A stretch of 64,000 bases of DNA from Leucobacter chromiiresistens (lineage in GTDB: Bacteria > Actinomycetota > Actinomycetes > Actinomycetales > Microbacteriaceae), in assembly GCF_001477055.1 (NCBI RefSeq), contig NZ_LDRK01000026.1:1-64000 (forward strand), in the 5' to 3' direction. Both the position numbers and the translations under genes were made by a program. The notes under the pieces are model-generated. The model saw nothing but the letters and a program-made list of their open reading frames with translations, was not told the DNA's origin and searched no databases. Of this stretch, positions 1 to 64,000 are shown in pieces. Every line of letters starts with the position of its first letter. Position 1 is the first letter of the stretch.

Positions 1-26
1 AGGCGCGGCGTCTTGCATGAGCAGCC

Positions 27-69
27 GGCTGGGCCCGACCGCCGCGCGGCGCGGCGGTCGGGCCCAGCC
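27..69. terminator. Long perfect hairpin downstream of the VAO-type gene
   Basis: A 19-bp perfect inverted repeat (27-45 and 51-69) encloses a 5-nt loop. It lies about 64 nt beyond the stop of the oxidase gene on the minus strand, so it probably ends that transcript. No T-run follows on either strand, so it may work as a bidirectional or mRNA-stabilising hairpin. Positions 1-26 and 70-132 show nothing else. Confidence 0.55.
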
Positions 70-132
70 GATGACACGGCCGGTTCGCGCGGTGGCAGGA
101 GCCGGCGAGCCGCACCGAGCAGCCGGACGCGC

Positions 133-1764
133 CTACCGCGATGAGCGGTTCGGGCGCAGGCGCTCCGGCCAGATCCCGGACTTGCCCGGGTTCAGAATGC
201 CGTTCGGGTCGAGCGCATCCTTGATGCGTTCCGCGAAGGCGCGCTGGATGTGGTCGTTGAAGCGGTACGTCTCGACGACCTGCTCGGCGAGGACGTTGTG
301 CGTGCGATAGATTCCGTAGCCCTCCTGCGCTCCGGTAGTGATGAGCTCACGGGTCATCTGCAGCGTCTCCGCGCGACTCCGCTGATCGGTGACGTCGTAT
401 AGCGGCAGGCAGATGTGATGCATCTCGCGGAGCCCGATGATGAACTGCGCGAGGTAGTCCTTGCCGTACGCATCTGAAATGCGCTGCGTATCGGAGAACT
501 GCGTCGCCGCGTCCGGGCCGCTCGGCGCGGAGACCGGGGCGTAGAAGAAGTGCCCGGCGTTCGGGAACCAGTCGAATACGGCCGCCGAATGACGGTTCGG
601 CACCCCGGTGTTCAGCAGATGACGCGCGTGCAACAGGTCGGCCCTCCGATCACCGAAGGCCGGCGGAAGCGTCTCATTCGTCTCGAACCGTGCGCCCTCG
701 ATCTGCGAATAGGCGCCTTCGATGATCTCGAGATAGCGGTCGACCTGCCAGCGCGGTCCGTAGCACGTGCCGTACAGGATCCAGTACCCCGAGTCGAGGG
801 CATCGATCATGCGCTGTTTGGCCTCGGCGGTCAGCGGACCGGGATCCTGCTGCCACTCGTCGCGACGCGAGACGCACGCGGCGTCGAAGACGATGTTGCG
901 CACGATCGGCACGGATTGAATGGGTGCCATGCCGATGCGGAGCGGCAGGGTGATCTCCATGATCGCCGCGAGATCCTCCTCGCGCGGGAAGGTGATGGCG
1001 AAGGTCACTGCCGATTCGGGCTTGGGCATGAGCTGCATGCCCATCCGCGTGCAGATGCCGTAGTTCGACTGCTCGAAGAGTCCCTCGACGGAGGGCCCGA
1101 TCCCGCCCGCGTAGAGATGCCAGGCTTCGGATTCGGGCAGGCCGCCCATGCCGGTGCGCAGCACCTCCCCATCGGGCAGCACCACCTCCATGCCGCATCG
1201 CCACATCGCATGATCGCCGTAGGGGGTGTAGCCGACGCCGTGATCCATCGTGTTTCCGATGACGCTGCCCCAGTCGAGCTCTGCGGGATCGATCATGAGC
1301 TGCGCACCCGACTCCTCCACCGCTCGATGCAGTGTCGCGTAGTCGACGCCCGGCTCCACTACCGCGTAGGCGAGCTTCTCGTTGATCTCGAGTACTCGGT
1401 TCATGCGCTTGCCGAGATGCAGCAGCACGGATCCGGTCACCATCGGGGACGACCCGCCGTACCCGAGATTGCGTCCGGTGGAGAACGCGTGCAGCGGAAT
1501 GAGGAACTCGTTCGCGATGCGCACGATCGCCTGAACGTCGGCGGTGCTGCCGGGCCACACGACCGCTCCGCCGCGGAACTCGTCTCCGTCGGTCACCGGA
1601 AAGCGATCGTCGTACTGCCGCACGGTCGCGTCGTCGACGTGCACGTTCTCGGCGCCGATCGCCTCGCGCATCCGGTCGATCGCGGCGATGAAGTGCTCGG
1701 CGCCGACCCCGGGCGGCAGGTGGCTGATCGTCTCGCCGAATGCGTCGGTTCGGGCTGTCGACAT
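133..1764 (-). CDS. Vanillyl-alcohol oxidase / 4-alkylphenol oxidase family flavoprotein
   Basis: FAD-linked oxidase of 543 residues, the usual size for the VAO/4-cresol-dehydrogenase group. Members oxidise para-substituted phenols (vanillyl alcohol, eugenol, 4-ethylphenol), by hydroxylation or by desaturation to vinylphenols. The N-terminal PCMH-type FAD domain carries GRNLGYGG (residues 97-104). The block GNTMDHGVGYTPYGDH ends at 185, and its Asp184 matches the catalytic Asp170 of fungal VAO. His405 in NAGHFF matches the His that binds FAD covalently in VAO, and Tyr486-Arg487 in GIYRTH match the phenolate-binding pair. These pairings rest on recalled alignments. The ATG at 1764 is chosen because GAAGGAG precedes it; an in-frame start 42 nt upstream lacks one. 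It is the last gene of the cluster, 169 nt after the AraC regulator. The exact substrate is unknown. Confidence 0.9.
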   Translation of the reverse strand: MSTARTDAFGETISHLPPGVGAEHFIAAIDRMREAIGAENVHVDDATVRQYDDRFPVTDGDEFRGGAVVWPGSTADVQAIVRIANEFLIPLHAFSTGRNLGYGGSSPMVTGSVLLHLGKRMNRVLEINEKLAYAVVEPGVDYATLHRAVEESGAQLMIDPAELDWGSVIGNTMDHGVGYTPYGDHAMWRCGMEVVLPDGEVLRTGMGGLPESEAWHLYAGGIGPSVEGLFEQSNYGICTRMGMQLMPKPESAVTFAITFPREEDLAAIMEITLPLRIGMAPIQSVPIVRNIVFDAACVSRRDEWQQDPGPLTAEAKQRMIDALDSGYWILYGTCYGPRWQVDRYLEIIEGAYSQIEGARFETNETLPPAFGDRRADLLHARHLLNTGVPNRHSAAVFDWFPNAGHFFYAPVSAPSGPDAATQFSDTQRISDAYGKDYLAQFIIGLREMHHICLPLYDVTDQRSRAETLQMTRELITTGAQEGYGIYRTHNVLAEQVVETYRFNDHIQRAFAERIKDALDPNGILNPGKSGIWPERLRPNRSSR

Positions 1765-1933
1765 GGGTGAACTCCTTCGTTCGTACGGTGTCATGCGCCC
1801 ATTCATGGGGCGGTGCGAGCCAGCGTAGGGAGATCCGCGAAGCGCCGGATCGCGGGTTCGTTTTCGGGATACGCGCCTCCCGCCCGTGCGCGAGCACGCG
1901 GCGCGGGCTCGGCCTGCTTCGCGCGTGCTCGGC

Positions 1934-2944
1934 CTACTTCGCGCGCGTCTCCGAGGGGAGCTCGCCGAACTCGCGCTGGTAGAGCGCCGAGAAGCGTCCG
2001 AGGTGCGCGAAGCCGTGGCGCCGGGCCACGGCGCTCACACGTTCGTCGGCACCGGAGTCCCGGAGTTCGCGGCGCACCCGGTGCAGGCGCTCGGTGCGCT
2101 GAGCGCGCATCGGCGTCTCCCCGCGCACGTCGCGGAACGCGGCCTGCACGCTGCGGCCGCTGACGCCCGCGTACTCGGCGATGGCGCCGAGTGCGAGCGG
2201 CGGCCCGCTCGAGTAGGTGATCGCCTCGAGCGCTCGCTCGACGATCAGCGAGTTCGCGGCGGTCGTGCCCTCCGTTCCGGCTCCGGTGCCGGAGCCACGC
2301 ACGGCGCCGGGCGTTCCGGAGTCGGCATCTCCGAGCACTCCGGCGACGAATCCGTCGACGCAGCGTTCGGCGAGGAACGCGGCAAGACCGGCGTCCATGT
2401 CGGGCATGCGATGCGCGCGCGCGATGAGGTCCCGGGTGAATGCGATCCACGAGCGCGCAGCACCGGCCGTGACATCGAGCACCGGTGCGAAGGCGGCAGC
2501 CTCCTCGGTGCCCAGCTCCTGAGCGAGCCGTCGCTCGACCAGCCGCCGGTCGAGCTTCACCGCGAGCATGACGCACGGCTGCTCCCATCCGCTGATCGCG
2601 GTGTCGACATCGGGGGTGTATATCGCTGCTCGGGAGCGTGTCGCCTGAATGCGTCGGTCGCCTATCGACGTGCGCAGCGATCCGCGCAGCGGTACATTGC
2701 ACTGGAAGGCGGTCTCGTAGGGCGCCGTGTCGATCCTGATCCCCGTGGAATAGCTCAGCAGACCCGCCGTCACCGGGCCGAGCATGGCGGCGTGAGCAGT
2801 GAACGTGAAGTCCGGGCCCGAACGGGGGGCTGCCAGCATGGTCAGCTGATGCGGGTAATACAGGAGCGCCCCGAGCTCGCGCGCGGCGCCGAGCGAGTGG
2901 ACGTGCGCGGCGACGCCCACCCGCTCGATCGGCTGCTGAGACAT
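1934..2944 (-). CDS. AraC-family transcriptional regulator
   Basis: Protein of 336 residues. The N-terminal half resembles the effector/cupin-like domain of AraC_binding_2-type regulators of aromatic catabolism. After a Gly/Thr-rich linker near residue 215, the C-terminal ~100 residues form the paired AraC helix-turn-helix, ending in the typical GFAHLGRFSALYQREFGE block. The ATG at 2944 lies one base after the stop of the flavin reductase, so the regulator is probably translated with the catabolic genes and would respond to their substrate. The frame stays open far upstream, but that part is the reductase gene read out of frame. It likely controls the oxidase just downstream, the styA-like operon, or both. 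Confidence 0.87.
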   Translation of the reverse strand: MSQQPIERVGVAAHVHSLGAARELGALLYYPHQLTMLAAPRSGPDFTFTAHAAMLGPVTAGLLSYSTGIRIDTAPYETAFQCNVPLRGSLRTSIGDRRIQATRSRAAIYTPDVDTAISGWEQPCVMLAVKLDRRLVERRLAQELGTEEAAAFAPVLDVTAGAARSWIAFTRDLIARAHRMPDMDAGLAAFLAERCVDGFVAGVLGDADSGTPGAVRGSGTGAGTEGTTAANSLIVERALEAITYSSGPPLALGAIAEYAGVSGRSVQAAFRDVRGETPMRAQRTERLHRVRRELRDSGADERVSAVARRHGFAHLGRFSALYQREFGELPSETRAK

Positions 2945-2945
2945 G

Positions 2946-3446
2946 TCAGGCCGCGGCTCCGACCGCGTGGAAGGCGCGGCTGTCGTACACGAGGGCCTGC
3001 GCGTCGGAGCGGAAGCGGATCGCGTCGATCTCGACGAAGAACACGCTGTGCGTGCCCCGCTCGAGCGTGCTGGTGATGCGCCCGGTGAGCGCCACCCGCG
3101 CGTCGCGCAGCGTGGGAATGCCGCCGAGATCCTGCCAGACGTCCCAGGCGAAGCGATCCTCCATCGGCACCTTCGTCTGGCCCGAGAAGTGCCGCGCCAG
3201 GTCCTCCTGATCGCCCGCGAGCACGTTGAGCGCGAGACGTCCATTGGCGGCGAAGACGTCGTGGGCGGAACTTCCGCGGTTGATGCACACCAGGATCGTC
3301 GGCGGAGCATCGGTGACGGAGCATGCAGCGCTCACCGTGATGCCCAGACGGCCGTGCGGGCCGTCCGTGGTGACCACGTGCACTGCTGCCGCGAGATTCG
3401 CCATCGCCTGGCGGAACTCGAGCTGGCGAGGATCGAGATCGGTCAT
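2946..3446 (-). CDS. NAD(P)H:flavin reductase, small component of the two-component monooxygenase
   Basis: A 166-residue flavin-reductase-like (FMN-binding split barrel) protein, the length of StyB/HpaC-type reductases that feed reduced FAD to a partner oxygenase. Typical blocks are FRQAMANLAAAVHVVTTDG at the N-terminus, GITVSAACSVTDAPPTILV (FMN-binding strand), a Leu/Asn-rich NVLAGDQEDLARHFSG segment, and a C-terminal H in FHAVG. The ATG at 3446 has GGAAGGGAG upstream and overlaps the EthD-like gene by 4 nt (ATGA). It presumably serves the styrene-monooxygenase-like gene two positions upstream. Placing an EthD gene between oxygenase and reductase departs from the usual styA-styB order. Confidence 0.88.
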   Translation of the reverse strand: MTDLDPRQLEFRQAMANLAAAVHVVTTDGPHGRLGITVSAACSVTDAPPTILVCINRGSSAHDVFAANGRLALNVLAGDQEDLARHFSGQTKVPMEDRFAWDVWQDLGGIPTLRDARVALTGRITSTLERGTHSVFFVEIDAIRFRSDAQALVYDSRAFHAVGAAA

Positions 3447-3763
3447 GATGCGCTCCCTTCCGAGACGGGATAGTCGATGATGGTGGCGCCGCCCGAGGCG
3501 TAGTTCGGCACATCGGCCGCGACGGCCCGGCCTTCGGGCGACGCCATTGCTGCGCGGAAGTCCGCAGCGCTCGCGAACTCGGCTTCGAAGACGGCGAAGT
3601 AGGCGGGGGCCGAGCCGTCGGGTTCCGGCTGCACATCCGTCGTGTACCGCCACGCCTGCAGGCGCGGCAGCTTCGCCGCGAGCGGCAGGTGCGTGGACAC
3701 GTAGTAGTCGATGAATGCGTCGGGGTCGGCGGGCTGCGGGTAGAGGACGACGAGTTTATGCAT
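3443..3763 (-). CDS. EthD-family dimeric alpha+beta barrel protein
   Basis: A 106-residue protein starting MHKLVVLYPQPADPDAFIDYY, typical of the EthD/REDY ferredoxin-like fold. Family members are small homodimers; some help degrade ethers and aromatics, and related barrels act as isomerases or monooxygenases. The middle carries the usual HLPLAAKLPRLQAW segment, with a C-terminal DYPVSEG tail. It starts 12 nt after the styA-like stop and overlaps the flavin reductase start by 4 nt, so it belongs to the same operon. It could handle the product of the oxygenase, such as an epoxide or quinone methide, but the sequence alone does not fix its reaction. Confidence 0.83.
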   Translation of the reverse strand: MHKLVVLYPQPADPDAFIDYYVSTHLPLAAKLPRLQAWRYTTDVQPEPDGSAPAYFAVFEAEFASAADFRAAMASPEGRAVAADVPNYASGGATIIDYPVSEGSAS

Positions 3764-3775
3764 GTGCGGGATCCT

Positions 3776-5026
3776 TCACTGGTCGGAGGCGCCGGCAGTC
3801 GCCGGTGCCGTGGCTTCGACGGCCGCTGCGACGCGGTCCGGGGTGCCGAGGAGGTCGATCTGTCGAATCGGGTAGTTGAAGTTCTCGGTGAAGCGATTCG
3901 CGAGTTCCGGGTTGTGCACCATCTCCGAGAACAGGTGCGGAATCTGCGGGGCCGGCGGCAGCTGGATGATGGTGTTCACCCAGTCGGTCGACGCCTCGAG
4001 CCGTTCCGCGCGACGGCGTGCGACCTTGCGCATGAACCGCTCGTCGAACACTCGATCCTCTCGGATCGCGTCGGCCACGACTTTCGCAGAGTACGTGGCG
4101 GAGTTCGCCCCCTGCGCCTGCACCGGGTCGACAGTCATGTGCACGTCGCCGAGGGCGAGCAGGTATCTGCCGTTCGGCAGAAGCACGAAGTCTTCGCGGA
4201 GCACCGGGGTGACGGCTCCCTGGAGAATGTCACGAGCATCCGATTGCAGTACGAACTCCGCCTCGTTCACCCGTTCGGAGACGGAGGGATGGAACTCGCG
4301 CAGCATCTGCAGGGTGAGCTCGCGATAGGCTGCCGGATCCTCCTCGTACCTCCGATCCGTGAGCGCCTCCTGCGGTCCGCCCGGCACGCTTTCGAAGAGC
4401 AGCGCGTGCACCGGCCCGGAGAACGACCACATCGGCAGGGCGAGCAGCTCGCCGGCTGGTGGCGCCACGCTGATCTCGACACCGCGGGGGTCGCGAGGTG
4501 CGACGCCCTTCCAGAACCCGACTGCGAGCTTGCGCTGCGGGCTCGTGTAGGGGGACTTCTCCTCTCGGCGGGGGAAGAGTGCACCGATCTCGCCCTTGCC
4601 CGTCGAGACGACGACGAGATCGTGGACCTCGGTGAGCTGTTCGATCTCCGCAACCGAGAGGTCGCGGATCTCGAGGAGGCCGCCGCGCCTCTCGAACTCG
4701 GCCATGAGCTCGGGCAGATAGATGCGGTAGTCGAGGATGCGAGCCGGCTCCTCGAACTTGCCGGTGAACCGGCGATCGTCACCCCAGCCGTTGTAGTGGT
4801 AGTGGTACGAGTACTCCGCATCGGTGCCGGGCCAGTCCGCGATGCCGAGTTCGCGCTCGATATCGATGGTCGCGCTCATATGGGCCACGCTGTTCATGAT
4901 CTTGCCGTCGCGCACCTGATCTGCGGTGCGGTTGGTGTAGATGGTCACGTCCAGGTCTTGCTGCAGGAGATGGAGACCGAGATGCAGCCCTGCGACCCCT
5001 GCTCCGATGATGCCGATGGTGGTCAT
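3776..5026 (-). CDS. Styrene-monooxygenase-like FAD-dependent oxygenase (StyA family)
   Basis: A 416-residue group-E flavoprotein monooxygenase, essentially the length of StyA. The Rossmann motif GAGVAG is at residues 8-13, and a second FAD block with GD at 293-294 is followed by DPVQAQGAN (300-308). As I recall, true styrene monooxygenases carry N-x-V-x-H near 46-50 and Tyr/His near 73/76, whereas indole monooxygenases carry S-x-Q-x-M and V/I. Here Asn45-Val47-His49 and Tyr72/His75 match the styrene type. It would epoxidise a vinyl-aromatic side chain using FADH2 from the reductase two genes downstream. It is first in its operon, with a 191-bp upstream region containing operator-like repeats. 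Confidence 0.88.
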   Translation of the reverse strand: MTTIGIIGAGVAGLHLGLHLLQQDLDVTIYTNRTADQVRDGKIMNSVAHMSATIDIERELGIADWPGTDAEYSYHYHYNGWGDDRRFTGKFEEPARILDYRIYLPELMAEFERRGGLLEIRDLSVAEIEQLTEVHDLVVVSTGKGEIGALFPRREEKSPYTSPQRKLAVGFWKGVAPRDPRGVEISVAPPAGELLALPMWSFSGPVHALLFESVPGGPQEALTDRRYEEDPAAYRELTLQMLREFHPSVSERVNEAEFVLQSDARDILQGAVTPVLREDFVLLPNGRYLLALGDVHMTVDPVQAQGANSATYSAKVVADAIREDRVFDERFMRKVARRRAERLEASTDWVNTIIQLPPAPQIPHLFSEMVHNPELANRFTENFNYPIRQIDLLGTPDRVAAAVEATAPATAGASDQ

Positions 5027-5082
5027 GCCGGTTTCACTTTCCGATCAGGACGCGAATCGTCCGCGTCATTGCGTTCGTCTGC

Positions 5083-5123
5083 TCGATATGCGAACTACGT
5101 CTGTCGAATAGTTCGATATGTGA
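5083..5123. promoter_or_regulatory. Candidate operator region of the styA-like operon
   Basis: The gap between the IclR gene and the styA-like start has an exact 5-3-5 palindrome, TCGAATAGTTCGA (5104-5116). It also has a direct repeat TCGATATG at 5083-5090 and 5113-5120, spaced 30 bp (three helical turns). IclR-family proteins bind short palindromes of this form, and the IclR gene is the upstream neighbour. Which regulator (IclR or AraC) binds is inference. Confidence 0.4.
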
Positions 5124-5217
5124 GCTCAATGTTACGCGCGCGTGACAGACGGACGCATCGGCTTCGCAAAATGGATAGTTGCGCGTGCAGCCAGGCCAGC
5201 GGAAGAGCAGGTGGGGG

Positions 5218-5925
5218 TCAGTGCGACCAGACGTCGGCGGGGCGCTCGACCCTGAGCGCTGCGTGCTGCAGCGCCGGAATCACCTCTCGGACCTCGTGCG
5301 CGCCATTGGGGAAGATCACCGCGATGCTCGCCGGTTGGCCGTCCGGCAGCTCGAGCGGTTTCGCGACCGCTTCGAAGCCCGGGAAGGGAGAACCCTTCGT
5401 GTGCACGTGGCCGATGCTCCGGGCGAGTGCGATCTCGTCGGCTTCGTACTCACGCGCTTCGCCGCGCGCGAGGATCGCCATACCCGGTGCCCCGTCCGTC
5501 AGCAGGAAGCGAGTGCTGCGCCGGATCGCAACCGCGGCGGAACGATGCGACGGTCGAATCGACGCGAGCACGACGGCGTGGTCCTTCTGCGGAACCGAGA
5601 AGATGGCGGTTGCGGAGGTGGCTTCGGCAAGCTCATCGAGCACCTCTTCGATCCGCAACTCGGAGTTGCTCACGCCCGCCTCTGCGAGCGCCGCGATTCC
5701 CGTGCCGAGCGTGTAGCGCCCGTCGGCCGCTCGAGTGACGAAGGTGTAGTCCTCCAGCGTGCGAAGAATGCGATACACCACCGAGCGATGCAGGCCCAGG
5801 GCGTCGGCGAGTTGCTGACTGGTTCGCCTCTGACCGTCGGCGAGCATCTGCAGCGCATCGAGGCCTCGCTCGAGCGTTTGCGAGCGCACGGCGCGGTTCT
5901 TCGCTTCGGTCATGATGCTTGCCAT
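5218..5925 (-). CDS. IclR-family transcriptional regulator
   Basis: A 235-residue regulator. The N-terminal winged helix (about residues 14-75) includes LERGLDALQMLADGQ and LADALGLHRSVVYRILRTLE. A C-terminal IclR effector domain follows from about 85. It is slightly shorter than most family members (about 250-270). IclR proteins commonly control aromatic catabolism and bind the promoter of the adjacent operon; here that is the styA-like operon starting 192 nt downstream in the same direction. The first ATG (5925) lacks a good ribosome site, so the ATG at 5913 (MTEAKN) is an equally possible start. It follows the serine hydrolase gene by 55 nt. Confidence 0.87.
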   Translation of the reverse strand: MASIMTEAKNRAVRSQTLERGLDALQMLADGQRRTSQQLADALGLHRSVVYRILRTLEDYTFVTRAADGRYTLGTGIAALAEAGVSNSELRIEEVLDELAEATSATAIFSVPQKDHAVVLASIRPSHRSAAVAIRRSTRFLLTDGAPGMAILARGEAREYEADEIALARSIGHVHTKGSPFPGFEAVAKPLELPDGQPASIAVIFPNGAHEVREVIPALQHAALRVERPADVWSH

Positions 5926-5980
5926 GCTATCGGGGGAGCGAGAGACGTACGACGCCGGCGCCCATTCGGGGCCGGTGGTC

Positions 5981-6880
5981 TCATCGTCTACGCAGTGCAG
6001 GGTCCTTTCCGGGCAGAGGGAGCTTCCGTTCCAGTCTGGCGGCGATCCGGTCGGCTCGTCCGCTGCGGTGGCCGAGGGTATGCACCGTGATCACCCGCGA
6101 TCCGTCGTAGGAGACGCCGATGAACGCCCCGTGATGGAGGTTGTGACCGTTGTGCCACCAGAGGGCGTCATCGGCCATCCATCCGAACGGCTTCGCGCCG
6201 TTCGACTGAGCAGCGACCGCGGTGGCGTACTGTTCGAGCGCATCGAAGGTGCCGTGCACTCCACCCGCGCCGATGAACGGACCGGTGTCCGTCCACTGGC
6301 GGAGGATGCCGCCGGTCCATGAGCGCAGCAGCGGCACGCGCTTCGGGTCGGGGCTGATCGATACACCGGAGATGCCGAGTGGTGCGAACACCTCATCCAT
6401 GGCGAGGGCCCACCAATCGCGGCCGGAAGCGACCTCGAGCAACCGGGTCAGCACCGCGTATCCCAGGTTGGAGTACCTGAACGACCCAGCGGTGCCATCG
6501 AGCTGCTCCGCGAGCGTCGGCAGCACCTCCGCGTCGAAGTACTCGTTCGTGTACTTCGCGTAGGGGTCTCGCGCTTCCCCCAGGGTCGCGACCATGTTCC
6601 GAGGAGCTTGGGGCAGACCGGACGTGTGCGTCGCCAACGCGAGAACATCGACGGTGCGCGGCAGCTGCGTCTCCGGGAAGTACTCGCTCACGGGGTCCGA
6701 GAGGTCGATGATGCCTGCATGTGCAAGACGCTCCGTGATCCGAGCGGTGACGGTCTTGCTGATCGATCCCCACTCGAGCATCGGAGCACCGAGGTGCAGC
6801 GGCCCCATCCGCTCGACCGTGATCCCACCGCGATCGCGGACCCGGTACGCCGTGCTCCTGCGACATACCAACCAACTCAT
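5981..6880 (-). CDS. Serine hydrolase of the beta-lactamase (class C/ PBP-like) superfamily
   Basis: A 299-residue protein with the SxxK motif SISK (Ser39-Lys42) and YSN (136-138), the catalytic signature of class-C beta-lactamase-like esterases and peptidases. The third motif is probably the HNG in WWHNGHN near residue 260. No signal peptide is seen from the ATG at 6880, so it is probably cytoplasmic, as many esterases of this superfamily are. The frame is open 186 nt further upstream, but that stretch is Arg-rich and has no ribosome site. It precedes iclR on the same strand and may hydrolyse an ester or lactone in the neighbouring pathway; this is inferred from position only. The 210 bp upstream hold no recognisable gene. 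Confidence 0.8.
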   Translation of the reverse strand: MSWLVCRRSTAYRVRDRGGITVERMGPLHLGAPMLEWGSISKTVTARITERLAHAGIIDLSDPVSEYFPETQLPRTVDVLALATHTSGLPQAPRNMVATLGEARDPYAKYTNEYFDAEVLPTLAEQLDGTAGSFRYSNLGYAVLTRLLEVASGRDWWALAMDEVFAPLGISGVSISPDPKRVPLLRSWTGGILRQWTDTGPFIGAGGVHGTFDALEQYATAVAAQSNGAKPFGWMADDALWWHNGHNLHHGAFIGVSYDGSRVITVHTLGHRSGRADRIAARLERKLPLPGKDPALRRR

Positions 6881-7090
6881 GCCTGCGAGCCTATCGGCCC
6901 GGGCGGAGGCCGTGCTCGCCAGGAAAGAGCCGATCCGCGCAGTGCCCGGGCGCGCTCCGATGGTTCGCCTCACAGGCGCGCATTGCTCGTGGACGAGAGA
7001 AACGACCCGCTCGACCCGCTGCGGGTGCCACCCTCCGGGCACCCGCAGCGACAAGCGTCTGCACACGTCGGTCGAGCTGCGCCCGACGGA

Positions 7091-10000
7091 TCAGGACGCG
7101 CGGCGACGCCGCAGCACGAGCAGACTGCCGGCGGCGAAGAGTGCGCCCATGAGCGCGATCGTCACCGGCCACTGGAGGTCGGAGGCGCCGGTGTCGGCGA
7201 GCTCGCGCCTTCCTGCGGAGTCCGTACCGGCGGCACCCGCTGCACTGCCGTCGGCACCGGAGGCGGCCCCGGTCCCGTCATCTGCTCCCTCGTCAGGGCC
7301 GTCTGCCGGTTCGCCCGGTGCTCCGGGGACGCCCGGCTCGGCCGGAGCGCTGGGGTCGCCCGGGCCGCCCGGATCGATCGGGCTGGTCGCGTCGTCGGCG
7401 ACGGTGATGGTGTGCTCGCGCACCACCCCGTTCACGGTCACGGTGAGTGTCGCCTCTCCGACCCCGGTGGCGGTCAGCGCTCCAGTCGACGGGTTGAAGC
7501 GGACCACGCTTTCACCGGCTGCCTCGCTCGCGCTCGCGCTCACGGCGCGGCCGCGCTGATCCGTCTCGACCGATCCGTCGTCGACGATCACTCCGTCGCC
7601 TCCCCAGACCGCGCTCATCGGCCACTGCACCGGCACGATGCGCCCGCCGTCCTGCGAAATGGTGGCATCGACGGTGACGGCCTCTCCGACGGTCATCGCT
7701 GCTGGAACTGCTGCCGTCGCGCCGAGTGTGAGCTCGTCGACGCGGGGCTTCACCTCGGTGCGGAGCCAGTTCGTGCGGCTCGTCACGGGCGTCGGGTTGT
7801 GACCGACGACACCCGAGTTCGGGTTGATGCCGAGCATCGCCCAGCCGGTGAACCCGCCCTGATCGGGCGCGCCCGACGGCCCCTTACCGCTGTTGCCGCT
7901 GAGGAACGTCGATACGCCCTCATGGCTCGTCGCGTGGAATACCCCGGCGTGGCCGTTGATCGAGGCGATCGACTTGCCCGTGTCGGCGCGGAACTCCGCG
8001 AGCCGGTCCTGATACCGCTGCGCTTCGATGCGGTCGGAGAGTTGGCTGTCCTTGCTGCTCTTCGGATCGTCGACCGGATGGTGCGCGAACACCAGCACGC
8101 CCGTGATCGTCGAGTCCTGCTCAGCCTGGGCGAGCGCCTCCTCGAGGAAGCGCATCTGCTGCTTGTCGGAGCCGTTGAACGAGCCGTTCGCAGTGTTCAG
8201 CGTGACGAGAAGCGTGCCGCCCACTTGCTGCTTCGTCTTGGTCGGCCCGAACTCGGCGATGAAGTTCTCGATGGGGCCGCCCATCACCTCGTGGTTGCCC
8301 GGCACGTAGACCCACGGCAGCTGGTCGCCGATCTCATCGTCGAGAATTCTCCGCGCGAGTGCAAGGTCCTCGGGAGCGGCCTCGTCGACGAAGTCGCCGG
8401 TGATCACGAACATGTCGGGCTTCGCGGCGAGGATCTCGCGCAGCGTCTGCCGCGCCCCTTGCACGTTCGGCCCCTCGGGGTTGCGTGCGACGAATTGCGC
8501 GTCGCTCATCACGGCGATGCGTTGCGCGCGCTGATCGACGGTCCCGTTCGTGATGACGAGCGGATCGTGCACGACGGGTGCCTGCGGCTGCGCCACGTCG
8601 GGCGCCACGACAGCGCGGATGCCGGCGAAGCTGGTCTCGCCCTGGTACTGCTTCGCCGCCGAGGTCTCCATCATGCGCACCCGCTCGAGCTGCAGCGGGA
8701 AGGCGGTTCCGACGGGCACCGTGAACGTGATCTCCTGCCAGCCCGTCCAGCTCGTGTGCGGGCCGTCGAGGTTGATCGTCGTGCCGGCGCCGGTCTTCAT
8801 CTGGAGGCGGGGCCAGGTGCTCTTGCCGTCTCCGTGCATCCACATCGTGATCGCCTTCGGCTGCCCCGCGATCTCGATGGGTTCGGGTGCCACCGCGTAC
8901 GCGCCGCGCGTGCCCGTGGACGAAGCGAAGTCGTAGGTGAGTTTCAGTCCCGCCTCGCCGTTCGGTCCAGTCGCCTCCGAGATGGCACCGGTCGCCCGGT
9001 CCGAGCGGAAGGTCCAGTCCTTCCCGTTCGCGAGGTCCGACACCGGAGTCTCCTCCAGGCCGATGGTCACCGCGACGTCGACGCGGCGGTCTCCGGCGGC
9101 GAACGACACGGTCGCCGCCCCGGATGCCGTGCGCGGGGTGATGGTAAAGGTGTTGCCGTCGAGCGATTCGACAGCGACATCCGCACCCGCGGAAACCGTG
9201 AGATCTGCGGCCTCGATGGGTGCTCCGAAACCGTCACGGTCGAGCCCCGTGATCGTCACCGTCTCGCTGCCGTTCTGGTCGACCAGCGCGATGACGCTTC
9301 GGCTGGCACGGAGCCTGTCGAGCTCGCCGAGCACGCGCATCTCGCTCGTCGCCGACTTGCCGGCAGCGGTGAACGTGACGGGTGCGGTGCCCGGGGTCGC
9401 TCCGGTAACCTTCGCGGTGTCTCCGTCGATCGCAGTCAACGTCGCGTGTCCTCCTGCCACGGAGAACTCGCCCGTCGTAGCGAGCGCTCCGCGGTTCGCA
9501 TCGAGGCCGATGCCCGAGACGGTGCGCGAGAAGCCGGGGAACACCGCGTCGGCGTCGTCGAGCTTCGACTCGGGGCCGACGCTCACGTCGGTGACGCCGG
9601 CGTCCGGCGCGGTCGACGAGAACACGAGGCTGTTGGGTACGCTGCGCAGATGCCCGTCGGAGGGTGCATTGCCGACGCTCAGTTCGCTGGTGCCCGGCTC
9701 CCGCATGAGCAGGGTGCTGGATCCGCCGCCGTCGAGGTTGACCGCGTTGTGCGCGCCGAGTTCGACCATGAATTCCCCGAGCTCGTCGAGGGCCATGCCG
9801 CGCGAGTGGCTCTGTCGGCCGTCGAGGGAGACGACGATGACTTCGCTGCCGTCTTCGCTCACGCCGACGGCGGTGCGCGGCTCGCCCGGGGTAGGCGCAC
9901 CGACGACCGCTCCATCGGCGACGAGGCGCTGATTTCCGCTGATCGCGAGATCCACGTCGGCGCTCGCGGCGACCGTGACGGGCATCCGATCGCCGGGCTT

Positions 10001-10813
10001 CACGTCTGCGAAGAGGGCGACGGCCGATCCGCGCGCGAGCACGACGCCCGTTCCCGCGGCGATTGCGGTCGGCCCCGTGATCTCAGCGAGGTCGGCCGAG
10101 GTGCGTGTCACGACTCCGTCGGCGACCTCCACTCGAAGGAACTCCGGATCGATGTTCGCAGGTCCGCCGATCGCGCGCGCCATCGGGTACTCGCCCCACA
10201 TCGGAGTGAAGTACCCGATGCCGTCAAGCGGAATTCCGATGTTGTTGACGGTGCTCACCTGGTGCGCTGTACCCGAGATCTCGACGGTGGCGGCCGAGGT
10301 GAGCGCTTGGATGGCGGCGATGCCCTCGCTCATCGTGAAGCTCTCGACGGGCGACGCGCTCGTGGTCTTCACGCCCTCGCTCGACGAGACGTTGGTGCCC
10401 TGTGCGACACCCGAGTTGTTGATGTCGAAGAACGAGCCGTTGACCGCGGCGACGGCATGATCGCCGAGGGAGTGCTCGGTGACGGGAGCAGGCTTCGTCA
10501 GGCTGCCCGAGTCGCGCACGTCCATCGACAGCGTCGGGGTGGAGAGGTCTGCGACGAGCACGTCGCCCGTCACCCACCCCTCGCTCTGCAACCGGTCGAA
10601 GCTCGTCGCCTTCAGGCCCGGGGCGAGGTGACGCGTCTCAGCGCGGAGCAGGCTCGAATCGCGGCCGCCGAGATCGAGGCCTCCGGTGTCGGGCGACGCG
10701 TAGCTCGCCGTCAGGGTGTGCTGGGGTACGAGAGCGATGCCGCTCACTGCGATGCCGAGACCGAGCCCGGCTGCGAGCGCTGTTCTCAGGGGTGATCGTC
10801 GAGATGAAGACAC
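7091..10813 (-). CDS. Wall-anchored phosphodiester glycosidase / metallophosphoesterase
   Basis: A 1240-residue secreted multidomain protein. A hydrophobic signal segment follows SSSRRSPLRT. The phosphodiester-glycosidase (NAGPA-like) domain has NGSFFD (125-130) and NLDGGGSS (359-366). Ig-like repeats and a carbohydrate-binding-like beta-sandwich follow (about 590-735). The calcineurin-type phosphoesterase domain has GDFVD (from 806), GNHE (839-842), HH (911-912) and GHAGVFH (954-960). A Pro/Gly-rich linker leads to LADTG near 1205, a membrane segment and an RRRRAS tail, meaning class E sortase anchoring. The first phosphoesterase motif reads D-A-Q instead of D-x-H. GTG 10813 is chosen because AGAAAGG lies upstream and the signal peptide then starts correctly. 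It probably acts on glycosyl phosphodiesters at the cell surface, such as teichoic-acid-like polymers. Confidence 0.85.
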   Translation of the reverse strand: MSSSRRSPLRTALAAGLGLGIAVSGIALVPQHTLTASYASPDTGGLDLGGRDSSLLRAETRHLAPGLKATSFDRLQSEGWVTGDVLVADLSTPTLSMDVRDSGSLTKPAPVTEHSLGDHAVAAVNGSFFDINNSGVAQGTNVSSSEGVKTTSASPVESFTMSEGIAAIQALTSAATVEISGTAHQVSTVNNIGIPLDGIGYFTPMWGEYPMARAIGGPANIDPEFLRVEVADGVVTRTSADLAEITGPTAIAAGTGVVLARGSAVALFADVKPGDRMPVTVAASADVDLAISGNQRLVADGAVVGAPTPGEPRTAVGVSEDGSEVIVVSLDGRQSHSRGMALDELGEFMVELGAHNAVNLDGGGSSTLLMREPGTSELSVGNAPSDGHLRSVPNSLVFSSTAPDAGVTDVSVGPESKLDDADAVFPGFSRTVSGIGLDANRGALATTGEFSVAGGHATLTAIDGDTAKVTGATPGTAPVTFTAAGKSATSEMRVLGELDRLRASRSVIALVDQNGSETVTITGLDRDGFGAPIEAADLTVSAGADVAVESLDGNTFTITPRTASGAATVSFAAGDRRVDVAVTIGLEETPVSDLANGKDWTFRSDRATGAISEATGPNGEAGLKLTYDFASSTGTRGAYAVAPEPIEIAGQPKAITMWMHGDGKSTWPRLQMKTGAGTTINLDGPHTSWTGWQEITFTVPVGTAFPLQLERVRMMETSAAKQYQGETSFAGIRAVVAPDVAQPQAPVVHDPLVITNGTVDQRAQRIAVMSDAQFVARNPEGPNVQGARQTLREILAAKPDMFVITGDFVDEAAPEDLALARRILDDEIGDQLPWVYVPGNHEVMGGPIENFIAEFGPTKTKQQVGGTLLVTLNTANGSFNGSDKQQMRFLEEALAQAEQDSTITGVLVFAHHPVDDPKSSKDSQLSDRIEAQRYQDRLAEFRADTGKSIASINGHAGVFHATSHEGVSTFLSGNSGKGPSGAPDQGGFTGWAMLGINPNSGVVGHNPTPVTSRTNWLRTEVKPRVDELTLGATAAVPAAMTVGEAVTVDATISQDGGRIVPVQWPMSAVWGGDGVIVDDGSVETDQRGRAVSASASEAAGESVVRFNPSTGALTATGVGEATLTVTVNGVVREHTITVADDATSPIDPGGPGDPSAPAEPGVPGAPGEPADGPDEGADDGTGAASGADGSAAGAAGTDSAGRRELADTGASDLQWPVTIALMGALFAAGSLLVLRRRRAS

Positions 10814-11200
10814 GAGTTGCCGCAGACCTTTCTTGAGGTGGGAAGCGCGTGCGGCAGCTCGATCCGAAGTATCGGGCCGCCGGGCGCCCAGGTCAGCGTA
10901 GGGAAGTAAAGTAGCGCGAAGATTGCCCGCGGGTGGACGGGAGGATCGCCGGAGGCGCTGGCAGCGCATCGTCCGATCACGCACAGCGCGGGAACGTGGG
11001 TCTCGGCCGGCATGCGCCGGAGTGATCGCCCGGTTGTCGAGAGCGTATGCACGGCTTGTGCCGATCCTGATGCCAGAGGGCGGGGAACCCGGAGCTCATC
11101 GTCCAGACCCCATGAGTAGCGCGATCAACCGTCTCATGAGTGATGCATACCGGTCATCCCGATCGGGCGGAGAACCTCCTCCACGGCGACGCGAAGCGCG
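10814..11200. other. Gene-free stretch upstream of the surface enzyme
   Basis: About 390 bp separate the large surface enzyme and the next plus-strand gene. Open frames here are Arg-rich shadows. It should hold the promoters for both divergently oriented genes, but I see no clear operator, RNA gene or repeat. Confidence 0.5.
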
Positions 11201-11680
11201 GTGGCGCCCGAAGATTTGGTTAGCTCGGCACGGCGCCACCGCAGTTCCGGGTGCCTGACCCGCAGCGGTATCGAACGGCCGGTTGCGCTGGGAACGCCTC
11301 GCGTTTCAGCGCCAGGAGCGACCGGGTTCCTCTCCAACGGCGCGAGCATCTCGCCCACGCACACCATGGCTGATCTCTTCGAATTGGCGCTGGTGCACGA
11401 GGACGCTACGGTCAATGAGCTCCTCGACGCCAATACCGTCTGCATCGGTGCGCTCGCACTCGCGTGGGAAGTCCACGCGGGCTTCACTCCCGACGCGACG
11501 TGTTGGCTCATCCGCGTGCAGTCGGTCGAGGAGACCGGGGGCGACGCCGAGTACCTGTCGCTCTTCACCAACGCGGGCGATGCTGAGACGGCGACCGTCG
11601 ATGCCCGCTTCGGCGAACTCGCGAAGGCATCCGGCACGACGCCGAACGACCTCTCGAAGCTGCTCGAAGGAATGGAATAG
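11201..11680 (+). CDS. Hypothetical protein, unknown function
   Basis: I do not recognise this protein. The segment from MADLFELALVHEDATVNEL to the end (ATG at 11366, about 104 residues) has strong codon bias and a mixed, soluble composition, so it is probably coding. The open frame reaches back to a GTG at 11201 (159 residues in all), but the first 55 codons are less biased and no good ribosome site is seen, so the start is uncertain. The overlapping minus-strand frame is Ser-rich and looks like a shadow. It lies 109 nt before the VanZ-like gene on the same strand. Confidence 0.5.
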   Translation: MAPEDLVSSARRHRSSGCLTRSGIERPVALGTPRVSAPGATGFLSNGASISPTHTMADLFELALVHEDATVNELLDANTVCIGALALAWEVHAGFTPDATCWLIRVQSVEETGGDAEYLSLFTNAGDAETATVDARFGELAKASGTTPNDLSKLLEGME

Positions 11681-11789
11681 CGTCGCTCGACCGGGCGGCC
11701 ACGGATGCATCGCTCCGGCGCGCTACCGAGCTGCCGCAGCATCTGAATCGCGCGCTCGACTCCACCAGGCAGATCACCGGAAGCGGTGA

Positions 11790-12467
11790 ATGAAGATCAT
11801 CGAAGTCCCCATGCTCCCGATCGTGATTCCGCTGGGGATCGTGACGTTCCTCGTGCTGCTCCGTGTCCTCCGCTCTCGCGGTCGCATCACCCTCGCGCGG
11901 GCGTCGGTCGCCGCCGCTCTCGCGATCTATGCGGGGGGAGTGCTCGCGAACACGGTGTTTCCGATCCTCCTCCGCGATGGACCAGGGTTTCATGACGGAC
12001 CACGGCCGATACCTCTCTACCTCGTGCCGTTCGTGGACTATGAGTTCCAGGACGCTCTCATCAACATCGCAGTGTTCATTCCGCTCGGAGGGCTCATCCC
12101 TCTGCTGGCCGCGCGTGCGAGGTGGTGGGAGGTGTTGGCGATCGTCGCCGGCGCGAGCCTCGCTATCGAGCTGGCGCAGTTGGTCACCGCCCGTATTGTG
12201 CTGGGCGGTCACCTTGCAGATGTCAACGACTGGTTGACGAACATCTTGGGCGGCATGATCGGCTTCGGATTGTTCGCCCTCCTCACCCGCTCGACGAGGG
12301 GCGCCGCGTTCGTCGACCGCTTTCGGTGGCCGGCGCGGCAGGATCGGTTGACCACGGGGACCGTTGCAGACCCGACTCCCATCCCGGCTTCTCAGAACCA
12401 GCACCAGACGCATCCCGCGGAGTCGACGCAGCGCGTTACTTCGCGGAACGCGCCACCCGCCCCGTGA
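11790..12467 (+). CDS. VanZ-like membrane protein
   Basis: A 225-residue membrane protein with about five hydrophobic helices. The VanZ-family pattern is clear: IPLYLVPFVDYEFQDALINI followed by an NIAVFIPLGGLIP helix, then a C-terminal LADVNDWLTNILGGMIGFG block. VanZ proteins confer low-level teicoplanin resistance in enterococci, while most actinobacterial homologues have no known role. The last ~50 residues are a polar tail without helix character. The 3' end overlaps the convergent membrane-protein gene by 32 bp, so one of the two tails could be wrongly called, although both frames look coding. Confidence 0.8.
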   Translation: MKIIEVPMLPIVIPLGIVTFLVLLRVLRSRGRITLARASVAAALAIYAGGVLANTVFPILLRDGPGFHDGPRPIPLYLVPFVDYEFQDALINIAVFIPLGGLIPLLAARARWWEVLAIVAGASLAIELAQLVTARIVLGGHLADVNDWLTNILGGMIGFGLFALLTRSTRGAAFVDRFRWPARQDRLTTGTVADPTPIPASQNQHQTHPAESTQRVTSRNAPPAP

Positions 12468-12849
12468 TGATGCTGATCACACTCGTCGCGATCGCGACGA
12501 GCGCGAGAATGAGCACGACGGTGAGATAGAAGGGGTTCACCGGGACGCCCTGATACTCCGCGAGGATGACCACTCCTGCAGCACCGGCCCCGGGTACCCA
12601 GATCCACCGGCGCGACCCTGACTGCCCGTACAGAAACGCCCCCGCGATGAGACACACCAGGGTGAGGATCGTGGCACCGCTGCATGGGCCCCCATAGGTT
12701 CCGGGCCCGCACGTGCTCTGAAGATCAGGTGATGCGCCAGAGCGCGCCCCGACGACGATCAGGATCGCGCCCGAAGCCGCGCCGAGGAGACGAAGCACGC
12801 GCCGGAGGGAGCCTCGCTGGGGGTTCTGCGATGAGCTACGTGTCGGCAT
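12436..12849 (-). CDS. Small integral membrane protein
   Basis: A 137-residue protein with three or four hydrophobic segments (near residues 20-36, 58-75, 83-97 and 108-129) and a short basic N-terminus (QRGSLRRVLRL). I recognise no named family. It ends convergently with the VanZ-like gene, overlapping by 32 bp. It is the last chromosomal gene before the island attachment site, which starts about 215 bp upstream of its start codon. Confidence 0.6.
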   Translation of the reverse strand: MPTRSSSQNPQRGSLRRVLRLLGAASGAILIVVGARSGASPDLQSTCGPGTYGGPCSGATILTLVCLIAGAFLYGQSGSRRWIWVPGAGAAGVVILAEYQGVPVNPFYLTVVLILALVAIATSVISIITGRVARSAK

Positions 12850-13064
12850 CTTCGTTCAGTACCTTTCTCTGAAAACCAAAGGCCCGCACCGCCGTTCATG
12901 TGAGAACCCTCTCCGCAGGCTCGGTACGGCCACACCCCATCTTCCACCCCGCACACCGACTCCCGTGCATCTGCGCCGTAGTTGCGCATTCGCACGCCCG
13001 ATGCCGCAGGCACGGAACCAGTCAGCGCGAGGCCGCAACGTTCCCATCAGAACGTCTCGCAGTC
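12850..13064. other. Gene-free stretch before the island
   Basis: About 215 bp with no convincing coding frame. It is the sequence expected downstream of the tRNA before the island inserted, and it leads directly into the attL repeat and terminator. Confidence 0.4.
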
Positions 13065-13155
13065 CACCTCAGGAAACGCAACAGGCTCCCACCGCAAGTG
13101 CGGTGGGAGCCGATGGAGTAGGGCGTGCGGGACTTGAACCCGCGACCGATGGATT
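13065..13155. repeat. attL: displaced copy of tRNA 3' half plus terminator
   Basis: This 91-bp segment matches 25962-26053 with four substitutions and a 1-bp indel. The last 39 bp (13117-13155) match exactly and are the 3' half of the CAT-anticodon tRNA, from the discriminator base to the anticodon loop. Beyond 13155 the match stops abruptly, leaving only half a tRNA here, which is the classic left junction of an integrated element. Confidence 0.88.
13084..13111 (-). terminator. Original tRNA terminator, stranded at attL
   Basis: Perfect 12-bp stem (13084-13095 with 13100-13111) around AAGT. It lies just beyond the displaced tRNA 3' end and followed the tRNA before integration. The copy now serving the tRNA (25982-26009) has one stem mismatch. 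Confidence 0.7.
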
Positions 13156-13313
13156 GCGCGTTCGGGACAACATCGTGCGCTTCCCGCTCAATGCTGAGCG
13201 CGACGGAATTCATGCTGCAAATGACACCGAGTGGTACCCAATTCGCGATGATTCCAACGTAATTTCATTGATTTCGCGAGCACAGCGGTAAGTCGCGAAC
13301 AAGCTTCACCCGT

Positions 13314-14252
13314 GTGAACAGTACTGAGCTTCTGGCGGAATACCGACTCCATCTTCTTCGGCTCGGGCGATCGCCCGGAACCTTGAAACAACGGCTCGGC
13401 GATCTCAGCCGGTTGCATGCTCACGCCGGTCCGTTGGAAGACATCACCAAGACCGTCCTCGAGCAGCACCTCGACTTGCACTCGGCAGAGTGGTCGCCCG
13501 CCTACCGGAAGAAGGTATACGCCTCGTATCGATCCTTCTTCCAGTGGGCACGAAAACGGAAGCTCATCGCTCAGAATCCGAGTAGAGGGCTTGAAACGGT
13601 ACGAGTGCCACGGTACCTACCGCGCCCAGCACCCGAAGACGTCGTACTCGATGCGTTCGACAAAGCGTCGACGGTCGAAGCAGCCATGCTGTGCCTCGGC
13701 GCAACCCAGGGTCTCAGACGAAGCGAGATTGCTGCTGCTCACCCTGCCCAGAGGGACGGTATGTCACTCCGTGTGATCGGCAAAGGCTCGAAGGAAAGGT
13801 TGGTCCCGCTCGACCCTCTCACGCTGAGCCTCCTCGAGCAACTGGAGTCGGAGCAAGGGTGCGACGACTACTACTTCCGCGGTCGGTTCGGTGGCCATGT
13901 TCATCCAGCGACGGTGTACAAGTGGCTGAAGCAGCACCTGGGGACCGGGTGGAGCACGCACAACCTGCGGCATCGCGCGGCATCGCACGGCCTCCGCGAA
14001 ACGCACGATTTGCGAGGGGTGCAAGAACTCCTGGGTCATGCCTCTCTTGCGACCACTCAGATATACACCGAGGTGTCCACTGAACAGCTGACGTCGATCG
14101 TGACGGCGAACTCGCTGCGCACCAAGGTGATCGAGCGTCGCTTGAGCCAGACGTTACTCAATACCAACGTGCCTGCCACAGTGACCGATGCAGACGTCCA
14201 GCAAGCAATGAGAGTCCTCGCGCACCATCTGAGCCTTGTCCAAGACGGATGA
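13314..14252 (+). CDS. Tyrosine recombinase / integrase
   Basis: A 312-residue XerC/D-like site-specific recombinase. The N-terminal SAM-like core-binding domain covers about residues 1-90. The catalytic domain has Arg135 (GLRRSE), Lys in GKGSKER (156-162), His216-x-x-Arg219 (HNLRHR), His242 (LLGHAS) and the nucleophile Tyr251 (TQIYTEV), so the full catalytic set is present. The start is a GTG without a clear ribosome site. It begins 158 bp inside attL and reads into the island, so it is the probable integrase. The C-terminal ~50 residues after the Tyr motif extend beyond minimal Xer proteins. No excisionase gene was found. Confidence 0.9.
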   Translation: MNSTELLAEYRLHLLRLGRSPGTLKQRLGDLSRLHAHAGPLEDITKTVLEQHLDLHSAEWSPAYRKKVYASYRSFFQWARKRKLIAQNPSRGLETVRVPRYLPRPAPEDVVLDAFDKASTVEAAMLCLGATQGLRRSEIAAAHPAQRDGMSLRVIGKGSKERLVPLDPLTLSLLEQLESEQGCDDYYFRGRFGGHVHPATVYKWLKQHLGTGWSTHNLRHRAASHGLRETHDLRGVQELLGHASLATTQIYTEVSTEQLTSIVTANSLRTKVIERRLSQTLLNTNVPATVTDADVQQAMRVLAHHLSLVQDG

Positions 14253-14553
14253 GAGATTGGCGTGGTGGCGCGTTGCCATCGTGCCCTTCGTCTGCGGAAT
14301 CGCCGCAACGATTCCTGAGCGCGACGACCAGATCGCTCACCGTCGAAACAAGCCGGGCCGACCGATCGACTTCGGTCACCAGCAGAAGGAGCGCTACAAG
14401 AGCCGAAACGTCGTCGAGAGATGCTCTCACAAGCTCAAGCAATGGCGCGGCATCGCGACGCGCTCCGACAAGACCGCTCACAACTACCGAGCCGCCGTTA
14501 GCCTCGCCGCCAAACTGACATGGATGAAGACGGACCTGTCCCGTCCGGCCTGA
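14236..14553 (+). pseudogene. IS5-family transposase remnant (C-terminal end)
   Basis: The 3' part of this frame, from about 14330, reads HRRNKPGRPIDFG, then YKSRNVVERC, KQWRGIATRSDKTAHNYRAA and LAAKLTWM. This is the usual C-terminus of IS5-group DDE transposases (RNVVERxF...KQWRGxATRYDK...YRAA). The catalytic domain upstream is missing: the frame begins inside the integrase 3' end. It is therefore a truncated relic of about 75 codons. No terminal inverted repeats were identified. It shows that the island has taken in and lost insertion sequences. Confidence 0.75.
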
Positions 14554-14595
14554 GCACGGGCCGGCCGGACCGCAAGGATGAGGCAGGATGATGGA

Positions 14596-15246
14596 ATGAG
14601 TTCCTACGTCCGCCCCTTGATCAACGCGCCGGTCTTCCGCGATGCTGACGGCGGCGTAATCAACTATGGAAATCGGTGGCACGGGTCGCCTCCGGAGGAC
14701 ACCTACTCGGTCGACACGCATCCCGAGCGGTTCGCGCCGATCCACGTTGTCGCCGATGCCCTCATCGCGCACCTCCGAGAGACGTACGACGTCGAGGTCG
14801 ATGAAGGCGTTGAGGCGGCGGCCGATCTGCTGCGTGCTGAACTTCAAGATGTGGTGCGCGCCGTGCGGATTCGGCCCAATGATCCGAGGTGCGCGTCCTT
14901 GACGATGGTCTTCACCGCCTATCCGGGGATCCACATGCACGCGGGCCTATTGCACGACTTCTACTACCCAGGCTGCGGTTGCGACGCATGCGACTCGAGC
15001 TGGCAGGCCGAAGCCGATGAACTCGAGCAGCAAGTATTGGCGATCGTCAGCGGTAACTACCGAGAGACGATTGAACGCGGACTTCGCCCCTGGGTCGACT
15101 ACGCCTTCACCTATCCCGACGGCGCGAGCTCCGGAAAGTCCCGCTCTCAAGATCTTCCTGCCCAGCGTCTCAAAGACGCCAAACCCATCCTGCGCGCCCT
15201 TCCCAACGGGTGGCGTTCATGGCCGCGTTCGGCCTCAGTCTCTTGA
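14596..15246 (+). CDS. DUF6226-type conserved protein
   Basis: A soluble protein of 216 residues. The blocks YVRPLINAPVFRDADGGVI, NRWHGSPPEDTYSVDTHPERFAPIH, HAGLLHDFYYPGCGCDACD and a C-terminal LRALPNGWRSWP match a conserved actinobacterial family I recall as DUF6226. The CGCDACD cluster suggests metal binding, but no function is known. The ATG at 14596 has an AGGCAGGAT site upstream and gives MSSYVRPL, the expected family start. An opposite-strand frame across the same region is Arg/Val-rich and not credible. It sits between the transposase relic and the umuDC cassette. Confidence 0.8.
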   Translation: MSSYVRPLINAPVFRDADGGVINYGNRWHGSPPEDTYSVDTHPERFAPIHVVADALIAHLRETYDVEVDEGVEAAADLLRAELQDVVRAVRIRPNDPRCASLTMVFTAYPGIHMHAGLLHDFYYPGCGCDACDSSWQAEADELEQQVLAIVSGNYRETIERGLRPWVDYAFTYPDGASSGKSRSQDLPAQRLKDAKPILRALPNGWRSWPRSASVS

Positions 15247-15297
15247 CCAGTACGGCCTAGCGGCCACCCGCGCGTGCCATCGGACGACTTCCTAGCG

Positions 15298-15489
15298 CTA
15301 TCTGCTTGCGCGCCACTCCTCCCAGGGGAGAACATCTGGAATCGCGCGGAGAGTGCGCGCGATATTGCAGTCATCATCGAGGCACCGCACCGTGTTGATG
15401 TAGCGAAACGCTGGATCCCCACACGCAACGCACACGAACATGACGCCACCGTAGGTCACCCCGAAACCGAATCGCATCACCCGTCCCAT
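15298..15489 (-). CDS. Possible small zinc-ribbon-like protein
   Basis: A 63-residue frame with CVAC and, about 17 residues later, CLDDDC, which could form a small metal site, then an acidic/aromatic tail (DVLPWEEWRASR). No good ribosome site precedes the ATG at 15489; ATGs at 15477 and 15444 are alternatives. It lies 14 nt downstream of the umuC stop on the same strand. I do not recognise a family, and it may be spurious. Confidence 0.35.
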   Translation of the reverse strand: MGRVMRFGFGVTYGGVMFVCVACGDPAFRYINTVRCLDDDCNIARTLRAIPDVLPWEEWRASR

Positions 15490-15502
15490 TCGGCGGGAGG
15501 TT

Positions 15503-16765
15503 CTACGCCCGCGCTTCGCAGAGCTCTTCCCAGTGCGTCGTCGCGCGGCGCGAGAGCATCTCCCGCTTCATCGTCCACACCGGAGCTCCCCGCAGGCCAC
15601 CACGGCCGATGCCGATCGCGCGCGGGCCGAGCTTCTGCGTGATGCCGTCCAGCGTCTCTCCGATCCGGCGCCCCTCGTACTCCGGCTCGAACAGCGCGAG
15701 CGGGGCGACGCTTTGCTTCTTCCGTAACCCGGTCAGCACCACCCCGGCTCGCACGTAGTCCGAGCCGGGTCGAACGCGGGGGAGCGCCGCGAACGCGGCC
15801 TTCGCGATCCCGATCGGGTCATCCGTCTCCGTCGGCATCCCGACGGCGACGTGCGCGGTGTGGAACTCGCCCTCGCGGAACCTGCTCGTCGACGCCCAGG
15901 CGGACACCACCCCTGCCACCAGGCCGTGCTCCCGAAGTCGCGTGCTCGCGCGCTGCGCGTAGATCGAGAACACCTGCTGCATGCCCTCCCGGGTCGACAC
16001 CGGCTGGCAGAACGAGCGGGAGAAGATGAGCTGGTCCTTGTGCGGCGGCTGCTCCTCGAGCGGGATGCACGAGATGCCACGCAGCTCAAACACGGTGCGC
16101 TCCATCACCACGGAGAACTTCTTGCGGATCCACTTCGCATCCGCGTCACGGAGATCCTTCGCCGTGAAGATGCTCATCCCCGCGAGGCGCTTTCCCGTGC
16201 GCCCGGCGATGCCCCACAGGTCTGTCGTGCTGGTGCCGGCGAGAATCCGATCCAGCCGGTCGGGGGAGTAGAAGCCTAGGTGGCAGACACCGCCGAGCGA
16301 CAGGTCGGCCTTCGCACCCCGCGAGGCGAGCTTCGCCTGCGTCTTCGATGAGGCGATGCCGACTCGGACAGGGATCCCGGTACAGCGGAGCACCTCGGAG
16401 CGAATCTCATGCCCGATTGCGGTGAGCTCGTCGACCGTTCCGTGCAGGCCGATGAAGGACTCGTCGATCGAGTACACCTCCTGCCATGCCGAGTACCGGC
16501 CGATGATCTCCATCACGCGCGCGGACAGGGAGCCGTAGAGCTCGTAGTTGCTCGAGCGGGCGACGACGCCGGCGCTGGCCGCCCAGTCCTTGATCTTGAA
16601 CCACGGTGCGCCCATCTCGACCTGCAGCGCCTTCGCCTCACGCGACATCGCCACGACGCAGCCATCGTTGTTCGAGAGGACCACCACGGGTCGGCCGTAC
16701 AAGGTGGGATCGAAGACCCGCTCGCAGCTCGCGTAGAAGGACTCGCAGTCCACGAGCGCGATCAT
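15503..16765 (-). CDS. umuC: UmuC-type Y-family DNA polymerase subunit
   Basis: A 420-residue translesion polymerase. The N-terminal catalytic block [18 protein letters not shown] carries the first metal-binding Asp and the steric-gate region. [21 protein letters not shown] follows, then YSIDESF (second acidic pair) in the palm. A UmuC C-terminal region covers the last ~100 residues. The ATG at 16765 aligns with the E. coli UmuC start and lies 4 nt after the umuD stop; a GTG at 16786 would add seven residues. With UmuD it forms the mutagenic SOS polymerase that copies across lesions. It shares the SOS-controlled promoter upstream of umuD. Confidence 0.9.
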
Positions 16766-16769
16766 CCGC

Positions 16770-17207
16770 TTACGCTCGGAGGACACGATGCAGGCTCCTC
16801 GTGACGACGCCCCAGATGTGCAGCTCCGACAGCTCGGCGACCTCGATGTCTGGGTGCTGGCGGTTCTCGGCCGAGAGGATCACGCCGGCGCGCGTCACGC
16901 GGAGCCGTTTCACGGTCATCTCGCCGTCGACGACGGCGACGACGACGTGCCCGTCCTCGGGCCGGATCGAGCGGTCCACGATCAGTTCGTCACCGTCGTA
17001 GATGCCTGCGCGGGTCATGCTGTTGCCGCGCGCACGAATCAGGAACGTGGAGACCCTGTTTGGCATGAGGTGCTCGTTCAGGTCGATCTCGGTCGTCTCG
17101 TAGTCCTGCGCGGGGGAGGGGAAGCCGCACGCGGCCTCGAGGTACGCGAAGGGGACGGCGCCGACGGGCGCGGCAGGATCGAGTGCCCGAACCTCTTCCA
17201 CCCACAT
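16770..17207 (-). CDS. umuD: UmuD-type S24 peptidase / polymerase accessory protein
   Basis: A 145-residue LexA/UmuD-family protein. The self-cleavage site is Cys27-Gly28 in [12 protein letters not shown], close to E. coli UmuD. The catalytic Ser63 is in ARGNSM and Lys100 in MTVKRL. After RecA-stimulated self-cleavage, UmuD' would activate the UmuC polymerase. The ATG at 17207 is chosen because GGGGGCG lies just upstream and because the alternative ATG (17225) falls inside the SOS box. It precedes umuC by 4 nt. Plasmid- and island-borne umuDC cassettes are common; this one lies inside an integrative element. Confidence 0.92.
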
Positions 17208-17224
17208 AGTCGCCCCCGCAGTCA

Positions 17225-17277
17225 TCGAACATATGTTCGAGTGCCTATTATGCGTTGCGTTTGCGACGGTACGCCAA
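17225..17277 (-). promoter_or_regulatory. SOS (LexA) box and promoter of umuDC
   Basis: TCGAACATATGTTCGA (17225-17240) is a perfect palindrome matching the actinobacterial/Bacillus LexA consensus TCGAAC-N4-GTTCGA. On the minus strand a CATAAT -10 (17247-17252) and TTGGCG -35 (17272-17277) precede it, so LexA would cover the transcription start. It lies 18 nt upstream of the umuD ATG. Confidence 0.85.
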
Positions 17278-17861
17278 TCTGTTGGCGTGTCGAAGGGAAC
17301 TTCGACCTAAGCTCGAACCTGAGGGGGTGGCTGATCGTAGCTGAGCTGTGACCAATTTTCGCGTCGAGCCGTCGTTCCGGCCCGTGCTGCTCGACTTATC
17401 GCATGACGCCGATCCCGCTGCTCCCGAAGATGCTCTCGAAGAGTACGAGGGCGCGATGAAGAATGTTGCTGATGACCGAAGGTACAGGCTCGCACGGGAA
17501 AAGGCTGCCGTAATCCCAAGTCGGGAATCTCCATATCAGGCGATTACGGACCGTGCCCGCAATTTGCGCCGGGAGGTCGAGCGTCAATCGCCGAAAACGG
17601 CGACGCGCGCTCAGTCGCGCGGATTAGGAGTAAGGCGCTCGTTCTCAGCGATGCTGATCCGGACGAGGTTTAGCGTCGTGGGGACGAGACAGCCCGCGGT
17701 GTTGCCGAGCCAGTTGAGAACCTCGTTGCTGATCGTCGAGCTCAGATTGAAGGTGAAGCAACCATGTTCTCAAACTCGAAAGGTGCCCCACCTCAGGGGG
17801 GGCACCTTTGCTTTAGGGCTACTTCGTCTTCACACCTGTGTCGGCTCGTCAATAGCGATGC
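17241..17861 (+). other. Intergenic region with a weak open frame
   Basis: Between umuD and the nitroreductase lies about 620 bp without a confident gene. A GTG-initiated frame (17348-17896) opens with a plausible stretch (MTNFRVEPSFRPVLLDL, then an acidic EDALEEYEG segment). After about 80 codons its codon use degrades, and its end runs antisense into the nitroreductase gene. A different frame ends ...SDADPDEV at 17671, so this may be a decayed small gene. The SOS box could also act on this side. Confidence 0.3.
17779..17809. terminator. Bidirectional-type terminator hairpin
   Basis: An 11-bp perfect stem (AAAGGTGCCCC with GGGGCACCTTT) with a 9-nt loop, ending in T residues on the plus strand and starting with A residues that give a T-run on the minus strand. 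It lies 53 nt past the nitroreductase stop and probably ends the tetR-nitroreductase transcript. Confidence 0.7.
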
Positions 17862-18875
17862 CTAACGCAGCTGGACTTCGCGCAGGACGTCGTTAACAGC
17901 AGGTCTTGGGGAAGCCGCGACCTCAAAGACCTCTGGCAAATGACCGACGCCGAGGAATGTGATGATGACTTCGTTGTCGGGAATGTCGAACTCTGCGCGC
18001 AAGCGCTGGTCGTGATCGGCGTCTTCGGACCAGTTCATCATGCATGCACCCAGGCCCGCAGCGTGGAAAGCGTACGCCAGAGACATCGCGAAGAGGCCGC
18101 CGTCAATCCAGGGCTGATTGCGTTCTCCGATCATGTCGAACCCGCGCAGGTCCGACGTGACGATCAGCACCGCACCGAGCTTGTGCCCAAATCCTCGGTT
18201 GCCGTGGTGGAAGGAGAGTAGGTGGTCTCTGAGATCAGAATCATAGGCAGCGTACACGCGGCGCGTCTCGCGATTGCATACTCGTGGGGTCTTCAATGCT
18301 CGAGAAACTGCAAGTTCGACATCGCTCGGTGACACCGCAGCGCCGGTGTAATGCCGGATGCTGTAGCGGGTGTTGATGAACTCGTCGTAGTCGAAATTCG
18401 TTGCGTTTTCGACCTCTCTCTTGGTGAGAGTGATCGACCCCCCGGTCGCGGCCGATCTCGGGGAATCTGCGACGAAGGCGCGCAATTCGGCTTCGGATCC
18501 TTCGGGAAGTGTCAAACCGAGGTTGTCGTGATACTCGACGTATTGGCGCAGGCACGCGCGCGCACCTGCGGTGATGCTGCTTGCGTGCCCGGTCGATTCA
18601 AGTTCCCGCACGGCTTGCATTGTCAGCGGGAGCCTGCCGGCGCCAAACCCCGCGCGGGTTTCTTCGACCGCGAGACCCTTCTCCAACGCGTGGGCCACCG
18701 AGGCGAGCACCGATTCCAACGCTTCCGGGTCGGGGTTGATCGAGGTCGTACTGGAATGCGTGATGAATCGTTCGAGGTCGTAGGCGTAGTTCCGTTGAAC
18801 CTCTTCGCGATCGGCTTTGGGCGTGTACGCCAAACGCGCTGCGGTGAGATCCAAGAGCTCGGTTGTTGATGTCAC
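17862..18875 (-). CDS. Nitroreductase-family FMN oxidoreductase
   Basis: A 337-residue protein. The C-terminal ~200 residues form the nitroreductase fold: NTRYSIRHYTGAAVSPSDVE, then NRETRRVYAAYDSDLRDHLL, GERNQPWIDGGLFAMSLAYA, and a final GVGHLPEVFEVAASPRP. The N-terminal ~140 residues are an additional helical part, as in nitroreductases linked to polysaccharide loci. The GTG at 18875 lies one base after the tetR stop and has GGCGAGG upstream, so the two genes are translationally coupled. Family members reduce nitro- or quinone compounds with NAD(P)H. With the divergent quinone reductase, a role in detoxifying electrophiles is likely, though the substrate is unknown. Confidence 0.83.
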   Translation of the reverse strand: MTSTTELLDLTAARLAYTPKADREEVQRNYAYDLERFITHSSTTSINPDPEALESVLASVAHALEKGLAVEETRAGFGAGRLPLTMQAVRELESTGHASSITAGARACLRQYVEYHDNLGLTLPEGSEAELRAFVADSPRSAATGGSITLTKREVENATNFDYDEFINTRYSIRHYTGAAVSPSDVELAVSRALKTPRVCNRETRRVYAAYDSDLRDHLLSFHHGNRGFGHKLGAVLIVTSDLRGFDMIGERNQPWIDGGLFAMSLAYAFHAAGLGACMMNWSEDADHDQRLRAEFDIPDNEVIITFLGVGHLPEVFEVAASPRPAVNDVLREVQLR

Positions 18876-18876
18876 G

Positions 18877-19500
18877 TTAGACCTCGCCTTTCGGGGTTTG
18901 TAGATGGGGGAGCGCGGCGTCGAGGATGGTGGCAGCAGCTGCTCGAGCGACGCGCATGGGTTCGTCGAACGACTGCGTGCCAAGGGTTACGAGTGCGCCT
19001 TCCAGGATGAGTAGCAAGTGCCGAGCTAAAACGTCCGGTTGGTCGAACCCTGCTTCTGCGCAAAGCTCCTGAAACCGTTCGAGCATCCAGGTTTTCTGTG
19101 CGGTGACCTCGATCGGTATGGGTTGCGCGGTCGCGTCTGGGCCGGCCTCGGCCCGTGCGTTCACCGCGCTGCATCCCTTCGTGGACCGGCCCGTGTACCA
19201 CAGGTCCGCCGCGTCAAAGACGGCAAGAACTCGTTCGATGCTGTGTTCTGGCCGCAGTGACAGGAGTCTGTCGAGCGCGTTTCTCCACTGGTCTTCTCTG
19301 CGCCGAAGGTACGTGAGCGCGAGCTTCTCTTTGGAGCCGAAGCGATCGTAGAGCGTCTTTTTCGTGACGCCCGACTCTTCGGCGATGCGGTCCACGCCTA
19401 CCGCATGTATCCCGTGGGCATAGAACAGCCGAGATGCCGTATCGAGAATTCTCTCTGAAGCCGGCGTCAATGCACCCACTGAGTCGTGCGCTCCTGTCAT
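18877..19500 (-). CDS. TetR/AcrR-family repressor
   Basis: A 207-residue regulator. The N-terminal helix-turn-helix (about residues 14-60) reads ILDTASRLFYAHGIHAVGVD then ESGVTKKTLYDRFGSKEKLAL. The ligand domain contains a Cys in KGCSAVNARAE, seen in TetR proteins that sense electrophiles. It is divergent from the quinone reductase and one base upstream of the nitroreductase, so it probably represses both transcripts through the operator in the 96-bp gap. A ligand such as a quinone or nitroaromatic is inferred from the neighbours. Confidence 0.88.
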   Translation of the reverse strand: MTGAHDSVGALTPASERILDTASRLFYAHGIHAVGVDRIAEESGVTKKTLYDRFGSKEKLALTYLRRREDQWRNALDRLLSLRPEHSIERVLAVFDAADLWYTGRSTKGCSAVNARAEAGPDATAQPIPIEVTAQKTWMLERFQELCAEAGFDQPDVLARHLLLILEGALVTLGTQSFDEPMRVARAAAATILDAALPHLQTPKGEV

Positions 19501-19523
19501 GGTCTCTTTCTAGCATGAAGTAA

Positions 19524-19533
19524 ACAGACCTGT
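19524..19533. promoter_or_regulatory. Candidate TetR operator
   Basis: ACAGACCTGT (ACAG-AC-CTGT) is an inverted repeat in the tetR/quinone-reductase divergent gap, flanked by AGTAA on the left and TTACT at 19540-19544 on the right. A TATAGT hexamer overlaps it and could be the -10 for the quinone-reductase direction. Binding by the adjacent TetR protein is inferred. Confidence 0.45.
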
Positions 19534-19596
19534 ATAGTCGTTACTCACGGAGAACGGGTCCGCGGCTAGTGGGCGGAGATGGAAGAAAGGGCGATG

Positions 19597-20574
19597 ATGG
19601 CTGACACGATGAAAACGATCACCGTAACCGAGTTCGGAGGACCGGAGGTGCTCTGCGCCGAGGAATCGCCAGTGCCGTCTCCACAGCCGGGAGAAGTTCT
19701 CGTTCGGCTCAAGGTGTCCGGGGTGAACTTCCTGGATGTGGCCCAACGGCGCGGTGCGACGCCGGTTTCGGTGCCGTTTCGTGCAGGCGTGGAAGGAGTC
19801 GGAGAAATTGCGGCTCTCGGTGATGATGAGACCGGGTTCGAGGTAGGTCAGCGCGTTGGATGGCTTGCGGGTGGGCAGGGGAGCTTCTCTGAGTATGCGA
19901 TCGTGGACACCGAAAAGCTCGTGCCGATTCCGGACGACATCGACGATGAGACCGCTGCCGCTGCTCTCATGCAAGGCGTGACTGCACATTATCTGACCAC
20001 CGATACGTTCCCTGTCTCTGAGGGTGATGTGGTCGTCGTGCACGCGGCCGCGGGCGGAGTCGGACAGCTTGTCACACAGATCGCGAAACTCAAAGGTGCG
20101 CGCGTGATTGGCACCACGTCGACTCCCGAAAAAGCCGCAACCGCGACCGCTCATGGGGCCGACTTCGTATTTGACTATGACCATTTCGCTGCACGCACTC
20201 GAGAAGTCACTGAAGGCATCGGGGCCTCGGTCGTATACGACGGCGTCGGCAAGACCACGTTCGACGACAGCCTCCGGGCCCTTCGCGTTCGCGGCACGCT
20301 GGCACTGATCGGAAACGCCAGCGGTCCCGTCGACCCCCTCGAGGTGAACCGATTGAACAGCGGCGGATCACTGTTCCTCACCCGTCCCACAGTGATGCAC
20401 CACATTCGTACATCAGAAGAGCTGAATAGACGGGCCGCTGACATGTTCGATTGGATCAGAGAAGGGCGCGTGAAGGTGTCCATCGGAAACCGGTACCCCG
20501 TGGCGGAAGTGAGCGATGCATTCCGTGCACTCGAGGCGCGTGAAACTCAGGGGAAAGCGCTGCTGATTCACTGA
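19597..20574 (+). CDS. NADPH:quinone oxidoreductase (zeta-crystallin type MDR)
   Basis: A 325-residue medium-chain dehydrogenase without the structural zinc lobe. It starts MKTITVTEFGGPEVL after a short leader. The substrate/core block is GVNFLDVAQRRGATPV, and the Rossmann motif HAAAGGVGQLVTQIAK lies near residue 150. AHGADFVFDY and a YDGVGKTTFDDSL block, typical of quinone reductases, follow. The start is uncertain among ATGs at 19579, 19594 and 19597; AGAAAGG is best spaced for the last. It would reduce quinones or conjugated carbonyls. It is divergent from tetR and convergent with the first marR gene. Confidence 0.88.
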   Translation: MADTMKTITVTEFGGPEVLCAEESPVPSPQPGEVLVRLKVSGVNFLDVAQRRGATPVSVPFRAGVEGVGEIAALGDDETGFEVGQRVGWLAGGQGSFSEYAIVDTEKLVPIPDDIDDETAAAALMQGVTAHYLTTDTFPVSEGDVVVVHAAAGGVGQLVTQIAKLKGARVIGTTSTPEKAATATAHGADFVFDYDHFAARTREVTEGIGASVVYDGVGKTTFDDSLRALRVRGTLALIGNASGPVDPLEVNRLNSGGSLFLTRPTVMHHIRTSEELNRRAADMFDWIREGRVKVSIGNRYPVAEVSDAFRALEARETQGKALLIH

Positions 20575-20623
20575 TCACAACCTGGAGTGACCACAATACG
20601 TTCGGTTACTGTCAGGGTCATGT

Positions 20624-21040
20624 TCAGGCTCGAGTGAGCGATCGCATCATTTGAAGGTGGATATTCAGATCTTCGGTGGTGTGATCGCTCAACAAATTTC
20701 GAAGCCGCGCCGTGGCAAGGTTCCGCGCCTGCGCCAATCGCGAACGCCCCAGTGGTGACACCCTCACGAGAACTGAGCGCTTATCCGCGAGTGAAGGAGC
20801 GCGCTCGACGAGTTCCGCTGCATGCAACTTTCGCAACACTCGACTCGATGCAGCACGGTCGATTTCGAGCGTGGCTGCAATGTGGGTCACGGAAGCTGGC
20901 GAGACACTGGAAACCGTGACGAGTACTGCAAGCTCGCTTGGACGCATGCCCTCGAGAACGCTTGCCGCGCGCTCCGCAAGATATCTTCTGGAAGTCGAAA
21001 TCAGGCGTGTGAGCGCCACTTCGAGATCCTGAAGGGCCAT
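20624..21040 (-). CDS. MarR-family regulator (first)
   Basis: A 138-residue winged-helix protein. The DNA-binding core reads MRPSELAVLVTVSS, then ASVTHIAATLEIDRAASSRVLRKLHAAELVERAPSL with a DKRSVLVRVSPLGR wing. The ATG at 21040 is taken; the frame is open further upstream but that part is Arg/Pro-rich and overlaps the second marR. It lies 46 nt downstream of that gene in the same direction, so both may be co-transcribed. MarR pairs beside MFS pumps usually act as drug-responsive repressors. Confidence 0.8.
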   Translation of the reverse strand: MALQDLEVALTRLISTSRRYLAERAASVLEGMRPSELAVLVTVSSVSPASVTHIAATLEIDRAASSRVLRKLHAAELVERAPSLADKRSVLVRVSPLGRSRLAQARNLATARLRNLLSDHTTEDLNIHLQMMRSLTRA

Positions 21041-21086
21041 ATCCCGCGGACAGGTCTCCTCGCGAATCCCCCTTCGTGGCACAACG

Positions 21087-21566
21087 TCAGTCCGCGAGCG
21101 GCGCGGCGGTGCGCGGCCACGATGTTGTCGTCCCACCCCGGGATTCCCCGTAACGCTCGATATCGAGATTGAAACGGCGGAGAAGGTCCGCAAAGTGCGC
21201 GACGTCTGCGTCGCTCCACGCTTCTAGAGCGCGATCGAGCGTTGCCACAAAGCGCTGCCGTACCTTGGTTAAGCGCTCGGTACCACGTGCCGTGATCTCA
21301 AACTTCTTCGCTTGACCGCCATCGGGATCGGGGATGCGCTCAAGAAGGCCTTCACGCATAGCAGCGGCGGTCTGACGCTGCACCGTGGAGGTGTCCAAGA
21401 GAAAAGCATCGCGCAGTTGGGCGATAGTCATAGGGCCCTGATGCTCGAGGCGGCTGAGCAGTAGATATGCGCTCCGCTCGAGATCTCCTTCGAGACGATG
21501 CTGAGCCGTGGTGTAGCGGCTCAACAGCATCTGCTCGTACTCGATATCGGCAACACGTCGCGACAT
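21087..21566 (-). CDS. MarR-family regulator (second), divergent from the MFS pump
   Basis: A 159-residue winged-helix protein. ERSAYLLLSRLEHQGPMTIAQ leads into LRDAFLLDTSTVQRQTAAAMREGLLERIPDPDGG, the recognition helix and wing. The C-terminal half supplies dimerisation helices. It is divergent from the MFS exporter across a 101-bp gap with strong AT-rich palindromes, so it most likely represses the pump and itself. It shares little beyond fold with the other MarR protein 46 nt downstream. Confidence 0.87.
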   Translation of the reverse strand: MSRRVADIEYEQMLLSRYTTAQHRLEGDLERSAYLLLSRLEHQGPMTIAQLRDAFLLDTSTVQRQTAAAMREGLLERIPDPDGGQAKKFEITARGTERLTKVRQRFVATLDRALEAWSDADVAHFADLLRRFNLDIERYGESRGGTTTSWPRTAAPLAD

Positions 21567-21614
21567 TGCACACTCCGTCCTTACTGGCGCTCCAATACTA
21601 CCAGCAGATGTGTA

Positions 21615-21650
21615 TTATGCATATGTACGATGCATATGCATTCTGCATAA
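21615..21650. promoter_or_regulatory. Palindromic operator between marR and the MFS pump
   Basis: An AT-rich block in a GC-rich region. ATGCATATGCAT (21630-21641) is a perfect 12-bp palindrome. It is flanked by TTATGCA (21615-21621) and its inverse TGCATAA (21644-21650), with another CATATG at 21620-21625. The block lies just upstream of the MFS start and is the expected site for the divergent MarR repressor. Confidence 0.6.
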
Positions 21651-21667
21651 CGAGAGTCTGAGGAACC

Positions 21668-23140
21668 ATGTCACCTTCCCAAATGCGTTCGCCGAGCTCC
21701 GGAGCGCTCGTTGCCACGCTCGCGTTCGCCGGCATTGCCGCGTCAGTTACGCAAACGATGATCACTCCGCTCGTCGCACAACTCCCCGCAATCTTTGCGA
21801 CCTCGCCAGCTAACACCGCGTGGATCGTGACGGCAACCCTTCTCGCGGCTGCCGTGGCGGTTCCAATCGCTGGGCGGCTCGGCGATATCTTCGGCAAGAA
21901 GCGCATGATCTTACTTTCGACCGTTCCGCTCGTCCTCGGAGGCGTCCTATGCGCCTTGGCGCCGAACGTTGAGTTCATGATCGCCGGACGAGCGCTCCAA
22001 GGGCTCGGGATGGGCATGGCGCCGCTAGGAATCGCCCTGCTGCGGGATGCGGTGCCCCGGGAGAAGCTCTCCTCTGCGATTGCCACAGTGAGTGCGACGA
22101 TGGGCATTGGTGGCGCCATCGGACTTCCCCTCGCAGCGGCCGTGATTCAGTTCGCCAGCTGGAGGGCCCTGTTCTGGGGAGGGGCCGGTGTCACTGTCGT
22201 GGCAGCCATCGTCATCGCGCTCGTCGTGCCCCAGGGGCGAGCTGGCGCAGCCGGTCAGAAGTTCGACTTCGTGGGAGCGATAGGGCTCGCCATTGGTCTT
22301 GTCTCCTTTATCCTCTCAATCTCGAAGGGTGCGCAATGGGGATGGGGATCCTTCGAAACGATCGGACTGTTTGCTCTCGCGGCAGTGTCGTTCGTGCTGT
22401 GGGGCTTCTGGGAGACGAAGCGGGACGACCCCCTTGTTGATCTTCGCACGGTGGTGAGGCCGCAGGTGCTCCTCACCAACATCGCATCGATCTTCATCGG
22501 TTTCGGAATGTACGCGAGCATGCTCGTGCTCCCGCAGGTATTGCAGCTCCCTGCGCAAACCGGATACGGGCTTGGTCAAACGGTGCTTGCCGCTGGGCTC
22601 TGGATGGCCCCGGCCGGTGTCATGATGATGCTTCTCTCCCCGGTCGGCGGGCGCATCACCGATGCTCGCGGCCCAAAGTTCACGCTGGTGACTGGAGCGC
22701 TGATCATTGCTGTCGGGTACGGTGTCGGGCTTTTGGGTATGAGCGCCACGTGGGGTGTCATGCTCGTAGGTATCGTAGTGAACAGCGGCGTTGCACTCGC
22801 TTATGGCGCGATGCCCGCGCTGATCATGGGGGCGGTCCCTCGCAGCGAGACGGCGGCAGCTAATGGCTTCAATACTTTGATGCGTTCACTCGGCACCACA
22901 ATCGGCGCCGCCGTTGTCGGCGTAATCCTCGCGCAAATGAGTACTCCCTTGGGGCAATCACTCGTTCCGAGCGAGGCAGGTTTCCGCACCGTTCTCATTG
23001 TCGGCGCAGGAATCACGATCGTAGCCGCCGTCCTTGCTGCGAGCATCCCCGTGAAGCGGATGATCGAAAATGGAGAAGGCGATCCCGTCTCGTCTCCCGT
23101 GAAGAGCACCGCCGTCGAACACCCGGTTCCCTCTCGCTAG
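21668..23140 (+). CDS. MFS multidrug-efflux transporter (DHA2-like)
   Basis: A 490-residue major-facilitator protein with about 14 hydrophobic segments, as in the DHA2 drug:H+ antiporter group. Motif A is present as GRLGDIFGKKRM (about residues 74-85), with a motif-C-like GAIGLPLAAAVI in helix 5. The C-terminal tail is polar. It is expected in the cytoplasmic membrane, exporting hydrophobic compounds by proton antiport. It is divergently paired with marR, with operator palindromes between. It is part of the island cargo; the drug exported is not predictable. Confidence 0.88.
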   Translation: MSPSQMRSPSSGALVATLAFAGIAASVTQTMITPLVAQLPAIFATSPANTAWIVTATLLAAAVAVPIAGRLGDIFGKKRMILLSTVPLVLGGVLCALAPNVEFMIAGRALQGLGMGMAPLGIALLRDAVPREKLSSAIATVSATMGIGGAIGLPLAAAVIQFASWRALFWGGAGVTVVAAIVIALVVPQGRAGAAGQKFDFVGAIGLAIGLVSFILSISKGAQWGWGSFETIGLFALAAVSFVLWGFWETKRDDPLVDLRTVVRPQVLLTNIASIFIGFGMYASMLVLPQVLQLPAQTGYGLGQTVLAAGLWMAPAGVMMMLLSPVGGRITDARGPKFTLVTGALIIAVGYGVGLLGMSATWGVMLVGIVVNSGVALAYGAMPALIMGAVPRSETAAANGFNTLMRSLGTTIGAAVVGVILAQMSTPLGQSLVPSEAGFRTVLIVGAGITIVAAVLAASIPVKRMIENGEGDPVSSPVKSTAVEHPVPSR

Positions 23141-23349
23141 CGGCCTCGATCGCACTCACTGGGGCAAGCAACTGCAGAAAGGGCTCCGTTGGAAACGCCT
23201 CCGACCTCTGATCGCGTCCCGTGTTGAGCCTGCATAAGTTGCAAGTATGGTTACGACCACACGGGTGATCCCGATCTCAGCTCAGTTCCTACTCGCTGCT
23301 TCTCGGGGTGCCTGACGCGACACCGCGATCATTGCAGTCTGTTCGTTTC

Positions 23350-23622
23350 TCAGCAAATGCAGACCTCAAAGATCGCGAAGTCGCTCAGCTTACGGGCGTC
23401 AACAAGAGTGCAGTAGGGAAACGCGCGGATTCGGACTGCTGTCGCGGATGAGGCAGTGTAGGTCGAAGGAGTGAAGAGGCTGATGCCTTCGCGAAGAGCC
23501 TCATCCGTGGCCGTCACGAGATGTTCGAGCAAACTCTGAAGCGCGTGACGCCTCGCCCTCGCTCGCTTCCTGCAGAGGCTGAATATCAGTTCAATGAATG
23601 CGCCGCGGGAATCTGCGGTCAT
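23350..23622 (-). CDS. Hypothetical small protein
   Basis: A 90-residue frame starting MTADSRGAFIELIFSLCRKR with a central amphipathic helix (HALQSLLEHLVTATDEALRE) and a C-terminal Cys-x-Cys. Codon use is less GC-biased than in core genes but not random. It lies 84 nt downstream of the DUF7882-type gene on the same strand. I do not recognise it and no strong ribosome site is visible, so it may be spurious. The 209 bp between the MFS stop and its end hold nothing recognisable. Confidence 0.3.
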   Translation of the reverse strand: MTADSRGAFIELIFSLCRKRARARRHALQSLLEHLVTATDEALREGISLFTPSTYTASSATAVRIRAFPYCTLVDARKLSDFAIFEVCIC

Positions 23623-23706
23623 CGCGAGGGCCGCAAGGCGAGTGCCACAGCGGCGACCGAAACCATCGATTGAGAACGATGAGGCGACTGCAGGCCGCGG
23701 CTCGAG

Positions 23707-24033
23707 CTACTTCAGACCTGGGTTCTCGCGAAGATACCGGACCGCATCTTCTTCACTAATCGCGATCAGACCCCGGCGGGAGTACGAGATTGCGTTCAGC
23801 GCGATGAGCCACGCCTTGTTGGGCTTCGGCTGGTGGCTCCCGGTGTAGCGGAATGCGAGATGAACGTGTGGCGATACCCAGATCGTCATCTCGTTATCGC
23901 GTAGGCCGTTCGGGTGCCACGTGAAGAAGAAGTGCTCCTGCTTCGCGAGCTCCTGCTGGATGACGATCTGCAAATGCACGAGCGGGCGATCCTCGAACTC
24001 GTACGATCTTCCGTCGTAAATCAAGTGACCCAT
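23707..24033 (-). CDS. DUF7882-type small protein
   Basis: A 108-residue protein starting MGHLIYDGRSYEFEDRPL, then LVHLQIVIQQELAKQEHFFF, MTIWVSPHVHLAFRYTGS and PNKAWLIALNAISYSRRGL. This pattern is that of a small protein very common in Microbacteriaceae, often mislabelled as ATP-dependent DNA ligase and now called DUF7882, as I recall. Its function is unknown. The charged C-terminus ends in ENPGLK. Its presence supports a Microbacteriaceae origin for the island. Confidence 0.8.
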   Translation of the reverse strand: MGHLIYDGRSYEFEDRPLVHLQIVIQQELAKQEHFFFTWHPNGLRDNEMTIWVSPHVHLAFRYTGSHQPKPNKAWLIALNAISYSRRGLIAISEEDAVRYLRENPGLK

Positions 24034-24535
24034 CAGGGTGCTCTCTCATCTCGAACTGGCTCACACACCCCTCTCGTGAGCGTATCGCAGCTCGTCGCTC
24101 GGCTCGTAGTAGGAGGTAACACGCTCGACCCCGACGCCGCGGCGTGCCGCGGCGCGTCGTGCGGCAGGCGCGACTGGATCGTTCAGCGGTGGAGCGGGCG
24201 GGGAGATGCTGAGCGGCTTCCGGTCGGGCCAGCCTGCCCGCTGCGCGGGCATTCTGGCCGCGGGCGCAGAGCGCCCTTTTGGATGGCTGGGTGACGGTGG
24301 ATCGGCCTAACGTGTTCCCGAAGTTGTGGTGAAGCCGGCAGCTCGAAGCCGTTGCTGGTATGCCTTGCGCATAGTTCGAAACCGGGAGAGCAGGAACGAG
24401 GCATCATCGTGATATACACCCGGAACAGCGCGCCTCACCGCGTCTAGGTGCGAGGAGGCACCACGAGTGCCGACCTCATCAACTCATCGAACCGTCACTT
24501 ACGCCCCGTCGGGGGCGACTCTCCATCGAGGAAGC
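24034..24535. other. Gene-poor 500-bp stretch in the island
   Basis: No confident gene. A minus-strand frame at 24061-24252 ends in a plausible coding tail (TSYYEPSDELRYAHERGV) after a Pro/Arg-rich start, so it may be the end of a decayed gene. A GC-rich inverted repeat (GACGCCGCGGCGTGCCGCGGCG) starts near 24132. The last 60 bp carry the promoter and ribosome site of the nuclease gene. Confidence 0.3.
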
Positions 24536-25087
24536 ATGAACAAGCGCACTGCCCACCGCATCACCAAGCTCGCCGTCACGCTCGCAGCCGCGGCGATCGC
24601 CGCCATCATCGCCGCACAGAACATCGACATCGACCCCGCCGCCCCGAGTTCGGAGCGGCCCGGAGACTCGACGACGCAGCAGGTGACGGCCGTGGTCGAC
24701 GGAGACACGATCAAGGCCGTCGACGCCGCCGGCACCGTGAACCGAGTCCGGGTCATCGGGATCGACACCCCCGAGATCGGGCGAGGCAAGACCCCAGACG
24801 AGTGCTGGGCACAAGAAGCCCGCACCGCACTCGTCGACCTCCTCGACGGGAAGGACGTCGAGCTCGTCAGCGACCCGTCCCAGGGTGACGTGGACCGGTA
24901 CGGGCGGCTGCTCCGCCACCTGTACACCGACACCGGGAACGTGGCCGAGCAGCTCCTGCAGCAAGGCGCCGGCTACGAATACACCTACTCCAAGCCGTAC
25001 ACAGGGCAGGCAGAATTCCGCGACGCGGAAAGCGCCGCGCGCGCTGCCGGCGCCGGGCTGTGGGGAGCCTGCGACCCCGCGAACTGA
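24536..25087 (+). CDS. Thermonuclease (SNase)-like secreted or membrane-tethered nuclease
   Basis: A 183-residue protein. An N-terminal basic-hydrophobic segment (MNKRTAHRITKLAVTLAAAA then IAAIIAA) acts as a signal or anchor. A staphylococcal-nuclease domain follows from about residue 48: VVDGDTIKAV, VRVIGIDTPEIG (metal-binding Asp and catalytic Arg), and DRYGRLLRHLY with the second catalytic Arg. It ends with AGAGLWGACDPAN. It would cleave DNA and RNA with Ca2+ outside the cytoplasm. The ATG at 24536 is supported by GAGGAAGC upstream. The high-GC codon use resembles the core genome more than neighbouring island genes do. Confidence 0.85.
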   Translation: MNKRTAHRITKLAVTLAAAAIAAIIAAQNIDIDPAAPSSERPGDSTTQQVTAVVDGDTIKAVDAAGTVNRVRVIGIDTPEIGRGKTPDECWAQEARTALVDLLDGKDVELVSDPSQGDVDRYGRLLRHLYTDTGNVAEQLLQQGAGYEYTYSKPYTGQAEFRDAESAARAAGAGLWGACDPAN

Positions 25088-25255
25088 GGCGTCGCGGCGC
25101 CCGCGGATATGGCATGTGAACGTTGCAAGCTGTGCTGAACCGCTCGAGGCGGACCTGGAACGGAAAGGTGCGCTGAGCCCTGTGTCTCTGCGGAGAGCCC
25201 CGAGATCCCGAAAGCGGATCACGAACGGGGGAGTACCACCACCGAGGAGACGCAG

Positions 25256-25942
25256 ATGCCCGCGAAACTGAATCCCTACGACACCGGAGGGCGTCTCGAG
25301 CCGAAACCATGGCCGGCCGACGCCGGCACCGACTCCGACGATTGCGGCAAGGTCAATTTCACCGACGAGTTCGGTGAGACGGTCTTCACCGGATGGATGC
25401 AGAAGACCGAGGCCGGCTACATCCTCCGCGTCGACGAGCACCAGGACGTCCAGCTCGCCTTCGAAACCAGCAGCCAACGCCTTGAGCGCGAAGCCGCGAT
25501 GATGCAGCTCGATCAGGCGCTGCGCACTATCACCGCACGGCATGACGAAGCCGTCTGGTGCTACGACGGCGACCCCGACGCGTTCACACCCGGCTATTTC
25601 GTCATCGAGAACAACGCCGGAGGGCACCGCTTCGCCATCACCGAGCAGTACATCGGCACCGACTCTTCAGACATCGACCGCGTTCCCAACTCGTGGGACG
25701 TCGACGTCGCCCGACGCTCGCAGAACGGCTCATGGGAATCCGAGGGGACCCGCAACTACGAGCCCGCGAAGATCGGAGAACGATACAAGCTGATCATCTC
25801 CCGTTCTAGAGTGCAGGCCAGCTGCGCTTTCCGGCGGAGATCCTCCGTGCCAGCATCGACGGCGCAAGAACAAGCTGCTGCCACCCTTCCACGCCTACTG
25901 CGGCATCGCCGATGCTGCGGGTCATGTCGTCGGCGCGGCTGA
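25256..25942 (+). CDS. Hypothetical protein, probably 3'-disrupted
   Basis: I recognise no family. The first ~184 residues are convincingly coding: acidic and soluble, with WMQKTEAGYILRVDEHQD, then GYFVIENNAGGHRFAITEQY and KIGERYKLIISRSR. GAGGAG lies 8 nt before the ATG at 25256. From about 25808 the frame becomes Arg/Cys/Ala-rich with poor codon use and stops 20 bp before the attR repeat. Other frames over the same bases read more like protein (QLRFPAEILRASIDG; LLPPFHAYCGIADAAGHVV), which suggests frameshifts or junction scars. It is the last island gene. Confidence 0.55.
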   Translation: MPAKLNPYDTGGRLEPKPWPADAGTDSDDCGKVNFTDEFGETVFTGWMQKTEAGYILRVDEHQDVQLAFETSSQRLEREAAMMQLDQALRTITARHDEAVWCYDGDPDAFTPGYFVIENNAGGHRFAITEQYIGTDSSDIDRVPNSWDVDVARRSQNGSWESEGTRNYEPAKIGERYKLIISRSRVQASCAFRRRSSVPASTAQEQAAATLPRLLRHRRCCGSCRRRG

Positions 25943-25961
25943 CGACGACCGTCGCCCGGTT

Positions 25962-26053
25962 CACCTCGAGGAAGCGCAACAGGCTCCCACCGCAGGTGCA
26001 GTGGGAGCCGATGCAGTAGGGCGTGCGGGACTTGAACCCGCGACCGATGGATT
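25962..26053. repeat. attR: tRNA 3' half plus terminator, right junction
   Basis: Right copy of the junction repeat. Its last 39 bp (26015-26053) are identical to 13117-13155, and the preceding ~53 bp, holding the terminator, match with four changes and one indel. The island therefore supplied not only the tRNA 3' half but also a substitute terminator. Confidence 0.88.
25982..26009 (-). terminator. Terminator of the tRNA(CAT) gene, island-supplied copy
   Basis: GGCTCCCAC pairs with GTGGGAGCC, and CGC-AGGT-GCA lies inside with one C/A mismatch. It begins 8 nt beyond the tRNA 3' end on the minus strand. Confidence 0.65.
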
Positions 26054-26090
26054 ATGAGTCCAGTGCTCTAACCGACTGAGCTAACGCCCC
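26017..26090 (-). tRNA. tRNA-Met (anticodon CAT); tRNA-Ile2 not excluded
   Basis: A 74-nt cloverleaf. The acceptor GGGGCGT pairs with ACGCCCT (G1-U72 wobble), discriminator A73, no encoded CCA. D arm GCTCAGTCGGTTAGAGC, anticodon loop CTCATAA, T arm GCGGG-TTCAAGT-CCCGC. The anticodon stem is not three consecutive G-C pairs, so it is not initiator tRNA. A lysidine-modified Ile2 tRNA would also have CAT, but the acceptor pattern looks more like actinobacterial elongator Met. It is the integration site of the island. Confidence 0.88.
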
Positions 26091-26108
26091 TGGCGCAACC
26101 GTCTCATC

Positions 26109-27032
26109 TTAGCGACGGGGTGCATCGATTTCGAGCTCGCCGGTCTCGGCTGCCTCGGCGTTGCTCTCGTCAGCAGCGGGGTTGCCGTCCGCAGCCGCTC
26201 GGGCGTCGCCATCGGCAGCCGCCCGGGTGTTCCGAGCAGGTACCGCGCGTCCGTCGGCCTCCGCGAATGCCTGCTCGATGGCGACGCCCGGATCGTATCC
26301 GGCGCCGATCAGGGAGGCGGCGCGTTCGGTGTGCCGGCTGAAGTCGAGCATGTCGGTTCTGAGGCCGAGGTCACGGTCGACGTGCAGCGCCATGGAGTGC
26401 GCGGCGCTCCGCACGTCGCGGGCTTCGATGGCGCGCAGCACGGCACCGTGGTCGAGATGCATCGTCTCGAGCGTGGTTCCGAGGATCACTCGTCCCTGCG
26501 CCCGTGCGCGCTGCAGCACCGAGATCACGCCGAGATAGAGATCGAGCAGCAGCTTGCTGCCGCTCGCCTCGACGACGAGCAGGTGGAACGAACCTGGCGT
26601 GGTGCTCTGCTCGCAGGTGATGACTTCGTCGCGGTCGGCCTGCTCGTCGCGCCGCACGGCGTCTCGCAGGGCGTCGAGCTGCGCCTCGCTGCGGTGCACC
26701 GCCGCGTGCTGCGCCGCCTCGTTCTCGAGCGATCGCCGGTACACGAGCACCTCTTCGAGGTCGTGGTCGGCGAGGAACTCGGTGAGGAGCGTGCTCACCG
26801 GCGTGCGGGAGCGCACGAATGTGCCGACGCCGGGCACGGTCTCGAGCATGCCGAACGCCGCCAGCGAGCGCACCGCTTCGCGCACCGTCGACTTGCCGAC
26901 GCCGATGAGCTCCATGAGTTCGGGCTCTTTCGGGATCAGATCGCCGACCGCCCAGGCGCTCGAAGAGATCTTCTCGCGCAGGTACTCGAGCGTGTCGCGC
27001 GCCTTCTGCGAACCCCGCAGGGGAGTGGACAT
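26109..27032 (-). CDS. GntR-family regulator, FCD (FadR) subfamily
   Basis: A 307-residue regulator. The N-terminal winged helix (about 8-75) contains LREKISSSAWAVGDLIPKEP, then ELIGVGKSTVREAVRSLAAF. The FCD ligand domain follows, with its metal-site residues (SFHLLVVEASGSKLL and a later H in SMALHVDRD). The last ~50 residues are a low-complexity Ala/Asp/Glu tail. The start at 27032 has TGAGG upstream; the much longer open frame upstream is the shadow of the coproheme decarboxylase. FCD regulators usually control use of organic acids or sugars, but no target operon is adjacent. It is divergent from the next gene and 18 nt upstream of the tRNA. Confidence 0.85.
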   Translation of the reverse strand: MSTPLRGSQKARDTLEYLREKISSSAWAVGDLIPKEPELMELIGVGKSTVREAVRSLAAFGMLETVPGVGTFVRSRTPVSTLLTEFLADHDLEEVLVYRRSLENEAAQHAAVHRSEAQLDALRDAVRRDEQADRDEVITCEQSTTPGSFHLLVVEASGSKLLLDLYLGVISVLQRARAQGRVILGTTLETMHLDHGAVLRAIEARDVRSAAHSMALHVDRDLGLRTDMLDFSRHTERAASLIGAGYDPGVAIEQAFAEADGRAVPARNTRAAADGDARAAADGNPAADESNAEAAETGELEIDAPRR

Positions 27033-27272
27033 AGCGAACCTCAGGGCCAGGGGAGTGGATGGTGCTCCCATGGTATCGGACAAGCTGTGATGGACCCGAG
27101 GCGGCGCGACCCGTTGGCTCGCAATGCCCTGCGATCCCTGTCGCCGCGGCACATCAGATGTACAGGCTGACCAGTGGTAGCGTGCAGGTGCACCCGCTTT
27201 CGGGCCCGGAGGAGGCCCGCAGCTGCGCGTCAGGATCGCGGTTCCGGGGTGCCACTGAGAAAGGGAAGCTGC

Positions 27273-27995
27273 ATGAACGAGGGAGAGCGGCCGCAGGTCG
27301 ACCATCGGCATGTCGCCGAGCAGATCAACGCTGCGACGAATTTCACGATGTACGCCGTGTTCGCGGAGCGCCGCGGAGCGGAGGGCGAGCGTGCGGGGAG
27401 TCCGCCGGGTGACGTCGCCGAGCTGCTCGCCGCACTCGAGCGCATCGAGGGCTTGCAGACGCGCGGATGGTACGACATCTCGGGCTTCCGCGCCGACGCG
27501 GACCTGCTGGTGTGGTGGTTCGCGCCCACCACCGACGCGCTGCAGCGCGCCTACCGCACCCTCTGGGAGTGGGGCGGCGGCCGGCTCGCTCCGGTCTGGT
27601 CGAACATCGGCGTGCACCGCGCGGCCGAGTTCAATCGCGGTCATGTTCCCGCCTTCCTCGCGGGCGATGCTCCGAAGGAGTTTCTCTGCGTGTACCCGTT
27701 CGTCCGCGGGCGCGACTGGTACCTCCTCCCCGACGCGGAGCGCGGGAAGCTGCTGCGCGAGCACGGCATGGCTGCGCGCGACTACGGCGACGTGCTCGCC
27801 AACACCGTCGCATCGTTCGCGCTCGGCGATTACGAATGGCTGCTCGCCTTCGAGGCCGATGATCTCGTGCGCATCGTCGACCTGATGCGCGAGCTGCGCG
27901 CCACCGAGGCCCGCCGCCACGTCATCGAGGAGACGCCGTTCTTCACGGGCCCCCGCCGCCCTGCGGAGGAGCTGCTGCTCCGCATCGCTCGATAA
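27273..27995 (+). CDS. chdC: Coproheme decarboxylase (HemQ/ChdC)
   Basis: A 240-residue member of the chlorite-dismutase-like family that converts coproheme III to heme b, the last step of the coproporphyrin-dependent pathway of actinobacteria. Recognised by FTMYAVFAER near the N-terminus, GWYDISGFRADADLLVWWFA, and the signature YPFVRGRDWYLLP, whose Tyr141 is the expected catalytic tyrosine. His164 in LREHGMAARDYG is a candidate heme ligand. GAAAGG upstream supports the ATG at 27273. It stands alone here, away from other heme genes, divergent from gntR and 119 bp before dps. Confidence 0.9.
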   Translation: MNEGERPQVDHRHVAEQINAATNFTMYAVFAERRGAEGERAGSPPGDVAELLAALERIEGLQTRGWYDISGFRADADLLVWWFAPTTDALQRAYRTLWEWGGGRLAPVWSNIGVHRAAEFNRGHVPAFLAGDAPKEFLCVYPFVRGRDWYLLPDAERGKLLREHGMAARDYGDVLANTVASFALGDYEWLLAFEADDLVRIVDLMRELRATEARRHVIEETPFFTGPRRPAEELLLRIAR

Positions 27996-28028
27996 TATTC
28001 CTGCGCGTCATCTGGGAATTCTCGCGAT

Positions 28029-28047
28029 TTATGCGAGCCTTGCCTTC
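28029..28047 (+). promoter_or_regulatory. DtxR/IdeR-type iron box upstream of dps
   Basis: TTATGCGAGCCTTGCCTTC agrees with the DtxR/IdeR consensus TTAGGNNAGNCTNNCCTAA at 12 of its 15 specified positions, counted by eye. It ends 67 nt before the dps start. An iron-dependent regulator at this promoter fits an iron-storage gene. Confidence 0.5.
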
Positions 28048-28114
28048 CTTGCGCCTCGCTGAAATCGGCGTAGTGTGAAGGTACTCAGTCACACGAACGA
28101 AAGGGATCCACTCG

Positions 28115-28603
28115 ATGTCTACCAAGCAGATCACTGTTCCCGCAGCTCAGGGCGACCTGCACCGCCCGTCCGGTGTGGCGCAGTACCTGACCCCCGTCGT
28201 GCACGACCTCGTCGCCCTCGCGGTGAACGGCAAGCAGGCGCACTGGCACGTGCGCGGTGAGAACTTCATCGGCGTCCACGAGTACCTCGACACGGTCGTG
28301 TCGAACGCGCAGAACGCGGCCGACACGGTCGCCGAGCGCATCGTCGCTCTGGGCCTGCCGATCGACGCCCGGATCGGCACGGTTGCGGCCCGCACCACGA
28401 CTCCCGAGCTGAGCGACGGGTTCCAGCAGTCCAAGGTGACGGTGCGCGAGGTCGTCGCGCAGATCGACGCCACGCTCGCCACCGTGTACGCCGCGGTGAA
28501 GGGGCTCGACGACATCGACCTCGTCAGCCAGGACGTCGTCATCGCGATCGCCCAGGAGCTCGACAAGGACCGCTGGTTCCTGTCGTCGCACTTCGCGGAG
28601 TAA
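28115..28603 (+). CDS. dps: Dps-family DNA-protecting miniferritin
   Basis: A 162-residue four-helix ferritin-like protein. KQAHWHVRGENFIGVHEYLD carries the ferroxidase His/Asp ligands on one subunit, and NAADTVAERIVALG supplies the partner acidic residues. A C-terminal LVSQDVVIAIAQELDKDRWF helix follows. Dps forms 12-mers that oxidise and store iron using peroxide and may coat DNA. AAAGG lies 11 nt before the ATG. A DtxR-like box lies in the promoter and a strong terminator follows, so it is monocistronic. Confidence 0.92.
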   Translation: MSTKQITVPAAQGDLHRPSGVAQYLTPVVHDLVALAVNGKQAHWHVRGENFIGVHEYLDTVVSNAQNAADTVAERIVALGLPIDARIGTVAARTTTPELSDGFQQSKVTVREVVAQIDATLATVYAAVKGLDDIDLVSQDVVIAIAQELDKDRWFLSSHFAE

Positions 28604-28631
28604 TTCGCCATCACCGCTTCGTCGGTCGAAG

Positions 28632-28665
28632 AACGGGCGCGATCCTCTCGGGGATCGCGCCCGTT
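28632..28665 (+). terminator. Rho-independent terminator of dps
   Basis: A near-perfect stem, AACGGGCGCGATCC with GGATCGCGCCCGTT, and a short loop followed by TTTCTCGTT. It begins 29 nt after the dps stop. Confidence 0.8.
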
Positions 28666-28751
28666 TCTCGTTGCCGCGCCCGCATGGATCGAGCCCGAGG
28701 AGCCGGGTCCGTGACATCGCGACAGGCGGAACGGCTCGCGCGCACGAGACG

Positions 28752-29540
28752 TCAGCTCGCGCGCGCCACCGGTTCGTTCGCCGGCCCCGCACTGCGGTCG
28801 CCGCGGTGCGAATCCAAGTACTCCTCGACGAAGCGCGCGAGCACCATGTGCGAGGCGCGCACGTCCGCCGCCTCCGCCGTGGCGATGATCGAGTCGACCT
28901 GCGAGGGCTCGAAGTAACCGTGCCCGGCGTACGAGCGCACGCGAGCGGTGAATGCCGCGGTGTCGAGCTCGGGGTGGAATTGCGTCGCGTACACGTTCTC
29001 GCCGACGCGGAATGCCTGCACCGGGCAGGTGGGCGAGCTGGCGAGCACGGCGATGCTCGGCGGTGCATCGCTGATGGCCTCCTTGTGCCCGACGAAGGCG
29101 TCGAAGGAGGCGGGGAGCTCGCGCAGCAGCGGGTCGGCCGCGCCCTCATGAGTGAGGGTGATGCGCACCGCCTGAGACGGTTCGCCGTACGTGCGGTCGA
29201 CGCGGGCCCCCTGGTGCGACCCGATGGTGCCGACCCCGTAGCAGACGCCGAGGAACGGGAAGTCGCGACGCACGACCTCGTCGAGCAGGCTGCTGAGTTC
29301 GCGCTCGACGCGCCGCTCCACGGAGGACTTGCGCTCCGGCGGCTCGCTGACGGTGAACGGGCTCCCTGCGAGGATGATCCCCGAGTAGCGCGCGAAGGAG
29401 ATCTCTCCGATCGTTGCGCGGTCGGCACGAATCCACTCGAGCTCGTCGGGGAGGAGTCCGGTCAGTCTGCAGTACGCCGCGTGCTCGTGGGCGGCGACGT
29501 CGTCCTCACCCCGCGTGGTGATGAGCAGGAACGGCTTCAT
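28752..29540 (-). CDS. Class I glutamine amidotransferase-like protein
   Basis: A 262-residue single-domain GATase. The nucleophile is Cys100 in FLGVCYGVG, and the catalytic His/Glu pair lies in ATQFHPELDT. It is close to the stand-alone GMP-synthase-like amidotransferases of unknown acceptor found across actinobacteria. Without a synthetase domain it cannot be GuaA itself. The ATG at 29540 gives MKPFLLITTRGED, the typical family start. It lies downstream of fabF on the same strand, 85 nt away, but a functional link with fatty-acid synthesis is not evident. Confidence 0.85.
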   Translation of the reverse strand: MKPFLLITTRGEDDVAAHEHAAYCRLTGLLPDELEWIRADRATIGEISFARYSGIILAGSPFTVSEPPERKSSVERRVERELSSLLDEVVRRDFPFLGVCYGVGTIGSHQGARVDRTYGEPSQAVRITLTHEGAADPLLRELPASFDAFVGHKEAISDAPPSIAVLASSPTCPVQAFRVGENVYATQFHPELDTAAFTARVRSYAGHGYFEPSQVDSIIATAEAADVRASHMVLARFVEEYLDSHRGDRSAGPANEPVARAS

Positions 29541-29625
29541 CCTTCTACCGTACCCCGGCCACTGCGCCGGCGGGCCCGCCGCGTCATCTTCGGTCACGCG
29601 CGCAGGCCCCGGGGTGCAAGGCGGG

Positions 29626-30864
29626 CTACTCGTACGAGCGCACTGCCAGCACGGCGTTGTGGCCGCCGAACCCGAACGAGTTCGAGATGGCGAGCTGCGG
29701 GCCGTCGCCCAGCGACTGCTGCTCGCTCGACACCGTCAGCGGGATCTCGGGATCCTGCGACACGAGGTTGATGGTCGGCGGTGCGATGCGCTGCTGCACG
29801 GCGAGCACCGTGAAGATGGCTTCGAGTGCGCCGGTGCCGCCGAGCAGGTGACCGGTGGCGGCCTTGGTGGCCGAGACGGGGATCTCGGTCACGCGCTCGC
29901 CGAACACGTTGCGCAGGGCCGTGTACTCGGCGATGTCGCCCACGGGGGTGGACGTGGCGTGCGCGTTGATGTGCGTCACCTCATCGGCCGTAGCGCCCGC
30001 CTGGGCGAGCGCCAGCTCCACGGCGCGGCTCGCTCCCTTGCCCTCGGGGTCGTTCGCCGTGATGTGGTACGAATCGGCGGTGACGCCGCCGCCCGCGATC
30101 TCGGCGTAGATCTTCGCGCCGCGCGCGAGCGCATGCTCTTCGGTCTCGAGCACGAGCGCGCCCGCTCCCTCGCCCATGACGAATCCGTCGCGGTCGATGT
30201 TGTAGGGGCGGGAGGCCGTCTCGGGGGAGTCGTTGCGCTTCGACAGCGCCTGAGCGGAGTTGAACGAAGCGAGGGTGATGGGGTGGATCGCGGCTTCCGC
30301 GCCGCCCGCGATGATCACGTCGGCGAGCCCGAGCTGGAGGTGCTCGAAGGCGTTCGCGATCGACTCGGTGCTCGACGCGCACGCGGAGGCGACCGTGCGC
30401 GCGAAGGCGCGGGCTTCGAGGTGCATCGATACGGCCGCTGCAGGCGCATTCGGCATGAGCATCGGCACGGTCAGGGGCATCACTCGACGCGGGCCCTTCT
30501 CGCGGAGGGTGTCCCACGCGTCGAGCAGGGTCCAGAGGCCGCCGATGCCGGTCGCCCAGTCGACGCCGAGTCGCTCGGGCGCGACCTCGGGGCTGCCCGC
30601 GTCGGCCCAGGCCTCGAGCGCGGCGACCAGCGCGAAGCGGCTCGAGGGGTCCAGACGCTTCGCGACGGGGCGTTCGAGCACCTCGGCCGGGTCGACCTTG
30701 GCGGTGCCTGCGAAGCCGACCGCGAGGCCGTACTCCTCGACCCAGTCGTTCTCGAGGGTGCGAACACCGGATTCACCGGCGAGCAGGGCTCGCCAGCTCT
30801 CGGGGGCCGTGCCGCCGATGGGCGAGGAGGCTCCGATGCCGGTAACGACAATCTTCTTCGTCAT
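29626..30864 (-). CDS. fabF: Beta-ketoacyl-ACP synthase II
   Basis: A 412-residue thiolase-fold condensing enzyme that extends acyl-ACP with malonyl-ACP. The catalytic triad is visible: Cys in TVASACASSTES, His in HINAHATSTPVGD and His in ATKAATGHLLGGTGA. Full length, with the typical MTKKIVVTGIGASSPIG start. It is the last gene of the fabD-fabH-acpP-fabF operon, the standard actinobacterial order, 126 nt after acpP. It acts in the cytoplasmic type II fatty-acid synthase. Confidence 0.94.
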   Translation of the reverse strand: MTKKIVVTGIGASSPIGGTAPESWRALLAGESGVRTLENDWVEEYGLAVGFAGTAKVDPAEVLERPVAKRLDPSSRFALVAALEAWADAGSPEVAPERLGVDWATGIGGLWTLLDAWDTLREKGPRRVMPLTVPMLMPNAPAAAVSMHLEARAFARTVASACASSTESIANAFEHLQLGLADVIIAGGAEAAIHPITLASFNSAQALSKRNDSPETASRPYNIDRDGFVMGEGAGALVLETEEHALARGAKIYAEIAGGGVTADSYHITANDPEGKGASRAVELALAQAGATADEVTHINAHATSTPVGDIAEYTALRNVFGERVTEIPVSATKAATGHLLGGTGALEAIFTVLAVQQRIAPPTINLVSQDPEIPLTVSSEQQSLGDGPQLAISNSFGFGGHNAVLAVRSYE

Positions 30865-30990
30865 GTTGTTCGTGCTCCGCGTTCTCAGAAGGGCTGCAGT
30901 CGAGGGAATGTCGGGGGAGGGGGCAGCGAGCGCGGCGGGCCAGGGCGCAAGATCGCGCCCGTGGCCGCCGCGCGTCGCTCAGCCGTGTGC

Positions 30991-31239
30991 TTAGGCCTGA
31001 GCCTTCACGATGAAGTCGACGGCGTCGCCGACGGTCTTGAGGTTCTTGACTTCCTCGTCGGGGATCTTGACGTCGAACTTCTCCTCGGCGTTGACGACGA
31101 TGGTCATCATCGAGATCGAGTCGATGTCGAGGTCGTCCGTGAACGACTTGTCGAGGGCGACGACGTCCGCCGCGATGCCCGTCTCGTCGTTGACGAGCTC
31201 GGCAAGACCTGCGAGGACCTCTTCGTTGCTGTATGCCAT
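30991..31239 (-). CDS. acpP: Acyl carrier protein
   Basis: An 82-residue acidic ACP. The phosphopantetheine site is Ser41 in LDIDSISMMTIV. The last residues (FIVKAQA) are usual for actinobacterial AcpP. It carries growing acyl chains between the condensing and reducing enzymes. It lies between fabH (99 nt upstream) and fabF. A GGAGAA ribosome site precedes the ATG at 31239. Confidence 0.95.
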   Translation of the reverse strand: MAYSNEEVLAGLAELVNDETGIAADVVALDKSFTDDLDIDSISMMTIVVNAEEKFDVKIPDEEVKNLKTVGDAVDFIVKAQA

Positions 31240-31338
31240 GGTGTGTTTCTCCTTGATCGGGGTTTCGGTCGGTGAAAAGTGTATGGTGCGCGCTGGCGAG
31301 CGCCGGGCCGACGCGCGAGTGTCGCGCGTCGAGAGCGG

Positions 31339-32343
31339 TCAGGGGATCTCGATGACCTGAGCGCCGTAGACGAGGCCGGCGCCGAAGCCGATGGTGAGCG
31401 CCAGGCCGCCCGAGAGCTCGGGCCGCTCCTCGAGCAGCGCGTGCAGGGCGAGCGGGATCGATGCGGCCGAGGTGTTGCCCTGCATCTCGATGTCGCGGGC
31501 GATCGCCACGGTATCCGGGAGCTTCAGCTGCTTCGCGAACTCGTCGACGATGCGCATGTTGGCCTGGTGCGGGATGAACGCGGCCAGGTCGGACGCCTCG
31601 ATGCCCGAGGCCTCGAGGGTCTCACGGGCGACTTTCGCCATCTCCCAGACGGCCCAGCGGAAGACGGTCTGCCCGTCCTGGCGCAGCGTGGGCCAGGCTA
31701 CCGTGCCGGGGTTGTTGCGGTACTCCTCGAAGGTCGAGGTCACCCGGATGGCGTCCCACTTCTCGCCGTCCGAGCCCCACACGGTGGGGCCGATGCCCGT
31801 GTGATCGCTCGGGCCGACGACCACGGCACCAGCACCGTCGGCGAGGAGGAAGGAGATGCTGCGATCCGTCGGATCGACGATGTCGGAGAGCTTCTCGGCG
31901 CCGATCACGAGCACGTTGCGGCATACGCCGGCGCGCACGAGCGCGTCGGCCTGCGCCACTCCGTAGACGTACCCCGCGCAGGCGGCGGAGATGTCGAAGG
32001 CGGCGGCGGGGGTGAGCCCGAGGCGGTGCGCGGCGAGCGAGGCCATCGAGGGGGTCACGGCGACGTTCGAGATGGTCGCGATGATCACCCCGTCGATCTC
32101 GGATCGCTCGAGGCCCGACCGGACGATGGCCGCCTCGCCGGCTTCGACGGCGAGGTCGACCGCGCCGATCGAGCGGCTCGCGCGGCGGCGCTGCACGATG
32201 CCGGTGCGCTGCCGGATCCACTCGTCGGACGAGTCGATCGGGCCGACGAGATCGTCGTTCGGCACGTCGAGGTCGCCGCGGGCGGCTCCGATCGAGAGGA
32301 TGCGGGTGTGAGCAGGGCCCGAGGGCTGCACGAGAGCAGGCAT
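31339..32343 (-). CDS. fabH: Beta-ketoacyl-ACP synthase III
   Basis: A 334-residue KAS III that starts fatty-acid synthesis by condensing an acyl-CoA with malonyl-ACP. In actinobacteria it usually prefers branched starters. The Cys-His-Asn set is present: Cys in DISAACAGYVYG, His in FIPHQANMRIVD and Asn in MQGNTSAASIPLAL. The ATG at 32343 is preferred over the GTG six bases upstream because of spacing from GGAAC. It begins 19 nt after the fabD stop. Confidence 0.93.
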   Translation of the reverse strand: MPALVQPSGPAHTRILSIGAARGDLDVPNDDLVGPIDSSDEWIRQRTGIVQRRRASRSIGAVDLAVEAGEAAIVRSGLERSEIDGVIIATISNVAVTPSMASLAAHRLGLTPAAAFDISAACAGYVYGVAQADALVRAGVCRNVLVIGAEKLSDIVDPTDRSISFLLADGAGAVVVGPSDHTGIGPTVWGSDGEKWDAIRVTSTFEEYRNNPGTVAWPTLRQDGQTVFRWAVWEMAKVARETLEASGIEASDLAAFIPHQANMRIVDEFAKQLKLPDTVAIARDIEMQGNTSAASIPLALHALLEERPELSGGLALTIGFGAGLVYGAQVIEIP

Positions 32344-32362
32344 GTGCACGGTTCCGTTTCGG

Positions 32363-33283
32363 TCAGGCAGCGGGGCCGGTGATGAGCGCCACGGCCGCGT
32401 CGAGGTCTTCTGGGGTTTTGATGGCGACGGCCGGCGTGCCCTTCAGCGCACGCTTGGCGATGCCGGTGAGTGCGCCTGCGGGCGCCAGCTCGACGAGCCC
32501 GCTGATGCCCGCTTCGGTGAAGCCGGCCATGCACGCGTCCCAGCGCACGGGGCTCGCGATCTGGGAGATGAGGAGCTCGACGAAACGCGACCCGTCGGCG
32601 ACGCGCGACCCGTCGGCGTTCGTCCACAGCGGGTGGCGGGGATCGTTCGGGGTGAGCCCCTCAGCGGCGTCGCGCAGGCGCGGGATCGCCGACCCCATCG
32701 CCTCGGTGTGGAAGGCTCCGGCGACCTGCAGCGGAACGACCCGGGCACCGCGCGGTGCGTCGCCGGCGAGCGCCTCGAGCGCCGAGCGATCGCCGGCAGC
32801 GACGATCTGCCCGCCGCCGTTGCGGTTCGCCGGCGTGAGCCCGTGCTCCGCGATCTTCGCGAGCACGTCGGCTTCGACGCCCCCCACGACCGCGGCCATT
32901 CCGGTGTCGACTGCGGCAGCGGCCTCCGCCATCGCGCGTCCTCGGACGGCGACGAGGCGGAGCGCCTCGGCCTCGGTGAGCACGCCGGCCGCCGCGGCCG
33001 CGGCGAACTCGCCCACGGAGTGGCCGGCGATGCCCGAGTCCGCGATCGAGACGCGCGCCGACAGCTCGCGCCAGGCGAGCAGGCTCGCCGCGACGATCAG
33101 CGGCTGGGCGATCGCGGTGTCGCGAATGGTGTCGGCATCGCTCTCCGTACCGTGGGTGATCAGGTCGACACCCGCGTGCTCCGAGGCCTCGCCGAGGAAG
33201 TCGCGAGCGCCGGGCAGCTCGAGCCAGGGGGCGAGGAAGCCGGGGGTCTGGGAGCCCTGTCCAGGGCAGGCGATAACAATCAC
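32363..33283 (-). CDS. fabD: Malonyl-CoA:ACP acyltransferase
   Basis: A 306-residue transacylase that loads malonate onto ACP. The catalytic Ser is in IAGHSVGEFAAAA and the His in VAGAFHTEAM. The N-terminus VIVIACPGQGSQTPGF fits a GTG start at 33283, preceded by GGAA; the frame is open far upstream across the fasR gene, but that part is out of frame. First gene of the fab operon. The 113-bp gap to fasR should hold the promoter and the FasR binding site. Confidence 0.92.
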   Translation of the reverse strand: MIVIACPGQGSQTPGFLAPWLELPGARDFLGEASEHAGVDLITHGTESDADTIRDTAIAQPLIVAASLLAWRELSARVSIADSGIAGHSVGEFAAAAAAGVLTEAEALRLVAVRGRAMAEAAAAVDTGMAAVVGGVEADVLAKIAEHGLTPANRNGGGQIVAAGDRSALEALAGDAPRGARVVPLQVAGAFHTEAMGSAIPRLRDAAEGLTPNDPRHPLWTNADGSRVADGSRFVELLISQIASPVRWDACMAGFTEAGISGLVELAPAGALTGIAKRALKGTPAVAIKTPEDLDAAVALITGPAA

Positions 33284-33396
33284 GTGTTCCAGTTTCTCAG
33301 ATCGAGGGCGCATGGCCTGCATATTTCCGACCACACTTTCCGTGTTTCTTTGTGGGACCCCTGCATGGTGCGGGGGAGAATCGGCTCCATGCGGGG

Positions 33397-34656
33397 TCAG
33401 CGGTTCGCGTCGCGTTTCGACGACGGCGGCCGTCGGCCGTGCTGCGCGATCGATCCGGCGATGAGGGCGGATTGCAGAATCAGCGCCTCTCGCGCACCGG
33501 TCGCGTTCCAGCCGATCACATCGGAGACCTTCTTGAGGCGGTAGCGCACCGTGTTCGGGTGGACGAACAGCTCGCGGGCCGTCGCCTCGAGGGATCGCCC
33601 GTTGTCGAGATAGCACCAGAGCGTTTCGAGCAGCTCGCCCGAATGGGCGGCCAGCGGTTCGTAGATCTGCTCGATGAGCGTGCGCCGCGCGAGTCCGTCG
33701 CCGGCGAGGGCGCGCTCCGGGAGCAGGTCGTCGGCAGGTACGGGCCTCGGGGCGTGCCGCCAGGAGCGGGCCACGGCGACTCCCGCGAGCGCGGCCCGCG
33801 CGCTCCGCGACGCGTCGACGAGGTTGTCGACCGTGGGCCCCAGCACGAGCGGACCGTCCGAGAACCCGTCGGCGAGCCGCTGGGCGATCTCGAGGAAGGA
33901 GAGTGGCGCGGGAGCGCCGCCCGCGCCCGAACCCACCGCCCCCGAGCCCGCCGTCGCATCCGGTTGGGGCGCGTCGAGGCGGCCCAGCACCAGCACGAGA
34001 CGGGTGCCCTGCAGCCCGATCAACACGTCCGCTCCCGCGTGACGCGCAGATCGCCGCAGCTGATCGACGTCCACGAATCGCTCGGCGGTGCCGACGAGCA
34101 CCGCCGCCTCGCCGTCGCCGTGCCAGCCGAGGGCGGCGATGCGGCTCGGCAGTTCGTCGTCGCTCTCCCCGGTCAGGATCGAGTCGACGACGAGCGCTTC
34201 GAGCCGTGCATCCCACAAGCCCCGAGCCTCCGCGGCTCGGGCGTACACGTCGGCCGCCGCGAAGGCGACGTCGCGCGAATAGTGCAGCACGGCCTCGCGC
34301 AGCGCCTCGCTCTTCGGCGCCACGCGATCCTCGACCACGGAGACGACCACGCGGATGAGCTGCAGCGTCTCCTGCAGGCTGATCGACCGCAGCAGTTCGC
34401 GAGGTGCGGCGCTGAAGACGTCAGACGCGATCCAGGGCGTCGAGGTCGGATCCTCGTACCACTGGATGAATGAACTGATGCCCGTCTGCGCGACCAGGCC
34501 GATCGCGGAGCGACGACTCGGCGGCATGTTCCCGTACCAGGGGAGCGTGTCGTCGAGCCTCGTGATGGTGCGCGTCGACAGCTCCCCTGTGATCGTTCGG
34601 AGCCACGCGAGCTCCTGCGACTTCGTGCGATCCATGGGCGAGGATTCGGGCTGCAT
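33397..34656 (-). CDS. fasR: PucR-type regulator of fatty-acid synthesis (FasR-like)
   Basis: A 419-residue regulator with a C-terminal PucR-type helix-turn-helix: LETLWCYLDNGRSLEATARE leads into LFVHPNTVRYRLKKVSDVIG. The middle has a GGDEF-like/diguanylate-cyclase-fold remnant region, usual for this family. In Streptomyces a protein of this type, FasR, sits directly upstream of fabD-fabH-acpP-fabF and activates that operon; the same arrangement here supports the name. The ATG at 34656 has GGAGG 5 nt upstream. It starts 11 nt after the aceE stop, so it is probably also transcribed from the aceE promoter, linking pyruvate oxidation to lipid synthesis. Confidence 0.87.
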   Translation of the reverse strand: MQPESSPMDRTKSQELAWLRTITGELSTRTITRLDDTLPWYGNMPPSRRSAIGLVAQTGISSFIQWYEDPTSTPWIASDVFSAAPRELLRSISLQETLQLIRVVVSVVEDRVAPKSEALREAVLHYSRDVAFAAADVYARAAEARGLWDARLEALVVDSILTGESDDELPSRIAALGWHGDGEAAVLVGTAERFVDVDQLRRSARHAGADVLIGLQGTRLVLVLGRLDAPQPDATAGSGAVGSGAGGAPAPLSFLEIAQRLADGFSDGPLVLGPTVDNLVDASRSARAALAGVAVARSWRHAPRPVPADDLLPERALAGDGLARRTLIEQIYEPLAAHSGELLETLWCYLDNGRSLEATARELFVHPNTVRYRLKKVSDVIGWNATGAREALILQSALIAGSIAQHGRRPPSSKRDANR

Positions 34657-34667
34657 CCGGCCTCCGT

Positions 34668-37394
34668 TCAGGACTCCCCGCCCGCGCCGCCGGTCGAGCC
34701 CGCGTTCACATCGTCGAGCCGGTACTGCTCTGCAGCGCGACGCGGAATGTCGGCGTCGATCTCGCCCTGGAGCGCGAGACGCTGCAGCACCTTCACGACG
34801 ACGGACTCGCGGTCGATGCCGAAGTACCTGCGGGCCGCCGCACGAGTGTCCGAGAACCCGAAGCCGTCCGCGCCGAGCACGGAGTAGTCGCCCGGCACGA
34901 AGGCGCGGATCTGCTCCGGCACCTGCGTCGCCCAGTCGCTCACCGCGACCACGGGACCCTCCGAGCCTTGCAGCTTCTCCGTGAGGTACGGCACGCGGGG
35001 CTCGGCGCCGAAGTTGCGGAAGTTGTGATCCTCGGCGGCGACGCCATCGCGCCCGAGCTCGGTCCAGCTCGTGACGCTCCAGACGTCGGCCGCGACGTCC
35101 CAGTCGCGCTCGAGGAGCTTCTGCGCCTGGAGCGCCCACGGCACCGCCACGCCCGATGCGAGGATCTGCGCGCGGTGCGTGCCGCCCTCTGCCGGGCGCA
35201 CCTTGTGGATGCCGCGCACGATGCCCTCGACGTCCACGTTCTCGGGCTCTGCCGGGTGCACGATCGGCTCGTTGTAGACCGTCAGGTAGTACATGACGTT
35301 GGGGTCCGGGTGCTCGCCGCCGTACATGCGCTCGATGCCGGATCGGACGATGTGCCCGAGCTCGTACCCGTAGGCCGCGTCGTAGGCGACGACCGCCGGG
35401 TTCGTCGCGGCCAGGGCGATCGAGTGACCGTCGGCGTGCTGCAGGCCCTCGCCCGTCAGCGTCGTGCGGCCCGCGGTCGCTCCGATGACGAAGCCGCGCG
35501 CCATCTGGTCGCCGGCGGCCCAGAAGGCGTCGCCCGTGCGCTGGAAGCCGAACATCGAGTAGAAGATGTAGACCGGGATCAGGGGCTCGCCCTGCGTCGA
35601 GTAGGAGGTGCCCACCGCGGTGAAGGCCGCCGCGGCGCCCGCCTCGTTGATGCCGACGTGCAGCAGCACGCCCTGCGGGCTCTCCTTGTAGGCGAGCAGC
35701 AGCTCGCGGTCGACCGAGACGTAGTTCTGCCCGTTGGGGTTGTAGATCTTCGAGGTCGGGAAGTACGAGTCCATGCCGAAGGTGCGGGCCTCGTCGGGGA
35801 TGATCGGCACGATGCGCGGTCCGAAGGTCTTGTCGCGCATCAGATCCTTGAGCAGGCGCACGAAGACCATGGTCGTCGCCGCTTCCTGCGTTCCGGATCC
35901 CTTCGCCGCAATGGCGTAGGTCTTCTTCTCGGGCAGTGCGAGCTCGGTGTGCTTCGTGCGGCGCTCGGGCAGGTACCCGCCGAGCGCGCGTCGGCGCTCG
36001 TGGATGTACTGGATCGCCTCGTCGTCGTCGCCCGGGAAGTAGTAGGGCGGGCGGTACGGGTCGGCTTCGAGTTGGGCGTCGGAGATCGGGATGCGCATGG
36101 TGTCGCGGAACGTCTTGATGTCGTCCAGCGTCATCTTCTTCATCTGGTGCGTCGCATTGCGGCCCTCGAAGTGCGGGCCCAGACCGTAACCCTTGACCGT
36201 CTTCGCGAGGATGACCGTCGGGCGGCCCTTGTGGGCGAGCGCCGCCGCGTACGCCGCGTACACCTTGCGGTAGTCGTGGCCGCCGCGGCGCAGCTGCCAG
36301 ATCTGGTCGTCGGTGTAGTCGTCGACGAGGTGCATCGCCCGCTCGTCCTTGCCGAAGAAGTGATTGCGGATGTAGGCGCCGTTCTCCGCCTTGTACGTCT
36401 GGTAGTCGCCGTCGGGCGTCGTGTTCATGATGTTGAGCAGTGCGCCGTCGACGTCGCGCTCGAGCAGGTCGTCCCACTCGCGGCCCCAGATGACCTTGAT
36501 CACGTTCCAGCCCGCGCCGCGGAAGAAGCTCTCCAGCTCCTGGATGATCTTCCCGTTGCCGCGCACGGGCCCGTCGAGGCGCTGCAGGTTGCAGTTGATC
36601 ACGAAGGTCAGATTGTCGAGCCCCTCGTTCGCGGCCACCTGCAGCTGACCGCGGCTCTCGACCTCGTCCATCTCGCCGTCGCCGAGGAACGCCCACACGT
36701 GCTGATCCGAGGCGTCCTTGATGCCGCGGTTCGTGAGGTACTTGTTGAGCTGCGCCTGGTAGATGGCGTTGATGGGGCCGAGGCCCATCGAGACGGTGGG
36801 GAACTGCCAGAACTCGGGCGCGAGGCGCGGGTGCGGGTAGCTCGGGAGGCCGCCGCCGGCGTGCGACTTCTCCTGGCGGAAGCCGTCGAGCTGGTCGGCG
36901 CTCAAACGCCCCTCGAGGAAGGCGCGCGCGTACATGCCGGGGGAGGCGTGCCCCTGGGCGAAGATCTGATCGCCGCCGCCGGGGTGATCCTGGCCGCGGA
37001 AGAAGTGGTTGAAGCCGACCTCGTAGAGCGATGCCGCCGAGGCGTACGACGAGATGTGGCCGCCCACGCCGATACCGGGCGCCTGCGCGCGATGCACCGT
37101 CATGGCGGCGTTCCAGCGGATCCACGAGCGGTACTTGCGCTCGAGCTCCTCATTGCCGGGGAAGTCGGGCTCGTCGTTCGACGCGATCGTGTTCACGTAG
37201 TCCGTGGTGGGCACCTGAGGCACGTTCAGGTGCAGCTGGCGAGACCGATCGAGCAGGCTCGTCATGATCTCGCGGCCGCGGCCGGCGCCGCGCTCCTCCA
37301 CGACCGCATCGAGGGACTCGCGCCATTCGGCGGTCTCCTGCGGATCCTGATCTTCATTTTCGCGTGCGTAGGGATCCTGCGTGTTGACAGCCAA
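34668..37394 (-). CDS. aceE: Pyruvate dehydrogenase E1 component (homodimeric)
   Basis: A 908-residue homodimeric E1 that decarboxylates pyruvate with thiamine diphosphate and passes the acetyl group to E2. The TPP motif is [13 protein letters not shown] through [13 protein letters not shown]. The N-terminal [15 protein letters not shown] and [16 protein letters not shown] segments are typical, as is [20 protein letters not shown] in the middle domain. TTG 37394 is chosen as start: GGAG lies 7 nt upstream and the product begins [13 protein letters not shown]. The rest of the complex (E2, E3) is not in this window. It is divergent from the peroxiredoxin gene across about 246 bp. Confidence 0.93.
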
Positions 37395-37640
37395 GATTGT
37401 GCTCCATTCACCATGAGGCGTGCAGGAGCCGGAACCGCTGGTTGATGCGTCGGCGCACTGCACGAAAGGCGCCCGCTGGATTCGCGGGTGTGCCTCCACA
37501 CTAGCGAATTTGCACGAAGGATCACCCAGCCGTCGCGCGTCGTGTGTCATTCCGGCACAATCCGCGCGGGTCGCGGGGCTTGGCTAGGGTGGATCGCGTC
37601 GCATCAGGAGCGGGCGTTCCAGCCCGGAACAGGAGGTCGC

Positions 37641-38108
37641 ATGGTGCTCGCCGCTGGAGCTGCAGCGCCCGATTTCGCGCTGTCGGATCAATACGGGTCG
37701 GAGACCGTGCTCTCCGACCTGTTGCGGGACGGCCCGGTGGCGCTGGCGTTCGTGCCGTTCGCGTTCTCGCGCATCTGCACGTCGGAGTTCGCCGAGCTCT
37801 CGGCGCACCTCGACCTGTTCGCCGGGCGCTCGGTGCAGCTCGTCGGCATCACCGTCGACTCGGTATGGACCCTGCGCGCTTGGGCGGAGCAGGAGGGCTT
37901 CTCGTTCCCGATCCTCTCCGACTTCTGGCCCCACGGCGAGGTCGCCCGGGCGTACGGCGCACTCGTCGAGCGCACGGGGGCGGCCGCGCGGGCGACGGTG
38001 GTGGTCGGCCGGGACGGGCGCGTGGCCGCCTCGTTCTCGAGCGACGCGGTTGAGGCCCGCCCGCTCGCCGCCTATCGGAAGGCCGTCTCGGCGCTGCCGC
38101 TCGCGTGA
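37641..38108 (+). CDS. AhpE-like peroxiredoxin
   Basis: A 155-residue thioredoxin-fold peroxidase. The peroxidatic Cys46 lies in FAFSRICTSEF, with the expected nearby Arg/Thr region. There is no clear resolving Cys, as in one-Cys AhpE-type enzymes, which need a low-molecular-weight thiol (mycothiol in actinobacteria) or mycoredoxin. AGGAGG precedes the ATG at 37641. It is divergent from aceE, an order common in actinobacteria, and upstream of tRNA-Val. Confidence 0.87.
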   Translation: MVLAAGAAAPDFALSDQYGSETVLSDLLRDGPVALAFVPFAFSRICTSEFAELSAHLDLFAGRSVQLVGITVDSVWTLRAWAEQEGFSFPILSDFWPHGEVARAYGALVERTGAAARATVVVGRDGRVAASFSSDAVEARPLAAYRKAVSALPLA

Positions 38109-38171
38109 GCCGCGCCGATTTCTCCGCGCGTCGGCGTTTCCTCTAAGCTATGGATGCCGCTCGGCGGCGTG

Positions 38172-38245
38172 GGGCCTGTAGCTCAGTTGGTTAGAGCATC
38201 TCGTTTACACCGAGAGGGTCGGGGGTTCGAGTCCCTCCGGGCCCA
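38172..38245 (+). tRNA. tRNA-Val (anticodon TAC)
   Basis: A 74-nt cloverleaf. Acceptor GGGCCTG pairs with CGGGCCC, discriminator A. D arm GCTCAGTTGGTTAGAGC. The anticodon stem TCTCG/CGAGA encloses TTTACAC with anticodon TAC. T arm GGGGG-TTCGAGT-CCCTC. The full CCA is not encoded. It lies 12 bp from the 3' end of the convergent glutathione-peroxidase-like gene. Confidence 0.93.
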
Positions 38246-38257
38246 CCCTCACCGTCG

Positions 38258-38743
38258 TCACTCCGGCAGCGCCGCCTCGATCGCGGCGATCACGGCCGGG
38301 TCGTCCGGCTCGACGGTCGGCCGGAAGCGAGACACCGAGCCGTCGGGTGCGACGAGGAACTTCTCGAAGTTCCACTTCACCCGCCCCGACTTGCCGGCCG
38401 CGTCGGGCACCTCGCGCAGCTGCTCGTACAGCGGATGCTTGTTCCGGCCGTTCACCTTGACCTTCTCCATGAGCGGGAAGCTGACGCCGTACGACGTCGA
38501 GCAGAACGTCTTGATCTCCTCGCCATCGCCCGGCTCCTGGCCCATGAACTGGTTGCAGGGGAAGCCGAGTACCGTGAGGCCGCGCTCCCCGTAGGTGCGC
38601 TGCAGTGCCTCGAGCTTCTCGTACTGCGGCGTGAGACCGCACTTCGAGGCCACGTTCACGATGAGCACGGCCCGGTCGGCGTAATCGGCGAGCGACGCCG
38701 GTTCGCCGTCGATCGTGGTGAAGGGGATGTCGCGAAGCTCCAT
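38258..38743 (-). CDS. Glutathione-peroxidase-like thiol peroxidase
   Basis: A 161-residue Cys-type member of the GPx family. The catalytic Cys35 lies in NVASKCGLTPQYEKLEAL (Sec in animals), followed by GFPCNQFMGQEPG with the resolving-type Cys and VKWNFEKFLV with the tetrad Trp/Asn. In bacteria these reduce hydroperoxides with thioredoxin or other thiols, not glutathione. The ATG at 38743 is preferred to the GTG two codons upstream. It is divergent from the flavin-reductase-like gene by about 108 bp. Confidence 0.9.
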   Translation of the reverse strand: MELRDIPFTTIDGEPASLADYADRAVLIVNVASKCGLTPQYEKLEALQRTYGERGLTVLGFPCNQFMGQEPGDGEEIKTFCSTSYGVSFPLMEKVKVNGRNKHPLYEQLREVPDAAGKSGRVKWNFEKFLVAPDGSVSRFRPTVEPDDPAVIAAIEAALPE

Positions 38744-38851
38744 GCCCACAGCCTAGGTCACTGCGGCATCGGAATGAACGCGCAGCAGGATACGTTGGGG
38801 TGGGTGTCGGGGCGCGATCCGCGCTTCGCAGAGACGAAAGGCACGGTGCGC

Positions 38852-39388
38852 ATGAGTTCGGCTCCGGAGAATGCAGCGGTGGGGTTCGACGCGAGCGGGG
38901 TGAGCGGCGCCGATGCGCTGAAGCAGGCGTTTCGGGAGCACCCCTCGGGGGTGGCGCTGATCACGGCGATGACGGACGAGGGGCCGGTCGGGTTGACGGC
39001 TTCCAGCGTCGCCTCGGTCGGCATCGATCCGCCCGCCCTCGCGTTCTCGGTGACGCGCGCCACCGGCAGCGCCGGCGGCGTGCTGGGCGCGGAGACGCAC
39101 CTCGTGCACCTCCTCGATTCGCGGCACGCCGAGGTCGCGCAGGCGTTCGCGGTCTCCGGCGCTGAGCGCTTCACCCCCGAGCAGGGGTGGGCGTCGCTCG
39201 AGACGGGCGAGCCGTACCTCCCCGCGTCGCGCGTGGCGCTCCGCTGCCGTCCGCTGCACACGCTCGGCGTCGGCTCGTCGGTGGTCGTCGTCGCGGAAGT
39301 GCTCGGCGCCGTCTTCGGCGAGGCCGCGGAGCCGATGGTCTACGTGGATCGCCGTTTCCACACGCTGCCCGCAGCCGATCGGGCCTAG
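38852..39388 (+). CDS. Flavin-reductase-like FMN-binding protein
   Basis: A 178-residue split-barrel flavin reductase. LKQAFREHPSGVALITAMTD leads into GPVGLTASSVASVGIDPP, the FMN-binding segment, and it ends with the usual MVYVDRRFHTLP. It resembles actinobacterial reductases that pair with a separate monooxygenase, but no oxygenase is adjacent here. AAAGG lies upstream of the ATG at 38852. It precedes the GST-like gene by 60 nt in the same direction, so the two may form a small redox operon. Confidence 0.85.
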   Translation: MSSAPENAAVGFDASGVSGADALKQAFREHPSGVALITAMTDEGPVGLTASSVASVGIDPPALAFSVTRATGSAGGVLGAETHLVHLLDSRHAEVAQAFAVSGAERFTPEQGWASLETGEPYLPASRVALRCRPLHTLGVGSSVVVVAEVLGAVFGEAAEPMVYVDRRFHTLPAADRA

Positions 39389-39448
39389 CATCGGAACCAC
39401 GAGTCGAGATCTCCGTGAGCGGAGATCCGCACGATCAGAGGAGACCCG

Positions 39449-40513
39449 ATGACCGAATCGTCAGACACCGCGATGGGGAGCTACGTGACCGGGGGAGCGT
39501 TCGAGCGCGATACGCAGTACATCGAGGATCGCATCGTCGCCGATCCCGATGCGGTGCGCGCGCTGCCCGCGCCGCCGGCGTCGAAGATCGGCTCGCTCGG
39601 CTTCGGGCTCTCCGAGGGCGCCGAGGCGTGGCCGGTCGAACCGGGGCGCTACCGCCTCGTCGCCGCTGCCGCCTGCCCCTGGGCGAACCGCACGCTGATC
39701 GTGCGACGTCTTCTGGGCCTCGAAGACGTGATCTCGCTCGGGCAGCCGGGGCCGGTGCACGACGCGCGATCCTGGACCTTCGATCTCGACCCCGACGGTC
39801 GCGACCCGGTGCTCGGCACGGAGCGCCTGCAGGAGAACTACTTCGCCCGGTTCCCGGGGTACCCGCGCGGCATCACGGTGCCCGCGATCGTCGATGTTCC
39901 GAGCGGCGGAGTGGTCACGAACGACTACCCGCAGATCACGCTCGACTTCTCGACGCAGTGGCGGGAGTTCCATCGCGATGGCGCCCCCGACCTGCTGCCG
40001 AGCGATCAGATCGACGAGATGTGGCCGATCATCGAGCGCATCTTCACGGAGGTCAACAACGGGGTCTACCGGTGCGGGTTCGCGGGGAGCCAGGAGGCCT
40101 ACGACGCCGCCTACGAGCGACTGTGGGCGGCGATGGACTGGCTGGAGGAGCGGCTGTCGACGCGCCGCTTCGTGATGGGCGACACGATCACCGAGGCCGA
40201 TGTGCGACTCTTCACCACGCTCGCCCGATTCGACCCCGTGTACCACGGCCATTTCAAGGCGAACCGCAACAAGCTCAGCGAGATGGAGCACCTCTGGGGG
40301 TACGCCCGCGATCTCTATCAGACGCCGGGCTTCGGCGACACGATCGACTTCACGCAGATCAAGCAGCACTACTACGCCACCCATGCCGACATCAACCCGA
40401 CGCGGATCGTGCCGCTCGGGCCGGATCTCGCGAACTGGCGCACCGCGCACGGCCGCGAGCGGCTGGGCGGAGCGCCCTTCGGCGACGGGACCCCGCCGCA
40501 GCCGAAGCGCTAA
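39449..40513 (+). CDS. Xi-class GST / glutathionyl-hydroquinone reductase-like protein
   Basis: A 354-residue protein of the ECM4/YqjG group. The catalytic Cys76 is in AACPWANR, the CPWA signature. LGFGLSEGAEAWPVEPGRYR at the N-terminus and FDPVYHGHFKANRNKL and QIKQHYYATHADINPTRIVP in the C-terminal domain are characteristic. In proteobacteria these strip glutathione from quinone conjugates; actinobacteria lack glutathione, so mycothiol conjugates are the likely substrate here (inference). AGGAGA lies upstream. The last 4 nt overlap the convergent MFS gene. Confidence 0.9.
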   Translation: MTESSDTAMGSYVTGGAFERDTQYIEDRIVADPDAVRALPAPPASKIGSLGFGLSEGAEAWPVEPGRYRLVAAAACPWANRTLIVRRLLGLEDVISLGQPGPVHDARSWTFDLDPDGRDPVLGTERLQENYFARFPGYPRGITVPAIVDVPSGGVVTNDYPQITLDFSTQWREFHRDGAPDLLPSDQIDEMWPIIERIFTEVNNGVYRCGFAGSQEAYDAAYERLWAAMDWLEERLSTRRFVMGDTITEADVRLFTTLARFDPVYHGHFKANRNKLSEMEHLWGYARDLYQTPGFGDTIDFTQIKQHYYATHADINPTRIVPLGPDLANWRTAHGRERLGGAPFGDGTPPQPKR

Positions 40514-41748
40514 CGCGGAATCGTGATGCCCACGGTGTCGCGGTCGCGCGCCTTGTCCCGGCGCTCGACCGCGATACCGGAGAGCGCGAGCACCATGCCG
40601 ATGCAGCCGAGCACCACGCCGACCCACCCCGGGGCGAGATACCCGAAACCGCCGGCGATCGCGAGCCCCCCGAGCCAGGCTCCGAGGCTGTTGCCGACGT
40701 TGAACGCGGCGTGGTTGACGGCGGCGCCGAAGAGCGCGGCCTCGCCCGAGACGCGGATCAGACGCGACTGGATGGAGGGCATCAGCACCGATGAGGTGAC
40801 GCCGAGCAGGAAGGTCGTGACGATGAGCCCTGCGGGGGTGCTGGCGAGCAGCGCGTAGGCGACCAGCACGGCGATGAACGAGGTGAAGCCGAAGACGATG
40901 GTGCGGGTCAGATCCTTGTCGCTCGCCCACCCGCCGGCGAGGTTGCCGATGGTCATGCCGAGGCCGAGCCCCGCGAGCACCCACGGCACCGCCGTCTCGG
41001 GAAGCCCTGTCGATCGCGTGGTGACCTCCGCGATGTACGAGTAGACGGCGAAGAAGCCGCCGAACCCGATCGCGCCCACGCCGATCATGATCCAGAGCCG
41101 GTAGTTGCGAAGCGCCGAGAGCTCGAGCAGCGCACTGCGCTCGGGGTTGCCGGGATAGCGGGGGAGGAAGGCGAGGCAGAGGAGCAGCGTCGCGGTGAAG
41201 ATGACGGCGACGAGCACGTAGGCCCAGCGCCAGCCGGCGACCTGGCCGATCCACGTCGCGATGGGCACTCCCACCACGTTCGCGACGGTGAGCCCCGAGA
41301 GCGCCAGGGCGATGCCCCGGCCCTGCATCCCCGGGCCCATGATGCGCGCGGCGAGAAGTGAGGCGACGCCGAAGTAGGCGCCGTGCGGCAGGGCGGCGAC
41401 GAAGCGGGCCACCGCGAGCGATCCGAAGGTCGGCATGCACACCGACGCGATCGTTCCGAGGATGAAGAGGCCGAGCAGCAGGAAGGCGAGCTTCGTCTGC
41501 GACATGCGCGCGGCGAGCACCGCGAACGTCGGGGCGCCCACGACGACCCCGAGCGCGTACGCCGTGATGAGCCAACCGGCCTTCGCGATGACCGTGTCGG
41601 GAGATGCTGCGAAGCCGGGGAGCAGGTCGCTCGCGATCTCGGGCAGGAAGCCCATCGTCGCGAACTCCGTCACCCCGATGCCGAAGCCGCCGAGGGCGAG
41701 CGCGAAGAGCGCGAAGCCGCGCTGCACGGGAGTCAGGCGAGCGGTCAC
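40510..41748 (-). CDS. MFS transporter (DHA1/AraJ-like)
   Basis: A 412-residue 12-helix transporter. The N-terminus RGFALFALALGGFGIGVTEF and the LITAYALGVVVGAPTFAVLA helix are typical of the AraJ/Cmx-type sugar or drug exporters of the DHA1 group. GGWASDKDLTR forms the loop between helices 8 and 9. The GTG start at 41748 overlaps the stop of the metallo-hydrolase gene (GTGA), so the two are translationally coupled. Substrate unknown. Confidence 0.88.
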   Translation of the reverse strand: MTARLTPVQRGFALFALALGGFGIGVTEFATMGFLPEIASDLLPGFAASPDTVIAKAGWLITAYALGVVVGAPTFAVLAARMSQTKLAFLLLGLFILGTIASVCMPTFGSLAVARFVAALPHGAYFGVASLLAARIMGPGMQGRGIALALSGLTVANVVGVPIATWIGQVAGWRWAYVLVAVIFTATLLLCLAFLPRYPGNPERSALLELSALRNYRLWIMIGVGAIGFGGFFAVYSYIAEVTTRSTGLPETAVPWVLAGLGLGMTIGNLAGGWASDKDLTRTIVFGFTSFIAVLVAYALLASTPAGLIVTTFLLGVTSSVLMPSIQSRLIRVSGEAALFGAAVNHAAFNVGNSLGAWLGGLAIAGGFGYLAPGWVGVVLGCIGMVLALSGIAVERRDKARDRDTVGITIPR

Positions 41749-42392
41749 CAGCCGCGCGCGATCCACGCGTCGAGGTCGGGCTGCTCGGCGGCGATCGTCG
41801 TCTGCTCTCCGTGCCCGGTGAGGGCGGCGGTGTCGCCGGGCAGCGTGAAGAGCTGCGTGCGGATCGAGTCGATGATCTGCGGAAAGCTGGAGTACTCCCA
41901 CCGGGTCGCGCCCGGTCCGCCCTGGAACAGCGTGTCGCCGCTGAAGACCGCGCCGAGCGACGGCGCGGCGAAGCAGACGGAACCGGGCGTGTGGCCGGGC
42001 GTGTGCAGGGTCGTGAGATCGACACCCGCCACCCAGAACGAAGCCCCGTGCGCGAGCTCGATGTCGGGCACCGCGTCGCCGTGCGTATCCCGCCAGATGG
42101 TGAGATCATCGGGATGCAGGTGGATCAGCGCGTCGAGTCGGCTCGCGAGCTCGACGGCGGCGTTCACGTGATCGTTGTGGCCGTGCGTGAGCAGGATGCC
42201 GAGGGTTTCGCGATCGCCCACGGCCTGCTCGATCGCTGCCGCGTCGTGGCTCGCATCGATCACGACGACCTGTTCGTCGTCGCCGACGATCCAGACGTTG
42301 TTCTCGATCGGGATCTCCTCGAACCGGCCCGACGCGGGCTCGATCGGGAGCGTGCCACGGGTGACGACGCGTTCGATGCGGGGTTCGCTCAT
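41745..42392 (-). CDS. Metallo-beta-lactamase-fold hydrolase
   Basis: A 215-residue MBL-fold protein. The metal motif H70-G-H72-N-D74-H75 in LLTHGHNDHVN, then a His in LHTPGHTPGSVCF and an Asp in VFSGDTLFQGG complete the glyoxalase-II-like binuclear site. Such proteins often hydrolyse thioesters, including mycothiol esters or lactoylthiol adducts. It is translationally coupled to the downstream MFS gene and lies 28 nt after the universal stress protein gene, so the three may share a transcript. Confidence 0.9.
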   Translation of the reverse strand: MSEPRIERVVTRGTLPIEPASGRFEEIPIENNVWIVGDDEQVVVIDASHDAAAIEQAVGDRETLGILLTHGHNDHVNAAVELASRLDALIHLHPDDLTIWRDTHGDAVPDIELAHGASFWVAGVDLTTLHTPGHTPGSVCFAAPSLGAVFSGDTLFQGGPGATRWEYSSFPQIIDSIRTQLFTLPGDTAALTGHGEQTTIAAEQPDLDAWIARGW

Positions 42393-42420
42393 GCGGGAGC
42401 TCCTGTTCGGGGGAAGCGGA

Positions 42421-43266
42421 TCAGCCGCGCGTGACGACGACGGGGCACGGAAGCGCCTGCAGCACGCCGTGGCTCACAGAGCCGAGCAGCAGGCGGGAGA
42501 TGCCGCCGCGCCCGCGGCTGCCGACGACCAGCAGTTCGGCGTGCTCCGCGGCCTGCACGAGAGCCGCGACGGGGGACGACTGCACGATCTCGCGACGCAC
42601 CTCGAGGTCGGGGTAGCGGTGCGCGATGCCCGCGACGCCGATCGCGATCGCCTCCTCGGCGGCGGCGCGCTGCGACTCGACGAGCTCCTCGCTCCACAGA
42701 TACTCGAGCCCGGGGGTGAGGGGCGGCATCCACGCGTAGACGGCGACGAGCGGCACCTCGCGCAGCGACGCCTGCTCAGCGGCGAACGCGATCGCGCGCT
42801 TCGAGGCCTCGGAGCCGTCGACGCCGACCACGACGGGCGCGTTGGGGCGCGCCTCGACCTGAGGGATCACTGCGACGGGGCAGTGAGCGGTGGCGGCGAC
42901 CTTCACGGCCCGCGTGCCGAAGAACGAGCCCGAGAACCGGCCGCCCTGGTGAGCGCCGAGCACCACGAGATCGGCGCGCTTCGATGCCGTCTCGATCTCC
43001 GCGATGGGGTGCCCGACGACTGCGGTGCCCGTGATCGTGCCGGCGAAGCCGAGCTCCCGCGCGTACGCGGTCTCGACCTGGAGCATCTGCTCGGAGGCGA
43101 GCTGCGCCTCCGAGAGGAACGCGACGCTCTCGGAGAGGAACGAGTCGTCGGCGACGTGGATGAGTTCGACGGAGGCGCCGCGCTCCGTCGCTCGCGCGAG
43201 GCCCCAGGCCAGGGCGACCCTGCTCGGCTCGGATCCATCTACTCCAATGAGGTACTTCTCAGACAT
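42421..43266 (-). CDS. Tandem universal stress protein
   Basis: A 281-residue protein with two UspA domains (about 1-140 and 147-281). Each begins with a GVDGSE(P/A)S motif. Nucleotide-binding loops are GAHQGGRFSGSFFGT in the first domain and GSRGRGGISRLLLGS in the second. Tandem Usp proteins of actinobacteria bind ATP and respond to hypoxia or redox stress. The ATG at 43266 has a GAAAGGACAGATC leader. It lies between gapB and the MBL gene on the same strand. Confidence 0.92.
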   Translation of the reverse strand: MSEKYLIGVDGSEPSRVALAWGLARATERGASVELIHVADDSFLSESVAFLSEAQLASEQMLQVETAYARELGFAGTITGTAVVGHPIAEIETASKRADLVVLGAHQGGRFSGSFFGTRAVKVAATAHCPVAVIPQVEARPNAPVVVGVDGSEASKRAIAFAAEQASLREVPLVAVYAWMPPLTPGLEYLWSEELVESQRAAAEEAIAIGVAGIAHRYPDLEVRREIVQSSPVAALVQAAEHAELLVVGSRGRGGISRLLLGSVSHGVLQALPCPVVVTRG

Positions 43267-43318
43267 GATCTGTCCTTTCTCTTCGGTGAGGCGTCGAGTG
43301 AGCAGGGTCGCCGGCGCC

Positions 43319-44758
43319 TCAGTTCGCGAGTGCCGGGAGGTGGACCGGATGGCCGCCGGCGAGGTGCTCGATGATGCGCACCACCTGGCAGCTGTAGCCG
43401 TACTCGTTGTCGTACCAGACGTACACGACGGCGCTGTCACCCGTGACAATCGTCGCGAGGCCGTCGACGATGCCCGCGCGGTTCGACCCGACGAAGTCGG
43501 TCGACACGATCTCGTCGGATTCGACGTAGTCGATCTGCGTGCGGAGGGCGCCGGTCAGCGCCACCTCCTGCAGCACCGCATTGACCTCGTCGCGCGTGGT
43601 CTCGCGGTCGAGCTGCAGGTTCAGCACGGCCATCGAGACGTCGGGCGTCGGAACGCGGATCGCGTTGCCCGTGAGCTTGCCCGCGAACTCGGGGAGCGCC
43701 TTCGCGACGGCCTTCGCCGCACCCGTCTCGGCGAGCACCATGTTCAGGGCGGCGGAGCGGCCGCGGCGCGCGCCCTTGTGGAAGTTGTCGGTGAGGTTCT
43801 GGTCGTTGGTGTACGAGTGCACGGTCTCCACGTGGCCCCGCGCGACGCCGAAGCGGTCGTTCAGCACCTTCAGCACCGGAGTGATCGCGTTCGTCGTGCA
43901 CGAGGCGGCGCTGAGGATCTGCTGGTCTTCGGTGATGGCGTCGTGGTTCACGCCGTACACCACGTTGAGCAGGTCGCCCTTGCCGGGCGCGGTGAGCAGC
44001 ACGCGGTCGATGCCCGGGTTCTCCAGGTGCTTCGCGAGCCCTTCGGCGTCGCGCCAGCGACCGGTGTTGTCGACGAGGATCGCGTGCTCGATGCCGTACT
44101 GCGCGTAGTCGACGCTCGCGGGGTCGTCGGAGTAGATGACCTGGATGCGCACGCCGTTGGCGAGGATCACGTTCTCGTCCTCGAGCACCTTGATGGTGCC
44201 GTTGAACGGTCCGTGAACGGAGTCGCGCTTCAGCAGGTTGGCGCGCTTCTCGAGGTCGTTGTCCGACCCGCGGCGCACGACGATCGCGCGCAGGTTCAGG
44301 CCGTTGCCGCTTCCGGTGTGCTCGATGATGATGCGCGCGAGCAGGCGGCCGATGCGGCCGAAGCCGTAGAGCACGACGTCGGTGCCCCGCCCGGGCGCGG
44401 CCGTGTCGGCAGCGGGGAGCGTCTCCCGCAGGTAGCCGTCGAGGTCGTCGCTCCCCGAATCGCGGAACGCCTTCGCGAGCAGCGCGAGGTCGACGGATGC
44501 GGGACCGGGCTGGATGCGCGCGAGCGCGGAGACGATCGCCGACGTCTCGTCGAGCGGCAGCTCGACGTCATCGATCTTCCGGGCGAAGCTGTGAGCGCGG
44601 ATGATGTCGATGGGCGACCGGCCGACGAGGCTGCGCCCGTGCACCGACATGACGACGTCGTGGTCTCGGTAGAGCTGGCCGATGAGCGGGATCATGCGCT
44701 CCGCGAGCTCCTGCTTCGACTTCCACGCTTCGAGGTGATCGTCAGCACGCTGGTTCAT
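43319..44758 (-). CDS. gapB: Glyceraldehyde-3-phosphate dehydrogenase, long GapB-like form
   Basis: A 479-residue GAPDH with an N-terminal helical extension of about 125 residues before the Rossmann motif YGFGRIGR (131-138). Catalytic Cys287 lies in SAASCTTNAITP, with His in SYTNDQNLTDNFHKG further on. The length and extension match the corynebacterial GapB, a mainly gluconeogenic, NADP-using enzyme. NAD versus NADP preference cannot be read with certainty here. The ATG at 44758 has GGAAGGAACC upstream. It is divergent from the metQNI operon across 247 bp, where I see no recognisable riboswitch. Confidence 0.9.
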   Translation of the reverse strand: MNQRADDHLEAWKSKQELAERMIPLIGQLYRDHDVVMSVHGRSLVGRSPIDIIRAHSFARKIDDVELPLDETSAIVSALARIQPGPASVDLALLAKAFRDSGSDDLDGYLRETLPAADTAAPGRGTDVVLYGFGRIGRLLARIIIEHTGSGNGLNLRAIVVRRGSDNDLEKRANLLKRDSVHGPFNGTIKVLEDENVILANGVRIQVIYSDDPASVDYAQYGIEHAILVDNTGRWRDAEGLAKHLENPGIDRVLLTAPGKGDLLNVVYGVNHDAITEDQQILSAASCTTNAITPVLKVLNDRFGVARGHVETVHSYTNDQNLTDNFHKGARRGRSAALNMVLAETGAAKAVAKALPEFAGKLTGNAIRVPTPDVSMAVLNLQLDRETTRDEVNAVLQEVALTGALRTQIDYVESDEIVSTDFVGSNRAGIVDGLATIVTGDSAVVYVWYDNEYGYSCQVVRIIEHLAGGHPVHLPALAN

Positions 44759-45005
44759 GTGAACGGAGGGTTCCTTCCTGAGGTGTACACGAGGGATCGG
44801 CCTGCCCGCCGGAGACGCGCGGCGTCTCGCTCCCAGTATCCCACGGGCGCGACCTGAGCGCGCCCGGCGCGCGCACGACCGCGCGCGCCGGGCGCATGAC
44901 GCCGTGTGACAGCCGGATTTCGGCGGTCGCCGAGCATCCCACATGCTGGACTGCGACCCCGCGGGCGCCGAGCCCGCATCCCCAATCACGACATTGAGGA
45001 ACACT

Positions 45006-45920
45006 ATGACGTTCACGAAGCGCGGCATCCTCGCCGCCTCACTCACCGCCTGCGCACTGGCCGCCGCGACGGTGCTCGCCGGCTGCTCGACCGACGCCGG
45101 CGGCGCCGAGGGCGCAGACAGCGGGTCCGAGACGGTCCGCATCGGCGTCGTCGGCGCGAGCGACGCCTACTGGCAGACGTTCACCGATGCCGCCGCGGAT
45201 GAGGGCATCACCGTCGAGCTGGTCGACTTCACCGACTACAACCAGCCCAACCCGGCGCTCTCCGAGGGCGAGCTCGACCTCAACCAGTTCCAGCACATCC
45301 AGTACCTCGCCGACTACAACGTCTCGAACGATGACGACCTGGTGACGATCGGCGCGACGGCCATCTACCCGCTCGGCGTCTTCTCGACGAAGCACGACGC
45401 GCTCGAGGACATTCCCGAGGGCGGCACCGTCGCAGTTCCCTCGGATCCCAGCAACCGCGCCCGGGCGCTGAATGTGCTCCAGGCGGCGGAGCTCATCGAG
45501 CTCACCGACGGCGGCACCCTGTTCTCGACGCCCGATGACGTCGACACGGCGAAGTCGAAGGTGCAGGTCACCGAGATGGACGCGTCGTTCACCGCGACCT
45601 CGCTGGCAGATGTCGACGCCGCCGTGGTCAACAACGACTTCGTCACCGACGCCGGGCTCGAGTTCTCGGAGGCCCTGTACCAGGACGACCCGAGCGATGA
45701 GGGCGCGAAGTACTTCATCAACATCTTCGCCGCGCGCGCCGACGACGCCGAGAATGAGACCTACGCCAAGCTGGTCGAGATCTACCAGACCAATGAGGAG
45801 GTGCAGGCGGGCGTCGCCGAGAACTCCGGCGATTCCGCGATCCTGCTCGATACGCCGGTGGCGGAGCTCCGGGAGATCCAGACCGACGCCGAAGCGCAGA
45901 TCGCCGAGAGCAAGGGCTGA
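45006..45920 (+). CDS. metQ: Methionine ABC transporter substrate-binding lipoprotein
   Basis: A 304-residue NlpA/MetQ protein. A signal peptide ends in the lipobox VLAGC, so the mature protein is a lipoprotein from about Cys27. The fold is recognised by IGVVGASDAYWQTFTDAA, NQPNPALSEGELDLNQFQHIQY, IGATAIYPLGVFS and VAVPSDPSNRARALNVLQ. It captures D/L-methionine outside the membrane for MetN/MetI. First gene of the operon; a hairpin between it and metN probably lets it be made in excess. Confidence 0.93.
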   Translation: MTFTKRGILAASLTACALAAATVLAGCSTDAGGAEGADSGSETVRIGVVGASDAYWQTFTDAAADEGITVELVDFTDYNQPNPALSEGELDLNQFQHIQYLADYNVSNDDDLVTIGATAIYPLGVFSTKHDALEDIPEGGTVAVPSDPSNRARALNVLQAAELIELTDGGTLFSTPDDVDTAKSKVQVTEMDASFTATSLADVDAAVVNNDFVTDAGLEFSEALYQDDPSDEGAKYFINIFAARADDAENETYAKLVEIYQTNEEVQAGVAENSGDSAILLDTPVAELREIQTDAEAQIAESKG

Positions 45921-45944
45921 TTCGAAGCTCGTACCCCATAGGAT

Positions 45945-45972
45945 CGGGGCGTTCGGTTCGCCGAGCGCCCCG
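45945..45972 (+). terminator. Intercistronic hairpin between metQ and metN
   Basis: CGGGGCGTTCGG pairs with CCGAGCGCCCCG (one G-U) around TTCG and is followed by TTGCTG. It lies in the 79-nt metQ-metN gap and could partly terminate transcription or protect the metQ mRNA. Confidence 0.6.
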
Positions 45973-45999
45973 TTGCTGTGAGACCCGAAAGGAGACGCG

Positions 46000-47028
46000 A
46001 TGACCCGCGTCCAGATGATCGGCGTGTCGAAGCGCTACCCGGGCCGAGGGAAGAGCGCGTCGCCCGTCGTCGCGGTCGATGACGTCACGATCGACGTGGC
46101 CTCGGGCGAGATCCACGCCATCATCGGGTACTCCGGTGCCGGGAAGAGCACGCTGCTGCGGCTCGTGAACGGTCTGGAGCATGCGAGCGACGGGCGGATC
46201 CTCGTCGGCGACGACGAGATCACGGCGCTCCCCGAATCCCAGCTGCGCCGGGTGCGCGGCCGGATCGGCATGATCTTCCAGCAGTTCAACCTCTTCCATG
46301 CGAAGAAGGTCGCGAAGAACGTGGAGTACCCCCTCGTCGTCGCAGGCATGCCGGCTGCGGAGCGCCGACGCCGCGTCGCGGAGCTGCTCGAGTTCGTCGG
46401 CCTGTCGGAGAAGAGCGGAGCTTACACGGACCAGCTCTCGGGCGGTCAGAAGCAGCGCGTCGGCATCGCGCGCGCGCTCGCGACGAATCCCGGTGTGCTC
46501 CTCGCCGACGAGGCGACGAGCGCCCTCGACCCCCAGACGTCGCGCGAGGTGCTCGCGCTGCTGAAGCGGGTGAACGCCGAGTTCGGCATCACCATCATCC
46601 TCATCACGCACGAGATGGAGGTGGTGCGCGAGATCGCCGACCGGGTCACCGTCATGGACTCGGGGCGCGCGGTCGAGCAGGGGGACGTCTTCGACGTGTT
46701 CTCGAATCCGCAGTCGCAGACCACGAAGCGGTTCGTGGCGACGGCGCTGCCCACCGAGCCGCGCGCCGACCGGCTCGACGACCTGCGCGAGCGGCATCGC
46801 GGCAGGCTGGTGTCGCTGACCTTCCGCGACGGCGACGTCGATCAGCCGGTCGTATTCCGCACCCTCGCAGAGCGCGGCGTCGGCGTCAGCATCGTCCACG
46901 GCGGCATCACCGACGTCGGCGGCCGGAGCTTCGGCAAACTCACACTGGAACTGATCGGCGACGATCTCAAGGTCGAGCACGCCATCGCGGCGCTCGCGCA
47001 GGAGACGGCCCTGGAGGTGCTCGCCTGA
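46000..47028 (+). CDS. metN: Methionine ABC transporter ATPase
   Basis: A 342-residue ATPase. Walker A is GYSGAGKST, Q-loop IFQQFNLF, signature LSGGQKQRVGIARAL, Walker B VLLADEATSALDP and H-loop ITHEM. The C-terminal ~80 residues form the NIL/ACT-like domain, which in MetN binds methionine and inhibits transport. AAAGGAGA lies 5 nt before the ATG. The stop overlaps the metI start. Confidence 0.94.
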   Translation: MTRVQMIGVSKRYPGRGKSASPVVAVDDVTIDVASGEIHAIIGYSGAGKSTLLRLVNGLEHASDGRILVGDDEITALPESQLRRVRGRIGMIFQQFNLFHAKKVAKNVEYPLVVAGMPAAERRRRVAELLEFVGLSEKSGAYTDQLSGGQKQRVGIARALATNPGVLLADEATSALDPQTSREVLALLKRVNAEFGITIILITHEMEVVREIADRVTVMDSGRAVEQGDVFDVFSNPQSQTTKRFVATALPTEPRADRLDDLRERHRGRLVSLTFRDGDVDQPVVFRTLAERGVGVSIVHGGITDVGGRSFGKLTLELIGDDLKVEHAIAALAQETALEVLA

Positions 47029-47693
47029 TGGACAACCTCATCGAACTGCTCTCGAACGGCAAGTTCCTCGAAGCGACGGTGCAGACGCTCACCTACGTCG
47101 TCATCGCGATGGGGCTCGGCGGGGCGCTCGGGCTCGTGCTCGGCGTGCTGCTCACCGTGACCCGTCAGGGCGGGGTGCTGCAGAGCCGCGGCGTCTACGT
47201 GGTGCTCAACTTCCTCGTCAACTTCTTCCGGCCGATCCCGTTCGTGATCCTCATCGCCGCGATCCAGCCCCTGGCGCGCGTCGTCGTCGGCACCGGCATC
47301 GGGGATCGTGCGCTCATCTTTGTGCTCACCTTCGCGGCGACGTTCGGCATCGCCCGCCTCGTCGAGCAGAACCTGCTGACGGTGCCCCCCGGGGTGATCG
47401 AGGCGTCGCGCGCGATGGGCGCCGGGCCGCTGCGCACCATCCTCACGGTGCTCATCCCCGAGGGGCTCGGACCCGTGGTGCTCGGCTACACGTTCGCCTT
47501 CATCGCGGTCGTCGACATGACCGCGATGGCCGGCGTCATCGGCGGCGGCGGGCTCGGCAATCTGGCCCTCCAGTACGGCTACCGGCAGTTCAACCCCTGG
47601 GTGACCTGGGCGGCGGTGCTGCTCATCATCGTCATCGTGCAGCTCGTGCAGCTGCTCGGCAACGTGATCGCCCGCAGGCTGCTGAGGAGGTAG
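47028..47693 (+). CDS. metI: Methionine ABC transporter permease
   Basis: A 221-residue permease with five hydrophobic helices. The coupling loop EASRAMGAGPLRTI is the typical EAA motif contacting MetN. The end VQLLGNVIARRLLRR is the usual MetI tail. It starts on the last base of the metN stop (TGATGG), so they are tightly coupled. Together with metQ and metN it forms the MetNIQ importer. Confidence 0.93.
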   Translation: MDNLIELLSNGKFLEATVQTLTYVVIAMGLGGALGLVLGVLLTVTRQGGVLQSRGVYVVLNFLVNFFRPIPFVILIAAIQPLARVVVGTGIGDRALIFVLTFAATFGIARLVEQNLLTVPPGVIEASRAMGAGPLRTILTVLIPEGLGPVVLGYTFAFIAVVDMTAMAGVIGGGGLGNLALQYGYRQFNPWVTWAAVLLIIVIVQLVQLLGNVIARRLLRR

Positions 47694-47697
47694 GACG

Positions 47698-48543
47698 GTG
47701 GAGCACTCCGGAGAGGCGTACGCACTCGCAGATCTGCGCGAGGCAGCGGAGGCGCTCTGGCCCGGCGCGATCGCGGAGTCGTGGGATCGCGTCGGGCTCG
47801 TCACGGGCGCCGACTCAGCGCCGTTGCGCCGCGTGCTGCTCGCCGTCGATGCGGTGGGGGAGACAGCGGCGGAGGCGCTCGAGTGGGGCGCCGACGCACT
47901 GCTCACGCACCATCCGCTGCTGCTGCGCGGCGTGCACACGGTTGCTGAGGACACGGCGAAGGGCGCGCTGCTCGCGCGACTGATCCGCGGCGGCTGCGCG
48001 CTGCTCACGGCGCACACCAACGCCGATCAGCCCGCCGGCGGCGTCTCCGACGTGATCGCCGAGCGTCTGGGCCTCACGGGCACCGCTCCGATCGTGCCCC
48101 ACGCCTCCGACTCCTCGATCGGCATCGGGCGGGTCGGGAGGCTCGCAGCTCCCGAGTCGCTCCGAGCATTCGCCGAGCGGATCGCCGCCGAGCTGCCGGC
48201 GACGGTCTCCGGAGTTCGGGTCGCCGGCGATCCGGATCGGCTGGTGCAGCGCATCGCCCTTCTCGGCGGTGCGGGCGACAGCCTCCTCGACCACGCGTCC
48301 GTGCGCGGGGCCGACGTGTACGTCACCTCCGACCTGCGCCACCACCCCGCCCAGGAGTCGCTCGAGGCGTCCGCGGTCGTGGGCGGGCCGGCCCTGGTCG
48401 ACGTCGCGCACTGGGCGAGCGAATCGCTCTGGCTCGCGGGGGCCGCCGACTTGCTCTCGGCGCGTCTGCCCGGCGTCCAGTTCCGGGTGAGCGGGCGCCG
48501 CACTGATCCGTGGTCCTTCTCCGTCGGCGCGCTGCCCGAGTGA
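47698..48543 (+). CDS. Nif3-like dinuclear metal-centre protein
   Basis: A 281-residue member of the conserved Nif3/YbgI family, toroidal hexamers with a dinuclear metal site. ESWDRVGLVTGADSAPLRRV at the N-terminus, the metal-binding HHPLLLRGVHTV, LLTAHTNADQPAGGVSDV and GADVYVTSDLRHHPAQES are all family blocks. Its exact reaction remains unsettled (GTP cyclohydrolase-like or hydrolase activity has been proposed). A GTG at 47698 is the start, 4 nt after metI. It is usually paired with the next gene, as here. Confidence 0.9.
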   Translation: MEHSGEAYALADLREAAEALWPGAIAESWDRVGLVTGADSAPLRRVLLAVDAVGETAAEALEWGADALLTHHPLLLRGVHTVAEDTAKGALLARLIRGGCALLTAHTNADQPAGGVSDVIAERLGLTGTAPIVPHASDSSIGIGRVGRLAAPESLRAFAERIAAELPATVSGVRVAGDPDRLVQRIALLGGAGDSLLDHASVRGADVYVTSDLRHHPAQESLEASAVVGGPALVDVAHWASESLWLAGAADLLSARLPGVQFRVSGRRTDPWSFSVGALPE

Positions 48544-48577
48544 CGCCGTGCGAGGGCGGTGGCGGTAGGCTTGCGCT

Positions 48578-49324
48578 ATGAAGGCCAGCCCCCGGCAGCA
48601 GCGATTGCTGCTCGATCTCCAAGACCTCGACAACACGATCGCGCGGCTCCGCCGCCGTCGCGCGACGCTCCCCGAGCGCGCAGAGCTCACCGGGCTGAGC
48701 GGCGACGCCGCCGAGGCGCGCACGAAGTTCATGGCCGCGCAGCGCGAGCTCGACACGCAGAGCGCCGACCTCGAGCGCATCGAGGCGGATGTCGCGCTCG
48801 TGCAGCAGCGCCGTGATCGCGACGAGCAGCTGCTCTCCGCGAGCACGTCGAGCAAGGAGGCGCAGGCGCTGCAGGCCGAGCTCGAGACGCTCACGCGACG
48901 CCAGTCGGAGCTCGAGGATCGCGAGCTCGAACTGATGGAGGCGCAGGAACGGGCGCAGCGGGCGTTCTCGACCGCCGAAGAATTGTTCGCCGGCGTCGAC
49001 GCCCGGCGCGCCGAGATCGAGGCTCGCATCGCCGAAGCCGAGCAGCGGATCGATCGCGAGCTCGCCTCGAACACGGAGGAGCGCGCCGGAGTCGCGGCCG
49101 AACTGCAGCGCGACGTGCTCGGGCTCTACGAGGAGATCCGCGGCCGCGTCGGCGTCGGCGCCGCACGACTGCGCGGCAACGTCTCCGAGGCGAGCAACAT
49201 GGCGCTCGCCCCGGCCGAGCTCAGCGACATCCGGGCGGCCGCTCCCGACGAGATCGTGTTCTGCCCCGGCACGGGGGCGATCCTCGTGCGCGTCGAGGAG
49301 GACGAGGCGCGTCCAGTAAGCTGA
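48578..49324 (+). CDS. Coiled-coil protein of the zinc-ribbon/CdsZ family, zinc site lost
   Basis: A 248-residue protein. About residues 1-190 are a long coiled coil (heptads rich in Leu, Glu, Arg). The C-terminal domain normally carries a C4 zinc ribbon (CxxC...CxxC). Here the first pair is replaced (NVSEASNMAL) and the second keeps a single Cys (VFCPGTGAILV), so three of four ligands are missing. The fold is probably kept without zinc. It is the usual neighbour of the Nif3 gene and ends 7 nt before RNase P RNA. Confidence 0.87.
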   Translation: MKASPRQQRLLLDLQDLDNTIARLRRRRATLPERAELTGLSGDAAEARTKFMAAQRELDTQSADLERIEADVALVQQRRDRDEQLLSASTSSKEAQALQAELETLTRRQSELEDRELELMEAQERAQRAFSTAEELFAGVDARRAEIEARIAEAEQRIDRELASNTEERAGVAAELQRDVLGLYEEIRGRVGVGAARLRGNVSEASNMALAPAELSDIRAAAPDEIVFCPGTGAILVRVEEDEARPVS

Positions 49325-49330
49325 TTCTCG

Positions 49331-49716
49331 GAATGGGTCGGTGAGACGACCGCGTCGGTTCCGCCGCTTCGGCGGCGGGATCGCCGAGGAACGTCCGGGC
49401 TCCGCAGGGGAGAACGGTGGGTAACGCCCACCCGGGGCAACCCGCGAGAAAGTGCAACAGAGAGTAGACCGCCTGGCGTGGTTCGCCGCGTCCGGTCAGG
49501 CTGAAAGGGTGGTGTAAGAGACCACCGGCGTCCGTGGTGACACGGGCGGCCAGGTAAACCTCGTTCGGAGCAAGGCCAGACAGAGGATGATGACGCGCCC
49601 CGCCGAGTCCTCGGGTAGGCCGCTGGAGGGTGCCGGCAACGGTACTCCGAGAGAGATGGTCGTCGCCGGCCGGTTCGCCGGTCGGAACAGAACCCGGCGT
49701 ATGATCCGGCCCATTC
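49331..49716 (+). ncRNA. rnpB: RNase P RNA (bacterial class A)
   Basis: The conserved core is easily read: GAGGAACGTCCGGGCTCC near 49384, GGGCAACCC, AGAAAGTGCAACAGAGAGTA, GTAAGAGACCACC, then CGTTCGGAGCAAGGCCAGA, GGGTAGGCCGC and ACAGAACCCGGCGTA near the end. The P1 helix GAATGGGTCGG at the 5' end pairs with CCGGCCCATTC at the 3' end, which sets the boundaries. This is the catalytic RNA that matures tRNA 5' ends. Confidence 0.93.
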
Positions 49717-49774
49717 CACTTCCGCAGGAGCGCTGCCACGGCACGCCGACGCGCTCCGCGTGCGCGCGTCGCGC

Positions 49775-50650
49775 CTACGCGGAGTCGGACACCGTGAGCA
49801 GCTCGAAGCCGTCTTCACGGATGAGCACCGTGTGCTCGAACTGGGCCGTGACACTGCGGTCGCGGGTGACGACGGTCCAATCATCGTCCCACTGCTCCCA
49901 CTCGTGCGTGCCGAGCGTCAGCATCGGCTCGACCGTGAAGACCATGCCCGGCCTGATCACGTCGTCGTAGGCCGGGGCCGAGTCGTAGTGCGGGATGATG
50001 AGCCCCGTGTGGAAGGCCGCACCCACCCCGTGCCCGGTGAAGTCGCGCACCACACCGTAGCCGAAGCGCTTGGCGTACGTCTCGATGACGCGGCCGATCA
50101 CGTTCACCGCCCGGCCCGGCTTCGCCGCCCGGATGCCGCGCATCATCGCCTCTCGCGTCCGCTCGACGAGCAGGTCGACCTCCTCGGAGACGCGCCCGAC
50201 GCGGTACGTGCGATTCGTGTCGCCGTGGAACCCGTCGAAGTATGCCGTGACGTCGACGTTCACGATGTCGCCATCGCGCAGCGCCGTGTCGTCGGGAATG
50301 CCGTGGCAGATCACCTCGTTCACCGAGGTGCAGGAGGACGCGGGGAATCCGCGGTACCCGAGCGTCGAGGGGTAGGCGCCTCGCGCGATCACGTACTCGT
50401 GCGCGACACGATCCAGCTCCGCCGTCGTGACGCCGGGCCGCACCGCTGCGCCGACGGCGTCGAGCGCACCGGATGCGATGCGCCCCGCGGCGCGGATGCG
50501 ATCGACCTCCGCCGGAGCGTACGTGTTGTCGCCCGTGTACGCCGGCGGCTTCGCCAGGCCGACGTAGGGCGGCCGCGCGATCGCCGCGGGCACTGCGCGG
50601 AGAGCGGGGCGCGTGCCGGGAATCAGGTGTCCGTGTGCGTCGAAGGGCAT
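49775..50650 (-). CDS. map: Methionine aminopeptidase type I
   Basis: A 291-residue type I enzyme that removes the initiator Met from new proteins. The metal ligands are visible: Asp in [12 protein letters not shown], Asp in [10 protein letters not shown], His in [10 protein letters not shown], Glu in MVFTVEPML and Glu in [10 protein letters not shown]. The N-terminal ~40 residues ([17 protein letters not shown], then [10 protein letters not shown]) are the proline-rich extension typical of actinobacterial MAP. The ATG at 50650 follows AGAGGC. It is divergent from the small SPOR-like gene. Confidence 0.93.
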
Positions 50651-50729
50651 GCCTCTAGTGTAGAAGCGCGCGCGGAAGCGCCGGGCGCGGATGTCAACGA
50701 GGGCGCGCGAGCGCCGAGTGGAGGCCGAC

Positions 50730-50933
50730 ATGAGCAAGCAGGAGTGGGGCATCGAGGATCCCGCCGAGACGTTCTGGTTCAACACGCGCACGGGGCAGGT
50801 CGAGGAGGGCCCCCAATCGCTGTCGGTGGATCGCATCGGCCCGTTCGCGACGCGCGAGGAAGCGGCGCGGGCCGAGGACATCGTCGCGGAGCGCGCCCGC
50901 AAGTGGCGCGAGGAGGAGGCCGCCGAAGACTGA
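50730..50933 (+). CDS. Small SPOR-like conserved protein
   Basis: A 67-residue protein starting [20 protein letters not shown], then [20 protein letters not shown] and a charged helix ([20 protein letters not shown]). It is a small protein conserved next to map in Microbacteriaceae and annotated as SPOR-domain-like; I infer the name from memory of that neighbourhood. GGAGG lies upstream of the ATG at 50730. Role unknown. Confidence 0.75.
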
Positions 50934-51047
50934 CTCCGACGTAACACGATTGTCACGGTCAGGAGATAGTCTGAGCCCATCGGCGGAGGCGGTGCGCGCG
51001 TGCTGCGCGCACCGTGCCCGCATGCAGCAATGACGAACGGAGTAGGC

Positions 51048-52385
51048 GTGAGCAAGCAGCGCGATTTTGTTCTGCGCACCATCGAGGAGCGCGGTGTCAG
51101 GTTCGTTCGGCTCTGGTTCAGCGATGTCTCGGGCACGCTGAAGTCGGTCGCGCTCGCGCCCGCCGAAGTCGAGGGCGCCTTCAGCGAGGGCATCGGCTTC
51201 GACGGCTCCGCCATCGAGGGTTTGACGCGCGCGTACGAGTCCGACCTGCTCGCCGTGCCCGATCCCTCGACCTTCCAGCTGCTGCCGTGGCGCAGTCAGA
51301 CCTCGCCGACCGCGCGCATGTTCTGCGACATCACGACCCCGAACGGCGAGCCGGCCGTCGCCGACCCGCGCAACGTGCTGAAGCGCACGCTCGCCACCGC
51401 CGCGGAGCAGGGCTTCAGCTTCTACACGCACCCCGAGATCGAGTTCTACCTGCTGAAGTCGAAGGAGTTCGACAACCGCGGGCCCGTGCCGGTCGACCGC
51501 GCCGGGTACTTCGACAACGTTCCGGGTGGAACCGCGCACGACTTCCGCCGGGAGAGCGTCAACATGCTCGAGGAGCTCGGCATCTCCGTGGAGTTCAGCC
51601 ACCACGAGGCCGGCCCCGGGCAGAACGAGATCGACCTCCGCTACGCGGACGCGCTCACCACGGCCGACAACATCATGACCTTCCGCACCGTGGTGAAGGA
51701 GGTCGCGATCGCTCAGGGCGTGCACGCGACCTTCATGCCGAAGCCGCTCGCCGGCCAGCCGGGGTCGGGCATGCACACGCACCTCTCGCTGCTCGAGGGC
51801 GACACGAACGCGTTCTACGACGCCGGCGCGCGGTATCAGATCTCGCAGACCGGTCGACGCTTCATCGCGGGCCTGCTGCGCCATGCGCCGGAGATCACCG
51901 CCGTCACCAATCAGTACATCAACTCCTACAAGCGCCTCTGGGGCGGCGACGAGGCGCCCTCCTTCGTGAGCTGGGGGCACAACAACCGCTCCGCGCTCGT
52001 GCGCGTGCCGATGTACAAGCCGGGCAAGGGCGACGCGGCGCGCGTCGAGTACCGGGGAATGGACAGCGCCGTGAACCCGTACCTGGGCTTCTCGATGCTG
52101 CTCGCCGCGGGCCTCAAGGGCATCCGAGAGGAGTACGAGCTCCCACCCGAGGCCGAGAACAACGTGTGGGCGCTGAGCGACGGCGAGCGTCGCGCCATGG
52201 GCTTCGACCCGCTGCCCGCGAGCCTCGACCACGCACTCGCGGTGATGGAGCGCTCGGAGCTCGTCGCTGAGACGCTGGGGGAGCAGGTCTTCGCCTACTT
52301 CATCCGCGACAAGCGCCGTGAGGTGGCCGAATACCACAGCCAGGTGACTCCGTACGAGCTCTCGTCGATGCTCGACACGATCTGA
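51048..52385 (+). CDS. glnA2: Glutamine synthetase type I, GlnA2-like
   Basis: A 445-residue GSI. The N-terminal domain includes [20 protein letters not shown] and [11 protein letters not shown]. Catalytic-domain blocks are [51 protein letters not shown] and [17 protein letters not shown]. At the position of the adenylylated Tyr the sequence is [12 protein letters not shown] without the NLYDLPP motif, so it is probably not modified by GlnE, as in GlnA2. The GTG at 51048 has GGAG six bases upstream and aligns with the family start; an ATG 18 nt upstream is possible. It is 18 nt before glnE. Confidence 0.92.
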
Positions 52386-52403
52386 CCCGACTACGCTGGT
52401 CGA

Positions 52404-55400
52404 ATGGCGCGCGAGCACTCCACGGTCACCCTCTCCGAGATCGCACGGGCCGGATTCCAGGACCTGGCCGACGCGCGGGATTCGCTGGCGGAGCTCGCCG
52501 ATCGGCTCGAGCAGCCGATCGGCCCGCTGCTCGGCGGTCTCGCGATGGCGGCCGACCCGGATGCGGCGCTCCACCGCGTGCGCCGGCTCTCCGAGCAGCA
52601 TCGCGACGTGCTCGCAGCGATCGACTTCGACGACTTCGAGCGACTGTGCGTGCTCGTGGGCGCCTCACCCGCGCTGGGCGACTTCTTCACGCGTCACCCG
52701 TCGCGGCTCCCCGAGATTCTGCGCCGAGGCGGGGCCGTCGTGCCTGCCGAGGAGGCGCGCACCGAACTGCTTCGGGCGGTCGTCGACGCCACGGGGGAGA
52801 CGCTCGTCGCCGAGGCCGGCTGGATCGCGCTGCGCACGCGCTACCGCGAGCTGCTCGCGCAGCTCGTGCTCTTCGACCTCTTCCAGGGCCGCGCGGGCAA
52901 CGCGGAGGACGTGTTCGAAGACGTCGCCGAGTCGCTCTCCGGCCTCGCGGCCGCCGCGATCGACGCATCGCTGCAGGTGGCGCGGGCCACGCTCGTCGCG
53001 GGCACCTCGGGGCCTCCCATCGCGAGCGAACGACTGGAGGCGGTGCGGCTCGGGATCGTCGCGATGGGAAAGTGCGGGGCCGAAGAGCTCAACGTCGTCT
53101 CCGATGTGGACGTCATTTTCGTGGTGGAGAGCGCCGACGCGGAGGCGCTCGACGACGACCGCCTGATCCGCGTCGGCACGCGACTCGCGAGCGAGGTGAT
53201 GCGCGGCATCCACGACCCCTCCCTGGAACCGCCGCTCTGGCAGCTCGACGCGAACCTCCGGCCCGAGGGCCGCCACGGACCGCTCGTGCGCACGCTCGGG
53301 TCCATGCGCAGCTACTACGACCGTTGGGCGAAGGCCTGGGAGTTCCAAGCGCTGCTCAAGGCGCGCCCGCTCGCCGGAGACCTCGGGCTCGCCGCGCAGT
53401 TCGTCGCCGCAACGCGCGACGCGGTGTGGGCCTCGTCGTCGCGCGAGGATTTCGTCGGCTCCGTGCAGCGGATGCGCGAGCGGGTCACCGAGCACATCGC
53501 CGACGACGAGCTCGAGGTGCAGCTGAAGCTCGGACCGGGCGGGCTGCGCGACATCGAGTTCAGCGTGCAACTGCTGCAGCTCGTGCACGGGCAGTACGAC
53601 GAGTCGCTGCATCGCGCGGGCACGCTGCCGGCCCTCCGCGCCCTCGTCGACGGCGGATACATCGCCCGCAGCGACGGCGAGTGCCTCGCCTCCGACTACC
53701 GGTTCCTGCGCGTGCTCGAACATCGTCTGCAGCTCCGCGATCTGCGCCGCACGGCGATCATGCCCACCGAGGAGCAGGAGCTGCGGGTACTCGCCCGCGC
53801 GACCGGTCTCGCGACCTCCGCCGAGCAGCTGCACGCCCGTTGGACCGCGCGGAAGCGCGAGGTGCGGCAGCTGCACCTGAAGATCTTCTACGCTCCGCTG
53901 CTCAGCGCCGTCGCCGCACTGCCCGAGGAGGAGCTGGTGCTCGGCAGCGACGCCGCGAGAGCGCGTCTCGCAAGCGTGGGCTTCCGGGATCCGGACGGGG
54001 CCATGCGGCACATGGCCGCCCTCACTCGCGGCACCTCGCGGCGCGCCATGATCCAGCGCAACCTCATGCCGGTTCTGCTGCAGTGGCTCTCCGACGGCAC
54101 CGACCCCGACTTCGGACTGCTCGCCTTCCGCCGCGTCAGCGAGGCGAACCGGGAGACCCCGTGGTACCTGCGCCTGCTGCGCGACGGCACCGAGGCGGCG
54201 GAGCGTCTGACGCGGGTGCTCGCGAACTCCCGCTACGCCGCCGAACTGCTCGAATCGATTCCCGAAGCCGTCGCCTGGCTCGAACGCGACGCCTTGTTGC
54301 AGCCGATGCAGCTGCAGGTGCTGTTCGACGAGATGCGGGCGATCGCCTCGCGCCGCGCCGGCATCGACTCGGCCGCCGGAGCTCTCCGCGCCGTGCACCG
54401 GCGGGAGGTGCTGCGGCTGACGATGGGAAGACTGGTCGGAGTCATCGACGACGACGCGGTCTCGGCCGGGCTCGACGCGGCCCACACCGCGCTGCTCGAC
54501 GCGCTCCTACTCGCGCTGCGCGGAGGGACGGCGCCGTACGGGTCCACAACGGGTTCGCCAGCAGCGGGCGGGGCGCCCGTGCCCATCGAACTGGCGCTCA
54601 TCGGAATGGGGCGCTACGGGGGTCGGGAGCTCGGATTCGCCTCCGACATCGACCTCATCGCCGTGTTCCGCGCCCCGGCGCACATCGCGAGCGACCGCGC
54701 CGCGCGCGAGGCGACACGGCTCGTCTCGGAACTGCGCCGAGCAGTCGCCGACCCCCGGTTCCCCGTGGACCTGGATTTCGATCTGCGCCCCGAGGGGAAG
54801 AACGGGCCGCTGGTGCGCAGCCTCGACGCGTACCGCGCCTACTACGACCGCTGGTCGGTGACGTGGGAGGCGCAGGCGCTGCTCCGGGCGCGACCCGTCG
54901 CCGGAGATGCGCAGCTCGGCCTCGACTTCGCGGCACTCGCCGACGAGATTCGTTACCCCGAGCAGTTCGACGAGGGACGCGTCAGAGAGGTGCGTCGTAT
55001 CAAGGCCCGCGTCGAGTCGGAGCGTCTGCCGCGCGGAGCCGACCCGAAACGGCACTTGAAGCTGGGCCCCGGCGGCATCAGCGATGTCGAGTGGCTCGTG
55101 CAGCTCCTCCAGCTGCGCTCCGGCGCGAAGCACGACTCGCTGCGCACCGTGTCGACGGTCGCCGCGCTCGAGGCGGCGCGCGCCGAGGAGCTGCTCGCCG
55201 CGGAGGACGTCGACCACCTGCTCGACTCGTGGCGCTTCGCGAGCAGCGTGCGCTCCGCGCTCAAGCTGTGGACTGGACGATCCTCCGACTCGCTGCCCGC
55301 GGGGTGGAGCGATCTCGCCGGGATCGCCGGCGTGCTGGGCCTTTCGAGAACGCACACCTCCGAGCTCGAAGAACGCTGGTTCGCGGTGTCGCGCCGGGCT

Positions 55401-55463
55401 CGAGCCGTATTCGAGCGCGAGTTCTTCGGGTACACGGAGGATCCGCGGTTCCCGCTCCGCTGA
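52404..55463 (+). CDS. glnE: Glutamine synthetase adenylyltransferase
   Basis: A 1019-residue bifunctional enzyme that adds and removes AMP on GlnA. There are two nucleotidyltransferase domains: the first has GIVAMGKCGAEELNVVSDVD, the second ALIGMGRYGGRELGFASDID. Each is followed by the paired LDANLRPEGRHGPLVR / DFDLRPEGKNGPLVR block and a LKLGPGG(L/I)(R/S)D(I/V)E segment. Full length and intact. Directly after glnA2 in the same direction, the usual actinobacterial arrangement; its substrate GlnA1 is at the right end of the window. A small CCCCG-TGC-CGGGG hairpin followed by TTT lies 1 nt past the stop. Confidence 0.95.
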   Translation: MAREHSTVTLSEIARAGFQDLADARDSLAELADRLEQPIGPLLGGLAMAADPDAALHRVRRLSEQHRDVLAAIDFDDFERLCVLVGASPALGDFFTRHPSRLPEILRRGGAVVPAEEARTELLRAVVDATGETLVAEAGWIALRTRYRELLAQLVLFDLFQGRAGNAEDVFEDVAESLSGLAAAAIDASLQVARATLVAGTSGPPIASERLEAVRLGIVAMGKCGAEELNVVSDVDVIFVVESADAEALDDDRLIRVGTRLASEVMRGIHDPSLEPPLWQLDANLRPEGRHGPLVRTLGSMRSYYDRWAKAWEFQALLKARPLAGDLGLAAQFVAATRDAVWASSSREDFVGSVQRMRERVTEHIADDELEVQLKLGPGGLRDIEFSVQLLQLVHGQYDESLHRAGTLPALRALVDGGYIARSDGECLASDYRFLRVLEHRLQLRDLRRTAIMPTEEQELRVLARATGLATSAEQLHARWTARKREVRQLHLKIFYAPLLSAVAALPEEELVLGSDAARARLASVGFRDPDGAMRHMAALTRGTSRRAMIQRNLMPVLLQWLSDGTDPDFGLLAFRRVSEANRETPWYLRLLRDGTEAAERLTRVLANSRYAAELLESIPEAVAWLERDALLQPMQLQVLFDEMRAIASRRAGIDSAAGALRAVHRREVLRLTMGRLVGVIDDDAVSAGLDAAHTALLDALLLALRGGTAPYGSTTGSPAAGGAPVPIELALIGMGRYGGRELGFASDIDLIAVFRAPAHIASDRAAREATRLVSELRRAVADPRFPVDLDFDLRPEGKNGPLVRSLDAYRAYYDRWSVTWEAQALLRARPVAGDAQLGLDFAALADEIRYPEQFDEGRVREVRRIKARVESERLPRGADPKRHLKLGPGGISDVEWLVQLLQLRSGAKHDSLRTVSTVAALEAARAEELLAAEDVDHLLDSWRFASSVRSALKLWTGRSSDSLPAGWSDLAGIAGVLGLSRTHTSELEERWFAVSRRARAVFEREFFGYTEDPRFPLR

Positions 55464-55575
55464 CCCCGTGCCGGGGTTTCCGTTGCGCAACCTGCGCAGA
55501 CGCGACACCCGCGGTTCTGCAGCTGTTCACGGAAAACGCTCGCAGAAAACGCTCAGCAAGCGTAATCTGATTGTT

Positions 55576-55653
55576 ATGCAGTATTTGCAGAGGTTCCTCG
55601 AAGCGCTCCTCACCGAAGAGGGCGCCGACTACGAGGACGAACTCGAGTCCTAG
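55576..55653 (+). CDS. Possible 25-residue micro-protein
   Basis: A very short frame with strongly core-like codon use, beginning MQYLQRFLEALLTEEGADYE and ending DELES. It is an amphipathic helix with an acidic tail. There is no ribosome site, but TAATCT (55562-55567) sits where a -10 box would be if the transcript began at the ATG, so a leaderless message is conceivable. It lies 112 bp after glnE and convergent with the lipoprotein gene. It could be spurious. Confidence 0.3.
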   Translation: MQYLQRFLEALLTEEGADYEDELES

Positions 55654-55743
55654 TCCCTCCGACGCGGTGCGACGAAGCCGTCGCACCGCAGCTCCCTGCC
55701 GTTCTCGGCGGCGCTGTGGCTTCGCCGCCGCAGAAGTGCTGCT

Positions 55744-56139
55744 TCAGCAGTGCGCGTCGAGGTACTCGCGCACGGTGGTGGCGGGCGCATCCAACTCCTC
55801 GACGATCTCGAAGACGCGGGGATCGGTGACCACGCCGCCATCTGGTGCTGCCGCAGCGAGGCCGAGCGCCTCGTCGTAGAGACCGCGAAGCTCGGTCCAT
55901 GCCTCCGCGATGTCTTCGGGAGGGGTCGCCGCATCGAGCACTCGGATGCGCTCGGTGAGGTCGGCGACGGTCGAATCCGCCGGCATGCCGACCTGGAACA
56001 GCCCGGGCGTCGCGAGGGTGCCTCCGGCGGCATCGTACTCGTCGCAGAAGCTCCCCGTCGCTCCGCCGCTGCAGGCGGTGAGGGTGAGGGACGCGACGAT
56101 GACGAGGGCTCCGAGGGCGGTGAAACGGGCGCGCTGCAT
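55744..56139 (-). CDS. Small secreted lipoprotein
   Basis: A 131-residue protein. The signal peptide MQRARFTALGALVIVASL ends in the lipobox LTAC, so it should be lipid-anchored at the outer face of the membrane. The mature part is an acidic helical domain: FCDEYDAAGG, then TVADLTERIRVLDAATPPED and TEVRELYDEAL-like helices ending in DAHC. Two or three Cys could pair. I recognise no characterised family, though such small helical lipoproteins are common in Microbacteriaceae. AAGGAG lies upstream of the ATG at 56139. Confidence 0.77.
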   Translation of the reverse strand: MQRARFTALGALVIVASLTLTACSGGATGSFCDEYDAAGGTLATPGLFQVGMPADSTVADLTERIRVLDAATPPEDIAEAWTELRGLYDEALGLAAAAPDGGVVTDPRVFEIVEELDAPATTVREYLDAHC

Positions 56140-56595
56140 GGGGGCGATCTCCTTCGTGATCCGGCCCCGACGTTCTCGGGGCACGCCCATATGCTTCCAT
56201 ACTCCCCGAACGCGCGTGCGGGCTGCGCATCCCGTGCGCGGATACTGCTGCAAGGAGCCTCGCGACTACTGAGCCTGCACGGATGAATGCGTAAAGATCG
56301 GCATGGACATGCGTAAAGATCGGCATGGACATGCGTAAATGTGCCGCGAGACGGCCGCTTCTCGTCGGGAGGTGCGAGAGTGGCAGAGCTGGTTGCCGGG
56401 CACGCGCGTGTGAAATGCGGCCTTCCGATTCGAGAGGTGGCGGGGTATGTTGAGAGCGAATTCGTTCTGGCCTCGGCCGGGAGTCGAGGGAGACGAAGCG
56501 ACTTCGGGGGCACACGGAGTGGAGCGATCGAGCTGAGGATCGGCGCGCAGCCGAGTTTCGGTACCGCAGACCGTCGTACCCGAAGGAGCAGCGAA
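56140..56595. other. 456-bp intergenic region with tandem repeat
   Basis: Divergent promoter region between the lipoprotein and the LAxTG protein. Apart from the 22-bp tandem repeat listed separately, I see no gene; the open frames here are shadows. AAGGAG near 56584 serves the downstream gene. Confidence 0.45.
56287..56340. repeat. 22-bp tandem repeat, about 2.5 copies
   Basis: Two perfect units begin ATGCGTAAAGATCGGCATGG (56287-56308 and 56309-56330) and are followed by a partial ATGCGTAAAT (56331-56340). Each unit contains two ATG triplets. It lies in the divergent promoter region between a lipoprotein and a surface protein. Confidence 0.8.
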
Positions 56596-58062
56596 ATGCA
56601 GTGGAGAACTCTCGTGACAGGAACCGCGGCGGCGATCGTCGCCGCGACCGGGATCGCTTTCACCGGTGCCGCGGCGCAGGCGGCACCGGACCCGGAGCTC
56701 TTTCCCACAGTCATCGAAGTGCCGTCGGTGCCGGCGACCTGGACGGCCCCCGGAACTGCGAGCAGCGCCGGAAGCAGCAACATCACCCTCCCCGTCGGGG
56801 CGCTCCCCGAAGGGACCGCGAAGGTGCTGAATGGCGAGGTGATCAACGGCTCCGACACCGATCTCTGCGTCTTCGCCACGTCGCGCTCACCGCTGTTCAC
56901 CTCGTCTCCCACGGCGATCGGTGCGAACGCGACGATCCTCGAGTCCGCGGGCCTCCCCGAAGTCGTCAATACGCTCCTGCCCGCCCCTGCCTACCCTTCG
57001 ATTCGGCGCGACGATCAGGTGGTGACCACCTCCACGACGACCGCCGACGGGTGGGTCTGCGACTTCGGCACGCTCCTGGCACCGGGCGAGAGCTTCGACT
57101 ACAGCGTCACCATCGGCGTTCCCCTCGGCGGGACGGCCATCACGAACGAGAACTACCTGATTCGACTGGTGCTCGAAGCGGCGGCTCCGGTCGAGGGGGA
57201 GTGGGACGACTCCCGGTTCTACACAGGCGCGCTCCTCAACTCTCCCGAGGAGCCGCTGGTCATCAACGCCTCGTCGCCGACGACCGACTGGGGCTTCACG
57301 GACGGCCTCGGGGCCGGCATCGCGTACCCCGGTCGGGCGCTCGGCGCCTACGGGCAGATCGTCAACGACACCGACCAGCCCATAACGCTGACCTATGCCG
57401 GCTTCGCATCCGAGGGGTCGCTCACGAGGTTCCTCCTGTCCGATCTCGAAGACTGGGCAGAGCCGGTCACGCTGCAGCCGGGGGCGTCGACCGACACGTT
57501 CTTCATGAAGCTCGGTTCGCCAGACAGCGTGGGCAACGAATCCCAGCAGACGACCGCCTCGATCCGGTTCGGCTGGAACGCGGCCGCCGTCGCCGTCGAG
57601 CACACCGTCACGTTCGACCCCAACTCGGGCGAGGGCACGATGGACCCGCAGACGGCTGCGGAGCCGACAAGCCTGACCCCCAACGCGTTCACCCGAGAGG
57701 GGTTCGAGTTCGTCGGGTGGAACACCGAGGCGGACGGAACCGGCACCGCATTCGCCGACGGAGCGATCTTCCCCTTCGATCGCTCGCTCACCCTGTATGC
57801 GCAGTGGGAGGCCGTCGCGGAGCCCGGTCCGGGGCCCACGCCTGATCCGACTCCGGATCCGACTCCGGATCCCACGCCGAGCCCGGCCCCGCCGCCGAGC
57901 GCCGGGCCGACGCAACCCCCCGGCGCCGGGCAGACGCAGCCCCCGGGGCTCGCCTCGACGGGTAACGGCGCACCCTTCGGCGTCGCGGGGGCTGCCTCTC
58001 TCGCGCTGCTGCTCGCCGGAGGCGCAGTGCTCGCAGCGCGCAGACATCGGGCTTCCGAGTAG
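56596..58062 (+). CDS. LAxTG-anchored surface protein with an InlB B-repeat
   Basis: A 488-residue secreted protein. A signal peptide ends near AAAQAAPDPE. A large beta-rich region of unknown type follows. Near residues 336-405 there is a Listeria-Bacteroides (InlB B) repeat: HTVTFDPNSGEGTM, then GFEFVGWNTEADGTGTAF and LTLYAQWEA. A Pro-Thr-Asp linker (PTPDPTPDPT) leads to LASTG at 452-456, a membrane segment and ARRHRASE, a class E sortase sorting signal. The ATG at 56596 follows AAGGAG. Likely an adhesin or surface-layer component; no enzymatic motif is seen. Confidence 0.85.
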   Translation: MQWRTLVTGTAAAIVAATGIAFTGAAAQAAPDPELFPTVIEVPSVPATWTAPGTASSAGSSNITLPVGALPEGTAKVLNGEVINGSDTDLCVFATSRSPLFTSSPTAIGANATILESAGLPEVVNTLLPAPAYPSIRRDDQVVTTSTTTADGWVCDFGTLLAPGESFDYSVTIGVPLGGTAITNENYLIRLVLEAAAPVEGEWDDSRFYTGALLNSPEEPLVINASSPTTDWGFTDGLGAGIAYPGRALGAYGQIVNDTDQPITLTYAGFASEGSLTRFLLSDLEDWAEPVTLQPGASTDTFFMKLGSPDSVGNESQQTTASIRFGWNAAAVAVEHTVTFDPNSGEGTMDPQTAAEPTSLTPNAFTREGFEFVGWNTEADGTGTAFADGAIFPFDRSLTLYAQWEAVAEPGPGPTPDPTPDPTPDPTPSPAPPPSAGPTQPPGAGQTQPPGLASTGNGAPFGVAGAASLALLLAGGAVLAARRHRASE

Positions 58063-58209
58063 GCGGTCCGGTGCCTACGGGTGACTGGCGGTGACTCGCG
58101 GACATCCGCTTACGGCGCTCTTCGCTCACCGCGCACAGAACAGTACACGCACGAGCGAGCCTCCTCCAGGCACAAGGTGCGAGGCTCGCCACCCCGACCC
58201 CAGGAGATC

Positions 58210-58839
58210 ATGAGCGACAAGGTCGACTTCACGAAGACGCTCGACAGCTATCGGGCGGCACACCATCGGTTTCGCGTCGTCGACGTCCCTGACATGCAGT
58301 ACCTCATGGTCAACGGGCACGGCGACCCCAATACATCACCGGCCTACGCTGATGCGCTCTCGGCGCTGTACCCCGTCGCCTACGCGCTGAAGTTCTTCAG
58401 CAAACGCGAACTCGGCCGCGACTACGTCGTGCCACCACTCGAGGGGCTCTGGTGGGCGGAGAGCGCTGACGCCTTCACCGTCTCCCGCGACAAGTCGAAG
58501 TGGGATTGGACGATGATGATCATGGTGCCGGAGTGGATCGAACACTCCGCGTTTCTCCAGGCAAGGGATCGAGTCGCAGCGAAACAGGGGCCCGTGCGGC
58601 TCGAAGATGTCCGTCTCGACGCGCTCGCAGAGGGATGCTGCGTGCAGACGCTGCACGTCGGCTCGTTCGATGACGAGGGAGCGGTGCTCGAGGCGATGCA
58701 TCATGAGTTCATACCGGAGAACGGATACCGCATGAACGGCACGCACCATGAGATCTACCTCACCGACTTCCGCAAGGCGGCGCCGGAGAAGTTGCGGACG
58801 ATTCTGCGGCAGCCCGTCGCCGCCGCAACCGATCGCTGA
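58210..58839 (+). CDS. GyrI-like small-molecule-binding protein
   Basis: A 209-residue protein starting MSDKVDFTKTLDSYRAAHHR. It has the GyrI/SOUL-type fold pattern DVPDMQYLMVNGHGDPNTSP, YPVAYALKFFSKRELGRDYV, PPLEGLWWAE, MIMVPEWI, HVGSFDDEGAVLEAMHHEFI and GTHHEIYLTDFRKAAPEKLR. These stand-alone proteins (also called YdeI/TipAS-type) bind or hydrolyse aromatic compounds; some hydrolyse cyclopropanoids. CAGGAG precedes the ATG at 58210. Monocistronic by position. Confidence 0.83.
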   Translation: MSDKVDFTKTLDSYRAAHHRFRVVDVPDMQYLMVNGHGDPNTSPAYADALSALYPVAYALKFFSKRELGRDYVVPPLEGLWWAESADAFTVSRDKSKWDWTMMIMVPEWIEHSAFLQARDRVAAKQGPVRLEDVRLDALAEGCCVQTLHVGSFDDEGAVLEAMHHEFIPENGYRMNGTHHEIYLTDFRKAAPEKLRTILRQPVAAATDR

Positions 58840-59016
58840 GCCCTGTGCCGTCGTCCGTGCTGCACCCGAACACGGATGACGATCTCAGGCGATGCGCCCG
58901 CAGCGCCCGAGATCGTGCCCCAGTGCATCGCGGCCCTCCACTTTCAGGGCGCGAATGCGTATGCTGAGCACCACCGATCACGTGACCGTGATCTCGATGA
59001 GCGAGGAGGCTCGACG

Positions 59017-59514
59017 ATGGAGGATCATCTCTGGGTACTGAAGGACAGGGAGCGCGACCTCATCCGCGAACTCGACCCCGACCGAATGCATGCGCTCGAC
59101 GAAGACGACCTGCTCGCGCTGCACCGCCGGATTCGACGAGCGCGGAACAAGCACACCACCAACTACCGCAGGAAGGCAGCCGTCGACGTCGTCGAAGTCG
59201 GGGCGCGCGGAGCCGCATACCCGAAAGGCGGCAAGTCGCGGCTGCGTGCCGAGGTGTTCGAGGAGGCGCTGTCGCTCGTGTCCGCTCGCCTCGCAGCGGT
59301 CGCGCATGAGCAGGCGGAGGAGCTGAAGCGCGAGCGTTTGCAACGTGCTCGGAGCGCCAGGAGTGCCGGGCCGGAGCCGCACGGACCGGATTCGGACGGG
59401 AAGGTACCCGATCCGGGGCGGCTGCGAGAGCATTCGAAGCACAGCGGGCAGCTCAAGCGCGACGCATCGAGCATTGCCCAGGGAGCCCGGAGGCAGGCGA
59501 AGCGAGATTCGTGA
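59017..59514 (+). CDS. Conserved hypothetical basic protein
   Basis: A 165-residue, strongly basic, helical protein. It starts MEDHLWVLKDRERDLIRELD and contains DEDDLLALHRRIRRARNKHT, then TNYRRKAAVDVVEVGARGAA and a coiled-coil-like FEEALSLVSARLAAVAHEQA, then a Lys/Arg/Ser-rich tail. The pattern recurs in actinobacteria, but no function is known to me. The charge suggests nucleic-acid binding. GAGGAGG lies 8 nt before the ATG at 59017. Confidence 0.72.
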   Translation: MEDHLWVLKDRERDLIRELDPDRMHALDEDDLLALHRRIRRARNKHTTNYRRKAAVDVVEVGARGAAYPKGGKSRLRAEVFEEALSLVSARLAAVAHEQAEELKRERLQRARSARSAGPEPHGPDSDGKVPDPGRLREHSKHSGQLKRDASSIAQGARRQAKRDS

Positions 59515-59849
59515 GGTCTGTGCGCGCTGCGCGCTGGCATTTCTCAGCCCTGGGTGCTCGTAACATGATGCGAGGGTAGTCTGCGGTCGATGGTGTCGCT
59601 TCCTCCCTCGACGGGATCGGACGAACCGCGTCGTGGCAGGGGGCCGCTCCGAGGGTCGGGCAAAGCAATACGGGCGATCAGGTGTATTGAACCGGAACGT
59701 TGTCGACGTGGCAGAGACCCCCCCTCGGACGTGAACAAGGTAAACAGTGGGGGCGTGCTTCGCGCACGGCGCAGTGAACAACCGGATGTCTCGGACGACC
59801 GCGTAGCCGTGGTAGCGCGGAACGGCGCGATAGTGTCACGGGCGCCAGG
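59515..59849. other. Non-coding stretch, possibly the decayed start of an IS481 element
   Basis: No credible gene. The sequence leads into the transposase relic and may hold its decayed N-terminal part, but I cannot recognise the helix-turn-helix or an inverted repeat with confidence. Confidence 0.35.
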
Positions 59850-60360
59850 AGCCGTGAATCCGTGAGCCGTAACGAGCACGACGAGTCCGGTTCGTTGATC
59901 CATATCGATGTGAAGAAACCCGGCCAGGCGCCCGACCGGGGGCGGGTGGCGGCTGCACAGCCGTGGCGAACGGCCGATTCAGAAGCGGGACTCGGAAACG
60001 ACTCCGTCCACACTGTGTTCGATGACCATTCCAGTGTCGCGTATACGTGAGATTCGTACCGGTGAGAGAGGGGCGTTACCGCGGTAGAAGTTCTTGAATT
60101 GGCGTTCGCGACTTGATGAACGGTGAGGTCGAACGGTTCAACCGCGCGCTCGCGACCGAGTGGGCGTAGGCATGCGCCTAGACGACGAGCCAGGGCCGAG
60201 TTGGAGCGTTGCGGTCCTGGCTTGTGCGCTGCAACATCGACAGAACTCACCTCGGCAGCGTGTGCAGCACTCCCATCGGTCGCGTCCACAAGGGTCGAGG
60301 TCAGCCAGCGGTCTCGGCAGCAGGTCCGTGCACGACCAAACCCAAGCAACGGTGAACTGA
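59850..60360 (+). pseudogene. IS481-family transposase remnant
   Basis: Pieces of one IS481-type transposase lie in order but in different frames. SRNEHDESGSLIHIDVKKPG and VFDDHSSVAYT (frame 59862-60050) match the RYE..PG.L.H.DVKKLG ... DDHSR.AY part of the catalytic core, with two acidic residues. MNGEVERFNRALATEW (from 60116) matches the GKVERFNRTL segment with the last Glu, followed by a stop. WLVRCNIDRTH, then PIGRVH, match the C-terminal LxxYNxDRxHxALGG...P region. Stops and frameshifts make it non-functional. No intact ends were found. Confidence 0.72.
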
Positions 60361-60757
60361 CGCGGAAGCATCGACAGCCGATTTTCGATCCCTCGGGCGA
60401 TGCACGAACGGGGCTTGTGCATAATCATGCCGATGTGCATCACACCGTCGGAGTGACGCTCCTCATTCGCGACTCTGATCTCTGTCGTGTCATGTCGACG
60501 TGGGTCAGAACAGGCTCCGGATGGAATCGATGGAACGATGAATCCGGCGCCTCGCTCCTTGTCAATGGGAATGCGCGTCGGGTTCATGCGGAACAGTCAG
60601 TACGGTTTCCCCTAAGAGGCCATCGTTGGCTCGGTGCGGCACCGGCTCGGACACCCGTGGTGGGTGTTCGACAGATCGAGTGCGCCTGCCCGTCGAAGGG
60701 CGGGGCCAAGCCGGCCCTCATCCGCTCACCATTCACCAAGAGTCGTAGGAGAGATCT

Positions 60758-61873
60758 ATGAGTTCTCACACTCGCAGAACCAGCCATCTCTACCGCTTTG
60801 CGCTTCACCGTAACGCGGCCAGACTCTCACGCGCAGCGTTTGTTGCCTGGCCCTTCGTGGCATTCATTATTCCAGCGTCCATCTGCTGGGGCGTCGGCGA
60901 GCTCGAACGTCTCCTGCTGATCCGCTTCTCGTGGTTCATCATTCCCACTTCGGTTCTCCTTGCGCTCGTTCCCTACTTCATCTCCCGGGCGCGGGGGTGG
61001 CGCGTCGTCCCCAGCAACTCGCTCGGGCTTCTGATGGTGCATTGGTGGAGCTGGGTCACTGTCGTATGCACATTTTCTGACAAAGTTGGGAGTGTTGCTA
61101 CCGTGCTCGAGTTCCTCAGCGCGGAGGGTGTATCGCAAGCGTGGAACGATCGCATGCTCATAACCGCCGGCGTCGTCGGATTGGCCACCTGGGTGGCGCT
61201 GTTGTTCACGACATCGTTTTCCAACACGGGGACCCCTTATCAGCGACGAGCGGAACTCGGGGTCGTCGTTGCCTGGGTCGCTCCTTGTGTCGTGGTGGTT
61301 TCGGCGCTGCTGTGCGTACCGCTGGAAGGCGCACGCATTGATGCTGCCGGAGAACGTCCCGAACCTGCCACATCACGGCCGGTCGACGCACAGCTCACGC
61401 TCCTCTCGCAGCGCGAGGCGGGGACGCAGCAATCGTTGAGCAAAGTGCGCAGAATGATCGCACCGGAAGGCTGGACCCATGCGTATCCGTGGATGTTCGG
61501 TTCGTGCGAGGGTACGCACCACCCTTGTTATGACATTTACGCATCTGCCGAGTTTATGACGGAGAACGCAGTACCGGACCGAGCGCAACTCGAAAACGAG
61601 CTGAGCGCCGCTGGTTGGCAGTCGACGAAAACACCGCCCTACTGCCAAGGCACCGACATCGATTCGTACCGCAACCGAGACGGTCAGAGATTGTGCGTGG
61701 AATTCGACGTCGACTCCATCACCGTAGCCCTGATCGCGCCATCGTACTGGGGTGATTTGTTCGTGCTTCGTGATGCCGCCAGCCCGGATGCGGTCATCTT
61801 CAACCCGCGCGTTCGGGACAAAGCTGCATCCTTCGCGTGGAACGAATGGCAGGCGTCGGAGATGCTCCGCTGA
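60758..61873 (+). CDS. Orphan membrane protein with extracytoplasmic domain
   Basis: A 371-residue protein. Four hydrophobic helices lie in the first ~190 residues (FVAWPFVAFIIPASICWGVG and later segments). A soluble C-terminal domain of about 165 residues follows, with Cys in FGSCEGTHHPCYDIY and YCQGTDIDSY that may form disulfides outside the cell. I recognise no family. AGGAGAG precedes the ATG at 60758. Codon use is less GC-biased than in the core genes, and it follows the transposase relic, so recent acquisition is possible. Confidence 0.67.
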   Translation: MSSHTRRTSHLYRFALHRNAARLSRAAFVAWPFVAFIIPASICWGVGELERLLLIRFSWFIIPTSVLLALVPYFISRARGWRVVPSNSLGLLMVHWWSWVTVVCTFSDKVGSVATVLEFLSAEGVSQAWNDRMLITAGVVGLATWVALLFTTSFSNTGTPYQRRAELGVVVAWVAPCVVVVSALLCVPLEGARIDAAGERPEPATSRPVDAQLTLLSQREAGTQQSLSKVRRMIAPEGWTHAYPWMFGSCEGTHHPCYDIYASAEFMTENAVPDRAQLENELSAAGWQSTKTPPYCQGTDIDSYRNRDGQRLCVEFDVDSITVALIAPSYWGDLFVLRDAASPDAVIFNPRVRDKAASFAWNEWQASEMLR

Positions 61874-61986
61874 AAGCGGTGAACGGAGCGATGCCGACGC
61901 GGGATCCCTCCAGCCGCTGCCGATGGTGGCTTTTCGGCAGCAGCATCTGACGCGAGGCCGAAAGAAGCACACAAGGGTTGATGAAA

Positions 61987-62448
61987 TCAAGAAGTCTGGC
62001 TGAGATTCAGCTCGCTCGTTCGTCGTAGGACGGGTTCGAACAGCGGGAGAACACCGATGTGCGTCACCCAAAGGTCTTCGACGAAGCCGTAGCTGACCGG
62101 CATGCTCTTCCGTCGCTGGGGACCGTGATCCTCGAAGATGACAGCGCTGCCTGCTGTCCGCTCGATGAATACGGAATCGCGGAGGGATGCCACGAACCGC
62201 TCGCGAGTCGAAGTCGGAAGCCTGGCGACGAACACGGTCGCCACGCCATCGGCGTTCGGGTACGCCCAGCTGCACTGAACCACTTGCTCCGCGCCGTCGA
62301 GCGCATCGATCGCGGCCGGGCCGAATGACTCTGCGTAAGCGAGCTCCTTCAGCTTCGTCGAGTTCTCGAGCGCCTCGAGGCGGTATCGCCCCTGCGCCGA
62401 GTCCGCAGCGATCTGCCGAGCCAGACAGCCTCTCGCCTCCGCCACCAC
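61987..62448 (-). CDS. Hypothetical protein, possibly 5'-truncated
   Basis: A 153-residue frame with mixed composition: YRLEALENSTKLKELAYAES, VVQCSWAYPNADGVATVFVA, ERFVASLRDSVFIERTAGSA and GFVEDLWVTHIGVLPLFEP. No family is recognised. The annotated start is a GTG without a ribosome site. The same frame stays open further upstream with protein-like content (HESTYVGVGHDNDSEKLARG) but without a start codon, so the 5' end may have been lost. It is convergent with the membrane-protein gene; its domain resembles no known enzyme. Confidence 0.5.
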   Translation of the reverse strand: MVAEARGCLARQIAADSAQGRYRLEALENSTKLKELAYAESFGPAAIDALDGAEQVVQCSWAYPNADGVATVFVARLPTSTRERFVASLRDSVFIERTAGSAVIFEDHGPQRRKSMPVSYGFVEDLWVTHIGVLPLFEPVLRRTSELNLSQTS

Positions 62449-62884
62449 GCCGACTCCGCGGGCAAGTTTCTCGCTGTCGTTGTCATGCCCGACACCGACA
62501 TATGTGCTTTCATGGCGTCTGGAGGCGAAACAGCGACGATTGCCGCTGCGGCACCGTGAAGGCTGGAAACCAATCTACGTCGGCGACGGTGAGGGGAACC
62601 GCACGTTGTAGCATCGGCAACAGGCGGTGGCTCGGTATCCTTCAGCTCGACCACGTACTGAGTGGTGCGTCACCCCTACTCATGGCGTTGGCTCATCAGC
62701 TCCCGAGCACGCAACCCCATTCGACGCTGAAGGACTCCGGTGCAGAGTTTCGGGAGGCCGGGACCGGCGGCGGGATCATGCGTCCCTCGGGCGGACATCC
62801 GGGGATAGGTCGGAGATCATTGCCGGTGTGCTGACCATTCCCCGTGCAACCCGATGCACAGGTCGTTCATGCCCCTCGGAGACA
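62449..62884. other. Gene-free stretch before the glnA terminator
   Basis: About 435 bp with no convincing gene. Its first ~130 bp read as the lost 5' part of the adjacent hypothetical gene. The remainder shows no RNA gene or operator that I can recognise. Confidence 0.4.
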
Positions 62885-62925
62885 GTGAAGTGCCCCTCTC
62901 CGCGCTACGGGGAGGGGCACTTCAC
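62885..62925. terminator. Terminator downstream of glnA1
   Basis: A long stem (GTGAAGTGCCCCTC with GAGGGGCACTTCAC) around about 13 nt. It lies 57 nt past the stop of the minus-strand glnA gene and probably ends its transcript. Confidence 0.7.
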
Positions 62926-62981
62926 GGCGCGACCTCGGCCGTCATCCGGACGTCACGAGGCCGCCGAAAGACGCGCGTGCG

Positions 62982-64000
62982 TCACACGCCGTAGTACAGC
63001 TCGAACTCGAAGGGGTGCGGGCGCAGCGCCATCGGCGCGATCTCGACCTCGCGCTTGAACGCGATCCAGGTCTCGACGAGCTCCTCTGTGAACACATCGC
63101 CCTCCAGGAGGAACTGGTGATCGGCTTCGAGTGCGTCGAGCGCTTCCTCGAGCGAGCCCGGCACCTGGGGAATGTTCTTCGCCTCCTCCGGGGGCAGCTC
63201 GTAGAGGTCCTTGTCGATGGGATCCATCGGCTCGATGCGGTTGCGGATGCCGTCCAGCCCGGCCATCATCTGCGCCGCGAATGCGAGGTAGGGGTTGCCC
63301 GAGGCGTCGGGTGCCCGGAACTCGATGCGCTTCGCCTTCGGGTTCGAACCGGTGAGCGGGATGCGCACGGCTGCGGAGCGGTTGCCGGCCGAGTAGGCGA
63401 GGTTCACCGGCGCTTCGTAGCCCTTCACGAGGCGGCGGTAGCTGTTGATCGTGGGGTTCGTGAACGCCAGCAGCGCGGGGGCGTGGTGCAGGATGCCGCC
63501 GATGTACCAGCGGGCGATGTCGGAGAGCTGCGCGTAGCCGTTCTCGTCGTAGAAGAGCGGCTCGCCGCCCTTCCAGAGCGACATGTGCGTGTGCATGCCC
63601 GAGCCGTTGTCGCCGAAGACGGGCTTCGGCATGAAGGTCGCCGTCTTGCCCCACAGCTCAGCCGTGTTCTTCACCACGTACTTGAACTTCAGTACGTCGT
63701 CGGCGGCCTTCACCAGCGTGTCGAAGCGGTAGTTGATCTCCGCCTGGCCGGGTGCGCCGACCTCGTGGTGCGAGCGCTCGAGCTGCAGCCCGGCCTCGAT
63801 GAGTCGCAGCGAGATGTCGTCGCGCAGATCCGCCTGCTTGTCGACGGGGGAGACCGGGAAGTAGCCGCCCTTCTCGCGGGTGGTGTTGCCGAGGTTGCCG
63901 CCCTCGACCTCGCGAGCGGAGTTCCAGCTCGCCTCTTCCGAGTCGATCTCGTACATCGTACGGCGGGGCGTCGTCTCGTAGCGGACGGAGTCGAGGATGT
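62982..64000 (-). CDS. glnA: Glutamine synthetase type I, GlnA1 (partial, runs off the window)
   Basis: The C-terminal 339 residues of a GSI; the coding frame continues past position 64000, so the start is outside the window. Catalytic blocks: [69 protein letters not shown] and [28 protein letters not shown] near the end holds the Tyr normally adenylylated by GlnE, unlike the GlnA2 copy. This is the main ammonia-assimilating enzyme. It ends LYYGV and is followed by a strong hairpin. Confidence 0.93.

Follow-up and report, generated by a model that had tools for sequence, protein, structure and literature searches.

An exported phosphodiester glycosidase–metallophosphoesterase fusion protein of Leucobacter chromiiresistens with altered metal-1 motifs

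The locus described here is a gene of Leucobacter chromiiresistens located in a stretch of 64,000 nucleotides, which is referred to below as the window. It encodes a phosphodiester glycosidase (NAGPA) domain and a calcineurin-like metallophosphoesterase (MPE) domain on a single chain, and the first metal motif of the latter reads D-A-Q in place of D-x-H. The question it raises is whether such a phosphoesterase can still be an active enzyme and what the two domains would do together on the cell surface.

Gene Structure and Domain Organization

The features of the locus are compiled in Table 1, where residue numbers, as throughout the text, refer to P0001, the longer open-frame translation, in which the protein starts at residue 58. 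The minus strand carries a reading frame free of stops between 10984 and 7091 (open-reading-frame translation), and the GTG start at 10813 given in the initial annotation is supported by a GAAAGG box and by a start position conserved among homologues. In six compared homologues and in a 98% identical relative, GAAAGG and a GTG or ATG codon occur at the matching place or at most one codon from it. As judged from its sequence, the product is an exported two-domain protein.

Table 1. Features of the fusion-protein gene and its product (window positions)
Feature	Positions	Strand	Basis or remark
Fusion-protein gene	7091..10813	(-)	Open frame; 1,240 aa = residues 58-1297 of P0001
GAAAGG, probable ribosome-binding site	10827..10832	(-)	13 bases upstream of GTG; recurs in homologous upstream regions
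N-terminal export signal (basic, then hydrophobic stretch)	10700..10813	(-)	Predicted from sequence reading alone
NAGPA domain, residues 100-470 (Pfam part 299-455)	9575..10687	(-)	PF09992 and fold
Region 640-805, possible carbohydrate-binding module	8570..9067	(-)	Weak CBM_11 in one relative; unconfirmed
MPE domain, residues 805-1075	7760..8572	(-)	PF00149 and fold
Motif I, D828-A829-Q830 (S-D-A-Q-F)	8495..8503	(-)	D in 73/73 rows, Q in 70/73
Motif II, GDFVD (D864)	8384..8398	(-)	D864 invariant, 68 distinct D-x-Q rows
Motif III, GNHE (N897, H898)	8288..8299	(-)	Both invariant, 68 distinct D-x-Q rows
Motif IV, H968-H-P	8075..8083	(-)	H968 invariant, 68 distinct D-x-Q rows
Remodelled motif V, G1011-H1012-A-G1014-V-F-H1017	7934..7954	(-)	Last His of GHxH replaced by Gly
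LADTG sorting motif	7187..7201	(-)	Sequence; L[AP]xTG near C-terminus of some relatives

The presence of both enzymes on one chain, proposed in the initial annotation, was borne out by profile searches and by structure prediction. The NAGPA domain scored 99.4 bits against a curated cut-off of 25 (PF09992) and the MPE domain 39.9 bits against a cut-off of 21.5 (Metallophos, PF00149); since both exceed their cut-offs, neither domain is a chance match. Both predicted folds match solved enzymes. The NAGPA model (pLDDT 82.4, pTM 0.83) matched eight solved NAGPA/DUF2233 entries at Z 23.8–33.9, including 6ozd (Z 33.9), 3ohg (Z 29.2), and 6pku (Z 25.2), while the next row stood at Z 6.7. The MPE model (pLDDT 77.9, pTM 0.83) matched the solved folds of Rv0805 (2hyp, Z 22.3), GpdQ (2dxl, Z 22.2), and ADPRibase-Mn (2nxf, Z 20.1). 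In its sequence and model, the NAGPA domain looks intact, and sugar-releasing activity is predicted for it. The beta-sandwich modules that had been read from the sequence alone did not reappear; the Pfam search of the fusion protein named no beta-sandwich or adhesion domain, and for region 640-805 the CBM_11 match was weak and came from one of 13 family members (E 0.038), not from the window's own copy.

Surface Anchoring and Genomic Context

The predicted LADTG sorting signal was found near the C-terminus. The LPXTG_anchor model (TIGR01167) gave the fusion protein 15.8 bits, just below its cut-off of 15.9, and an L[AP]xTG motif lies near the C-terminus in 17 of the 73 rows of the family table described below, some of which are truncated. 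The same genome encodes a class E sortase (NF033747, 206.1 against a cut-off of 160). The fusion protein is likely anchored on the cell surface, where a sortase probably holds it on the cell wall. A genome-wide count of the LA-x-TG pattern at the DNA level on both strands gave 36 matches versus 10 in the control and led no further.

The gene neighbours indicate neither function nor substrate. Three of 12 neighbour proteins had matches at E 1e-8, all of them in the locus of the 98% identical relative (L014); at this threshold the remaining loci examined, where the flanking sequence is in part short, contained no match to any of the 12, and none recurred beside the gene in loci from named species. 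A phage origin of the gene was also considered and rejected. The only supposed phage sequence containing a relative (L073, MT835602.1) appears to be a bacterial contig in view of its genes for SelO, an amino-acid permease, an aldehyde dehydrogenase, and CNNM; five of its nine tested frames have a Pfam family. One scan of viral contigs found no relatives (34 pattern matches, 0 confirmed).

Metal Motifs and Intrafamily Variation

The family table comprises 73 rows (71 distinct), namely the window protein, 13 whole-protein matches, and 59 relatives found through the MPE domain. Among the 63 places listed in the genome survey, 51 are included in the rows and the other 12 lie outside the counts. 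Sequences near-identical to kept rows (L006, L017, L018), second copies of genes already included (L001, L013, L028, L031, L035, L041, L075), a divergent relative split between two contigs (L020 and L030), and matches to other parts or other proteins (L012, L021-L027, L029, L032) were omitted. Of 394 genomes sampled from the class, 48 contain the family. The NAGPA domain is retained in the same open frame in 72 of the 73 rows, including 58 of the 59 that the MPE domain by itself had brought in.

Motif I of the window protein does read D-A-Q, as the initial annotation stated, whereas its description as an anomaly did not survive the family comparison. Motif I is D-x-Q in 70 rows, D-x-H in two, and neither in one (L117); one branch of the family carries D-V-Q. 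Gln830 is fixed by definition among rows picked for D-x-Q; the free count is 70/73. On the tree, which is quick and has long branches and unsure deep forks, the third residue of the motif needs only two changes, and D-x-Q is, by this survey, a stable family feature. The possibility that D-A-Q is confined to this genome, as a recent mutation or an error of sequencing, had no supporting point and was rejected; it deserves practically no credence given how widely D-x-Q is shared. The motif also occurs in working ADPRibase-Mn, a fold relative and not a close homologue (PMC4334965), and the NAGPA-MPE fusion itself is not new, having been reported before (PMC11488536). With the fusion and D-x-Q already explained, the supposed anomaly is removed.

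A further change, G-H-A-G for GHxH in motif V, was absent from the initial annotation; we do not claim that it is unpublished. The final His is replaced by Gly in the window protein and in 57 of the 73 rows, and the column of H1017, three residues past the lost His, is occupied by His, Asp, or Asn in every one of the 70 rows with D-x-Q. The D-x-H group consists of two sister rows (L113, L114) with Ala at 1017, so the link between D-x-H and Ala1017 comes from one lineage. Within the MPE superfamily, the motif ligands are split between metal 1 and metal 2 in an established way. The usual metal-2 ligands (D864, N897, H968, and H1012) are all present, and two of the four usual metal-1 ligands are altered, the motif I His to Gln and the last motif V His to Gly. 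The domain fits the general MPE signature DX[H/X]-GDXX[D/X]-GNH[D/E]-H-GHX[H/X] (PMC3407115) through D-A-Q, GDFVD, GNHE, H968, and GHAG, both changes being permitted there, and it falls outside the class III phosphodiesterase motif D(X)H ... GH(X)H (PMC4320098), in which Q830 and G1014 replace required His residues.

The absence of both metal-1 His ligands raises the possibility that the MPE domain is non-catalytic and binds a phosphate-bearing polymer, keeping the NAGPA domain on its substrate. Two relatives agree with this: L011 lacks the first His of motif V as well (AAGVG), which makes a third missing His, and L117 has lost the residues of motifs II-V and every metal ligand except the first Asp of motif I, while its NAGPA domain keeps NLDGGGS and has one changed stretch (NASYFD for NGxFFD). 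Because of these losses, some lineages may do without MPE activity. A dead member nonetheless looks unlike the window protein, since L117 lacks the motif II-V residues as well. D864, N897, H898, and H968 show no variation across 68 distinct rows, and a pure binder should not need all of them; moreover, D-x-Q is compatible with activity (PMC4334965). We consider a purely binding MPE domain rather improbable.

Proposed Function

The explanation we prefer, and regard as moderately probable, is a wall-held two-enzyme protein whose MPE domain works with a rebuilt metal-1 site and which trims phosphodiester-linked sugars and phosphate off surface glycopolymers. The side chain of Q830 would bind metal 1, by analogy with the model for Gln27 of ADPRibase-Mn, and the His, Asp, or Asn at 1017 may help to complete or position the site; on these two grounds, the MPE domain would still be a working phosphoesterase. 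Acting on a surface glycopolymer, the NAGPA domain would take the sugar from a glycosyl phosphodiester; the phosphoester left behind, or a neighbouring one, would be hydrolysed by the MPE domain, possibly with release of phosphate or a polyol, comparable to the glycerol that ShfP liberates. Such sequential action, with the sugar removed before the phosphate, is made plausible by the persistence of the fusion in nearly all rows.

It is also possible, though short of probable, that both domains are active on different substrates with no hand-over, the NAGPA domain on glycosyl phosphodiesters and the MPE domain, in the manner of GpdQ or ShfP, on glycerophosphodiesters or teichoic-acid backbones. 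The closest solved folds, Rv0805 and the glycerophosphodiesterase GpdQ, point in this direction, as does the glycerol liberated by the ShfP pathway (PMC11488536). The near-constant fusion weighs against it, but constant fusion is no proof of a hand-over. This reading shares the active, rebuilt MPE domain with the preferred explanation and differs from it only in the hand-over.

A more specific proposal on the rebuilt site, which we advance tentatively and hold to be rather doubtful, is that a metal-1 ligand has moved: with the last His of GHxH changed to Gly or Gln, the residue three positions on (His, Asp, or Asn) would take over, paired with the Gln of motif I. If true, this would be a new way to build a dinuclear site in the calcineurin-like superfamily, and living relatives would present a graded series running from D-x-H/HxH through D-x-Q/HxH, D-x-Q/HxQ, and D-x-Q/HxG to the loss of nearly all ligands. 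Across the family the metal site takes several forms, ranging from canonical to dead, while the two-enzyme protein otherwise stays constant; this gives a natural series that can be used to study how a dinuclear phosphoesterase works with half of one metal's ligands replaced. It also bears on which components of the actinobacterial surface the bacteria themselves cleave.

Comparison with Known Systems

Most of residues 100-470 share the fold of the uncovering enzyme/DUF2233 proteins (6pku, 6pki, 3ohg, 6ozd), with RT-x-x-G, DGR, and NLDGGGS stretches in common; unlike the fusion protein, those chains have no MPE domain. For the MPE domain, GpdQ and Rv0805 are the best matches in both fold and sequence. 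Both have D-x-H and GHxH intact, and their chains lack a NAGPA domain.

The ADPRibase-Mn-like phosphatases share the D-x-Q form of motif I with the fusion protein (PMC4334965, PMC3407115), and ADPRibase-Mn has the same fold (2nxf, rmsd 2.9, 219 aligned), although the family lay beyond the reach of an MPE sequence search at E 0.1. Their motif I is D[V/I]Q with very few exceptions, whereas the window protein has D-A-Q; a docking model makes Gln27 a ligand of metal 1, and the Q27H change lowers efficiency 11-13-fold (PMC4334965). These phosphatases hydrolyse ADP-ribose and CDP-alcohols, are not surface fusions, and among eukaryotes are mainly vertebrate and plant proteins. CPPED1 was set aside as a further D-x-Q case, as the available part of PMC8366450 names no residue there. 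Nothing decisive came from PMC12024695 or PMC4992311.

A literature search pairing phosphodiester glycosidase with metallophosphoesterase by those names returned nothing. Updegrove et al. 2024 described ShfP/YvnB-type surface MPEs as proteins that can be joined to NAGPA, and reported that ShfP function requires its predicted active-site residues (PMC11488536). Like the fusion protein, ShfP (YvnB) of Bacillus subtilis is secreted to the surface and combines an MPE domain with further domains, and the spacing between the Asp residues of motifs I and II is 36 in both (D927/D963 in ShfP, D828/D864 here). ShfP-type surface phosphoesterases join a secreted or membrane-anchored MPE to adhesion or carbohydrate-binding domains; the protein studied here is an exported NAGPA fusion in which Pfam names no adhesion domain. 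ShfP and the fusion protein differ in motif V, where ShfP has H1114 and H1116 and the fusion protein has H-x-G, and in their setting, ShfP belonging to sporulation and the fusion protein coming from an actinobacterium.

Gene start and domain composition

For the open frame of the fusion protein, a GTG start at position 10813, the one chosen in the initial annotation, is best supported: GAAAGG followed by GTG or ATG occurs at, or at most one codon from, the matching place in the relatives compared, namely six homologues (L002, L003, L004, L005, L010, L015) and L014, a relative with 98% identity. The protein carries two enzyme folds on one chain behind an export-like start, and its domains are conserved together. 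The phosphodiester glycosidase (NAGPA) and metallophosphoesterase (MPE) domains noted in the initial annotation both exceed their Pfam cut-offs, and a Pfam search up to E 1 returned no other domain. The nearest named relative found was that of Leucobacter sp. G161 (89% identity in the best segment), Leucobacter being a member of the Microbacteriaceae. The integrase and ImpB/MucB/SamB-family genes, situated near each other, are possibly part of a mobile element, while the FAD-linked oxidase, the styrene-monooxygenase-domain protein and the IclR-type regulator are grouped and perhaps form an aromatic-compound catabolic cluster.

Features of the fusion gene and of other genes in the window
Feature	Position	Strand	Score or remark
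Open frame of fusion protein	10984..7091	-	GTG start at 10813
NAGPA Pfam match	residues 299-455	-	99.4 bits, cut-off 25
Metallophos Pfam match	residues 822-977	-	39.9 bits, cut-off 21.5
FAD-linked oxidase	133-1806	-	perhaps aromatic-compound catabolic cluster
Protein with styrene-monooxygenase substrate-binding domain	3776-5026	-	perhaps aromatic-compound catabolic cluster
IclR-type regulator	5218-5925	-	perhaps aromatic-compound catabolic cluster
Phage-type integrase gene	13314-14252	+	possibly mobile element
ImpB/MucB/SamB-family gene	15503-16786	-	possibly mobile element

The NAGPA model (residues 100-470; pLDDT 82.4, pTM 0.83) matched 6ozd_A (Z 33.9, rmsd 3.0, 336 aligned), 3ohg (Z 29.2, rmsd 2.5, 242 aligned) and guinea-pig NAGPA, 6pku_A (Z 25.2, rmsd 2.5, 218 aligned). 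The MPE model (residues 805-1075; mean pLDDT 77.9, pTM 0.83) matched Rv0805 (2hyp; Z 22.3, rmsd 2.2, 209 aligned) and GpdQ (2dxl_A; Z 22.2, rmsd 2.1, 210 aligned), both also top-ranked by Foldseek, and ADPRibase-Mn (2nxf; Z 20.1, rmsd 2.9, 219 aligned). The fold by itself is no proof of activity, because GAP50 (3tgh), an MPE member without catalysis, matches as well (Z 17.0).

Metal-site motifs among relatives

Across the 73 family rows compared for the metal site, of which 71 are distinct, motif I had Gln as its third residue in 70, His in two (L113, L114) and Gly in one (L117). Motif V in the D-x-Q rows read H-x-G (55), H-x-Q (12), G-x-G (one, L011), H-x-S (one) or H-x-H (one, L043), and H-x-H in both D-x-H rows. 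Therefore, the canonical D-x-H/HxH, D-x-Q/HxH, D-x-Q/HxQ and D-x-Q/HxG forms are all present among living relatives; their order of origin is unproven, because the deep branches of the tree are long. L117 (genome G531) is a natural near-dead MPE member: in its MPE domain the Asp of motif I persists but the residues that make up motifs II to V are gone together, while its NAGPA domain retained NLDGGGS.

The initial observation is confirmed, but the D-A-Q motif, at first regarded as an anomaly, has an ordinary explanation in this prevalence of Gln and in the D[V/I]Q motif I of the working enzyme ADPRibase-Mn, a fold relative rather than a close homologue, which supplies in substance the active D-x-Q homologue that would remove the anomaly. 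According to PMC4334965, the carbonyl of Gln27 binds metal 1 in a docking model, and Q27H lowered catalytic efficiency about 11-13-fold with three substrates; D-x-Q is a motif known to work. The superfamily signature, as given in PMC3407115, is DX[H/X]...GHX[H/X]. The altered motif V is a smaller but real oddity that the initial annotation missed.

Position 1017 (model column 213) held His in 34, Asp in 27 and Asn in seven of the 68 distinct D-x-Q rows, Ala in both D-x-H rows and Ser in L117. Five variable columns among 249 well-filled ones were restricted to D, H, N, E, Q and C; among these five, His occurs only in that of 1017. The tree requires 13 changes there, compared with two at the third residue of motif I and three at the last of motif V. 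Such restricted, recurrent His/Asp/Asn swaps suggest, at the sequence level, a metal ligand or a ligand's hydrogen-bond partner; the rows are related sequences, which counts against the ligand reading.

Distribution and anchoring

Counting matches to the MPE alignment A1 at E <= 1e-30, with the window's own genome included, the protein family occurred in 48/394 genomes of the class and 8/299 of the taxonomic family. Within the genus, 5/24 other genomes gave an E 0 match, so the distribution is patchy. In the phylum sample, 87/296 genomes matched at E 0.001, with only three matches above 200 bits (own genome, G208, G089); the rest fell below 50 bits, which is what ordinary MPEs would give. A Streptomyces clavuligerus relative is annotated as 'phosphodiester glycosidase family protein'. 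In the class-wide search, 15 genomes of one bacterial family gave two matches each, and in 10 of these motif V read H-x-G in one copy and SHAQ, or in a single case SHAS, in the second (L109-L112, L116, L119-L121, L123, L124). Another relative (L073) lies in MT835602.1, a human faecal record labelled 'Bacteriophage sp.', where SelO, permease, aldehyde dehydrogenase and CNNM genes adjoin it; this entry looks like a misfiled bacterial contig.

An L[AP]xTG motif was located within the last 75 residues of at least 17/73 rows, the true number being possibly higher since some loci are truncated; neither the Streptomyces nor the Nonomuraea row (L071, L072) had one. The genome has three sortase matches, and the two tested were one of class E and one of class C; LAxTG is preferred by class E sortases.

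Proposed function and comparison with known systems

We infer that the MPE domain works as an enzyme with a remodelled metal-1 site; NAGPA would take off a phosphodiester-linked sugar, and MPE would next act on the phosphoester. Actinobacterial wall polymers are phosphate-rich, and the substrate is guessed from general knowledge of them and from ShfP. The NAGPA-MPE fusion is already known: according to Updegrove et al. (PMC11488536), ShfP belongs to a very large radiation of calcineurin-like phosphoesterases located at the cell surface, whose members may be fused to NAGPA. The same paper reports that its pathway releases glycerol and that Ala changes at D927, D963, NHD997-999, H1080 or H1114 + H1116 make complementation fail partly or totally. 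A different enzyme, prok-TelC, is paired with NAGPA in large proteins of spore-forming Bacillota, according to PMC12419801.
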